DNA of 37,300 nt. Source: Candidatus Saccharimonadota bacterium (GTDB taxonomy: Bacteria; Patescibacteriota; Saccharimonadia; Saccharimonadales; Saccharimonadaceae). The notes below the pieces were generated by a model. It ran no database searches. It was not told the DNA's origin and saw nothing but the letters and a program-made list of their open reading frames with translations. Both the position numbers and the translations under genes were made by a program. The stretch lies in contig JAFWNJ010000013.1 of the NCBI GenBank assembly GCA_017510425.1, positions 1 to 37,300 of the forward strand. The letters are read 5' to 3'. Each line of letters opens with the position of its first letter. Position 1 is the stretch's first letter. Below are positions 1-37,300 of this stretch, in pieces.

Positions 1-46
1 TAAAAATCGTGTTATTATTGTTTATAGTAGCGACACCACTTTGCAT
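1..46 (-). CDS. 5' end of an unknown gene running off the left edge
   Basis: Only the first 15 codons are inside the window (MQSGVATINNNNTIF). The start ATG at 46-44 follows AAAGGAG by six bases, a good ribosome binding site, so the start is well supported although the protein cannot be identified. Codons 4-7 lie in GTGTCGCTAC, which is complementary to the start of its own leader (see 27-129). The rest lies left of position 1. Confidence 0.5.
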   Translation of the reverse strand, partial: MQSGVATINNNNTIF

Positions 47-129
47 AGGTGACTCCTTTCTGTAATTAGGTGATATTAACTACAGTTTACAGGCAAATCA
101 CCGACTCTGCAAACTGTAGTGTCGCTACA
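27..129 (-). promoter_or_regulatory. Leader hairpin that can mask the start codon of the leftward gene
   Basis: Read on the minus strand, the leader opens with GTAGCGACAC followed by TACAGTTTGCA. Both pair with TGCAAAGT and GTGTCGCTAC around and after the ATG, so the start codon would sit in a stem. A competing hairpin inside the leader pairs CTACAGTTT with AAACTGTAG. GGTGA can also pair with either of two TCACC copies, one of them between the Shine-Dalgarno sequence and the ATG. The alternatives exclude each other, as in a translational riboswitch or RNA thermometer. Function is inferred from base pairing alone. Confidence 0.45.
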
Positions 130-153
130 TATTGTCTCCCCTAGCTAAAAAAC

Positions 154-243
154 AAGCGCACCACCGCTATAAACTGGTTCGTACCTTGCAACTATCAACC
201 ATCCCCGGGTCCTAGATCCGGGGATAACTTTTTTCTAAAAAAG
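154..243 (+). repeat. ~90-bp repeat copy 1 with orphan terminator
   Basis: This block matches 2141-2233: AAACTGGTT, then ACCTTG, then AACTATCAAC, then a GC-rich hairpin and a T-run. The hairpin pairs 201-208 (ATCCCCGG) with 218-225 (CCGGGGAT), followed by TTTTTT at 229-234. No rightward gene precedes this copy: a leftward gene start lies at position 46. It is therefore an orphan 3' end, probably what is left of an upstream relative of the 402-2227 unit. Confidence 0.7.
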
Positions 244-366
244 CCCAAAAATGGGCTATTTTTGATGTATTTTTACAACTATTTTAATAAATTGTCAAAG
301 TATAGAATAACAGGGGTAAAAATAAGAAAAAACGTCAAAAAAAGGCAAAAAATAAGCATAAGCCTA

Positions 367-395
367 TTGACAAAAATAAGCATGTGTGCTATAAT
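367..395 (+). promoter_or_regulatory. Perfect consensus sigma70-type promoter
   Basis: TTGACA at 367-372 and TATAAT at 390-395 are separated by exactly 17 bp. Transcription should start near 402, at the first paired base of the structured leader. This is one of two perfect consensus promoters in the window; the other is at 26035-26063. Confidence 0.85.
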
Positions 396-401
396 GTAAG
401 C

Positions 402-1036
402 ATAAGCTTGAAAAAGGCAAAAGCCCTAAAAGCTTATAGCAAATGAATAATTCAAAGCGAAAGCCGAAAGGCAAAGCTAAATGATGTTTCATTTTAACAA
501 TCCAGACAGCAAGTCGAGCTAGCAAGAAGACTTACTGTCTGGACAAGCCGAAAATCGATATTTGATATCGACAGAGTAGGCGTCCGTTAGAGCCTCATTG
601 ATTTTTATCAATAAGGACGGCTTGTACGTTAAATTAATAACGGTATATTTAGACCTTTTGAAAGCAGAAAGGGTGGGCCGTTGTTAAAACTGCTTATATG
701 ATAGTTCTCCGTCCCGCGTAATGCGGGGTGGGGTACGAACACAATAGATAAGCTCACCATATTGTGTTCATACCCGTCCACAAACTTCGGTTTGCGGGCG
801 AGAGAAGTTCAACTAGAACTCCACTATCATGGAGTGAAAGTAGAAACTTAACAATTTAAGTTGATTGAAGCCTTACGCGTTATCATCCAAACGGTATAAG
901 GTGGCAGGAAAGAAGATTTTGTGTCACGCTATACCGTTTGGAGAGCTAAGTCCGAACGGAATACTTATTGTAACCATCGGACATAGGGTCCGTTGGAAAA
1001 TTAAGCCGGCGGGCAACAAACGCAGAAAGGAGCCAA
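402..1036 (+). ncRNA. Large ornate structured RNA or 5' leader of unknown class
   Basis: About 630 nt lie between the promoter and the start of the next gene, and most can be folded into strong helices. 402-409/430-437 is 8 bp perfect. 463-465/470-472 closes a GAAA loop. 501-515/529-543 is 14 bp with one mismatch. CAAGCC at 544-549 pairs with GGCTTG at 619-624, enclosing hairpins 555-561/565-571 and 597-602/607-612. 731-746/760-775 is 16 bp. A UUCG hairpin spans about 776-799, enclosed by ATGATAGTTCT (about 698-708) pairing with its complement near 815-830. 887-898/930-941 is 12 bp perfect. Crossing pairings AAGCAG/CTGCTT (about 662-695) and GTCCG/CGGAC with AACGGA/TCCGTT (about 950-994) suggest pseudoknots. 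I do not recognise a known family. Size and complexity recall phage-associated ornate RNAs such as ROOL or GOLLD, but I see no specific match. Confidence 0.65.
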
Positions 1037-1038
1037 CT

Positions 1039-2130
1039 ATGGCAACAGCTACACTTACAATCAAGAATGGTATCATCGTCAACCACTATGATCGCTACTT
1101 CCACTCTCTTTCCGAGAACGGAAAAGAATACTGTGGTAACGGTTGGGTGGTAAAGATTAAGGACGGTCGCAAGGATCGTCCCGGCAGAATCATCTGCCAC
1201 GCAGAGCGTGAATATTCCGATGGTCCGGCAGTCTGTCATCGTGAGTTTAGGCTCGCTGACGGTACTCTCGGACTCGCGGGTGGGAACATTTACTCGCGTT
1301 ATGCGTATTTCCGCTCCGAGGACTTTCAGAAATTCCTCGCCGACCACAATATCAGTGCAGTCAAGAAAGAAGATCCTAATACAATCTTCTATCTCAGAAA
1401 TGCGTGGTATGGTGGTGGCGAATGCTCCATGAGTATTCGTACCGACGGTAAAATGGAAGAATTGGAGTACGATTCGGGGAGAACGGAAGACTGGGAAGAA
1501 TCTTGTCCAGGCACGAGTGCCTATGAGGGCGAAACTAGCGTAAAAGTTAGTGGAGCCACTTGGGTAATCGTGGATAAGGTTCAGCACGAAAGGGACCGCC
1601 ACAACAGCTCTCACATCCTTTATACCCTCGCTAAAGACGCCACGAAACTCGTTGGCATTCCGAACGAAAGAAAAAAGGATGAGTGGAAGCAGGAGGTGGC
1701 AGAACTTGTCCATTCATTTGACGGATCGTTCGAGCTTGCACCTCTCGAAAAAGCACTGATGGAAATCTTTCCTGGGCTTGAGCCCAAATATCAGGAGCCT
1801 AAAAGAGAGAAGGTAAACGTGAGCAGCTTTGCCCATGTTACCGGCTACCAGGATAGCAATGTAGGCACTGTTCACATTGACGGTAGTCGAGCAGAAATCG
1901 AAGAAATTCGTCAGAAGATTAACGCTTCGGGCGTCACTTCTCGCGAAGAGCTCGATAAGTTCTGCAAAGCCAATGGCTTACCCGTAGAGCCTACGCGATA
2001 CTATTTCTTCACGCATTTTATGCGTAATGGGGATTTAGATATCACGTATAATGTCAGCACGAGCCATGGCAATGGGTATAATGGGTTCAACGGGAGACCG
2101 TGGCCTACGCTCAAGGCTCCCACATTCTAA
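1039..2130 (+). CDS. Unknown 363-aa protein downstream of the ornate RNA
   Basis: The start at 1039 is chosen because AAAGGAG lies seven bases upstream. An in-frame upstream extension to 865 exists but falls inside the structured RNA and lacks a ribosome site. The protein is soluble, with no signal peptide or membrane segment. It has mixed charge and several aromatic/glycine patches, including a C-terminal Gly/Asn-rich stretch near residues 340-355. No domain is recognised. Base composition is richer in G+C than the flanking genes and codon use is even, so it is probably a real, well-expressed gene. It shares one transcript with the RNA at 402-1036 and ends at the terminator at 2193. Confidence 0.7.
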   Translation: MATATLTIKNGIIVNHYDRYFHSLSENGKEYCGNGWVVKIKDGRKDRPGRIICHAEREYSDGPAVCHREFRLADGTLGLAGGNIYSRYAYFRSEDFQKFLADHNISAVKKEDPNTIFYLRNAWYGGGECSMSIRTDGKMEELEYDSGRTEDWEESCPGTSAYEGETSVKVSGATWVIVDKVQHERDRHNSSHILYTLAKDATKLVGIPNERKKDEWKQEVAELVHSFDGSFELAPLEKALMEIFPGLEPKYQEPKREKVNVSSFAHVTGYQDSNVGTVHIDGSRAEIEEIRQKINASGVTSREELDKFCKANGLPVEPTRYYFFTHFMRNGDLDITYNVSTSHGNGYNGFNGRPWPTLKAPTF

Positions 2131-2140
2131 TCAACTCAGA

Positions 2141-2233
2141 AAGTGCACCATCACTCTAAACTGGTTAGCACCTTGTAACTATCAACTATCACTACCCTCG
2201 GGCTTCGGTCCGGGGGTAAACTTTTTTAAGAAA
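2141..2233 (+). repeat. ~90-bp repeat copy 2
   Basis: Second copy of the block at 154-243, here in its natural place just after a stop codon. The part upstream of the hairpin is as well conserved as the hairpin itself, so the block is more than a terminator. The two copies bracket the RNA-plus-gene unit as direct repeats about 1.9 kb apart. Confidence 0.7.
2193..2227 (+). terminator. Rho-independent terminator with UUCG loop
   Basis: TACCCTCGGGC (2193-2203) pairs with GTCCGGGGGTA (2208-2218) around a TTCG tetraloop, with wobble pairs, and is followed by TTTTTT at 2222-2227. It ends the transcript of the 1039-2130 gene. Confidence 0.85.
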
Positions 2234-2234
2234 G

Positions 2235-2254
2235 CCGCGAAAGCGGTATTTTTT
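2235..2254 (+). terminator. Second, backup terminator hairpin
   Basis: CCGC-GAAA-GCGG (2235-2246) is followed by TATTTTTT. It lies directly behind the first terminator and just before the end of the convergent leftward gene at 2259. Confidence 0.6.
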
Positions 2255-2258
2255 ATAC

Positions 2259-3467
2259 CTAATTATAGTCATCGTAATCATCGTCATAGGCGGAAGAACG
2301 ATTGATATCGTCATATTCGGCCTGAGTGTAGTAGCCAGAAATCCGTTCTTCCCCATTGTCGACGGAGTCATCTAAGCTATCTTCATATTCGGCAATTGCA
2401 CGGCGAATTGTAGGATCCGAGGCGTGATAGCGTAACATAGATGGCGGAATGAAGAATCCATCCATATCTTCGCATTCTTGGATATCTTTAAATCGTTCGT
2501 CGGTAGATGGTCGAAATTCAAACGCATAGACATCTTCTAGTAATGCTTTAGCGAGAGCGACTGGGCGCCCTGCATAATCTTCAGAAATGACATCCCAGTC
2601 CGCAAGATCTTCTGTAAATACGCGAGCCGTCTCGGCGCCACGACTCATGGCCTTATTCAGGAATAAGGCCGTGTCAAAAGAACCGATATACTCTGGGCGC
2701 TCCATATCCTCGATAAGAGGGATGGAATCAGAAATTTGTGACAATACGCTCCTCATCATTAAGGCTTTAAGAAATAGCCGACTACTTATATCGTCGCCGT
2801 CGTAGGGATGCTCAAAATAGGTAGGTCGAATAATATTCTCTTGGAAGTCATTATAAGCGAAATCACTAATAATAAGTTTGCCGTCTTTAATTAAACTTTG
2901 ATTAACTGTAAAGTCACGAGTCTTAAAATAGCGATCTACGGTATCATTTTCGATACCATGACCGAAAGTATAATCGTCCGGCATAAACTTACGCGAGAGC
3001 GCATCCAAGGTATCATAATCAACCTCGCTATTACCCTCTTCATCAGTAATGTTCACAAGATCAATATCGCGAATAGGCTCGCGCTCACCAGTTATGATTT
3101 CTCTTGCTATACTGCGAGCTACGCCACCCATGACAGCGACGCCATGTGGTAATTCACTGAGGAAAGAATAACGCTCTAAGATCTCCGCCGGCAAAGGAAT
3201 CTCTTGGAGCGTCAATTTTTCTTCATCGAAATCGGCACGCTCCTCGCCATAATGTTGTTCCTCATATTCACTATAATAATCGTCATCATCGTAATCGCCA
3301 TCTTCGTCATAATCAATCTCTTCCTCATAGCCACTGTCACCATTGACAGCGTCATCACGCTCACTAACAACACGAGATAAACTATCGACAGCCAACTCCG
3401 TGATATCCAAATCATGCTCTTGACCGTCTTCGAACGATTCCAGATTGCCGCGCAAAAATTCGTTCAT
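2259..3467 (-). CDS. CCA-adding/poly(A)-polymerase-like nucleotidyltransferase with acidic tails
   Basis: Residues 111-140 carry the nucleotidyltransferase core pattern: GG at 114-115, an Arg-containing helix, then DID at 134-136 for metal binding. RDFTVNQ at 184-190 with an Asp at 202 matches the RRDFTINA region and later strand of the class II CCA/poly(A) polymerase head domain. The 402-aa protein also has an Asp/Glu/Tyr-rich disordered N-terminal part (about 45-85) and a C-terminal tail of alternating D and Y. The usual C-terminal RNA-binding domains are not clear. The substrate is unknown; it may be a tRNA 3' end or another RNA, or the enzyme may be a defence or antitoxin type. It has its own promoter at 3512-3517. 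Confidence 0.65.
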   Translation of the reverse strand: MNEFLRGNLESFEDGQEHDLDITELAVDSLSRVVSERDDAVNGDSGYEEEIDYDEDGDYDDDDYYSEYEEQHYGEERADFDEEKLTLQEIPLPAEILERYSFLSELPHGVAVMGGVARSIAREIITGEREPIRDIDLVNITDEEGNSEVDYDTLDALSRKFMPDDYTFGHGIENDTVDRYFKTRDFTVNQSLIKDGKLIISDFAYNDFQENIIRPTYFEHPYDGDDISSRLFLKALMMRSVLSQISDSIPLIEDMERPEYIGSFDTALFLNKAMSRGAETARVFTEDLADWDVISEDYAGRPVALAKALLEDVYAFEFRPSTDERFKDIQECEDMDGFFIPPSMLRYHASDPTIRRAIAEYEDSLDDSVDNGEERISGYYTQAEYDDINRSSAYDDDYDDYN

Positions 3468-3511
3468 AGAATAGCCGCCAAAGAAGTTTTTATTTTGATA
3501 ACCATAACATA

Positions 3512-3517
3512 ATTATA
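3512..3517 (-). promoter_or_regulatory. Extended -10 promoter of the nucleotidyltransferase gene
   Basis: On the minus strand TGA sits directly before TATAAT. Transcription would begin near 3505, giving a leader of about 38 nt. No -35 match is obvious. The region 3468-3555 holds nothing else. Confidence 0.6.
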
Positions 3518-3555
3518 TCACTATAGTTAATTTTAAGAACCAAGATGATATGAAA

Positions 3556-3912
3556 TTATTTTGCATTCGTATAGTTACAGTAGGCTTCCATAGCCTCCCT
3601 AACCCCACACTCTGGACATATCTCCGTCTCATTATCCTCGCGCGAAAGCGCCGGATGTTCTGTAAACTCTTTCTTGCATTTCGGACAACGCTGGATCTCG
3701 AGAATCTTATAAGTCAAAGTCTTCGGCAACGACTCTAGCTCTTCTCGCAAAATATCCTCGTCATCATAGCGTTTGGCGTCGACGAGAAACGAGGAATATT
3801 GATCCTTAGGCTTCAACTTCTTCCCCTCCGAATCAGTTTCGCCGACATAGTACCAGATATCTTTATCGTGAATAACGCCGATCACATATTCAAGAATTCC
3901 AATATAGCTCAT
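3556..3912 (-). CDS. Small zinc-ribbon protein (phage)
   Basis: 118 aa. Two CxxC pairs (C76/C79 and C99/C102) form a likely zinc ribbon. The linker contains HPALSREDNETEICPECG, a segment I recall in small phage and MGE proteins of unknown function. The N-terminal half is a small alpha/beta region with no known fold. It is the last gene of the lysis operon, eight bases after the 101-aa gene. Zinc binding is inferred from spacing; the function is unknown. Confidence 0.6.
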   Translation of the reverse strand: MSYIGILEYVIGVIHDKDIWYYVGETDSEGKKLKPKDQYSSFLVDAKRYDDEDILREELESLPKTLTYKILEIQRCPKCKKEFTEHPALSREDNETEICPECGVREAMEAYCNYTNAK

Positions 3913-3920
3913 AATTACTC

Positions 3921-4226
3921 CTATAAATCAATCGAACACACCGTCGCTAAACCGAACTTCCGACCTAAGTCCTCCCACATACCATCTGGATAATCATGCT
4001 CCAAAATATGCCAAACCGGATAATTATACTCGAGAGCGATTTTCGCTACATCTTTCGGATCAACCATCAAATGACAGAAATAACCGGCAGTAGTTTCGCC
4101 CTCAATCAAAATAGGATCGCCCTCTTCGGTCTTGGCGATTTCTTCGATACGCTTATATTCAGCCATGATAGCTTCGTTGACGAGCTTAACCGCCTCGTGA
4201 AGCTTGCTATCTTTCTCTTTTTCCAT
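3921..4226 (-). CDS. Unknown 101-aa phage protein
   Basis: The start ATG follows AAGGAG, which overlaps the stop codon of the 35-aa gene at 4236-4343, so translation is probably coupled. The N-terminal 40 residues are helical and charged, and the C-terminal part has conserved-looking aromatics (HDYPDGMWEDLGRKFG). No domain is recognised. It is transcribed with the lysis genes. Confidence 0.6.
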   Translation of the reverse strand: MEKEKDSKLHEAVKLVNEAIMAEYKRIEEIAKTEEGDPILIEGETTAGYFCHLMVDPKDVAKIALEYNYPVWHILEHDYPDGMWEDLGRKFGLATVCSIDL

Positions 4227-4235
4227 AGTGTCTCC

Positions 4236-4343
4236 TTAAAACTCCACCTCACCGTTAGCTAGAGCCTCGAAGAACTCATCGCAGGCTCTAATATCCAACG
4301 GATCGGGGAGTGAGTTATCTAATTGTTTAACATCTATTTTCAT
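4236..4343 (-). CDS. Unknown 35-aa protein in the lysis operon
   Basis: Short reading frame beginning MKIDVKQLDNSLPD and ending NGEVEF. It fills the gap between the holin and the 101-aa gene, and its TAA overlaps the next gene's AAGGAG. Its own ribosome site is weak. It is acidic with no membrane segment. Support comes from position and coupling only. Confidence 0.45.
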   Translation of the reverse strand: MKIDVKQLDNSLPDPLDIRACDEFFEALANGEVEF

Positions 4344-4375
4344 AGGTGCTTGTATTTAACCTTACTTTGAGATTT

Positions 4376-4597
4376 TTACAAGTCCTTTTCTGGGTTTTCT
4401 TTTCGGTCATAAATTACCTTAGAAATACCAAAAATAGCGCCTAAAAACAGCTCTACGGCCGACAGGGTCGCGAGTATGGCTTCGGTCGGCAAATTCCAAC
4501 GCCAAGCCTCTGCGAGCGTAGCAAAAAACACGCCAAGCGCAGGCAGAAAAACTGCCACTAGCCAACGCAAAACCTCATAAATCTTATCTGGCAGCAT
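4376..4597 (-). CDS. Phage holin, Dp-1 type
   Basis: 73 aa with two hydrophobic segments (about 10-27 and 40-62) and a charged C-terminal tail (DRKENPEKDL). The N-terminal pattern LPDKIYEVLRWL is typical of the Phage_holin_Dp1 family. Holins make membrane lesions that release the endolysin at the end of infection. Its ATG overlaps the endolysin stop codon (TAATG), so the two are translationally coupled. Confidence 0.85.
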   Translation of the reverse strand: MLPDKIYEVLRWLVAVFLPALGVFFATLAEAWRWNLPTEAILATLSAVELFLGAIFGISKVIYDRKENPEKDL

Positions 4598-5556
4598 TAT
4601 TTTACCCTCACTTTCTGACCTGGGTAAATCTTATTCGGATCAGGAATACCGGAAAGCCTCGCAATCTCTTGATAAGTAGTGCCATATTTCTGCGCAATTC
4701 CCCAAAGCGTATCACCTTTTTGAACGGTGTAATAGATCGCAGAACAATTATTGGCGGTTGAAGCGCCAGAAGAACCGGCAAGTCTTTGATTTACGATACT
4801 TTGAATCGCGCCATAGTCGTATCCGGCCGCGGTCAAACGATTTTTGCGATCTTGACCATTCCCCCAGTTGCCACGAATAACTTCTGTAGCCAACTCTTCG
4901 TTAGATTTTCTAGCTGGAGCCGGAGCGGGCGCCGGACTTGGTGCTGGCGTAGAGCCATTACGCGCCGCATACTTATCCCATGCCACCGCATCGCCCATAA
5001 AAACATCACGATCGAGCCGACCACCAGAGCTAGTATATTGCCAAATCGCATAGAATTGCCAAGGCTGTACATCCCATATGAATTTCGGGATATCCCAACT
5101 ATCGCGATTATCTGGATAACCGGCAACCCAGAGACCATAATCAGCTTTTACGACAGACGACCAATCTGCCACTTTAATAACGCTGGCGCTCATATAAATG
5201 AGAGGCTTCACACCGGTTAATTCTTTAACGCGATTCAAGAATTTCAAACACCAAGAGGCGTGCTGGTGGTAGCGACCATTCTGATTCTTTTCCCAGTCAA
5301 GAACGAGAATAGCTTCACCAATATATCCTTTAATGTTACGGACAAAAAAGTCCGCCTCAGCAATCGGATCGCCGCCGGAGGCGTAGTGATAAACACCGAG
5401 TTTTAGTCCTAGCCTTTTCGCAATCTGATAGTGCCGGTCGCAACTCGGATCGACAAATGTCGTACCCTGAGTAGCCTTACAGATTACAAATTGTGCACCA
5501 GTAGAGGCGATATCTAGATTCGCTTGCCAATGCGAAATATCAATTCCTTTTAACAT
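4597..5556 (-). CDS. Endolysin: GH25 muramidase with Cpl-7 and LysM modules
   Basis: 319 aa in three parts. Residues 1-198 are a GH25 lysozyme: GIDISHW places Asp6, and LVLDWEK carries Asp87 and Glu89, the acids expected at the active site. A Pro/Ala linker (about 203-216) leads to a Cpl-7 cell-wall repeat (218-259, pattern NEELATEVIRGNWGNG...RLTAAGYDY). A LysM domain follows at 274-318. GH25 enzymes cut the MurNAc-GlcNAc bond in peptidoglycan; the two modules hold the enzyme on the wall. No signal peptide is present, so export depends on the holin. Having two different wall-binding modules is unusual but known. Confidence 0.95.
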   Translation of the reverse strand: MLKGIDISHWQANLDIASTGAQFVICKATQGTTFVDPSCDRHYQIAKRLGLKLGVYHYASGGDPIAEADFFVRNIKGYIGEAILVLDWEKNQNGRYHQHASWCLKFLNRVKELTGVKPLIYMSASVIKVADWSSVVKADYGLWVAGYPDNRDSWDIPKFIWDVQPWQFYAIWQYTSSGGRLDRDVFMGDAVAWDKYAARNGSTPAPSPAPAPAPARKSNEELATEVIRGNWGNGQDRKNRLTAAGYDYGAIQSIVNQRLAGSSGASTANNCSAIYYTVQKGDTLWGIAQKYGTTYQEIARLSGIPDPNKIYPGQKVRVK

Positions 5557-5567
5557 ATTTAGTCCTT

Positions 5568-5816
5568 TCAGTTTAAAAAATCCGCAATCACATAACTAAT
5601 AAGTGCGGTAATTATACAAGTTAAAGCCGTAGTGAGAAGTGTTCGCGCGAGCATACTTCTCTTAACCTCGGCCTTAAATTCTTCTAGCTCACGACGCGTA
5701 ACACGATCGTCCATTAGTTCGTCGAACTTACGATTAATAAGTGCGACTGTATCGATAATCGTATCCATTTTAGTCTCAAGCTTTGCGACTTTAATTTCGA
5801 TATCTTCAGATGTCAC
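5568..5816 (-). CDS. XhlA-like lysis accessory membrane protein
   Basis: 82 aa. The N-terminal 50 residues form a heptad-rich coiled coil (IEIKVAKLETKMDTIIDTV...). A single C-terminal membrane span (about 59-80) follows an Arg/Lys-rich stretch. This is the layout of haemolysin XhlA proteins, which work with holins in phage lysis. It is the first gene of the leftward operon; AAGGAG lies just before the start. The family call rests on architecture and context. Confidence 0.75.
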   Translation of the reverse strand: MTSEDIEIKVAKLETKMDTIIDTVALINRKFDELMDDRVTRRELEEFKAEVKRSMLARTLLTTALTCIITALISYVIADFLN

Positions 5817-5924
5817 ATTTTGCTCCTTAGATTAGTGTAGAGCCATAAAAAATACGGCCGTATATCTGCCGCAATCCTTGGAGCAATAAGAGCACTTCTG
5901 AACTTACTGCTTATGGCTATTATA
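5817..5924 (-). promoter_or_regulatory. Lysis operon promoter and structured leader
   Basis: On the minus strand TGT directly precedes TATAAT (5919-5924), an extended -10. The leader of about 95 nt is closed by a 7-bp stem (5842-5848 with 5911-5917) and contains the palindrome ATACGGCCGTAT followed by six Ts, possibly an attenuator. The lysis genes follow after AAGGAG. Confidence 0.6.
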
Positions 5925-5933
5925 ACACATTTA

Positions 5934-5984
5934 TGGTATAATGATAACAGTTAATTGCGGTCGCCAGGAATGGCGATTCTTTTT
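5934..5984 (+). promoter_or_regulatory. Packaging-operon promoter with promoter-proximal terminator
   Basis: TGG next to TATAAT (5937-5942) is an extended -10, and transcription should start near 5949. The transcript begins with AGTTAATTGCG (5949-5959), also found at 13403 and 25223. It then runs into a hairpin TCGCC/GGCGA (5961-5976, extended by two wobble pairs) followed by TTCTTTTT. A terminator so close to the start implies attenuation or antitermination. The -10 faces the lysis promoter back to back, 13 bp away. Confidence 0.65.
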
Positions 5985-6007
5985 ATTACTTAACCAAGGA
6001 ACCAGAA

Positions 6008-6427
6008 ATGAAAAATATTTCTCTGCGGGAGCTAGAGGTCTTGACGACGACGCGTGTCGTCTGCGACCGCTTTATCACCCGCAAAAGACAATACATCACT
6101 AGGTACCGATATCTAGAAGTCCTAGAACAAGCCACTTATGCGCTTTGCGATGTTTTAGTTGAACGTGGCCTAAATAAAGACTTCTGGGCGCGGATACGCG
6201 GCAAAAGACTCTATCTATTCTATTTGCCGTTAAATCGGATTGCGATTGAAGCCGGCATCGTGACAAACGAAGCCGAAAATAATCTAAGGAAACAATTTGA
6301 GCTACGATTTATCGGATATCGCGGCAAGTTCCCACCTGATACCATAGCCGACTTAATTGAAATTCTTGAAGATTCAAGTCGGAAATATAAAGAAAGGAGT
6401 AAATATGGTAAAAATCATCAACGCTAA
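6008..6427 (+). CDS. Unknown 139-aa phage protein, first gene of the packaging operon
   Basis: It follows the attenuated promoter and an AAGGAA ribosome site. The protein is rich in Arg, Tyr and Leu and probably all-helical; its first half (residues 10-60) is strongly basic, as in small nucleic-acid-binding proteins, but no domain is recognised. It overlaps the next gene by 23 bp. An early regulatory or small packaging role would fit the position; this is a guess. Confidence 0.55.
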   Translation: MKNISLRELEVLTTTRVVCDRFITRKRQYITRYRYLEVLEQATYALCDVLVERGLNKDFWARIRGKRLYLFYLPLNRIAIEAGIVTNEAENNLRKQFELRFIGYRGKFPPDTIADLIEILEDSSRKYKERSKYGKNHQR

Positions 6428-6611
6428 TTTGGGTAAGAATGGCCGCGTGGTCGTTCATCTATTTGGACGAGTCATAGACGTGACCGACAAACTTAAAGAC
6501 GGCGAAACCGACATCAACATCTACGGCAAAGATTATAAAGTCCGTGTTCAGGACGGAAAGGATACAGATGGAGTACCGCAAGCTCGAAGATCTAAGAAAA
6601 CTAGAAAATAA
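6405..6611 (+). CDS. Unknown 68-aa protein
   Basis: The start at 6405 is set by AGAAAGGAG immediately upstream; an in-frame extension to 6357 lies inside the preceding gene without a ribosome site. The sequence has small beta-rich motifs (GRVVVHLFGRVIDVTDKL) and a basic C-terminus (ARRSKKTRK). It overlaps the methyltransferase start by 44 bp. Function unknown. Confidence 0.55.
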   Translation: MVKIINANLGKNGRVVVHLFGRVIDVTDKLKDGETDINIYGKDYKVRVQDGKDTDGVPQARRSKKTRK

Positions 6612-7863
6612 CCCTCGCAAAATCAGTAGCGAGGATTTTCAGATTCTAGTAAAGTCAATTAAAGATAATCCGGATTACTTTGAAGCGAGACCACTACTAC
6701 TTTCCGATCGCACTGGCGAATTAGTGATTATTGCCGGTAATCAGCGTTACGACGCTGCGAAAGTTCTCGGTCTTAAAGAAGTACCGACTTATCTTTTAAA
6801 AGGTCTAACTGAGGAGCGTGAGCGCGAAATAGTGATTCGCGACAATGTCAACAACGGCGAATGGGATATGGATAAACTTGCCGAAGAATGGTCGGATTTA
6901 GATCTCACTGACTGGGGAGTAGATATAGAACTTGACGAATCGGAAAAAGAGATAGAAGAAGATATAGCGCCGGAACTCGACGAAGAAAATGAGCCGATTA
7001 GCAAATACGGCGAAGTTTATCAGCTCGGCGAGCATCGCCTAATGTGTGGCGATTCTACGAAGTTCGAAGATGTAGAAATGCTAATGAACGGCAAAATCGC
7101 AAGTCTACTTTATACGGATCCACCATACGGAGTAAACTACAAAAGCAAACGCCGAGGCTCAATTAAAAACGACGATCTAAAAGATTCTAGCCTATACGAT
7201 TTCCTCTTTGATGCGTTTTCGGCCGCCGAGGGCTTTGTCTCACCGGAAGCAGCTGCCTATTGTTGGTTTGCTAGTAGTAACCACATTGAATTCAGAAAAG
7301 CACTCGAAGATGTCGGCTTCGTTTACAAAGAAGAACTCATCTGGAACAAAGGCATGACGCTCGGGCGATATGACTATCATTACGCACACGAAGCCTGTAT
7401 GTATTTATGGCGAAAAGACCACCATGCTAAATGGTATGGTGGACGCGATAAAAAGACCGTCCTCGGGTTGAAGCGACGCGACCTTAATGAAATGAAAAAA
7501 GAACAGCTCGTAAAAATTATCGAAAACCTCCGAAGCGAATCGACCGTCTGGGATTTTGACCGTGACAAAGTAACGACTTATGTTCACCCTACACAAAAGC
7601 CAGTAACTCTCGGCGCCAACGCAATGATGAACAGCTCGAAACCAAACCAAATCGTTCTAGATTTATTTACCGGAAGCGGTAGTTCCATTATCGCCGCTGA
7701 GCAGATAGGTCGAATCTGCTACGGTATGGAGCTGGATCCAAAGTTCTGCGATGTAATTCGTAAACGATACTTCCGATATATGAATAAAATAGGGCCGGAC
7801 GATAGTGACGATGGCTGGCAAGAATTTACGCCAAAAGTGGAGGCTAAAAATGGCAAAAAGTAG
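6568..7863 (+). CDS. ParB-domain/DNA methyltransferase fusion (adenine-N6 or cytosine-N4)
   Basis: 431 aa from the ATG that follows GGAAAGGA. Residues 1-115 are a ParB/Srx-like N-terminal domain (NPRKIS..., then AGNQRYDAAKVLG near 56-68). An acidic linker (about 120-145) leads to a methyltransferase with catalytic DPPY at 184-187, HPTQKP at 340-345 and the SAM-binding DLFTGSG at 365-371. DPPY preceding the SAM motif is the beta-class order. These fusions are common next to phage terminases and methylate phage DNA, usually to escape restriction. No partner nuclease is present, so it is an orphan methylase. Target sequence unknown. Confidence 0.9.
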   Translation: MEYRKLEDLRKLENNPRKISSEDFQILVKSIKDNPDYFEARPLLLSDRTGELVIIAGNQRYDAAKVLGLKEVPTYLLKGLTEEREREIVIRDNVNNGEWDMDKLAEEWSDLDLTDWGVDIELDESEKEIEEDIAPELDEENEPISKYGEVYQLGEHRLMCGDSTKFEDVEMLMNGKIASLLYTDPPYGVNYKSKRRGSIKNDDLKDSSLYDFLFDAFSAAEGFVSPEAAAYCWFASSNHIEFRKALEDVGFVYKEELIWNKGMTLGRYDYHYAHEACMYLWRKDHHAKWYGGRDKKTVLGLKRRDLNEMKKEQLVKIIENLRSESTVWDFDRDKVTTYVHPTQKPVTLGANAMMNSSKPNQIVLDLFTGSGSSIIAAEQIGRICYGMELDPKFCDVIRKRYFRYMNKIGPDDSDDGWQEFTPKVEAKNGKK

Positions 7864-8359
7864 TTCCAAAAAAGACAAGAAAAGTAGCCCAAGATCGGCA
7901 AAAATCGCCAAAAAATCCACCGCTTGCACGCAAGCGGATAAAAACCGAGATTCCAGAGGTAGATTTGTAGTCGGTAACACACCGAAAACTAGCTTCCGCG
8001 ACAGGCCCGAAGACCGCTACGATATCACAAAAGACGAAACTTATAATCCAAAAAATTCTCCGCGCTATCATTTACGCAAAATCTTTGCTATGCCGCGCGA
8101 AGAAGCCAAGAAACGAATTATGGCTTCAGAAGTATTAAAAGACTCGTCATACGCTGAATATCTGGCCCTAAAGCAAGCCGAACGCGCTAGAAAAACATCG
8201 AAAGATTTCTGCGAAACCGTAAACCAGGCTGAGGGATTACCGACGCAGCCAGTTGAAGTTGAAATCATAGAAGACGATTATGATCCACTCGAAGAATTAA
8301 CCCTAGAACAGCTACGGAGATTAGCTGGAGATGGCAACCCTAAAGAAAGTTCAAAATAG
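7850..8359 (+). CDS. Putative small terminase subunit (DUF5681-like)
   Basis: 169 aa from the ATG after GTGGAGG. The N-terminal 30 residues are Lys/Ser-rich. RGRFVVGNTPKTSF (about 36-49) resembles the G-RF-GN-P-GSF signature of DUF5681 proteins found beside large terminases. The C-terminal half is helical and acidic. It overlaps the large terminase by 29 bp. Small terminases bind the packaging start site and recruit the motor. The call rests mainly on position. Confidence 0.6.
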   Translation: MAKSSSKKDKKSSPRSAKIAKKSTACTQADKNRDSRGRFVVGNTPKTSFRDRPEDRYDITKDETYNPKNSPRYHLRKIFAMPREEAKKRIMASEVLKDSSYAEYLALKQAERARKTSKDFCETVNQAEGLPTQPVEVEIIEDDYDPLEELTLEQLRRLAGDGNPKESSK

Positions 8360-9791
8360 CTCTCGCTCAATGCAGAGAATAAGGCGCATGATGGCTCGCA
8401 AAAGTTTCATTGAATACTGCCGGTTAGTTTACCCAAACCATTACAACGAAAGTCGTAAGTATCTGACAGAAATCTGCGATAGGATTCAAGCGTTTATGGA
8501 GCAAAACGAAAAACATTTTCTCGTGATTAACCTGCCACCGCGCCACTACAAGAGCTTCACGGCAACCTGCCTCGTGGAGTGGCTTTTTGGGCGAAACCCG
8601 GAAATAGCCGTGATGACCGGCTCATACAACGAAATTCTCTCCACTTCATTTGCAAGAAAAGTACGAGATACGATTTCCGAAAAGAAGTCCGACAATAGTC
8701 GCCTAGTCTACTCTGATATCTTCCCTAAAACACGAATTAAGCGTGGTCAAGCGAGTGCGAGTTTATGGGCGCTGGACGGCAGTAGTAAAAATAACTACCT
8801 CGCCACCTCGCCAACTGGTACGGCGACCGGTTTTGGAGCAAATATCGTTATCATCGACGACATCATTAAAAATGCCGAGGAAGCCTATAACGAGATAACT
8901 CTCGATAAGCACTGGGCTTGGTTTACTAACACCATGATTCAGCGTCTCGAGGGTAACGACTGGAAAGTAATAGTCATTATGACCAGATGGGCGCTTGGAG
9001 ACCTCGCCGGGCGGATCGTAAGTGCTTACGGAAATGATGTAGAAGTGATTACAATGAAAGCCGTACAGGATGACGACTCAATGCTCTGCGACGAAATACT
9101 AAGCCGGCACGATTACGAAATCAAAACTAGGGAGATGAATCAGGATATAGTCGAAGCAAACTACAACCAAAAACCAATCGATGTAGGCGGCAGGCTCTAC
9201 AGCGAGTTTAAGGAATGGGAAACCTTACCGCCACATTCCGAAGTGATTAACTTTACAGATACAGCCGACACCGGAACAGACTTCTTATGCTCTATAAATG
9301 GCATCATTTACGAAAATGAGTTTTATATCACGAATCTTGTTTTCACGGATGCTGCAATGGAAACCACAGAAAACCAAGTCGCCGATCTCCTATTCTCTGG
9401 TGAAACGACTACTGCTCAGATAGAAAGCAATAATGGCGGCCGAGGATTTGCGAGAAATGTCGAGCGAATACTGCAAGAAAAGTACTCTAGTAATCATTGC
9501 AACATTCGTGCTGTTCCTCAAACGCACAATAAAGAATCGCGAATACTCGCATCGTCAGCTTGGGTCCAGAATCATATTTATATGCCTTTCGGATGGAGGC
9601 AACGCTTCCCCGAGTTTTATCGGCAAGTGATGACCTACCAGAAAAAAGGCAAAAATGCTCACGACGACGCAGTTGATGTACTAGCGAGCATTTATGAATA
9701 TGTTTCCGAACCACGAGAGGTAGAGCTCCTCGACAAATCGGTGCTTGGCTCTGGCCGAACTAGGCGCCGCAATCACTATTGGAAAGGATAA
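8331..9791 (+). CDS. terL: Terminase large subunit
   Basis: 486 aa, a normal size. The ATPase domain has a Walker A-like loop LPPRHYKS (68-75) and Walker B IVIIDDII (172-179). The nuclease domain shows acidic residues in FTDTADTGTD (near 308-317), Glu365 and HDDAVDVLA (444-452). The enzyme drives phage DNA into the prohead and cuts it. Walker A has Tyr where Gly is usual in the PPRHGKS form, a small oddity. Its gene overlaps the small subunit. Confidence 0.95.
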   Translation: MATLKKVQNSSRSMQRIRRMMARKSFIEYCRLVYPNHYNESRKYLTEICDRIQAFMEQNEKHFLVINLPPRHYKSFTATCLVEWLFGRNPEIAVMTGSYNEILSTSFARKVRDTISEKKSDNSRLVYSDIFPKTRIKRGQASASLWALDGSSKNNYLATSPTGTATGFGANIVIIDDIIKNAEEAYNEITLDKHWAWFTNTMIQRLEGNDWKVIVIMTRWALGDLAGRIVSAYGNDVEVITMKAVQDDDSMLCDEILSRHDYEIKTREMNQDIVEANYNQKPIDVGGRLYSEFKEWETLPPHSEVINFTDTADTGTDFLCSINGIIYENEFYITNLVFTDAAMETTENQVADLLFSGETTTAQIESNNGGRGFARNVERILQEKYSSNHCNIRAVPQTHNKESRILASSAWVQNHIYMPFGWRQRFPEFYRQVMTYQKKGKNAHDDAVDVLASIYEYVSEPREVELLDKSVLGSGRTRRRNHYWKG

Positions 9792-9793
9792 TT

Positions 9794-11146
9794 ATGAAAT
9801 ACACTATCGCCAAAGACACCGAAATCAACGCAGCCGTCATTAAGGAAGCTATCGTTTATAACGAAAAACGCCGAGAGCGATTCGATACGCTAGATCGCTA
9901 CTACATTGGCGACCAAGATATTCTCCATCGCGAGAAACCCGACTTACTCCATAACAACAAAGTAATGGTTAACCACGCAAAGTATATTGTTGACACCAAT
10001 ACCGGATACCTACTCGGTAATCCCGTTGAATATCAAGTGAGCGACGGATACAGCATAGACTCTGTACTGGATTGCTACAAGAAACAGACGATGAATGATA
10101 TCGATTCAGAAATCGCTAAAAACTGTGCTATTTTCGGACTTCAATACGAATATGTCTTCGCCAACGAAAACGCAGAACCAGAATCTGCTATTCTTGATGT
10201 ACGCAACACGATTATAGTCTACGACAACACAATTAAGCATGGAAAACTATTCGCAATAAACTATCGACCGATCTATAACAAACCGACCGACCAAGAGCCA
10301 GATCATTACGATGTAGTTTTTGTCGATAAGAGTGTGGTTCGTAACTATTCTTTAAAGGGCGACCAGCTAGAATTACGAACCGAAGAACCACATGCTTTCA
10401 AGGAAGTACCGATGATAGAATTCGTAAACAATAAAGACTATCTCGGAGACTTCGAATCGGTAGTGAGCCTAATCGACGCATATAATCTGATCCAGAGCGA
10501 CCGCGTAAATGACCGAGAGCAACTAGTGGATGCAATACTATGCTTTTATGGTGTAAAATTTACCGAAGAACAGATGACCGAACTCAAAGAACACCGGATG
10601 ATCTCAAATATCCCAATGGATGGCAAAATTGAATATCTCATCAAGTCATTAAACGAATCGGATACAGATATTCTTCGCAAGAATATCGAAAACGACATCC
10701 ACAAAATTAGCATGACGCCAAATCTCGCCGATGAGAATTTCGCCAATAATTCCTCCGGCGTAGCAATCAGCTACAAACTCCTAGCGTTCGACCAGAACAT
10801 TAAAAACAAAGAGCGCTACTTCGAGCGCGGTCTAATGGAGCGCTTCCGTTTATACAATAATTTCCTCAATACTAAGTCTAGTATGACCCTCGTACCGACC
10901 GAAGAAGTGGATGCCGTATTTAAGCGTAACTTACCGCGCAATGATTATGAAACTTCACAAATGATTCTCAACTTACAAGGTATAGTAGACAAAGAGCTTC
11001 TCGTGAGTCAATTGTCATTCGTACGCGATTCTAAAGAAACCGTTGAACTCGCTGCAAAGGAAGATGAAGCCACCCTCCAAACTGCGTCAGAATATGCCAA
11101 AAATGAAATAAAGGACGCAAATAATGGTACAGACGAGGTCGAGTAG
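9794..11146 (+). CDS. Portal protein (SPP1 gp6 type)
   Basis: 450 aa, starting at 9794 after GGAAAGGATAATT. The N-terminal pattern (HNNKVMVNHAKYIVDTNTGYLLGNPV, split over residues about 50-75) is typical of SPP1-type portals. The long helical middle and C-terminal wing end in an acidic tail. The portal forms the 12-fold channel for DNA entry and the site where the tail joins. It lies two bases after terL and overlaps the next gene by 23 bp. Confidence 0.92.
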   Translation: MKYTIAKDTEINAAVIKEAIVYNEKRRERFDTLDRYYIGDQDILHREKPDLLHNNKVMVNHAKYIVDTNTGYLLGNPVEYQVSDGYSIDSVLDCYKKQTMNDIDSEIAKNCAIFGLQYEYVFANENAEPESAILDVRNTIIVYDNTIKHGKLFAINYRPIYNKPTDQEPDHYDVVFVDKSVVRNYSLKGDQLELRTEEPHAFKEVPMIEFVNNKDYLGDFESVVSLIDAYNLIQSDRVNDREQLVDAILCFYGVKFTEEQMTELKEHRMISNIPMDGKIEYLIKSLNESDTDILRKNIENDIHKISMTPNLADENFANNSSGVAISYKLLAFDQNIKNKERYFERGLMERFRLYNNFLNTKSSMTLVPTEEVDAVFKRNLPRNDYETSQMILNLQGIVDKELLVSQLSFVRDSKETVELAAKEDEATLQTASEYAKNEIKDANNGTDEVE

Positions 11147-12161
11147 ATATTGGGATAAACGCGCAATTGCGAGACTAACCGAAGCCGAGAAAAACTCAGA
11201 GTGGCATTTTCGCGAGATTAAAATCCTATACGAAGAAGCCGAAAAAGATACTGTGGCTAGTCTCAAAGCCATCTACGAATCGTTCTACCGAGAAAACAAG
11301 TTTGATATGACTGCGCTCAATAAAATCGTTCCTACGGCCGAAGTCGAAAAGTTCTACGCCGACATGGAGGCCGCCGGACTATCTAAATACTTACCTAAAC
11401 GCTTCACCGGACGCGTTCGTAGGCTCGAAATGATAAACGCTCAACTATGGAGTCGGTCAAAGCAGTTGGCTATTCTAGAAAATGAAATACAGACCAAGTC
11501 TCATATCAAGACTATTAATGGAGCGTTCGGCAAAACGATATATGATACTGCCAAAGGCATCGGCGCAACTCCGGTTTTCGAACAACTCAACTCACGTGGA
11601 ATTGAGGTTTTGCTCAATACCCCCTGGCAGGGCGCGAATTATAGTAAAAGAATCTGGAAAAACTCCAATGTCTTGGCGAGCCAACTCCAACAAACACTCA
11701 CTAAAGCCATAATGACCGGCATGAGCCAAGAAAGGGCTCTCTGGGAAATACGGCAAAGGTTTAATGTCGGAAGCTTCTATGCTGAGCGGCTAATTCGAAC
11801 GGAGACTAATCATTTTGAAAACGAAACCGAATTTATCGCTTATCAAGAAATAGGTATAGATCGATATGTATTTGTGGCAACACTGGACGGACGCACTTCA
11901 GATATGTGTCGAAGTCACGACGGGCAGATCTATAAAATGAGCGAGCGGCAAGAGGGATACAATTATCCCCCGCTCCATCCATTCTGTCGCTCAACTGTTC
12001 GTGGATATATCGGAAAAGAATACGAACCAAGGATGAGAGCCGCACGGAATAAACTCGGCGGCAAATATTTCGTTCCAAATATGAGTTATAACGAGTGGAT
12101 CAAGGATGTCCGATTCAACCCGAATGTTCACCCGGCCGATGTGCCGACAATCATGCCATAA
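11124..12161 (+). CDS. Minor head protein, SPP1 gp7/Mu gpF-type head morphogenesis
   Basis: 345 aa. The C-terminal part carries the family signature: RTETNHFENE (near 217-226), then LDGRTSDMCRSHDGQ and PPLHPFCRSTV with the conserved Cys and His residues (about 245-290). The N-terminal half is helical. These proteins sit with the portal and help DNA ejection or head assembly. It follows the portal with overlapping reading frames. Confidence 0.9.
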   Translation: MVQTRSSRYWDKRAIARLTEAEKNSEWHFREIKILYEEAEKDTVASLKAIYESFYRENKFDMTALNKIVPTAEVEKFYADMEAAGLSKYLPKRFTGRVRRLEMINAQLWSRSKQLAILENEIQTKSHIKTINGAFGKTIYDTAKGIGATPVFEQLNSRGIEVLLNTPWQGANYSKRIWKNSNVLASQLQQTLTKAIMTGMSQERALWEIRQRFNVGSFYAERLIRTETNHFENETEFIAYQEIGIDRYVFVATLDGRTSDMCRSHDGQIYKMSERQEGYNYPPLHPFCRSTVRGYIGKEYEPRMRAARNKLGGKYFVPNMSYNEWIKDVRFNPNVHPADVPTIMP

Positions 12162-12174
12162 CTTTAGAAGAATA

Positions 12175-12183
12175 TGATATAAT
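12175..12183 (+). promoter_or_regulatory. Extended -10 promoter of the DUF3800 gene
   Basis: TGA at 12175-12177 lies directly before TATAAT at 12178-12183. The ATG of the gene begins at 12191, seven bases after the -10, so the mRNA would start at or next to the ATG and be leaderless. No Shine-Dalgarno sequence is present. Confidence 0.7.
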
Positions 12184-12190
12184 TAGAACA

Positions 12191-12826
12191 ATGAGCAAAC
12201 AACTGGTTTTCATCGACGATTCAGGCGACCCAGGGTTTAAAGCCGGCGCGAGTAGCAACAATTTTATTATGGCTTCAGCTGTTTTTATTGACGATAAAAT
12301 AGCCACCGAAGTGAACCGTGCCATTTCGGACTTCAGACGCTCTCTCGGATGGCAAGATGAAACTGAATTTAAATTCAGAAAAACCAATAAGCGCATTGTT
12401 AGGCAATTATTGGAAATTGTTTCTAATTACGAGTTTCAGATTTATGCTGTATATGTCGACAAAACAAGCTACGAACGAATGCTCCCAGTATTTGATAAAG
12501 AAAAGCTCTATAACTGGACGGTAAAGGAGTTGCTAAAGATTATTCCGTTAAACAATGCCTATGTTAAAATCGATGGACGCTCCACCAAAGAGCATAAACG
12601 ACGAATTTCCTCATACTTACGTCATGAAATAAATACTGACGAACGCAAAATTAAAGAGGTCAAACCGGAAGACTCCGTAAAAGATAACCTAATCCAACTC
12701 GCGGATATTATTGCCGGATCAATCAATCGCTCAATGCAACCAGGAAAAACTGACTCCAATAACTACCTTGCGACAATAAAGAAAAACGTCGTTCGCATTG
12801 AACGACTAGATCTCGAAGATAAATAG
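12191..12826 (+). CDS. DUF3800 protein (RNase H-like fold), probable moron
   Basis: 211 aa. The start MSKQLVFIDDSGDPGF is the classic N-terminus of DUF3800, with an acidic FIDDSGDPG strand. QLADIIAGSINR near residues 174-185 is the second conserved motif. The family is thought to have an RNase H-like fold and is often found with phage and defence genes; its exact reaction is unsettled. It sits between head genes with its own leaderless promoter and is followed by an RNA-rich spacer, so it is probably an independently expressed cargo gene rather than a structural one. Confidence 0.8.
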   Translation: MSKQLVFIDDSGDPGFKAGASSNNFIMASAVFIDDKIATEVNRAISDFRRSLGWQDETEFKFRKTNKRIVRQLLEIVSNYEFQIYAVYVDKTSYERMLPVFDKEKLYNWTVKELLKIIPLNNAYVKIDGRSTKEHKRRISSYLRHEINTDERKIKEVKPEDSVKDNLIQLADIIAGSINRSMQPGKTDSNNYLATIKKNVVRIERLDLEDK

Positions 12827-12841
12827 ATAGACAAAGCGAAA

Positions 12842-12896
12842 CTGGCTCTATCCCGTTTTATAGGGCAGGCATCCATCCGGACGCTTTTCGAGCCAG
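12842..12896 (+). ncRNA. Hairpin element 0 of the intergenic RNA array
   Basis: CTGGCTC (12842-12848) pairs with GAGCCAG (12890-12896), enclosing a CCC/GGG hairpin. It lies 15 bases after the DUF3800 stop and may end that mRNA, although the T-run is poor. The inner part (12865-12892) is an inverted near-copy of 13071-13100 in element 2. No promoter lies directly in front. Confidence 0.45.
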
Positions 12897-12969
12897 CCTC
12901 TTTCACTACTAATAATAGCACACTTTATACATAAAAGCAATACTTTTTTTAGTTTTTCGTTCTAAAATA

Positions 12970-13024
12970 TGATAAAATAGAGTCACAGCACCTTGGTCTG
13001 GATTCGTTCCCGCCAAGGTTTTTT
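12970..13024 (+). ncRNA. Promoter-terminator module 1 (~40-nt RNA)
   Basis: TGA-TAAAAT (12970-12978) is an extended -10. About five bases after the expected start a perfect terminator follows: ACCTTGG (12990-12996) with CCAAGGT (13013-13019) and six Ts. The transcript would be only about 40 nt. No gene follows. Confidence 0.6.
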
Positions 13025-13043
13025 GAATTTCGCATCGAAATTA

Positions 13044-13122
13044 TGATAAAATAGAGACAGAGGAAGTCAGCCCGAAAAGTGTCCGTTCTGGACGCCTGCT
13101 CGAAAGAGATAGGGCTGATTTC
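13044..13122 (+). ncRNA. Promoter-hairpin module 2 (~70-nt RNA)
   Basis: TGA-TAAAAT (13044-13052) sits in the same context as module 1 (TATGATAAAATAGAG). An 11-bp stem, 13063-13073 with 13112-13122, encloses GTCC/GGAC (13081-13093) and a CTC-GAAA-GAG hairpin near 13100-13109, forming a three-way junction. The following TTTCATTTTA is a weak terminator tract. Confidence 0.6.
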
Positions 13123-13147
13123 ATTTTATGTTCATATTTTAAAAGTA

Positions 13148-13217
13148 TGATATAATAAAAATACAAAATCAGTCCTCCGCGTAGTTCTGCTACGTGCAGC
13201 AATCGGACTGATTTTTT
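13148..13217 (+). ncRNA. Promoter-terminator module 3 (~55-nt RNA)
   Basis: TGA-TATAAT (13148-13156) is an extended -10. A perfect 11-bp stem, AAAATCAGTCC (13165-13175) with GGACTGATTTT (13205-13215), encloses a CGTAG/CTACG hairpin and runs into Ts up to 13217. This is a complete promoter-to-terminator unit without coding potential. Confidence 0.65.
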
Positions 13218-13222
13218 GATAC

Positions 13223-13337
13223 AAAAAAAAGAGAGGCGCCTAGCCAAAAAGCGCCTCTCAAAGTGCTTTGCTATCTGTTACCAACCGCAAAACAAAAATT
13301 TAAAAAAACGGTTGGCCACCTCCCAAATAGTAGCACT
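13223..13337 (-). ncRNA. Leftward small RNA with own promoter and terminator
   Basis: On the minus strand TTGTAA (13367-13372) and TAAAAT (13344-13349) are 17 bp apart, so transcription should start near 13337. The RNA can pair CCAACCG with CGGTTGG and AGTGCT with AGCACT. It ends in a 9-bp perfect hairpin (13231-13239 with 13251-13259) plus eight Ts. It holds GGGAGGTGG but no ATG in range, so it is not a small gene. Function unknown. Confidence 0.6.
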
Positions 13338-13380
13338 AACCCCATTTTAGCTTAAAAAACTTTTAATTACAAATTGTTTA

Positions 13381-13437
13381 TGGTATAATCCAAATATACA
13401 TTAGTTAATTGCGACAAGGACTTCCTTGCCGTTTTTT
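13381..13437 (+). promoter_or_regulatory. Structural-operon promoter with promoter-proximal terminator
   Basis: TGG-TATAAT (13381-13389) repeats the 5934 promoter (TTATGGTATAAT in both). AGTTAATTGCG follows at 13403-13413. A hairpin CAAGG/CCTTG (13415-13428, extended by CG/CG across a mismatch) and six Ts (13432-13437) come next. The gene begins 41 bases later. As at 5934, read-through must be needed to express the operon. Confidence 0.65.
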
Positions 13438-13478
13438 ATAGCTAATCACTAGCCGATGGGCGTAAAACAGAGGATTTT

Positions 13479-14015
13479 ATGAATAAAGAAAACAATCCTA
13501 CACCAGAGGGCGATAAAAAGCCCGAGGGAGATGGCCAAGAAGACAATAAGCCTGTAACTTTTACTCAGGAACAGGTCAACGACATCGTTTCAAAGCGCCT
13601 CGCCGAAGCGAATACTAAAGCAGAAAAGAAACTCAAAGATGAGATTTCTAAAGCCGTCGCCGAAGCAGAGCGCCGGAGTAAACTCTCCGAAGACGAGCGT
13701 GAAAAAGAGATCAAGGCCAAGCAAAAGCAAGAGCTAGACGACCGAGAGCGCACAATAACTCTCCGCGAACGCCGAGCTGACGCTAAAGACGCACTGTCTG
13801 ATAGAAATATCGACACAGACCTCGTAGACTTCGTTATCGACATTGACGAGGATAAAACCAATGCCAATATCGATAAGCTCGAAAAGGCCTTCAATAAGGC
13901 CGTAGAAGCTGGAGTTAAGGCCAAGCTGGCCGGTACTTCCCCCGAAGATTATGGCGAGGGCAACAAACCGAAAACCGAGGCGAAGAAATCGCCAACTGGA
14001 CTTCGGTCATTCTAA
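13479..14015 (+). CDS. Capsid scaffolding protein (DUF4355)
   Basis: 178 aa, very charged and helical. The pattern TFTQEQVNDIVSKRLAEA (about 28-45), a long Glu/Lys coiled coil (45-95), a small ordered middle and a basic tail ending PTGLRSF are typical of DUF4355 scaffolds located just before the major capsid gene. Scaffolds guide prohead assembly and then leave or are cleaved. It is the first gene after the attenuated promoter. Confidence 0.88.
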   Translation: MNKENNPTPEGDKKPEGDGQEDNKPVTFTQEQVNDIVSKRLAEANTKAEKKLKDEISKAVAEAERRSKLSEDEREKEIKAKQKQELDDRERTITLRERRADAKDALSDRNIDTDLVDFVIDIDEDKTNANIDKLEKAFNKAVEAGVKAKLAGTSPEDYGEGNKPKTEAKKSPTGLRSF

Positions 14016-14026
14016 AGGAATAAACT

Positions 14027-14863
14027 ATGGCAAGAACTGATGCCCTAAGCATCAATACTGATACTACAACAAGAGATAAACTCTCGGAAATTCAGGGCTT
14101 CGTCATCGAAACCGTCCAAAAAGGTGCAGTTTCCGAAAAGATGAAGAACAACGAATACTCCGGAGATGCAACCTCTGGTAGTATCGAAATTGATCGCTTC
14201 AAGAATGCTACCGTAGATGACTACGGAACCGCCAGAGCTGCCGGAGCAGGCGCAACCATCTTTAATACCGGAAAAGTGACGATTAATGTAGACGAAGATA
14301 AAGAGATCGTTGAGGAAATCGCCAAAAAAGATGTTAAGCTTTACGGTATTCCGTCCATTATGGACAAGCGCAAAAAGAATCATGCTATGCGTATGATCGC
14401 CGACCTAGATACTCGTTTCTTCGCAGAAATGGTATCTGCTGGTACCGAAATTACCGGACTTACATCCGCAACTCCACTAGCCGATAATCTCGAGAAGATT
14501 ATTCAATCTATCGAGACTACGCAGAACGACTGGGTAGATGGCGTAGATCGCGAACTAATTGAGATTTCCGTAAAGCCGAGTATTTACGGCAAACTCCTCA
14601 ATTATATCGACACGATCCCGAACCCAATTTCTGGCGTTGACGAAACCATCTTTCACCAAGTAAAGATCTACTCGAACCACCGTCAGACTAAGGATGTCAT
14701 CTGCGCAATCCACGGTGCAGTTGGACAACCGGTCACAGTCGATGAATACGAACCGGAGAAAATCCCTCTTTCAAACGACTACGACTGCTCCCTGTTCTAT
14801 TCTCGTGGCACCAAGGCAGTTATGCCTGACCTAATTCGCTATGCGAACATCGCGGAGATTTAG
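14027..14863 (+). CDS. Major capsid protein
   Basis: 278 aa, after AAAGGAATAAACT. Its place directly after the scaffold, its size, and its mix of an N-terminal helix, a Gly/Ala-rich loop (near 64-76) and beta-rich C-terminal half fit an HK97-fold shell protein of SPP1-like phages. The stretch ending FYSRGTKAVMPDLIRYANI resembles the C-terminal end of such proteins. The family call rests on context plus overall features; I see no short catalytic motif because none is expected. Confidence 0.82.
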   Translation: MARTDALSINTDTTTRDKLSEIQGFVIETVQKGAVSEKMKNNEYSGDATSGSIEIDRFKNATVDDYGTARAAGAGATIFNTGKVTINVDEDKEIVEEIAKKDVKLYGIPSIMDKRKKNHAMRMIADLDTRFFAEMVSAGTEITGLTSATPLADNLEKIIQSIETTQNDWVDGVDRELIEISVKPSIYGKLLNYIDTIPNPISGVDETIFHQVKIYSNHRQTKDVICAIHGAVGQPVTVDEYEPEKIPLSNDYDCSLFYSRGTKAVMPDLIRYANIAEI

Positions 14864-14865
14864 CT

Positions 14866-15045
14866 ATGACTAAAAGTTTCAAACAAGTTAGCACCGGGCT
14901 CACCCTCGTCTGTAATCGTGAAGATGTAATTAAACAGTACGAGAAATATCCCGAAGCATACATTCCTCTAGACGATAAGCCAAAGTCTGCTCCAAAGACC
15001 GAGGAAAAGCCAGAGGAATCACCAAAAGCTCCGGAGAAGAAATAA
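14866..15045 (+). CDS. Small 59-aa head-region protein
   Basis: It starts MTKSFKQVSTGLTLVCNRED and ends in a Pro/Lys/Glu-rich tail (KPEESPKAPEKK). It begins two bases after the capsid stop, and its TAA overlaps the next ATG (TAATG). Short proteins with a small folded N-terminus and a charged tail are common just after the capsid gene of related phages. Function unknown. Confidence 0.7.
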   Translation: MTKSFKQVSTGLTLVCNREDVIKQYEKYPEAYIPLDDKPKSAPKTEEKPEESPKAPEKK

Positions 15046-15419
15046 TGACCGACTCTTCGCAAGAAACCAGAATCAAGGAATATGCCAAGCTCCTTAATGA
15101 CAAGATCGTAGATGGCGATTTACTCGATTTTGTCACGCTCGAAGTAATAGATCGCGTGCTCGTTTATCTCAATGATGACGAATTAGACACCAAACTAGAG
15201 CGCATCGTGGCACGAATTGTATCTGGTATTTTCGCGGAGAGTAGCTCTAACTCCTCTGGAGATTTAGCACATGACATCAAGAGCATATCAGATAACGGAC
15301 AGACAATCACTTATTCTGATCAAGTCAAAAGCTATCTGGTATCTACTGATGACGAAGAACTATTTAGTGGCTTTTCGAAGCTACTCGCACCTTACAGGAG
15401 AGTCAATGTTGCTTCCTGA
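15045..15419 (+). CDS. Head-tail connector (gp6/gp15-like adaptor)
   Basis: 124 aa, mostly helical with the acidic pattern expected of head-tail adaptors that bind beneath the portal (RIKEYAKLLNDKIVDGDLLDF..., IDRVLVYLNDDEL). It is coupled to the 59-aa gene by TAATG and overlaps the next gene by 14 bp. Assigned from gene order and shape. Confidence 0.7.
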   Translation: MTDSSQETRIKEYAKLLNDKIVDGDLLDFVTLEVIDRVLVYLNDDELDTKLERIVARIVSGIFAESSSNSSGDLAHDIKSISDNGQTITYSDQVKSYLVSTDDEELFSGFSKLLAPYRRVNVAS

Positions 15420-15747
15420 CAATTTCGAAAGCGAGATTTCTAGTCATTTTTATGATAAAGAAATCACGGTGCTAGAAACTCGGGAAACAATCGAAGCGGA
15501 CGGTGGAGCAATCCGCGAGGATAATGTCATAAAGACTACCTTCCTCGGAAATGTGCGTTTTAATGCACAGGATTTACTCCAGAGCGAAGTTGGTCTCACT
15601 ATCGACGCTGATATCACCATAACTTGTAGAAATGAGACGAATGTCTCACTAAACGATTGTCTCGTTTACCTCGGAAAAAGATATAAAGTCAATAATCTAA
15701 TCCCGAGCGACTCCCATCTAACAATTACTAGTAAAGAATGTCAATAA
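15406..15747 (+). CDS. Head closure/head-tail joining protein
   Basis: 113 aa from the ATG after ACAGGAGAGTCA. It is beta-rich (FLGNVRFNAQDLLQSEVGLTIDADITITC...) and sits between the adaptor and the gp10-like protein, the normal place for the stopper that closes the filled head. An upstream in-frame extension has no ribosome site. Confidence 0.65.
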   Translation: MLLPDNFESEISSHFYDKEITVLETRETIEADGGAIREDNVIKTTFLGNVRFNAQDLLQSEVGLTIDADITITCRNETNVSLNDCLVYLGKRYKVNNLIPSDSHLTITSKECQ

Positions 15748-16211
15748 AAGTCGTAGGCTTAAAGAAACTTGCCACGAAACTAGGCCGAATGAAATCGGAA
15801 ATTCTACCAGAAGTGAAGCGCGGGATCGATAAAGCAACGATAATGGTGGAGGGTCGAGCAAAAATGCTCTGCCCTACTAATAAATATCGCGCCGGCGGCG
15901 AATTGAGGCAATCAATCCACCCCGATAGCCAAATCATTAAGGATGCAATTGTCGGTAAAGTATCAACTAACAAAGAGTACGCAGCTTTCGTAGAGTTTGG
16001 GGTTGGTATTAAGGGTCAAATGACAAACAGGAATAAGAAAATTCCCCTCGCCTACCGTCAAACGCCATGGACTTATACTCCAGATAATGGTGAGACCTTT
16101 ATCCGCACAATCGGGAATGTAGCCCAACCCTACCTTTACCCTGCTCTCCACCAAAGCAAGCAAGAGATCAAAGATCTCATCGCCAAATCAGTTCAAGGAA
16201 TTACAAAATAA
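15738..16211 (+). CDS. HK97 gp10-like tail-completion protein
   Basis: 157 aa. It shows the gp10-family layout: an N-terminal VVGLKKLATKLGRM motif, a helix with KRGIDKATIMVEGRAK, GGELRQSI (about 54-61), then NKEYAAFVEFGVG (near 78-90) and a C-terminal QPYLYPAL. These proteins help join head and tail. It overlaps both neighbours by a few bases. Confidence 0.88.
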   Translation: MSIKVVGLKKLATKLGRMKSEILPEVKRGIDKATIMVEGRAKMLCPTNKYRAGGELRQSIHPDSQIIKDAIVGKVSTNKEYAAFVEFGVGIKGQMTNRNKKIPLAYRQTPWTYTPDNGETFIRTIGNVAQPYLYPALHQSKQEIKDLIAKSVQGITK

Positions 16212-16546
16212 TGTATTTACCGAAAGAAGATATTTTCAATAAACTGCAAGAAACCGGTGTTACGGTGCTTCAAGCGGCCCAAGAAACCTATCCAAACCCT
16301 CCGGCAATTACATTCTCAATTAGCGACAACGCGATCGAGTTAGATTTAGACAACGAAATCTCCTCCCAATCCATCATCGCTATCGTAGATATTTGGACTG
16401 ATACGAGTATGGAAGCCTCAGCGCTTCTAAAAACCTCAGAAATATTAATGCGCGAGTTAGGCTACAAAATGACCTACTCCGCCGACGTGCCTCGCCCAGA
16501 GGGCGCATTACATCATATCAATTGTCGTTTTGAGACGACAAGATAG
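16211..16546 (+). CDS. Tail terminator/tail completion protein
   Basis: 111 aa, following the gp10-like gene with a one-base overlap and preceding the tail tube gene. The alternating beta/alpha pattern (ITFSISDNAIELDLDNEI, then SQSIIAIVDIWTDTS) is seen in small tail terminators that cap the tube. Assignment is from order and size. Confidence 0.7.
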   Translation: MYLPKEDIFNKLQETGVTVLQAAQETYPNPPAITFSISDNAIELDLDNEISSQSIIAIVDIWTDTSMEASALLKTSEILMRELGYKMTYSADVPRPEGALHHINCRFETTR

Positions 16547-16554
16547 GAGAAAAT

Positions 16555-16980
16555 ATGGCTGGAACCCGAACTATGGGTACAACCCTCACAATGAAGAAAG
16601 CTGGCGACGAGCCAGCTGATACCGTAATCGCCCACCTCACATCTATCGGCGAGGTTAATGGCGAGCGCGAAGAAATAGATGTAACCACTCTAGATAGTCC
16701 AAACGGTGCTAAAGAGTTCATCTCTGGCGTTGTGGACTTTGGGTCATTCGATATCGCTGGAAATGTAATCGATGGCGTCCAAGTCTCCGCTCTCTATTCT
16801 GTATTTAACGGACAGCAAAATCGTGATTTTGAAATCGTAACTCCATCAGGTACCAAACTTGAGCTAAACGGATACTTTAGCTCCTTTGGCTTTGGCGAGA
16901 AAACAACCGACGGACTCGATACCTTTAAAGCCACCATTCGTGTATCTGGTGCGCCAGAATATACCCCGGCAAGTATTTAA
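16555..16980 (+). CDS. Major tail tube protein
   Basis: 141 aa after AGGAGAAAAT. The N-terminal LTSIGEVNGEREEIDVTTLDSPNGAKEFISG is characteristic of the short siphovirus tube proteins (Phage_tube_2 type), and the second half is beta-rich (ELNGYFSSFGFGEKT). It polymerises to form the tail tube around the tape measure. High copy number is expected. Confidence 0.9.
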   Translation: MAGTRTMGTTLTMKKAGDEPADTVIAHLTSIGEVNGEREEIDVTTLDSPNGAKEFISGVVDFGSFDIAGNVIDGVQVSALYSVFNGQQNRDFEIVTPSGTKLELNGYFSSFGFGEKTTDGLDTFKATIRVSGAPEYTPASI

Positions 16981-17004
16981 ACAACTTTAAACAAGGAATA
17001 AGAT

Positions 17005-17382
17005 ATGTCTACTAAATTAAACCTCAAATTTACAGCTCGCGATGTTGCCGCCGTAGAAGAAGCACTAAATGATTCACTCGAAAAAATCATCGCATCGTTT
17101 AGGCTAACAACTCTAATCCAATTCTTAATGGTCGGACTTCGCGATAAAGCCGGTAATAGGCTAGATTTGAATGAAGATAAAACATTTGATTTAGTCGATG
17201 AAAAAATTAAAGAATACGGCAAGATCGAGCTTCAAATTGAAGTAATTGATGCCCTGATTGAAGCCGGTTTTTTACCAAAAGCGATCGACACGAGCCAAAT
17301 GAGAACGACTCTATCCGAAGCAATCGCGGAAGCTTCAAAGCTCCCAGAAGATTCAGAGACGACTGGCGAAGACACGAAGTAG
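17005..17382 (+). CDS. Tail assembly chaperone, short form (gpG-like)
   Basis: 125 aa, helical, in the fixed place between tube and tape-measure genes. It is the zero-frame product; an overlapping -1 frame continues the protein to 17678. In lambda and most siphophages the short and long chaperones must be made in a set ratio to load the tape measure. Confidence 0.85.
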   Translation: MSTKLNLKFTARDVAAVEEALNDSLEKIIASFRLTTLIQFLMVGLRDKAGNRLDLNEDKTFDLVDEKIKEYGKIELQIEVIDALIEAGFLPKAIDTSQMRTTLSEAIAEASKLPEDSETTGEDTK

Positions 17383-17678
17383 ATGCAATCTATATTGGGG
17401 TTTCTCTCGCCACCTACTGGGATTTAACCCCGAATGAGTTTGTAAAATATTGCGAGGCCCATTACAAACGAGAGAAATTCCACATAGAGACTACTGACGC
17501 CCTAAATTATCTGCTCGGTCAATACATAGGTCTAGCAATTAAAGCGCCAAAGAAATTCCCAGACAAGCCGTTCCTTTCAACAACGCAGGAAAAGAAGATG
17601 ATGCCGATAACGGACGACATACTTCTCAAAACTGCCACCCTGCTTGGAGCAAAAATCAATGGCAATGACAGTAGATGA
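17005..17678 (+). CDS. Tail assembly chaperone, long form (gpGT-like, -1 frameshift)
   Basis: The -1 frame is open from 17262 to the TGA at 17676-17678 and encodes a plausible T domain (DAIYIGVSLATYWDLTPNEF near 17382-17441, then a charged helix). A U UUU UUA heptamer lies at 17268-17274 in exactly the right phase (GGT TTT TTA in the zero frame). Slippage there joins gpG residues 1-90 to the T domain, about 224 aa in all. GCGAT at 17281 can pair with ATCGC at 17323 as a downstream stimulator. Without the shift 17383-17658 would be a 276-bp hole in a tightly packed operon. Confidence 0.82.
17268..17274 (+). promoter_or_regulatory. Slippery heptamer for -1 ribosomal frameshift
   Basis: T TTT TTA fits X XXY YYZ in the zero frame of the chaperone gene. 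It is the only good heptamer seen in the overlap 17262-17382. Confidence 0.8.
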
Positions 17679-20655
17679 GCTACAAGTCCTCATCACCGCA
17701 CAAACTACAAAATTCAACTCGGAAATGGCGAAAGTTCAAGGTCAAATATCTGGCCTTGATAAAAATGTCAAAAAGTCCGGCGAGAATATGGCAAATAGCC
17801 TAACTAGAAGCCTTGGCAAAGTAGCGGCTAAGGTAGTTTCTGTTGCCGCAATCATAAAAGGTACCACAACCTCAATCAATGCGGCAATGAATTATATCGA
17901 GGATGAAAACCTCTTCCAAGTCTCTATGGGTAAATGGGCGGAGGCGACGAGAATCTGGAGCAATGAAGTCCAAAACTCTGTCGGAGTTAGTGCAGCATGG
18001 CTTCGTAAATATTCCGGCGTAATGACAAATATGACCGCCTCAATGGGTTTAGCACAAGATCAAGCCGTAAAACTAGGCAAAGGTATTGCCCTACTCTCTA
18101 ATGATATAGCCTCGTTTTACAACATCTCGGCAGAATCGGCATTTGAGAAAATACAGTCAGCAATGGCCGGCATGCCGAGACCGCTTCAGGAACTTGGTAT
18201 CATGGTACGCGATAGCGAGGTTAAACAGGTAGCATATGCAAACGGAATCGCTAGAACCGGAGACGAATTAAATACAACCCAGAAAGCTCTAGCAACTTAC
18301 CTCGCAATCTTACAAAGAACTTCAAACGCACAAGGAGATTTAGCCCGCACAATCAACAGCCCTGCAAACCAATTCAGGATGTTAAAGACATCGATAAAAG
18401 ACTTGGCTGTAGCGATTGGTACAATGTTCCAACCCCTGCTCTCGATTGTTTTACCGATCCTAAATGCGATCGTGATTGCAGTTACGAGAGCATTTCAGGC
18501 AATAGCGAAATTATTCGGTATCGAATTCGACGCGAGCGCTTATGCGGACGATTTTTCCGATATAAGCGCCGGCGTAGAATCCGTTGGCGATGCGGCCGAC
18601 GATGCGAGCGGAAGCGTCAAAAAGCTAAATAAACAACTTGCCGCTTTCGACGAAATGAACACACTGAACTCACAAGATAATTCCTCGGACGGAAGTGGAT
18701 CCGGTGGCGGTGGCGGCTCCGTAAGTTTACCAACCATAGACTGGGATAAATTATATTCCGGAAACTTTGACAAAATCACAAATAAGGCTCTCGAGATGGC
18801 CGACAAAATCTATAAGGCTTTCGAAAAACTCGGCAAAAAACTCAATAACACTTTCAAGAAAATAGATTGGGCCAAAATTAGTGGAGGTCTGAACGAAGTA
18901 TGGGAAGCCCTAAAGCCATTTGGGCAAAGGATCGGTGCCGGACTAGAATGGTTTTATGACAATGTATTAGAGCCACTTATATTATGGGCGGCCAACAATT
19001 TGCTTCCTGCGGCACTCCATGCAATTGCCGGAGCTTTAAACTTGATTGGTGCAGTAATAGATGCCTGCGCGCCAACATTTGCTTGGATATTCGATAATTT
19101 CCTAAGGCCAATTGCCGAATTTACCGGCGGAATAATCGTCAGCGTTCTTCAAGGAATTGGCGATATGCTGAACTGGATAGCTGGGCAACAAGCCGTGGTA
19201 GATCTAATTAAAAATATCGCGATTACCATCGGAATCATGGTGGCAGCCTGGGAAGCTTATCAATTAGTAGCTGGAATCGTCACGGGCATCCAAATTGCCA
19301 TGACCGGCGCGATGGTAGCCGGAACAACTGCGAGTGGAGCATATGCAGCAGGATTAGGTATAGTAACCGCCGCTCAAAGTGCCTGCGCAACGGCCGGCAA
19401 TATCCTAAATGCGGTATTTAGCACAACGAGCATCGTTGGTCTTGGGATTACCGCTGTCCTAACTGGAATTAGCGTAGTAAACGAAGCATTAAAACTCTCC
19501 ACTATGGAAGCAGAGCTTGCCGAAAGAAACCGCATGGATACAGTTAAACTATCTACTCAGACAACCGAGTGGCATAACGAAGCAATCCAAAGGCAAAAAG
19601 AATTGATAGACGAATTAGAAGACGCGGAGTTGAGCGCCGTAGATTCGGAGCTAGCTTATATTAATGCGCAAGAGCAAGCAACTAAGAAACGCGAGAAATA
19701 CAATGAGATGCTTAATGCCGGAACTTATTCTACCGACGAACTTCATAAAGCGGAACTCGAAGCTCTTTCTGCTGAGGGTAGAGCTAAAATCGCCAAAGAG
19801 AAACTCGCCGAAGCACAACAGACCGTGACAGATAAAGTCGAGGAATATGGCAACATGGAATGGAAGCGGATCATGACTGAAAAGCAAGCTGAACTTCTTG
19901 ATTTAGCCAAAGCCGGCCGCTACGACGAAATTAGCGAAAAACTTCTGGAGTTAGGCACTTCAACAATCGAATATAAAGATGCGCATGGTAAAATGGCCAA
20001 ATTTACTAAAGAAGATTCAGAAAATATGGCATTGTTTATCGGAGATCAACTCGCAAAAGCCGATGAGGGGTATAAAAAGTTTTGGAATAGCTCAACCGAT
20101 TCAATTAAAGAAGCCGTAAAGGTAGCAGACGCAGTAGAGCCACAATTCGAGCAAAGCGGACGAAGCTTCTCTAGTGGTATAGCTACCGGTATTAATCAAA
20201 ATTCATGGCAAATATCCAATGCTGCACGAAATAGCGCACTTGCAGCCAAAAACGCATTCAATTCTACTCTCCAAATCAAATCGCCAAGTCGTGTCATGAA
20301 AAAGTCCGGCAGCTGCTTTGTGGCCGGAATTGCAACCGGAATAGCAGACTCGATAAATGATGCCGAGAGCGAAGTTGCATATATGGCAAACAGGCTTACA
20401 GAAGCGGTAGATAATATCTTTTCTGGCTATCAAATGGCCGAGCTTACTCCCAACCTCGATATCGAATCAAGTATTGGCAGCAACATAGACGCTAGATTAA
20501 AACAAGATGAACTACGGCGCGAAATGCAGGAGAAACAAGACGACGAAGCAATAGCTCTAACGGTCAAGATTGGCGAAGAAACAATACTAGATAAAGTTAT
20601 TAACGGCATAAATGAACGCTCGTACATGAGTAATATGGGAGTAATTGGTATATGA
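17659..20655 (+). CDS. Tape measure protein
   Basis: 998 aa from the ATG that follows GGAG by nine bases. Parts in order: an N-terminal coiled coil (MAMTVDELQVLITAQTTKF...), a globular region (about 80-290), a Gly/Ser linker near 345-355, a hydrophobic block with several possible membrane spans (about 515-585), a long charged coiled coil (about 620-760), and a C-terminal region with SPSRVMKKSG (near 873-882) typical of tape-measure C-termini. It sets tail length and probably helps DNA cross the membrane. The predicted tail is about 150 nm by the usual 0.15 nm per residue rule. Confidence 0.92.
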   Translation: MAMTVDELQVLITAQTTKFNSEMAKVQGQISGLDKNVKKSGENMANSLTRSLGKVAAKVVSVAAIIKGTTTSINAAMNYIEDENLFQVSMGKWAEATRIWSNEVQNSVGVSAAWLRKYSGVMTNMTASMGLAQDQAVKLGKGIALLSNDIASFYNISAESAFEKIQSAMAGMPRPLQELGIMVRDSEVKQVAYANGIARTGDELNTTQKALATYLAILQRTSNAQGDLARTINSPANQFRMLKTSIKDLAVAIGTMFQPLLSIVLPILNAIVIAVTRAFQAIAKLFGIEFDASAYADDFSDISAGVESVGDAADDASGSVKKLNKQLAAFDEMNTLNSQDNSSDGSGSGGGGGSVSLPTIDWDKLYSGNFDKITNKALEMADKIYKAFEKLGKKLNNTFKKIDWAKISGGLNEVWEALKPFGQRIGAGLEWFYDNVLEPLILWAANNLLPAALHAIAGALNLIGAVIDACAPTFAWIFDNFLRPIAEFTGGIIVSVLQGIGDMLNWIAGQQAVVDLIKNIAITIGIMVAAWEAYQLVAGIVTGIQIAMTGAMVAGTTASGAYAAGLGIVTAAQSACATAGNILNAVFSTTSIVGLGITAVLTGISVVNEALKLSTMEAELAERNRMDTVKLSTQTTEWHNEAIQRQKELIDELEDAELSAVDSELAYINAQEQATKKREKYNEMLNAGTYSTDELHKAELEALSAEGRAKIAKEKLAEAQQTVTDKVEEYGNMEWKRIMTEKQAELLDLAKAGRYDEISEKLLELGTSTIEYKDAHGKMAKFTKEDSENMALFIGDQLAKADEGYKKFWNSSTDSIKEAVKVADAVEPQFEQSGRSFSSGIATGINQNSWQISNAARNSALAAKNAFNSTLQIKSPSRVMKKSGSCFVAGIATGIADSINDAESEVAYMANRLTEAVDNIFSGYQMAELTPNLDIESSIGSNIDARLKQDELRREMQEKQDDEAIALTVKIGEETILDKVINGINERSYMSNMGVIGI

Positions 20656-21017
20656 TAGGGACTTTATTACAAATCAATGGACAAACAATTCCGAATATTA
20701 AATCCTATAAAATCGGAAACAATAAGCTTTGGGCGGATGCCGAACGAAACATGAACGGAGATGTACGCGCAACTTTCATTGGCGTATTTCCGAAAATAGA
20801 ATTAGAGATTGGTGGCATTCTGACTTCTGCAATAGTAGCCAACCTTTGCACATTATTAGACCAGCCTTACTTCTCTGTTACTTTTTACGATCCAAAAACC
20901 AGAGCAAGCCGAACAGCGCAGTATTACGCTTCGGATTACACCGTAGAGCTGATGGATAAAGGTCGGGAGCTTTACGAACCATTCTCGGTCAATTTAATAC
21001 CAGTGAGTAAAAGATGA
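20652..21017 (+). CDS. Short tail-tip protein (DUF6711-like)
   Basis: 121 aa, overlapping the tape-measure stop by four bases. It begins MIGTLLQINGQTIPNIKSYKIG, a pattern I recall from small DUF6711 tail proteins placed between the tape measure and the tail-associated protein. It is half the size of a usual distal tail protein, so it probably serves as a compact hub protein. Confidence 0.65.
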   Translation: MIGTLLQINGQTIPNIKSYKIGNNKLWADAERNMNGDVRATFIGVFPKIELEIGGILTSAIVANLCTLLDQPYFSVTFYDPKTRASRTAQYYASDYTVELMDKGRELYEPFSVNLIPVSKR

Positions 21018-22951
21018 TAGAGGTAAGTAATAATTTCAAAAATGCAGCCAAGGCGCCAGTAAAAACGCTCAGGGCGACAATTGCTTGCGGGGATGAATGC
21101 TACACCTCCGAAGATACTCTGGTTTCTCTGATTAAAGAAGATGCCGGGTTTTATTTTGGATCAGTTACAAAGAGCCTATCATTTAAACTAATCGGAACGA
21201 ACTACAATCTAGTTGGCAAGAACGCAATAGCTAGCTTTAATATTCAAAACGGAAACTCCTGGGAAGATTGTGAACTAGGCTTATTCATAATCCACGAACA
21301 AACCGTAAATCTCGAAAAAGGCACTACTGATTTTAAGGCCTATGATCCAATTGGAGTCATGGGTAAAGCATATTACGAAACAGGTAGCATAAACTTCCCC
21401 TGTACCGTATCTAGCTTACTAGAACAAGTAGCCACCAAGTTCGGACTAACCGTAAATGCAACAAATGTCCCAAACCTATCTTATATAATACGAGAAGATC
21501 TATACTCTAAAATTAACGGAATCACATATCGCGACATTATCTCTGAAATAGCCGGAGCTACCGCCTCGGTAGCTGAAGTTTCCGGAAGCAAGATACGATT
21601 GAGACCAATTGAGTTCGATTCGGCAGAAATACTGACTTATGACAATCTCAAAAAAGCAAAGCTAGAACCGAGATATGGCCCCGTAAATAGCGTAGTTCTT
21701 GCAAGAACTCCGGCCGAAGACAATATTATTGTAAAGGATGACGAAAGTATCTCTGAAAACGGACTAACAGAAATAAAGCTAGCAAATAACGAGATCCTCG
21801 ACGACAACCGCGAGACGCTGGCCCAACCAATACTTAATGCAGTAAATGGTTTCTATTTTTATCCGTTCGAAGTAACTACCGAGGGACATGGTTGGTACGA
21901 GATTGGCGACAGGCTAACAGTAACGGATGGCACAAACGACTGGGATATAATTATCAGTAATATCTCGCTCACTATCGGCAACGGAATGAGAGAGGTATTA
22001 AAAGGTGTAGCTCCAACCGAAACCCAAACCAATTACGCACTCGCCGGTGGAATTACTAAAACTATTTATAATACGGAAATCAAAGTAGATAAGCAAGGAC
22101 AAACAATCGAATCAATAGTTGAGGAACAGACTACTCTAGAAAACCAAATTAACGAAAATTACACCACGATAACACAGACGATCTCTAATGTAATTACTTC
22201 CGTCCAAAACTCCGGCGGTAACAATTTACTTAAAAATTCAGCTATGTATTCCCTAGACGACAATGGCCTACCAATTTCATGGGCATTAAGTGGATCCGGA
22301 ACCATTAATATCGCGCCATCTGCCGAAGCTGCCGTAAACGGCTCATTGTCTCGTCAAAACATTTCCCTAAAAGGTATAACTGCGACACAGATAGTAGAAG
22401 TTAAGGCCGACAATTCTAGTATAGCCAACAAAACCCACTACTCATTTTCTTGCAAAATAAAGAAAACTGCCGTTGGAGAATGTCTAGTTAGAATAATCGA
22501 CGGAACCGAACATGGAGTCTGGGAAATAAGCTTAGAGAATGGCGACGAGTCATTTTATGAAGAGTATAGCCTCGAAGCGATACTCCCAAATTCATCAAAT
22601 TTAACCATCTCCATTTACGGATCCGAAGACTCAGAGTTCAGTATAAATGACATGATGCTCTCTGTCGGCGAATATAAAACACAATGGACGCAAGCAAATG
22701 GCGAGTTCGCTAACACACAAGTATCAATCGATAACACTGGAGTCACGATTCGCTCAAACACGCTAAACGGAACTTATACCAAACAAACCCCGCAAGAGCT
22801 TTCCGCCTACTCCAATAATGTATTGTCTGCAACAATCAACAATGACGGAATAAGTGCGCCAAAGGCAGAGTTCAAGCACGAGATTACAATGTCTCCAATA
22901 AAAATAGTGCCGCAGTCGGATGGCTGGGCTTTTGTAAGGAGCGAAAACTAA
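21014..22951 (+). CDS. Tail-associated tip protein (Tal/gp18-like)
   Basis: 645 aa. The N-terminal 340 residues are beta-rich with a gp27-like hub flavour (ITYRDIISEIAGATASVAEV near 172-191). A helical linker (about 350-400) leads to a carbohydrate-binding-module-like region starting NNLLKNSAMYSLDDNGLPISW (near 405-425). The end, ending VPQSDGWAFVRSEN, is beta-rich. It should sit at the tail tip and link the tube to the receptor-binding protein. No peptidase motif could be confirmed by eye. Confidence 0.75.
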   Translation: MIEVSNNFKNAAKAPVKTLRATIACGDECYTSEDTLVSLIKEDAGFYFGSVTKSLSFKLIGTNYNLVGKNAIASFNIQNGNSWEDCELGLFIIHEQTVNLEKGTTDFKAYDPIGVMGKAYYETGSINFPCTVSSLLEQVATKFGLTVNATNVPNLSYIIREDLYSKINGITYRDIISEIAGATASVAEVSGSKIRLRPIEFDSAEILTYDNLKKAKLEPRYGPVNSVVLARTPAEDNIIVKDDESISENGLTEIKLANNEILDDNRETLAQPILNAVNGFYFYPFEVTTEGHGWYEIGDRLTVTDGTNDWDIIISNISLTIGNGMREVLKGVAPTETQTNYALAGGITKTIYNTEIKVDKQGQTIESIVEEQTTLENQINENYTTITQTISNVITSVQNSGGNNLLKNSAMYSLDDNGLPISWALSGSGTINIAPSAEAAVNGSLSRQNISLKGITATQIVEVKADNSSIANKTHYSFSCKIKKTAVGECLVRIIDGTEHGVWEISLENGDESFYEEYSLEAILPNSSNLTISIYGSEDSEFSINDMMLSVGEYKTQWTQANGEFANTQVSIDNTGVTIRSNTLNGTYTKQTPQELSAYSNNVLSATINNDGISAPKAEFKHEITMSPIKIVPQSDGWAFVRSEN

Positions 22952-22952
22952 T

Positions 22953-25124
22953 ATGGCATGGGTAACAGTAGCAACAACTAATTTAGGCGACAGTTCGGCA
23001 ACTTATGGCTATGTATACCTCCAATACGATAATGCCTCTAGCGGAACATCGCGTAGTTCAAGACTTCGCTTCGAAATTAGATCTGGATATTCAGTCTACA
23101 TTTATATCGACAATCTAGCTCTAGACGGAAGCGGAGTGAGAGGCAGATTCCTCTGTCAAGGCACGATGGACTTCTGGACTGGTTCGCTCGCAAATGGAAC
23201 TAGGACATTTACTTGGTCGTGCCCGTGGTATAGTGGCACCAGATCATATAGTTGCTCCGGATACATTCCTAGTGGAGTTACCGCACCAAGTGGATTATCA
23301 GTTTCGTTGAATTCAAAAACTTACAATTCAGCAACATTCAAGGTCTCTCTATCATCCTATGGCGTGCCGTCTGGTACAGATGGAAGATACATCGAGGCAG
23401 CAATCCTTAACCAAAACTCCTATGGCGCCTCATACCGATTCGCAGTAGCAAGAAACACCACATCGTCCAATATAACCGTCAGTAATTCTTCAAGCGCCAA
23501 CCCAAGCTCATTTAACATTGAGGGTAACCATAGATACTGGTATGGTGGTTACGCGTCAAATACGCAAGCCTCCACCTCAACCGTAACTGGTTCATTTTAT
23601 ACCCCATGTCCGCCACTGGCAACCCTAACCCTCGCAAGTCAAACTTACTCGACTTACGACAAAGTCAATGCGACGATAAACTATACACGCTCATCTGATG
23701 GCGGTGCAGAAACTAGAACCGGATATTATCGCTATTCTACTGATGGCGGAGCGAACTATTCTTCGTGGGCTAGCTTCGGAACGATAAGTGCAGCCGTAGG
23801 AACAAATGCAACATTTGTCGCGAATCTCCCAACGGACGCAGAAATTACCCTACAAGCCAAAATAAATACACCAAACGGTGGCGATTCGACGATAACAACA
23901 ACCGCATTCACGACACTGGCGACGCATACGGCGCCAAACTTTTCGAATTTTGAATACCGAGATACAAATGAGACAACTGTCACAATGACCGGCAACGATC
24001 AAATAATGATTCAAGGGCAATCTACACCACTCGTGACAATTTCTACTACTAATAAGGCAACCGGCAACGATGGTATTGGCGTGTCGAATTATGCCATAAC
24101 ATTTGTCGGCCAATCAAAAACCATCGACTATTCCGCTTCATCCGCAGTCACAACGACTCTAGAACCGCCGGCCGAGTCAGGAACCGAAGGTCTTACCGTA
24201 TCCGCAGTAGATGCACTTTCTCTTTCCAAAGCCGTAACCAAGAATGTCACGGTCTACCCTTGGACTGATCCAACAATATCCGCGACCGTAGAGCGAGTAA
24301 ATAACTTCGAAACTTTATCGACAATATCCGCCAGTGGCGCATATTCTCCGATCACCATTAATGGCGCACCTAAAAATACACTTACTTTCGAATACAGAAC
24401 TAAAAAATCATCTAGTTCAGATTGGAGCGCATGGACGACAAGACCGGTCACTATTTCCGGAAATAATTGGTCGATCGCCAATTTTTCAATATCGTTAGAT
24501 AATAATTACCAATGGGATGTCCAGACGCGAATAATAGATAGCTTTACCGAAACGACTGCAAATCTAATTCTATCAGTAGGAATGCCGAACTTTTTCATAG
24601 GTGTAGATGGCAGAGTTTCGGTTGGCATGAAACCAGACATAACATTACCTTCTGGCGACCGCAGCCAGTTCGAAGTGAATGGAATGATTTATTCAAAAGG
24701 ACAACCAGTGATGGCTAGCCATGTCGGACAAATAATAATGTCCACCACTCTAGATACCGCTGCTAAAGTAAAAGCCGTTTATGGTGGTACTTGGGTAGCC
24801 TGGGGAGCCGGGCGAGTTCCGGTAGGAGTAGATGCTAATGACACTGATTTTTCTACCATACAAAAAACAGGTGGCGCAAAAACCCACGCATTAACAAATG
24901 CCCAGTTGCCGAAACTGTCTGGAACAATGCAGACTTCCGTTCCAGACGGTTTTTCAACCTCGGGAATCATATCCGGAAACAACTGGTCTCAAACAAAAAG
25001 TGATACCGCCTCAAAAACTGGACGATCAACTATTTATGGTTTCAAAATTGATATAGGCGGCGATCAAGCGCATAATAATCTCCAACCATATATCACTTGT
25101 TATATGTGGCGAAGAACGGCCTAA
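22953..25124 (+). CDS. Receptor-binding/minor tail protein (DUF859-like with collar-type C-terminus)
   Basis: 723 aa, very rich in Ser, Thr, Tyr and Gly. The N-terminal 110 residues and the fibronectin-like repeats (about 115-530) resemble DUF859 siphovirus proteins. The C-terminal 135 residues (from about 588, GQIIMSTTLDTAAKVKAVYG) match tail-collar/baseplate domains: GTWVAWGAGRVPVGVD, and the ending HNNLQPYITCYMWRRTA. Such domains end short fibres that contact the host. It is the last gene of the late operon and the best candidate for host recognition. Confidence 0.82.
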   Translation: MAWVTVATTNLGDSSATYGYVYLQYDNASSGTSRSSRLRFEIRSGYSVYIYIDNLALDGSGVRGRFLCQGTMDFWTGSLANGTRTFTWSCPWYSGTRSYSCSGYIPSGVTAPSGLSVSLNSKTYNSATFKVSLSSYGVPSGTDGRYIEAAILNQNSYGASYRFAVARNTTSSNITVSNSSSANPSSFNIEGNHRYWYGGYASNTQASTSTVTGSFYTPCPPLATLTLASQTYSTYDKVNATINYTRSSDGGAETRTGYYRYSTDGGANYSSWASFGTISAAVGTNATFVANLPTDAEITLQAKINTPNGGDSTITTTAFTTLATHTAPNFSNFEYRDTNETTVTMTGNDQIMIQGQSTPLVTISTTNKATGNDGIGVSNYAITFVGQSKTIDYSASSAVTTTLEPPAESGTEGLTVSAVDALSLSKAVTKNVTVYPWTDPTISATVERVNNFETLSTISASGAYSPITINGAPKNTLTFEYRTKKSSSSDWSAWTTRPVTISGNNWSIANFSISLDNNYQWDVQTRIIDSFTETTANLILSVGMPNFFIGVDGRVSVGMKPDITLPSGDRSQFEVNGMIYSKGQPVMASHVGQIIMSTTLDTAAKVKAVYGGTWVAWGAGRVPVGVDANDTDFSTIQKTGGAKTHALTNAQLPKLSGTMQTSVPDGFSTSGIISGNNWSQTKSDTASKTGRSTIYGFKIDIGGDQAHNNLQPYITCYMWRRTA

Positions 25125-25135
25125 ATCAAGTAACC

Positions 25136-25270
25136 TTTCCTGGGCTGACACTTTTACAACAACGATAGACTACGAGAGCTATCGTTTAGGTAAACAAATG
25201 TACGAAGTGCTTTTCTTACCCAAGTTAATTGCGGGTATCAGCCCAGGAAAAGCTGCTTTAAACAGCTTTC
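25136..25270 (+). ncRNA. Three-way-junction RNA at the end of the late operon
   Basis: A 16-bp stem with one mismatch pairs 25136-25151 with 25235-25250. It encloses hairpins AACGATAG/CTATCGTT (25161-25168 with 25179-25186) and GGTAA/TTACC (25189-25193 with 25216-25220), plus a third AGTTAATTGCG at 25223-25233. A second hairpin, GGAAAAGCTG with CAGCTTTCC (25246-25271), uses the same GGAAA as the closing stem, so the two exclude each other. The strand is not certain; rightward is more likely because it follows the tail gene. The T-run is poor. Confidence 0.55.
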
Positions 25271-25489
25271 CTAGAATATTGTTTTCTCATCGAGTATAAA
25301 GCCTTCTTCAGTTACGATCTGATGAATTATCTTAATGTCCTTAAATCCAGGATCGCGACGAATCAGTCTCTTGTACTCTCTGGCGGATTGGCGAGTATGG
25401 AACCATTTTGAATAGCTATGCCCACGATCGCCATTAACGATGACTTTGTATCCGGAGTCCTCCGGAGAACCCCGGAACAAGTCAAGCAT
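25271..25489 (-). CDS. Unknown 72-aa protein
   Basis: Begins MLDLFRGSPEDSGYKV and ends EEGFILDEKTIF. It has a basic middle (RQSAREYKRLIRRDPG) like a small nucleic-acid-binding protein. A longer form starting at 25546 is possible in the same frame, but the strongest ribosome site (AAGGAGGATAAT) points instead to a separate 10-codon frame at 25497-25529. The start is thus unsettled. Opposite in direction to the late operon. Confidence 0.5.
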   Translation of the reverse strand: MLDLFRGSPEDSGYKVIVNGDRGHSYSKWFHTRQSAREYKRLIRRDPGFKDIKIIHQIVTEEGFILDEKTIF

Positions 25490-25496
25490 TTTCACT

Positions 25497-25529
25497 TCAA
25501 CCCCCACGAGCAGATTTAGCGACTTGCAT
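25497..25529 (-). CDS. Possible 10-codon leader peptide (MQVAKSARGG)
   Basis: ATG at 25529 follows AAGGAGGATAAT, one of the best ribosome sites in the window, but the frame stops after ten codons, eight bases before the next ATG at 25489. It could couple or regulate translation of the 72-aa gene. Alternatively the ribosome site is chance and the longer form from 25546 is real. Confidence 0.3.
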   Translation of the reverse strand: MQVAKSARGG

Positions 25530-25546
25530 ATTATCCTCCTTATCAT

Positions 25547-25703
25547 TAGATTTATATTCTCCTCATTTAGTTAGGCTAGTTGCTGACCCTACACACTAAT
25601 TCCATGGGTTGCTTTCGCAAAACCAAATGCGGGCAGGTAAATGTTTTAAATCTCCTTTAGATCCATCAAGTGACTGCGAAATCGAATTGACGGCTTCCGG
25701 AAA
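25547..25703. other. Spacer with no recognised gene
   Basis: Between the small leftward gene and the tRNA-Thr terminator I see only very short frames on both strands and no strong promoter. AAAGGAG is present on the minus strand near 25660 but is not followed by a usable ATG. Confidence 0.5.
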
Positions 25704-25756
25704 TAAAAAAACTCCTTGATAGAACTAGGCTTTTTTACCTAGAACTATCAAGGAGT
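25704..25756 (-). terminator. Terminator of tRNA-Thr
   Basis: ACTCCTTGATAG (25711-25722) pairs with CTATCAAGGAGT (25745-25756), extended inside by CTAGG/CCTAG. On the minus strand it is followed by seven Ts. A standard rho-independent terminator just after the tRNA. Confidence 0.88.
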
Positions 25757-25768
25757 CTAATGACTTTA

Positions 25769-25843
25769 TGGAGCCGAGTATGAGACTTGAACTCATGACC
25801 CCGCCCTTACCATGGGCGTGCTCTACCGCTGAGCTAACTCGGC
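25769..25843 (-). tRNA. tRNA-Thr (GGT)
   Basis: 75 nt with encoded CCA. Acceptor GCCGAGT pairs with ACTCGGC, the D-arm is TAGCTCAGCGGTAGAGC, the anticodon stem CGCCC/GGGCG closes loop ATGGTAA (anticodon GGT), and the T-loop is TTCAAGT. All arms pair. It is the second RNA behind the promoter at 25985. Its 3' end faces the prophage, which is the usual position of a tRNA used as an attachment site. Confidence 0.95.
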
Positions 25844-25892
25844 ATAAATCGCTTTTTATCGCGCTTATGACTTAATGTACGAACTTTTTAGT

Positions 25893-25961
25893 CGCTTTAG
25901 CTCACAGAGGCCAGACCACGGTATTACCATGGATGCGCTCTACCAACTGAGCTATCGCGGC
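25893..25961 (-). pseudogene. tRNA-Thr 5'-half remnant refolded as a rod-like hairpin
   Basis: From 25961 the minus strand reads GCCGCGA, TAGCTCAGTTGGTAGAGC and GCATCCATGGTAAT: acceptor strand, D-arm and anticodon loop of a tRNA-Thr (GGT). After the loop the expected GGATG becomes TACCG and no T-arm or 3' acceptor strand follows. Instead TAGCTCA pairs with TGAGCTA, AGAG with CTCT, and CCATGG with CCGTGG, giving one long rod. It lies first behind the tRNA promoter, ahead of the intact tRNA-Thr. Whether the product is stable is unknown. Confidence 0.6.
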
Positions 25962-25984
25962 GTTTTTAAGAAATGCGTAACGTA

Positions 25985-25990
25985 ATTATA
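25985..25990 (-). promoter_or_regulatory. Extended -10 promoter of the tRNA-Thr transcript
   Basis: On the minus strand TGT directly precedes TATAAT. The first transcribed RNA would be the tRNA remnant at 25961, then tRNA-Thr. Confidence 0.65.
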
Positions 25991-26034
25991 ACACACTTAT
26001 TGCAATATGCGCTTAAAATCGTAAAATTGCCTGC

Positions 26035-26063
26035 TTGACAAGCATTAGAACTTAGTGTATAAT
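26035..26063 (+). promoter_or_regulatory. Perfect consensus promoter, leaderless gene
   Basis: TTGACA (26035-26040), 17 bp, TATAAT (26058-26063). The ATG at 26073 begins nine bases after the -10, so the 5' leader is at most about three bases. No Shine-Dalgarno sequence is possible. Confidence 0.85.
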
Positions 26064-26072
26064 ATATATTAT

Positions 26073-26522
26073 ATGAGTACAGAGTCAATAAAATCACTAT
26101 CAAGGTTTTATATTACCTCCGGAGGACGTATCTGGGGACTTAGACCAGAGACCGAAGACACTGAAGCCCAGAATCGTCGCATTGTCATGGGTAATAGTTT
26201 TGATTCACTAGAAAAAGCCGCCCTAGCTAAAGCTCGTATCGAAGCCTGGGCTAGGGTAAGAAACTATGCCGTCAAGAAACTCCGCTACGATGAAGGTAAA
26301 CCAGTTCTCGAATTCACATTCAACTTCCCGAAAGAAACCGCGAAGTATCTAGAGGGCGATCTGAGAGTATTAATTGACGATAATATGGACGTGGAATACG
26401 TAGATCCTTTCGAGAATTCAAGTAGCGAAGATGAAGAGCCCGAAGATAATACGTTTGAAAAAATCAATGTTTCATATTCAGAAATACCAGATTCATCAGA
26501 CGAAGACGAAATCTTCTTCTAA
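26073..26522 (+). CDS. Unknown 149-aa protein with acidic tail
   Basis: The start MSTESIKSLSRFYITSGGRI is chosen over a GTG six codons earlier that overlaps the -10. Residues 1-105 look like a small alpha/beta domain, including a basic helix (AALAKARIEAWARVRNYAVKK, split near 49-69). From about 110 the chain is an acidic Ser/Asp/Glu tail. No domain recognised. It is followed after 11 bases by another acidic protein, probably in the same transcript. Confidence 0.6.
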   Translation: MSTESIKSLSRFYITSGGRIWGLRPETEDTEAQNRRIVMGNSFDSLEKAALAKARIEAWARVRNYAVKKLRYDEGKPVLEFTFNFPKETAKYLEGDLRVLIDDNMDVEYVDPFENSSSEDEEPEDNTFEKINVSYSEIPDSSDEDEIFF

Positions 26523-26533
26523 AGGGAGCCAAG

Positions 26534-27268
26534 ATGTACGACCCTGATGAAAACGACTACGAACACATCCAAAACGATTGGAATCCAGAAGACCCTAGCA
26601 TTTATCTAGAGGAATTATATGCAACTTATGGCGAAGATGAATTTGATGATCAAGAAGAAAAAGAAGAATACTACGAAGATAAAGAAGAAGGGCCTGCCAT
26701 ACCAGTCTACGAATCAGCGGAAGAATGTCAAGCCAAGACCAAACGAGATCCCTTCCTAAAGGTCATCAAAGCTCAGCAAAAAAGACTTAAAGACACAAAA
26801 CTTGAAGAAAAATATGCTGAATTTATAAAACAATACGATACACCAATTAAATATGATATTCCCTTTTTCACTAACGATGTAATGGACAAAGTCTGGAAAG
26901 ATAGGAAAGGAGAAATGCACTCTGCATATTTTTGCCTAGACATTAGTCCATATTATTTATATCAATTAGATCCTAAGTTATTAATCGTCTATGCTCCCTA
27001 TTTCATTAAAAGATTCGGCTTTCCGAATTGGTATAATCCATTCGTTGATGACATAGACGATAAAAAAACATATCTTAAGTTCATCCAAGAGAATTGCGAT
27101 AAATTAAAACTAAATCCAATCGAAATAAAAATTGTGAGAAGCGGTTCCGAATTAAGTAATCATGACGACAACTACGAGTATTATGATGACGAGGACGATG
27201 ATAGTTGGTGGTACCAAAACGAAGCCTACCAAGTTAACGAAAATGGTCATCTAGAACATATGGAATAA
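26534..27268 (+). CDS. Unknown 244-aa protein with Asp/Glu/Tyr-rich ends
   Basis: Ribosome site AAAGGGAG. An acidic N-terminal region (1-60) and an acidic, Tyr-rich C-terminal region (about 210-230, with YEYYDDEDDDS) enclose a folded core (about 75-205) with aromatic clusters such as DISPYYLYQLDPKLLIVYAPYF, split near 135-156. The same D/E/Y-rich tail style is seen in the nucleotidyltransferase at 2259-3467. Function unknown. The stop codon lies directly before the 27269 repeat. Confidence 0.55.
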   Translation: MYDPDENDYEHIQNDWNPEDPSIYLEELYATYGEDEFDDQEEKEEYYEDKEEGPAIPVYESAEECQAKTKRDPFLKVIKAQQKRLKDTKLEEKYAEFIKQYDTPIKYDIPFFTNDVMDKVWKDRKGEMHSAYFCLDISPYYLYQLDPKLLIVYAPYFIKRFGFPNWYNPFVDDIDDKKTYLKFIQENCDKLKLNPIEIKIVRSGSELSNHDDNYEYYDDEDDDSWWYQNEAYQVNENGHLEHME

Positions 27269-27282
27269 GACTCGCTTGGAGC
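27269..27282. repeat. Third, degenerate copy of a tRNA-Tyr trailer segment
   Basis: GACTCGCTTGGAGC is identical to 27427-27440, 158 bp away, and is preceded by TGGAATAA, which resembles TGGAAGTAG at the other copy. It therefore looks like an older, decayed copy of the same tRNA 3'-end unit. Confidence 0.55.
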
Positions 27283-27301
27283 CTCAATAACAGACCCAGT
27301 T

Positions 27302-27411
27302 TTATTTGAGATTAAAAGCCGGCAGATTGGTATTTTCTTCTTGCGAAGTGCGATTATTGATCGAGCGAGCAAGAAAAAATGCCGAGATGCCGGCTTTTAA
27401 TCTCAAATAAA
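27302..27411. repeat. Perfect 24-bp inverted repeat with 62-nt loop
   Basis: 27302-27325 and 27388-27411 are exact reverse complements (core GATTAAAAGCCGGCA). The loop contains a further CTTGC/GCAAG pairing. The right arm directly abuts the CCA of the tRNA-Tyr 3'-end copy at 27412. On the minus strand it lies downstream of tRNA-Tyr, but no T-run follows, so it is not an ordinary terminator. Confidence 0.85.
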
Positions 27412-27432
27412 TGGTGCTGGAAGTAGGACTCG
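27409..27432 (-). repeat. Direct copy of the tRNA-Tyr 3' end including CCA
   Basis: 24 bases are identical to 27485-27508, the tRNA-Tyr 3' end with CCA and half of the T-arm, 76 bp away. Between them, on the minus strand, is CAAAAA/TTTTTG pairing and then AGGACTCG (27454-27461), an inverted T-arm fragment. Confidence 0.85.
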
Positions 27433-27487
27433 CTTGGAGCTTTATGCGACAACCGAGTCCTGCTTTTTGAGCATTTTTGCACAAAAA

Positions 27488-27573
27488 TGGTGCTGGAAGT
27501 AGGACTCGAACCTACGAAGCGCGAAGCGCGAGAGATTTACAGTCTCTTGTCATTGCCACTAGACGATTCCAGC
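27488..27573 (-). tRNA. tRNA-Tyr (GTA)
   Basis: 86 nt with encoded CCA. Acceptor GCTGGAA/TTCCAGC, anticodon stem AGAGA/TCTCT around CTGTAAA (anticodon GTA), a long variable arm CGCGC-TTCG-CGC as in bacterial tRNA-Tyr, and T-arm GTAGG-TTCGAGT-CCTAC. It has an extended -10 promoter just upstream and an unusual trailer downstream. Confidence 0.95.
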
Positions 27574-27582
27574 AATGCTATT

Positions 27583-27588
27583 ATTATA
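27583..27588 (-). promoter_or_regulatory. Promoter of tRNA-Tyr
   Basis: TGG directly before TATAAT on the minus strand, ten bases upstream of the mature tRNA 5' end. Confidence 0.7.
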
Positions 27589-27629
27589 CCAAACACCCGA
27601 TAAAAATCAAGCAAAACATAACTCAAGGA

Positions 27630-28433
27630 CTAAATATGTTTACGGCCAGTATGGGTCCTAGAAATACGAGATTTAATTGAAAGAGTTCTTTTGCTCACAC
27701 TCTTATCATCAGATACCGAAGCATTATTAGTCCTAGGAGATTTTGAACCCGAAGGCGCAGATTCCGATACCGGCTTCTTCCGCAATTTAGCTATGGAATG
27801 ACGTCGCTTAGCAATATTATCCTTCGCTATCTGAGCCTCAATCCGTGCCGAAGTCGCAGTCGCTGCCTCAGTATTACCATTTTCTTCATAAATAGCTAAG
27901 ATATCGCGAAGCACAGATACTTTCGGATCAAGTTCGTAGGCACTCTCTAGTGCATCGACCGCCTTTTTAAAACGCCCTAGCTTTTCTTCGGCTTTAGCAA
28001 GGGCGATATACCGAGAAGGAACGTCCCCCTCAAGCGCAATCGCCTGATTGAAGGCCATCGCCGCTTTCTCGTATGCACCAGTCTCCAAGTAAATCAAGCC
28101 CACATTGTGAATCGAGGCAGGATTATTATCCAAAGATTGAGCAATCTCGAAACACTCCACCGCTTCATCGTACTTCTGACTCTTAGCATAAAGAATGCCC
28201 AACCTATTGTATGCCGCAGCATTCTTCTCGTCGAACTTCAGGATAGTAAGTAGTGCTTTCTCCGCCCGAAACGGTTTGCGTTCCTTCATTGAAGTCTGAG
28301 CAATCTGCCAAAGCTTCTTCATCTGATTGTCGTATTTCGGCGATTTCTCTTTATCTACCTTCTTCTTGGGTCGTAAAGGAAAGAAAAAAACTAAAAACAC
28401 TATAAATAATAGAATAGCAAAAAGCGCAATCAT
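27630..28433 (-). CDS. Membrane-anchored TPR protein
   Basis: 267 aa. One N-terminal membrane span (about 2-19) is followed by a basic stretch and about four tetratricopeptide repeats (about 38-175, with signatures such as AAAYNRLGILYAKSQKYDEAVECF, split over 71-94). The C-terminal 70 residues are Ser/Lys/Arg-rich and disordered. TPR repeats bind partner proteins; the partner is not known. It is the last gene of the leftward operon that begins with the pseudouridine synthase, nine bases after the delta-prime-like gene. Confidence 0.85.
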   Translation of the reverse strand: MIALFAILLFIVFLVFFFPLRPKKKVDKEKSPKYDNQMKKLWQIAQTSMKERKPFRAEKALLTILKFDEKNAAAYNRLGILYAKSQKYDEAVECFEIAQSLDNNPASIHNVGLIYLETGAYEKAAMAFNQAIALEGDVPSRYIALAKAEEKLGRFKKAVDALESAYELDPKVSVLRDILAIYEENGNTEAATATSARIEAQIAKDNIAKRRHSIAKLRKKPVSESAPSGSKSPRTNNASVSDDKSVSKRTLSIKSRISRTHTGRKHI

Positions 28434-28442
28434 AAGTATATT

Positions 28443-29105
28443 TTAACACAGATTAGCTAGTAATTGCAACTTAACATGACCATTACGACTAATACCTTCG
28501 TATGCAGCCAGAAATTTAGGTAATTTAGCCAAAAACACAGCCTTAGAAGTGAGAAAATAACTCTTATATAGCATTTCAATCGAAGTACCAACAATCGAGA
28601 GTGAATATTCCCTCACTCCGTCTTTCTTACGCGCAACATCATCAATAATTGCAACCAGCTCAGCTGGTTTCGCCACCAGTAATCTTTTAGCTAAGTCCTT
28701 CACTTTATCATCAACACGTATTTCACTAGATAAACAATCTTTATTCCTCAAAATATAAATTGAAGCGCGACTGAGTACCGTAGGTAATATTTTACTGATA
28801 TTTTCCGTAACTAATACAAAATGCACCTTATCAATCGGCTCTTCCAAAGATTTCAGAATCGCATTGTAGGCCGCATCGCTCATCTTATCCGCCGGACGAA
28901 TTATAATGTATTGATCATCAAACTGCCGATTATTAATAATATGGAAAATCTCCCTCACCTGGTCAATTGAAATAACCGACTTCTGTTCTGGCGACAAAAC
29001 AATCGCGTTTTTAATGCAAAAATCAGCATTATCCGGAATCACAAAGATCGAAGTGCCACATTTCTTCGCAATTGCTGGTATTTCACTAACTTCATCGAAA
29101 AACAT
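28443..29105 (-). CDS. holB: DNA polymerase III delta-prime-like protein, reduced
   Basis: 220 aa. ISIDQVREIFHIINNRQFDD... and the run DKMSDAAYNAILKSLEEP (near 73-90) match the clamp-loader AAA+ core (usually NALLKTLEEP), and LPTVLSRAS (about 107-115) matches the SRC-motif region, here SRA without Cys. There is no Walker A loop and the protein is shorter than usual delta-prime (about 330 aa), lacking most of the collar domain. It probably serves the replisome clamp loader in a reduced genome. Co-transcribed with its neighbours (16-base gap). Confidence 0.75.
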   Translation of the reverse strand: MFFDEVSEIPAIAKKCGTSIFVIPDNADFCIKNAIVLSPEQKSVISIDQVREIFHIINNRQFDDQYIIIRPADKMSDAAYNAILKSLEEPIDKVHFVLVTENISKILPTVLSRASIYILRNKDCLSSEIRVDDKVKDLAKRLLVAKPAELVAIIDDVARKKDGVREYSLSIVGTSIEMLYKSYFLTSKAVFLAKLPKFLAAYEGISRNGHVKLQLLANLC

Positions 29106-29121
29106 AGCTTACCCGGATTCG

Positions 29122-30030
29122 TTATCCATCCTGCCGAGCGCCATTCGACCGAACCATCGCATCAAATTCCTTCGGCCTAGGAACCCGAAAAGTCTTACGC
29201 TCGCCGCTAAGCAGATTAATCTCAAGCTCGCCCGCATGGAGCATTAGCCTGTCAGCATCATCCTTTTCACCGTAAACCACATCGCCCACGATCGGGTGAC
29301 CCAAATATTTCATATGAACCCGAAGCTGGTGTGTACGCCCCGTAATTGGCTTAAGTTCCAGTAAAGAATAATCATCATTTGTCTTCAAAACCCTATAAAA
29401 TGTCACGGATTCCTTCCCATTCGCATCCACCCGGAAAGTAGTTGGGCGCTTCAAATCTCGAATCAAAGGCAGCTCAATCTTGGCTTGATCATATTTCGGC
29501 CGACCATGGACCACTGCATAATACGTCTTGTGCACAGACCGCTTCTGAAACTGTTTTTTCAAATACTTCTGAGCCTCTTCGCTTTTTGCTATCACCATCA
29601 CACCCGAAGTGTCCCTATCAAGCCTGTGAGCCACGAAGCCATAATCTGCCAAAGTCTTCTCTGGACAATACTCCCCCTTCCCTTCGCTCAGTAGTCCAGA
29701 GGGCTTATTAACCACCACCACATCATCATCCTCATAAATAATTTCCAATTTGACATCCGAATTTTTCATCACCTTCGGCACCTTTAAATCAAGCTTCACC
29801 GTCCTCTCGAACCGAGAATTTGGCTTCGTCACAAGTTTACCATCCACGGTTACAAATCCACTTTTGATAAACTTCTGCAAAGTCGACCGATTATAACTCT
29901 TGTATATTTCACCCATTAAAACATCCAGCCTGACCTTCTCAATCGGCTCATCTTCCGCCCCAAGGACAACATCGCCGTTTATCACACGCGACATCTCTGG
30001 CTTGCTAAATTTCTTCCCTGTTATAATCAT
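29122..30030 (-). CDS. RluA-family rRNA pseudouridine synthase
   Basis: 302 aa. An S4-like RNA-binding domain (about 34-90) precedes the catalytic domain with HRLDRDTSG at 135-143, where Asp138 is the expected nucleophile. GRTHQLRVHMKYLGHPIVGD (near 235-255) is the second family signature. The enzyme isomerises uridines in rRNA, probably like RluD or RluB/C. The start follows the -10 element by six bases, so the mRNA should be leaderless. First gene of a three-gene operon. Confidence 0.92.
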   Translation of the reverse strand: MIITGKKFSKPEMSRVINGDVVLGAEDEPIEKVRLDVLMGEIYKSYNRSTLQKFIKSGFVTVDGKLVTKPNSRFERTVKLDLKVPKVMKNSDVKLEIIYEDDDVVVVNKPSGLLSEGKGEYCPEKTLADYGFVAHRLDRDTSGVMVIAKSEEAQKYLKKQFQKRSVHKTYYAVVHGRPKYDQAKIELPLIRDLKRPTTFRVDANGKESVTFYRVLKTNDDYSLLELKPITGRTHQLRVHMKYLGHPIVGDVVYGEKDDADRLMLHAGELEINLLSGERKTFRVPRPKEFDAMVRSNGARQDG

Positions 30031-30036
30031 AAATTA

Positions 30037-30042
30037 ATTATA
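30037..30042 (-). promoter_or_regulatory. Promoter of the pseudouridine synthase operon
   Basis: TATAAT on the minus strand, separated by only six bases (TAATTT) from the ATG at 30030. Transcription should begin at the start codon itself. Confidence 0.65.
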
Positions 30043-30112
30043 CTATATCAGTATCATATTGCAATCATTTTCAGCCCCAGAATCGTCATGGTTTTTACAA
30101 ACCTACCAAAAC

Positions 30113-30141
30113 TTGACAAATAAACACAAAAAGGTTATTAA
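30113..30141 (+). promoter_or_regulatory. Promoter of the 118-aa gene
   Basis: TTGACA (30113-30118), 17 bp, TATTAA (30136-30141). Transcription should start near 30148, at the first base of the inverted repeat arm ATTAATTGAGGGG. Confidence 0.65.
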
Positions 30142-30147
30142 ATATAT

Positions 30148-30561
30148 ATTAATTGAGGGGAAATAGCACTTTAAGGAGGGGATGATCATCAAGAAAAAAT
30201 ACAAGCTGTATAAGAATTACGGCTACACAGTAAAAGACTTCAGGAGGGAGTTAGCAAAAGCGCCCGAGATGGAGTTCAGAAACGAGGAATCACGCATTGA
30301 GTTTGAAGAATTACGCGAGAAAAACCCGAATTTCATAATGTTTGCAGAAAATTGGGCCAGGTTAATGCAGAAAAAAATGTTATTTGGAACCATCCTAACG
30401 GGAAACATTATCGAAAAGAGCTATCAGCTAGCCGACACGATCATGGGCAACTCAGCGTATTCAGCAAACTGGACCAGAAGAGCCCTGATAGACTACTGGA
30501 AGTTTGGCGACAAACTTTTCAAAATAGAAGAAATGTGAAAAAATCACCCCCCTCAATTAAT
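30148..30561. repeat. 13-bp inverted repeat bracketing a small gene
   Basis: ATTAATTGAGGGG at 30148-30160 and CCCCTCAATTAAT at 30549-30561 are exact reverse complements. The left arm is at the predicted 5' end of the mRNA, and the right arm is 10 bases after the stop codon, so the mRNA ends could pair and loop out the whole gene. Confidence 0.7.
30182..30538 (+). CDS. Unknown 118-aa basic protein
   Basis: Starts MIIKKKYKLYKNYG after AAGGAGGGG, which lies unusually close to the ATG. The protein is basic and helical (KDFRRELAKAPEMEF, FAENWARLMQKKMLFG) with no membrane segment. It may be a small nucleic-acid- or ribosome-binding protein; no family is recognised. It stands alone between two leftward host genes, with its own promoter and terminator and with complementary mRNA ends. 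Confidence 0.65.
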   Translation: MIIKKKYKLYKNYGYTVKDFRRELAKAPEMEFRNEESRIEFEELREKNPNFIMFAENWARLMQKKMLFGTILTGNIIEKSYQLADTIMGNSAYSANWTRRALIDYWKFGDKLFKIEEM

Positions 30562-30565
30562 CCAA

Positions 30566-30605
30566 CCCCCGATTCGCGAGAATTATCTGCAAAAAGAATC
30601 GGGGG
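30566..30605 (+). terminator. Terminator of the 118-aa gene
   Basis: CCCCCGATTC with GAATCGGGGG around a 20-base loop, then TTTATTATTAT. It also faces the end of leftward trpS and may work in both directions. Confidence 0.75.
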
Positions 30606-30612
30606 TTTATTA

Positions 30613-31626
30613 TTATCTCAACCCAAACGCCTTCTGAGCCTCAAATAATTTTGCATTTGCAACATTATTAGCATATGATTCACCCTTCTCAAACAATTCG
30701 AGCACCTGCTGATCTGTAATACCTGATAGTCTCGATTGGAACTCAGCCAACATATTCGATACATCGTTCGCGACTTTCTGCTTCAAGTCGCCATATTTCG
30801 TCTCACCAGCCCATGTCGAAACCACATCCTGAAGCGGCGAATCCATCACCAAAGCATCAATTAACAGCAAATTCGAAATCCCTGGCTGATTAAACATATC
30901 AAACTTAATTTTCCCGAGAGAATCGGTCGTCGCCGACATAATCTTCTTCGCGGCCTTTGCCGGCTCGTCATCAAACATAATCTTAGAGTTCTCTGAAGCC
31001 GTGGATTTCGACATCTTCTTCTCCGGATTTAGCAGATCCCGAATCCTAATGCCGTCCGAAAGCCCCATGAACTCAACCTGCTCAGAAGTCTTAACCGGAA
31101 CCGTAAATATCTCACTCTGGAAACGATGATTGAAACGCATAGCGAGGTTCCGAGCTAGTTCAATGTGCTGGAACTGGTCCTCGCCAATCGGCACGTACTC
31201 CGCCGAATAAAGCAAAATGTCCGCCGCCATCAAAATCGGATAATCAAAAATCCCCACATTACACGATTCCCGCCCCTCAGACTTCTCCTTATATTGTGTC
31301 ATCCTCGAAGCCTCACCCATCGTTGCGACACAATTCAGTATCCAACACAGCTCCGAATGTGCTGGCACGTAAGATTGACGATAAATATGCACGTTATCGT
31401 TTAATTCCAGCCCCGCCGCTATGTAATATTTAATCGTACGGATGATATTTTTTTGCAAATTTCCATCCACATCGGCAATGATTGAATGTAAATCTGGCAC
31501 AAAAATGTTCACATTCATCTCGTTCGAGTGCTGATTAGCCAACCTAACCATAGGAAGCAGCGCACCCAAATAATTGCCCAGCGTGAGCTCCGAATTTGCT
31601 CTAATACCTGTCAAAATAGTTTTCAT
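30613..31626 (-). CDS. trpS: Tryptophanyl-tRNA synthetase
   Basis: 337 aa, normal length. GNYLGALLPMV (near 17-27) is the first class I signature region and KKMSKS (about 204-209) the second. ASRMTQYKEKS and the following GIFDYPILMAADILLY are typical TrpRS segments. It joins tryptophan to tRNA-Trp. The HIGH-type motif reads TLGN, with Thr in place of the first His, and the preceding P-T/S-G loop is RANSE, an unusual form. A -10 (TGG-TAAAAT) ends six bases before the ATG, so the mRNA should be leaderless. Divergent from tRNA-Ala. Confidence 0.93.
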   Translation of the reverse strand: MKTILTGIRANSELTLGNYLGALLPMVRLANQHSNEMNVNIFVPDLHSIIADVDGNLQKNIIRTIKYYIAAGLELNDNVHIYRQSYVPAHSELCWILNCVATMGEASRMTQYKEKSEGRESCNVGIFDYPILMAADILLYSAEYVPIGEDQFQHIELARNLAMRFNHRFQSEIFTVPVKTSEQVEFMGLSDGIRIRDLLNPEKKMSKSTASENSKIMFDDEPAKAAKKIMSATTDSLGKIKFDMFNQPGISNLLLIDALVMDSPLQDVVSTWAGETKYGDLKQKVANDVSNMLAEFQSRLSGITDQQVLELFEKGESYANNVANAKLFEAQKAFGLR

Positions 31627-31632
31627 ACTTTC

Positions 31633-31641
31633 ATTTTACCA
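31633..31641 (-). promoter_or_regulatory. Promoter of trpS
   Basis: On the minus strand TGG precedes TAAAAT, and six bases (GAAAGT) separate it from the ATG at 31626. It overlaps back to back with the rightward tRNA-Ala promoter. Confidence 0.6.
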
Positions 31642-31648
31642 TACATTA

Positions 31649-31657
31649 TGATAAAAT
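31649..31657 (+). promoter_or_regulatory. Promoter of tRNA-Ala
   Basis: TGA-TAAAAT, an extended -10. The leader up to 31700 contains GTCGG/CCGAC (about 31664-31681). Confidence 0.6.
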
Positions 31658-31700
31658 AAAGCCGTCGGGATATTCTCCGACAAACAATAATTCACAATCT

Positions 31701-31776
31701 GGGGTGTTAGCTCATTTGGTAGAGCGCTTCCATGGCATGGAAGAGGTGAGGAGTTCGAGCCTCCTACACTCCACCA
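31701..31776 (+). tRNA. tRNA-Ala (GGC)
   Basis: 76 nt with encoded CCA. Acceptor GGGGTGT/ACACTCC (one wobble), D-arm TAGCTCATTTGGTAGAGC, anticodon stem CTTCC/GGAAG around ATGGCAT (anticodon GGC), and T-arm GGAGTTCGAGCCTCC (31750-31764). All arms pair. Position 3-70 is not the usual G-U (here G-T is at the second to third acceptor pair), so identity is read from the anticodon. Confidence 0.92.
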
Positions 31777-31944
31777 GAAAATAAAGAAAGAGCCTTGTGC
31801 TCTTTATTTATTTTCTGACGAATGCTGGGAGGCGCGAACTCCGTAGGAGTTCGCACGCGGTAGGAGTCGAGTAAAAATCCCAAATTTATTTGGGATTTTT
31901 CGAGACGACACCCCGCGTTGTGGATTTGCGCTAGCAAATCCACC
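31777..31944 (+). other. tRNA-Ala trailer: hairpins and an inverted T-arm copy
   Basis: Directly after CCA comes a long AT-rich hairpin (AAAGAGC with GCTCTTT, 31777-31816). Next GGAGGCGCGAACTCC at 31828-31842 matches the reverse complement of the T-arm at 14 of 15 bases. It pairs in turn with GGAGTTCGC. Two more perfect hairpins follow (AAATCCCAAAT with ATTTGGGATTT; GTGGATTTGC with GCAAATCCAC). The region is gene-free. Confidence 0.65.
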
Positions 31945-31962
31945 GCCTCCTACACTCCACCA
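31945..31962 (+). repeat. Direct copy of the tRNA-Ala 3' end including CCA
   Basis: GCCTCCTACACTCCACCA is identical to 31759-31776, 186 bp upstream. A perfect hairpin begins with the base after its CCA. Confidence 0.88.
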
Positions 31963-32006
31963 TAGAAAATACTCAACCATTTGGTTGAGTATTTTCTATA
32001 TTTTTA
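31963..32006 (+). terminator. Perfect 17-bp terminator hairpin
   Basis: 31963-31979 pairs perfectly with 31982-31998 (core ACTCAACCA/TGGTTGAGT) and is followed by TATTTTTA. It ends the tRNA-Ala trailer. Confidence 0.85.
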
Positions 32007-32033
32007 CATAATCAAAAAAGTATTCATAAATAG

Positions 32034-32061
32034 TTGACAAAATTAAAAATAGTGGTAAAAT
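32034..32061 (+). promoter_or_regulatory. Promoter of the 101-aa gene
   Basis: TTGACA (32034-32039), 16 bp, TAAAAT (32056-32061) preceded by TGG. A strong promoter. Confidence 0.75.
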
Positions 32062-32104
32062 AATTAACACAACTCATAAAACCGACCCCAAAGGAGGTGA
32101 TAGA

Positions 32105-32410
32105 ATGGGGAACGCTAATATTGATGTTGAGTGGCAGAATGAAGCCGTCTCCATCTTTGGAAGAGACGGAGAAGTGGATGCCGAGGAGTTCTTTGGAAAA
32201 AAATATGATGATGACGTCATTAAGCTTCGAAGTGGAAACATCGAAGACCTTCTAAGGATACTCGTCGCGCATGCTCAAGAGTGCGAATGTAAAAAAATAA
32301 AGTTCAGATATCCTGAGTTGCTCAAGCTGTTGCTTGGCGATGAAGAAGATTGGAACTCCTATATGAAGTTCGTGCGGAAAAGATATATAAAAATAATCCG
32401 CATGAGATAA
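32105..32410 (+). CDS. Unknown 101-aa protein
   Basis: Strong ribosome site AAAGGAGGTGATAGA before the ATG. The sequence is acidic at first (residues 1-45, including VDAEEFFGKKYDDDVIKL), with one helical middle segment (NIEDLLRILVAHAQE) and a basic C-terminus (FVRKRYIKIIRMR). No family is recognised. Monocistronic, with its own promoter and terminator, so probably a small regulated host protein. Similar in layout to the lone gene at 30182. Confidence 0.65.
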   Translation: MGNANIDVEWQNEAVSIFGRDGEVDAEEFFGKKYDDDVIKLRSGNIEDLLRILVAHAQECECKKIKFRYPELLKLLLGDEEDWNSYMKFVRKRYIKIIRMR

Positions 32411-32427
32411 TCGCACATCTGCCGACC

Positions 32428-32465
32428 GCTCCAACCCCCATCTCGGGGTGAGGGGCGGTTTTTCA
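32428..32465 (+). terminator. Terminator of the 101-aa gene
   Basis: CCGCTCC with GGGGCGG enclosing CCCC/GGGG, followed by TTTTT. It lies two bases before the end of the convergent sortase gene. Confidence 0.8.
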
Positions 32466-32466
32466 T

Positions 32467-33132
32467 TTAGTACTCATTCGCAAAAATCACAAACCGGTGC
32501 GAGGCATCGCCATTTCCATACGACTCACCGTAGCAAGTCATCAAAGCAACACTATACTGTACACCATCATATTTTGCCAGAGTGACACTTTTCATGTAAT
32601 TGCCATAGCCGCCAAGCTGCAAAAGCCCTTTTTCGACATTCTTCTCAAAAATCATCGTCTTACTAATCCGAAAGTTTCGTCTCACTCCACCATAATCAAT
32701 CGAGAACACATCACCCACCCCGAGATACACAATTCCACCAAACACTGCCCCAGTATTGTGACCATAATAAAACGACTCACCGACCCTATTTACATGATTA
32801 TAAGAATCCTCTAGAGTACTAGCAACATCAACCACCGGAAGATAACGCCCAGCAATACTAATCGCATTGCTATAACCACCTCCGTAGCCATCACTAGGGC
32901 TGGCGTAGTAATTCACGCTACGACCACCATAATACCGAGCAGAACCGACAAAATAAGATGACGAAATCTCCATCTCGTCCAGCGCCGATGGCCCCATTCT
33001 TATCGATTCAATCTCAGAAAAACCCGACACTCTTTTGGCATCAACAAATCTGCTAGAAGAATCCGAAATCAAAATCAACCCCAAAGCCAAAAGGGGTAAA
33101 ACAAAACTAAATAATCGCCTAAAACACTTCAT
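32467..33132 (-). CDS. Sortase-family transpeptidase
   Basis: 221 aa. N-terminal membrane anchor or signal (about 5-24). The catalytic pattern is present: His in YYGHNTGAVFGG (near 121-132), followed by a GDVFSIDYGG strand, then Cys in ALMTCYGE (about 195-202) and Arg in SHRFVIFA (about 210-217). Sortases attach proteins to peptidoglycan or join pilin subunits on the cell surface. No pilin gene is adjacent, so a housekeeping role is likelier. It has an extended -10 promoter. Confidence 0.85.
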   Translation of the reverse strand: MKCFRRLFSFVLPLLALGLILISDSSSRFVDAKRVSGFSEIESIRMGPSALDEMEISSSYFVGSARYYGGRSVNYYASPSDGYGGGYSNAISIAGRYLPVVDVASTLEDSYNHVNRVGESFYYGHNTGAVFGGIVYLGVGDVFSIDYGGVRRNFRISKTMIFEKNVEKGLLQLGGYGNYMKSVTLAKYDGVQYSVALMTCYGESYGNGDASHRFVIFANEY

Positions 33133-33160
33133 TTTAACTTCATGACCACTATATATTCAT

Positions 33161-33169
33161 ATTATATCA
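33161..33169 (-). promoter_or_regulatory. Promoter of the sortase gene
   Basis: TGA-TATAAT on the minus strand, about 28 bases before the ATG. It lies back to back with the HD-gene promoter at 33174. Confidence 0.65.
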
Positions 33170-33173
33170 TACT

Positions 33174-33202
33174 TTGCAAGAATAGTCAAATTATGATACA
33201 GT
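33174..33202 (+). promoter_or_regulatory. Promoter of the HD phosphohydrolase gene
   Basis: TTGCAA (33174-33179), 17 bp, TACAGT (33197-33202) preceded by TGA. Confidence 0.55.
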
Positions 33203-33237
33203 CTACCCAAGGGGGAGCACATTAAGGAGGTTGCAAT

Positions 33238-34071
33238 ATGACCGACAGTGAAAAAAAAATTGTGTTCAGGAAAGTGATGGAACACGAGGAAGCGCTTTCG
33301 GCTCACAGCTGGGATCTTGACATATTAAGTCCTGACACCATCATGGATGATCTCCAGTACATCACAGCATTCATTACTTCTGGCACAGTATCACGTTCGT
33401 TTAATAGTAACTCATACAACAAAACCGCATTTCGTGTCGCACCTGAATCCGTCGCCGCTCACGCACTTTTGGTTTCGCGTATCGCATCCAGAGCCTTAGA
33501 GCGCACTCGCAAGCCAAATTTCCGAACCACCAGGGTTTTTTACACTAAAGACGAAATCCTGGAGGCAGTACTTCGTCACGATTTGCCCGAAAATGTAATC
33601 GGCGACATTCCTGACGACGGCACTCGTAATGACATCGAGCTTAGCAAGCAGGAACAAGAATATTGGATGGAATTAAGGAAACATGGCACGAACAAGAACT
33701 TCGAGAAGAAAGTCTACCGCCTTCTTAAAGAAATGCAGCAGAAGTCGTCAAGAGATGGTCGCTTAATCTACACCGCAGATAAAGCCTCTGCCATTCTGAG
33801 GACATTATATGAGGACAAAATTGGCGCCCCTGCTCGGATGTCACTTAATTACGAGCACGCCTCGGACAATGACAAAAAAGCCATGGCAATCTGCGATGAC
33901 AAGACTGACGGCAAATGCCGTGCCAGCGAAATGTGGACAGTGAATTTTTTCAAGCTGACGAAATCCGTCAACTGTGACGAAACTGGTTACATGACAGCAT
34001 TAATCGTCATGATGACCCTGGAAATTAACGGAAAATGGTATGATTGGCGTGCCGATGACTACCTGATCTAA
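33238..34071 (+). CDS. YfbR-like HD-domain phosphohydrolase
   Basis: 277 aa. SVAAHALLVSRIA (about 72-84) and AVLRHDLPENVIGDIP (near 112-127) are the HD-domain metal-binding motifs in YfbR-like 5'-deoxynucleotidase form (usual: SVAEHS and HDLPEA-GDIP). The enzyme would remove phosphate from dNMPs. The protein is longer than the usual 200 aa, with extra sequence after residue 140. It precedes thyA and folA, consistent with thymidylate and nucleotide metabolism. Ribosome site TAAGGAGG. The 3' UTR is complementary to this site. Confidence 0.8.
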   Translation: MTDSEKKIVFRKVMEHEEALSAHSWDLDILSPDTIMDDLQYITAFITSGTVSRSFNSNSYNKTAFRVAPESVAAHALLVSRIASRALERTRKPNFRTTRVFYTKDEILEAVLRHDLPENVIGDIPDDGTRNDIELSKQEQEYWMELRKHGTNKNFEKKVYRLLKEMQQKSSRDGRLIYTADKASAILRTLYEDKIGAPARMSLNYEHASDNDKKAMAICDDKTDGKCRASEMWTVNFFKLTKSVNCDETGYMTALIVMMTLEINGKWYDWRADDYLI

Positions 34072-34094
34072 CCATCAACCTCCCCCTATCTATA

Positions 34095-34132
34095 GCCTCA
34101 CAATCTAGGATTCTAGAAAGTGAGGCTTTTTT
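34095..34132 (+). terminator. Terminator between HD gene and thyA
   Basis: AGCCTCAC with GTGAGGCT around an 18-base loop, then TTTTTT. The thyA -10 begins five bases later. Confidence 0.85.
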
Positions 34133-34133
34133 A

Positions 34134-34142
34134 TGCTATAAT
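34134..34142 (+). promoter_or_regulatory. Promoter of thyA-folA
   Basis: TGC-TATAAT, extended -10. Transcription should start near 34149, just before AAAAAGGAGG. Confidence 0.65.
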
Positions 34143-34161
34143 CGTAAAAAAGGAGGTTATA

Positions 34162-35127
34162 ATGAGCAAATTTGACGATCAATACATCGACCTATGCCGT
34201 CGTATACTTAAAAACGGCGAGTCGATTACAAACTATAAAAAAGTCGACCCCCGGAAGTCTTCCGTAGCTAGTGCGATTCCCGACCATACCGCCCAAGCCA
34301 ATTCTTCCGCCCGCACCATTCGGCTCCCTCATCAAGTCCTCCAGTTTGACCTCGAAGAAGAATTCCCCATCCTAGTCAGCAAGAAGGTGGCCTTCAAATC
34401 CGCCATCCTCGAAATCCTCTGGATTTATCAAGTTGCATCCAACGACGTTCGCTGGCTACAAGAGCGCGGCGTTAAGATTTGGAACGAATGGGAGGTCTCC
34501 GAATCTGGCGAATACCAAGGCCGCAATCTCAACCAAATTTACGCCACGAAACACCCGAACGAACCGAAGGAAGATTTTGCCCACACCATCGGCACCGCCT
34601 ACGGCTGGATCGTGAATCGATATCATCTAATTGAGAACCTGATTGAGACCCTGAAGGAAAACCCCGGCAATCGCCGCATGGTTATTTCCCTCTGGCAGAA
34701 CGAATGGCTCGAGACCGCAGCTCTTCCTTCCTGTGTCTGGAATTCGCAGTGGAACCTCATCGACGGCAAACTTAATCTACTCGTCACCTCCCGCTCGACC
34801 GATGTCCCGCTTGGTCTTCCCTTCAATGTCGTCCAATATGCCACACTTTGCTACCTAATCGCCCGCACTATCGGCGCAAAGCCTGGTCAGTTTACCTTCA
34901 TGACTAACGATGCCCACATCTACGAGAACCAAATCGATGGCATTAAGGAGCAGATTGCACGCTACGAGAAGGCCATTTCGGACAAAACATTACCGAAAGC
35001 CCCTACCCTGTGGCTGAATCCTGACATTACGAATTTCTACGATTTCGACAACTCCCGCAAACTTAAAGACATCAAATTGGAAAATTATGAACATCTCGGC
35101 ACTATCAGCATGCCGGTCACGGAGTAA
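34162..35127 (+). CDS. thyA: Thymidylate synthase
   Basis: 321 aa from the ATG after AAAAAGGAGGTTATA. The catalytic Cys is in ALPSCVWNSQWN (near 189-200), the phosphate-binding arginines in NRRMVISLWQNEWL, and the dUMP-binding RSTDVPLGLPFN follows. It methylates dUMP to dTMP with methylene-tetrahydrofolate, producing dihydrofolate. Longer than E. coli ThyA (264 aa), with an insert about residues 95-140 as in Gram-positive forms. The dihydrofolate is recycled by the next gene, two bases away. Confidence 0.95.
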   Translation: MSKFDDQYIDLCRRILKNGESITNYKKVDPRKSSVASAIPDHTAQANSSARTIRLPHQVLQFDLEEEFPILVSKKVAFKSAILEILWIYQVASNDVRWLQERGVKIWNEWEVSESGEYQGRNLNQIYATKHPNEPKEDFAHTIGTAYGWIVNRYHLIENLIETLKENPGNRRMVISLWQNEWLETAALPSCVWNSQWNLIDGKLNLLVTSRSTDVPLGLPFNVVQYATLCYLIARTIGAKPGQFTFMTNDAHIYENQIDGIKEQIARYEKAISDKTLPKAPTLWLNPDITNFYDFDNSRKLKDIKLENYEHLGTISMPVTE

Positions 35128-35129
35128 AA

Positions 35130-35603
35130 ATGTTTAGCATCATTGCTGCAATCGGTAAGAACAACGAACTCGGCAAAGCCAACCGCCTAGTTTTTCATAT
35201 CAAAGACGACATGAAGCATTTCCGTGAGCAAACCTCTGGTCATAAAGTCGTCATGGGCCGTAAAACTTGGGATAGCCTACCCGGCAAGCTAAGCGGGCGC
35301 GAAAATATCGTCATCTCGAGGCACAGCTTCAATGGCCCAGATCTTATCGTAAACGATGTTGACCAATTCATCAAGGATAATATAGACACTGAAGAAGAGA
35401 TTTATATTATCGGTGGCGGCACTATTTATCAAACGTTTCTACCCTACGCGAAGCACCTCTATCTTACCGAAGTCGATGCCTCCGACCCAGATGCCGACGT
35501 CTTCTTCCCTTCTTTCGACAAATCCTCTTATTCACAAACCCTAATCAGGAAAGGTACCGAAAATGGTTTAGAATATTCCATTATTAAGTATAGCAAAGCA
35601 TGA
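35130..35603 (+). CDS. folA: Dihydrofolate reductase
   Basis: 157 aa, normal size. Starts MFSIIAAIGKNNELGKANRL; the substrate Asp is in HIKDDMKHF, and the NADPH-binding VVMGRKTWDSLP and IIGGGTIYQTFLP motifs are intact. The usual PWHLPED reads VFHIKDD, with the common Trp replaced by Phe. It reduces dihydrofolate made by ThyA. Translated with thyA. Confidence 0.95.
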   Translation: MFSIIAAIGKNNELGKANRLVFHIKDDMKHFREQTSGHKVVMGRKTWDSLPGKLSGRENIVISRHSFNGPDLIVNDVDQFIKDNIDTEEEIYIIGGGTIYQTFLPYAKHLYLTEVDASDPDADVFFPSFDKSSYSQTLIRKGTENGLEYSIIKYSKA

Positions 35604-35607
35604 ACGG

Positions 35608-35684
35608 GTGACGGACCTGGAGGGGGTCCCCCGCTGAGCCTTTTGCGAAGTGGGGGAGGAGAAGGTCCGGCAGGACCCGTTCAG
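35608..35684 (+). ncRNA. GC-rich nested hairpin upstream of glyA
   Basis: ACGGGT pairs with ACCCGT, then GGACCT with AGGTCC, then CCCCCGC with the GTGGGGG strand: one long imperfect rod between folA and glyA. It has no T-run, so it is not a standard terminator. Its richness in G+C contrasts with its surroundings, as in REP-like palindromes. A folate- or glycine-sensing role is possible from context, but no known riboswitch core is seen. Confidence 0.5.
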
Positions 35685-35733
35685 ATTCCGAAACAGCGAA
35701 TAAAATTTGATTTATAACTATTAAGGAGAAATA

Positions 35734-37107
35734 ATGAAAGATTTAGTATTTGATTTAATTAAGAAAGAAGAGATTCGTCAGAGCGAAGGTTTGGAGCTAA
35801 TTCCAAGCGAGAATTATGTCTCAAAAGCCGTTCTGAAAGCCATGGGCTCAGTTTTAACCAACAAATATTCCGAAGGCTATCCAAGCTTCGAGGGAATTCC
35901 GAATTGGAGCGAAGCTGAAATTGCCGACAAGGTATTACCTAATTACCGTTATTATGGCGGCCAAATCAATGTCGATCGCATTGAGAGACTCGCCATTGAA
36001 CGCGCTTGTAAGCTTTTTAAAGCCGACCATGCCAACGTTCAGCCCCATTCCGGCGCCAACGCCAATGAAGCGGTTTATTTCGCCTGGTGTGAACCTGGAG
36101 ACAATATTTTAGCCATGAATCTCGGTCACGGAGGACATTTGACTCACGGTTCCCCAGTTACTCGTAGTGCCAAGATTTACAATTTTATCCCTTATGGCAC
36201 GGATAAGTCTGGCGACCTTGATTATGACGAGATGGAATCACTTGCTATGGAAAATGATGTTAAGCTGATCCTCGTCGGCTATTCCGCCTTTCCTCTAGTT
36301 CCAGACTTCGAGCGTGTCGCAGCCATCCGTGAGAAAGCCGCCGCCAAATGGGGTCACGAGATTCTCCTCATGGCCGACATGGCTCATGTCGCCGGCCTCA
36401 TCGCTGCCGGCATCCATCCAAATCCCTTAGACTTCGGCTTCAATGTTATGACCACCACTACACATAAGACCCTTCGCGGCCCACGTGGCGGCCTCATCTT
36501 AACTAAAGGTAAAGTCGGCAGCCCCTTGAAGAAAATCGAGCATAAATCTCTCGATATCATCCCGACTTTAGTCGACAAAGCTGTCTTCCCTGGCACTCAA
36601 GGCGGCCCGCTCGAACACGTTATCGCCGCGAAAGCCGTTGCCTTCGGCGAAGCGCTGAAGCCTAGCTTTAAAACTTACGCCAAGAACATCGTCAAGAACG
36701 CTAAAGCTCTAGCTGAAGAATTAAAAAAGCGCGGCTTCGTCCTCCAGGCCGATGGCACCGAAAACCATCTCATCTTAATCGATGTCATGAAAAGCTATGG
36801 TATTAATGGCAAACTCTATGAAAAGGCTCTAGATTTAATTGGCTTGACTTTGAACGCTAATGCTCTTCCTGGTGATACCGGTGGTGCCTTCCGCCCGAAT
36901 GGCGTTCGTCTCGGTACTCCCGCCATCACCACCCGGGGCCTCGGTGTTAAGGAAATGGCCAAAATCGCCGAATGGATGGAAGAAGTCGCTAAAATCTGCA
37001 AGGAGGCCGGGACTGAAGAAAAACTAGCTGACCACCAGAAAGAATTCGACAAACTACATCAAGAAGTCATCGCTCTCGCCACCACCTTCCCTCTCCCCAC
37101 CGCATAA
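35734..37107 (+). CDS. glyA: Serine hydroxymethyltransferase
   Basis: 457 aa. PSENYVSKAVLKAMGS (25-40), HSGANANEAVYFA, DMAHVAGLIAAG (near 208-219) and TTTTHKTLRGPRGG (about 231-244, with the PLP lysine) are all intact. It turns serine and tetrahydrofolate into glycine and methylene-tetrahydrofolate, the cofactor for ThyA. Ribosome site AAGGAG. About 35 residues longer than usual, mainly in the C-terminal part. Completes a thyA-folA-glyA thymidylate cycle block. Confidence 0.96.
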   Translation: MKDLVFDLIKKEEIRQSEGLELIPSENYVSKAVLKAMGSVLTNKYSEGYPSFEGIPNWSEAEIADKVLPNYRYYGGQINVDRIERLAIERACKLFKADHANVQPHSGANANEAVYFAWCEPGDNILAMNLGHGGHLTHGSPVTRSAKIYNFIPYGTDKSGDLDYDEMESLAMENDVKLILVGYSAFPLVPDFERVAAIREKAAAKWGHEILLMADMAHVAGLIAAGIHPNPLDFGFNVMTTTTHKTLRGPRGGLILTKGKVGSPLKKIEHKSLDIIPTLVDKAVFPGTQGGPLEHVIAAKAVAFGEALKPSFKTYAKNIVKNAKALAEELKKRGFVLQADGTENHLILIDVMKSYGINGKLYEKALDLIGLTLNANALPGDTGGAFRPNGVRLGTPAITTRGLGVKEMAKIAEWMEEVAKICKEAGTEEKLADHQKEFDKLHQEVIALATTFPLPTA

Positions 37108-37184
37108 AGCCACTTATCGGAAACTTCAATTCCTAAGACTTTGTTTAAACCAAACTACCCAAAAACTATTGTGAACCACCCCCC

Positions 37185-37238
37185 CGTATGTAGCGACATT
37201 TGTCAAGAGGTTTTCTCATCTTGACGTTACAACATACG
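37185..37238. promoter_or_regulatory. Hairpin element near the right edge
   Basis: CGTATGT (37185-37191) pairs with ACATACG (37232-37238) and GTCAAGA with TCTTGAC inside. The left arm contains TATGTAGCGACA, also present (minus strand) at the start of the leader at the left edge. It could be the leader of a rightward gene beyond the window. From 37239 to 37300 the DNA is A/T-rich with TATAAT-like words and no gene. Confidence 0.4.
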
Positions 37239-37300
37239 TTTGGTTCCTATCCTTTCTTTTGTTCTTAATACTTATGATAATAATAATTATAATATATATA

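Follow-up and report, generated by a model that had tools for sequence, protein, structure and literature searches.

Hairpins at the very start of a transcript can act on RNA polymerase, and those of the put RNA of phage HK022 do so without dedicated Nus-type loading signals. To our knowledge, regulatory RNAs have hardly been studied in the Candidate Phyla Radiation. The gamma-proteobacterial boxA element has the consensus GYTCTTTAANA, and a boxA within an mRNA leader regulates suhB (PMC5725501). The window analysed here, the whole of a 37.3-kb contig (C23) from a 0.84-Mb genome, carries a real, structured and partly conserved RNA upstream of a gene for a 363-aa protein. Sequence comparison gives good support to the view that this RNA belongs to a family of modular, exchangeable 5′ leaders in a genus of gut Saccharibacteria, and equally that the cassettes of this family are swapped between promoter and terminator. 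The leader family is previously uncatalogued.

The structured RNA and its setting

The start of the RNA is placed at about position 402, directly downstream of a sigma-70 promoter (Table 1). The earlier note had called this promoter perfect, and the match of its hexamers and spacing is indeed exact; the extended −10 is TGTG (TGTGC in the feature listing). The leaders found across the genus have promoters of the type TTGACA-TGTGCTATAATG, and a perfect promoter is the ordinary strong type there, not a peculiarity of the window RNA. With 637 bases, the window leader is the longest of the family found. The minimum free energy of the RNA (399-1040) is −228.9 kcal/mol, against −154.4 ± 8.6 in 20 dinucleotide shuffles (z −8.63); the first 456 nt of the leader alone give z −6.5, and 15 control stretches from the same genome gave z from 1.1 to −2.9. 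In at least 12 of the predicted helices, UUCG- and GAAA-loop hairpins among them, the pair probability averages about 0.9 or higher, in agreement with the many strong helices described earlier. They include helices of 13 bp (886-898/930-942), 11 bp (634-644/677-687) and 10 bp (737-746/760-769).

Table 1. Features of the leader-gene unit and its flanks, in window coordinates
Feature	Position	Strand	Remarks
3′ element and intrinsic terminator closing the preceding unit	153-258	+	98% identical in L040
Sigma-70 promoter, TTGACA (367-372), 17 bp, TATAAT (390-395)	367-395	+	12/12 match, extended −10
P1 hairpin at inferred transcript 5′ end, 402-409/430-437, inner hairpin GGC/GCC	402-437	+	pair probability 0.96
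Degenerate boxA-like site GCAAATGAA directly 3′ of P1	439-447	+	aligned to the motif by model R1
14-bp hairpin, 501-509/535-543 and 511-515/529-533	501-543	+	fold prediction
P3 domain, closing helix 543-550/618-625, two inner hairpins	543-625	+	centroid, pair probability 0.76-0.84
boxA-like motif GTACGTTAA at foot of P3, mostly unpaired linker	624-632	+	
P4, 11-bp helix and inner 7-bp hairpin	634-687	+	pair probability 0.97
P5 domain, long-range 698-704/824-830 enclosing hairpins 709-731, 737-769 and 775-800 (UUCG loop)	698-830	+	
Variable 3′ leader domain, 19-bp hairpin 886-942, hairpins 950-982 and 988-1014, helix 877-881/1019-1023, Shine-Dalgarno	857-1038	+	
Shine-Dalgarno AGAAAGGAG	1026-1034	+	predicted mostly paired, 0.20 unpaired
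Downstream gene, 363 aa	1039-2130	+	
Conserved 3′ element and terminator closing the leader-gene unit	2141-2264	+	also in G039, G126 and G044

Within P5 the long-range helix appears in the centroid only, with a probability of 0.56, and the enclosed hairpins reach 0.93-1.0. The loop of hairpin 737-769 (747-753) repeats the transcript 5′ end (ATAAGCT); it could compete for the 3′ strand of P1, as a possible switch or crossing pairing.

The leader runs into its gene through a clear ribosome site, as had been claimed: the ATG follows closely on the Shine-Dalgarno sequence, and between 402 and 1039 there is no convincing terminator, the one terminator-like site there (934-959) being weak. Strong terminators occur only at 201-225 and 3′ of the gene, and the two 3′ elements that flank the unit form a direct repeat (84% over 50 nt). 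An Rfam scan of the window RNA gave nothing at gathering score, ROOL, GOLLD and OLE included; at E up to 5 only sub-threshold matches appeared, of which the best, PK-repBA, reached 26 bits where 45 are needed and was treated as chance. Rfam likewise recognised no group I or group II catalytic core and matched no riboswitch aptamer class, with nothing credible below threshold, as the first reading of the sequence had led one to expect.

Searches of Pfam, PHROGs, NCBIfam and PADLOC found no relative of the 363-aa protein, and its single-sequence structure prediction was uninformative (pLDDT 36). As judged from predicted products, the genes at about 4.4-25 kb resemble a prophage and the right end of the window resembles host genes. 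The adjacent gene on the minus strand (2259-3467) encodes a 402-aa nucleotidyltransferase-like protein whose GG(V)AR...RDIDL signature resembles that of CCA-adding and poly(A) polymerases. Its conservation within the family extends to both chromosomal and prophage-side locations, and its named carriers are gut and rumen Candidatus Saccharibacteria. The general idea that the leaders are phage cargo was set aside because this neighbour lies on the chromosome, as do several units. No match to leader, gene or neighbour came from phage records, plasmids or IMG/VR; one IMG/VR match to a type C string falls in an unrelated coding region. Elsewhere in the window, two DUF3800-IX RNAs (Rfam RF02968, above gathering score) lie at 12834-12900 (−) and 13063-13126 (+), just after a DUF3800-like gene of the prophage-like region. 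Positions 1-75 carry, on the minus strand, an AGAAAGGAGTCACCT-ATG start preceded by an inverted repeat (79-92/107-120), which suggests the 3′ end of another leader with its gene running off the contig.

Mosaic relatives and cassette exchange

The only near-full homologue of the leader, L040 (= L100; goat ileum, genome G126), is 97% identical to the window over 153-857 and unrelated from there onward. It keeps 456 nt of the leader; the last 180 nt and the gene are replaced by a different 3′ leader domain, which has a long hairpin of its own, and by a different gene (615 aa), followed by the same terminator element. The shared leader part is 98.9% identical, with differences at 5 of its 456 bases (402-857) as against 18 of 249 upstream. 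These differences lie in loops, change an A-U pair to G-U, affect a low-probability pair or occupy the free position of the boxA-like motif; none breaks a high-probability helix. The −10 of this copy is damaged (GATAAG; L040 3409-3437) and its RNA intact, and the G126 leader may be silent or differently transcribed.

A second relative, L007, shares promoter, P1, P2 and terminator element with the window, its leader match covering only the first ~100 nt of the window leader, and differs in body and gene. Because L040 swaps the 3′ part and L007 the body, the window RNA is a mosaic. The earlier note had placed its complexity near that of ROOL, GOLLD or OLE; a single large RNA of this kind finds no support, since a convincing terminator before the gene is lacking and the homologues reveal a mosaic 5′ leader. 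A free-standing large noncoding RNA of that kind, or a dual-function RNA released from the mRNA by processing, would suit the size and complexity of the window RNA and the near-identity of 456 nt in two genomes; we nevertheless consider it improbable, given that there is neither Rfam match nor terminator, that the last 180 nt are unconserved and that relatives go down to less than 100 nt.

Exchange is seen where L007 and L052, from two genomes, occupy the same chromosomal site with entirely different leader-gene cassettes. As far as the transcription start their upstream flanks are 85% identical over 224 bp; past the terminator the identity is 86% over 177 bp, and between these two points nothing is shared. 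A sequence of 160-240 bp that recurs several times, around the exchanged cassette and close to a tRNA gene (L007 287-449, 3499-3675 and 4450-4685), is possibly a recombination site for cassette exchange. Genes also part from their leaders: the L084 and L093 genes, 57% identical, stand under leaders of different types, and a homologue of the 615-aa L040 gene, 38% identical, occurs in another setting in L147. Since leaders and homologous genes are freely combined across loci, no leader is bound to a particular product, and this speaks against feedback specific to the product. A product-specific regulatory leader, riboswitch-like or protein-responsive and gating the ribosome site, would account for the mostly paired Shine-Dalgarno sequence of the predicted window fold. 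However, the same leader heads unrelated genes, homologous genes stand under different leaders and no riboswitch family was matched, and a leader of this sort is unlikely.

A leader plan within the genus

Leaders of the family range from ~60 to 640 nt, and the relatives of the window leader from ~60 to 470 nt, some below 100 nt. Reading from similar promoters, their common plan is a start at ATA..., the hairpin P1, GNACNTTAA directly after it in most relatives, a structured body, a Shine-Dalgarno sequence and a gene. The downstream genes differ and their products are mostly without assigned identity, MYG1-like proteins being recurrent. P1 takes up the first 6-9 bases of the transcript, and its sequence varies while the pairing is kept, as in the strand pairs UAAGCUU/AAGCUUA, UAAACUU/AAGUUUA, UAGUUAG/CUAACUA, UAAACAUA/UAUGUUUA and others; its loop inserts vary from 3 to ~150 nt. 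P1 covaries among the relatives: all seven pairs are kept in 13 sequences, with two-sided changes at five of the seven, a percentage that is biased because some of these sequences were chosen with pairing as a filter.

P1 is also found in promoter-selected loci, and the bias-free set consists of the 16 loci fetched by promoter similarity only; loci found through the motif itself (L114-L190) were excluded from the enrichment tests. In this set GNACNTTAA lies within 70 nt in 8 of the 16 loci, compared with 0-1 for permuted motifs and a mean of 0.10 in shuffles, and a helix of 6 bp or more between transcript start and motif is present in 6 of 7 promoter-fetched loci, compared with 0.29 in shuffles. 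A genome-wide test found no enrichment of hairpin plus motif away from promoters; the motif is absent from strong consensus promoters in general, and L007 has no exact copy. Searches with model R1, which was built on sequences with shortened P1 loops, were dominated by the promoter part and are unusable as a census.

Leader bodies of type C (L093, L097, L147 and L150) have a long hairpin in common, with compensatory A-U/G-C exchange. Two-sided changes occur at 15 of 60 predicted pairs, the total covariation energy of these four sequences being near zero. Folding z-scores of family leaders run from −2.1 to −7.8, most of them below −4. Both results bear on the idea that the leader is a scar, a by-product of gene-cassette exchange made up of recombination sites and devoid of RNA function. 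Swap boundaries that are sharp at the transcription start and past the terminator are what such a scar would leave, but the pairing of P1 and of the type C hairpin survives sequence change and the leaders fold strongly; the idea has very little to recommend it.

Three further loci deserve mention. In the window's own genome, L203 (10391-10500) has a hairpin and GCACTTTAA directly 5′ of the Shine-Dalgarno sequence of a 565-aa PIN/PhoH-like gene. Small NLTPHT(V/I)NI proteins are encoded under type B leaders in L144 (2289-2621) and L085 (8460-8795). In the defence libraries only the NLTPHTVNI protein was matched, by a PADLOC model of an unknown protein that is CARF-associated and sometimes fused to CARF.

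The boxA-like motif and known systems

GNACNTTAA aligns in register with GYTCTTTAANA, a gamma-proteobacterial consensus, with A for T at conserved position 3 and the other defined positions compatible. The motif also stands at the boxA position of 16S leaders in six families of the order, exactly in four of them and with one mismatch in two. The forms there are GAACUUUAA, GUACCUUAA, GAACGUUAA or one-mismatch versions, 113-321 nt upstream of the 16S gene; a conserved block similar to AAAAUUGAAUAGUGCAAAUCAACGUCA comes after them. A 16S gene from the genus itself was not found, and a search of the genus for the rRNA-leader pattern gave no convincing match. From the sequence resemblance we infer that GNACNTTAA in the leaders would serve as a local boxA recruiting NusB and S10. 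The window's genome encodes NusB (PF01029, 104 bits, G000:C9). A search of this single, incomplete genome did not find the Rho RNA-binding domain; a classical anti-Rho role is therefore doubtful, and RNA folding or the overcoming of pausing is likelier than protection against Rho.

The P1-adjacent site of the window leader is degenerate: it differs from GNACNTTAA at two positions and is absorbed into helix P2 (441-447/488-494) in the predicted fold. The only perfect copy within the leader lies further 3′, at 624-632; its counterpart in L040, GTACATTAA, differs at the motif's free position. By our estimate ~0.05-0.1 perfect copies are expected by chance per 640 nt, and this copy could be chance.

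In the mechanism proposed, P1 and the boxA-like GNACNTTAA would load NusB and S10 onto the nascent RNA and RNA polymerase. The modified polymerase would then be less subject to pausing or termination, and the loading would help a long untranslated leader to fold; P1 may additionally shield the RNA 5′ end. The 3′ domain, with its largely paired ribosome site, would limit or gate translation, as the Shine-Dalgarno pairing in one fold prediction suggests. The full reading, in which 402-1038 would be the 5′ untranslated leader of the 363-aa protein mRNA and a member of the modular family, with boxA/NusB-S10 loading and translation gating included, is one to which we give about an even chance. The wider proposal is tentative: genus-wide portable expression modules in which start-site hairpin and boxA load Nus factors for long interchangeable leaders, possibly in a Rho-less host, and in which leader-gene-terminator cassettes are swapped under a fixed promoter.

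Much of the same evidence could come from generic structured 5′ UTRs, whose 5′ hairpin and stable domains protect the mRNA against nucleases and set its translation rate, GNACNTTAA being a signal at the hairpin foot for some other RNA-binding protein. P1 starts at the inferred 5′ end, the bodies differ in sequence and are nearly all strongly folded, and genes and leaders mix freely, all of which would be expected of such UTRs; they leave unexplained, however, why the same motif occupies the boxA position of 16S leaders. We think this alternative possible but doubtful.

If the boxA reading is correct, an rRNA-type antitermination signal on accessory mRNAs would take boxA well past its known range of rRNA and a handful of mRNAs, the role of Nus factors where Rho appears absent would become directly testable, and the mosaic leaders would serve to mark cassette exchange among these symbionts. 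Set beside ROOL, GOLLD and OLE, the window leader is comparable in length and structural complexity, but it is an mRNA leader of mosaic, replaceable domains that matches no Rfam family. With the HK022 put RNA it has in common a leader hairpin at the transcript start. The likeness to the boxB-boxA-boxC arrangement of rRNA leaders is that a hairpin and then a boxA-like site come near the transcript 5′ end, before a long untranslated structured RNA, and that the 16S leaders of the order carry the same motif. Unlike those leaders, which act in Nus antitermination, the Saccharibacteria leaders head protein-coding cassettes, their boxA-like site is putative, and no Rho was found in the genome. The mRNA boxA of suhB (PMC5725501) resembles them in that a protein gene has a boxA-like element within its leader, where it may affect translation; the Saccharibacteria leaders differ from it in serving many unrelated accessory genes, in having a hairpin at the transcription start before the motif, and in being much longer.
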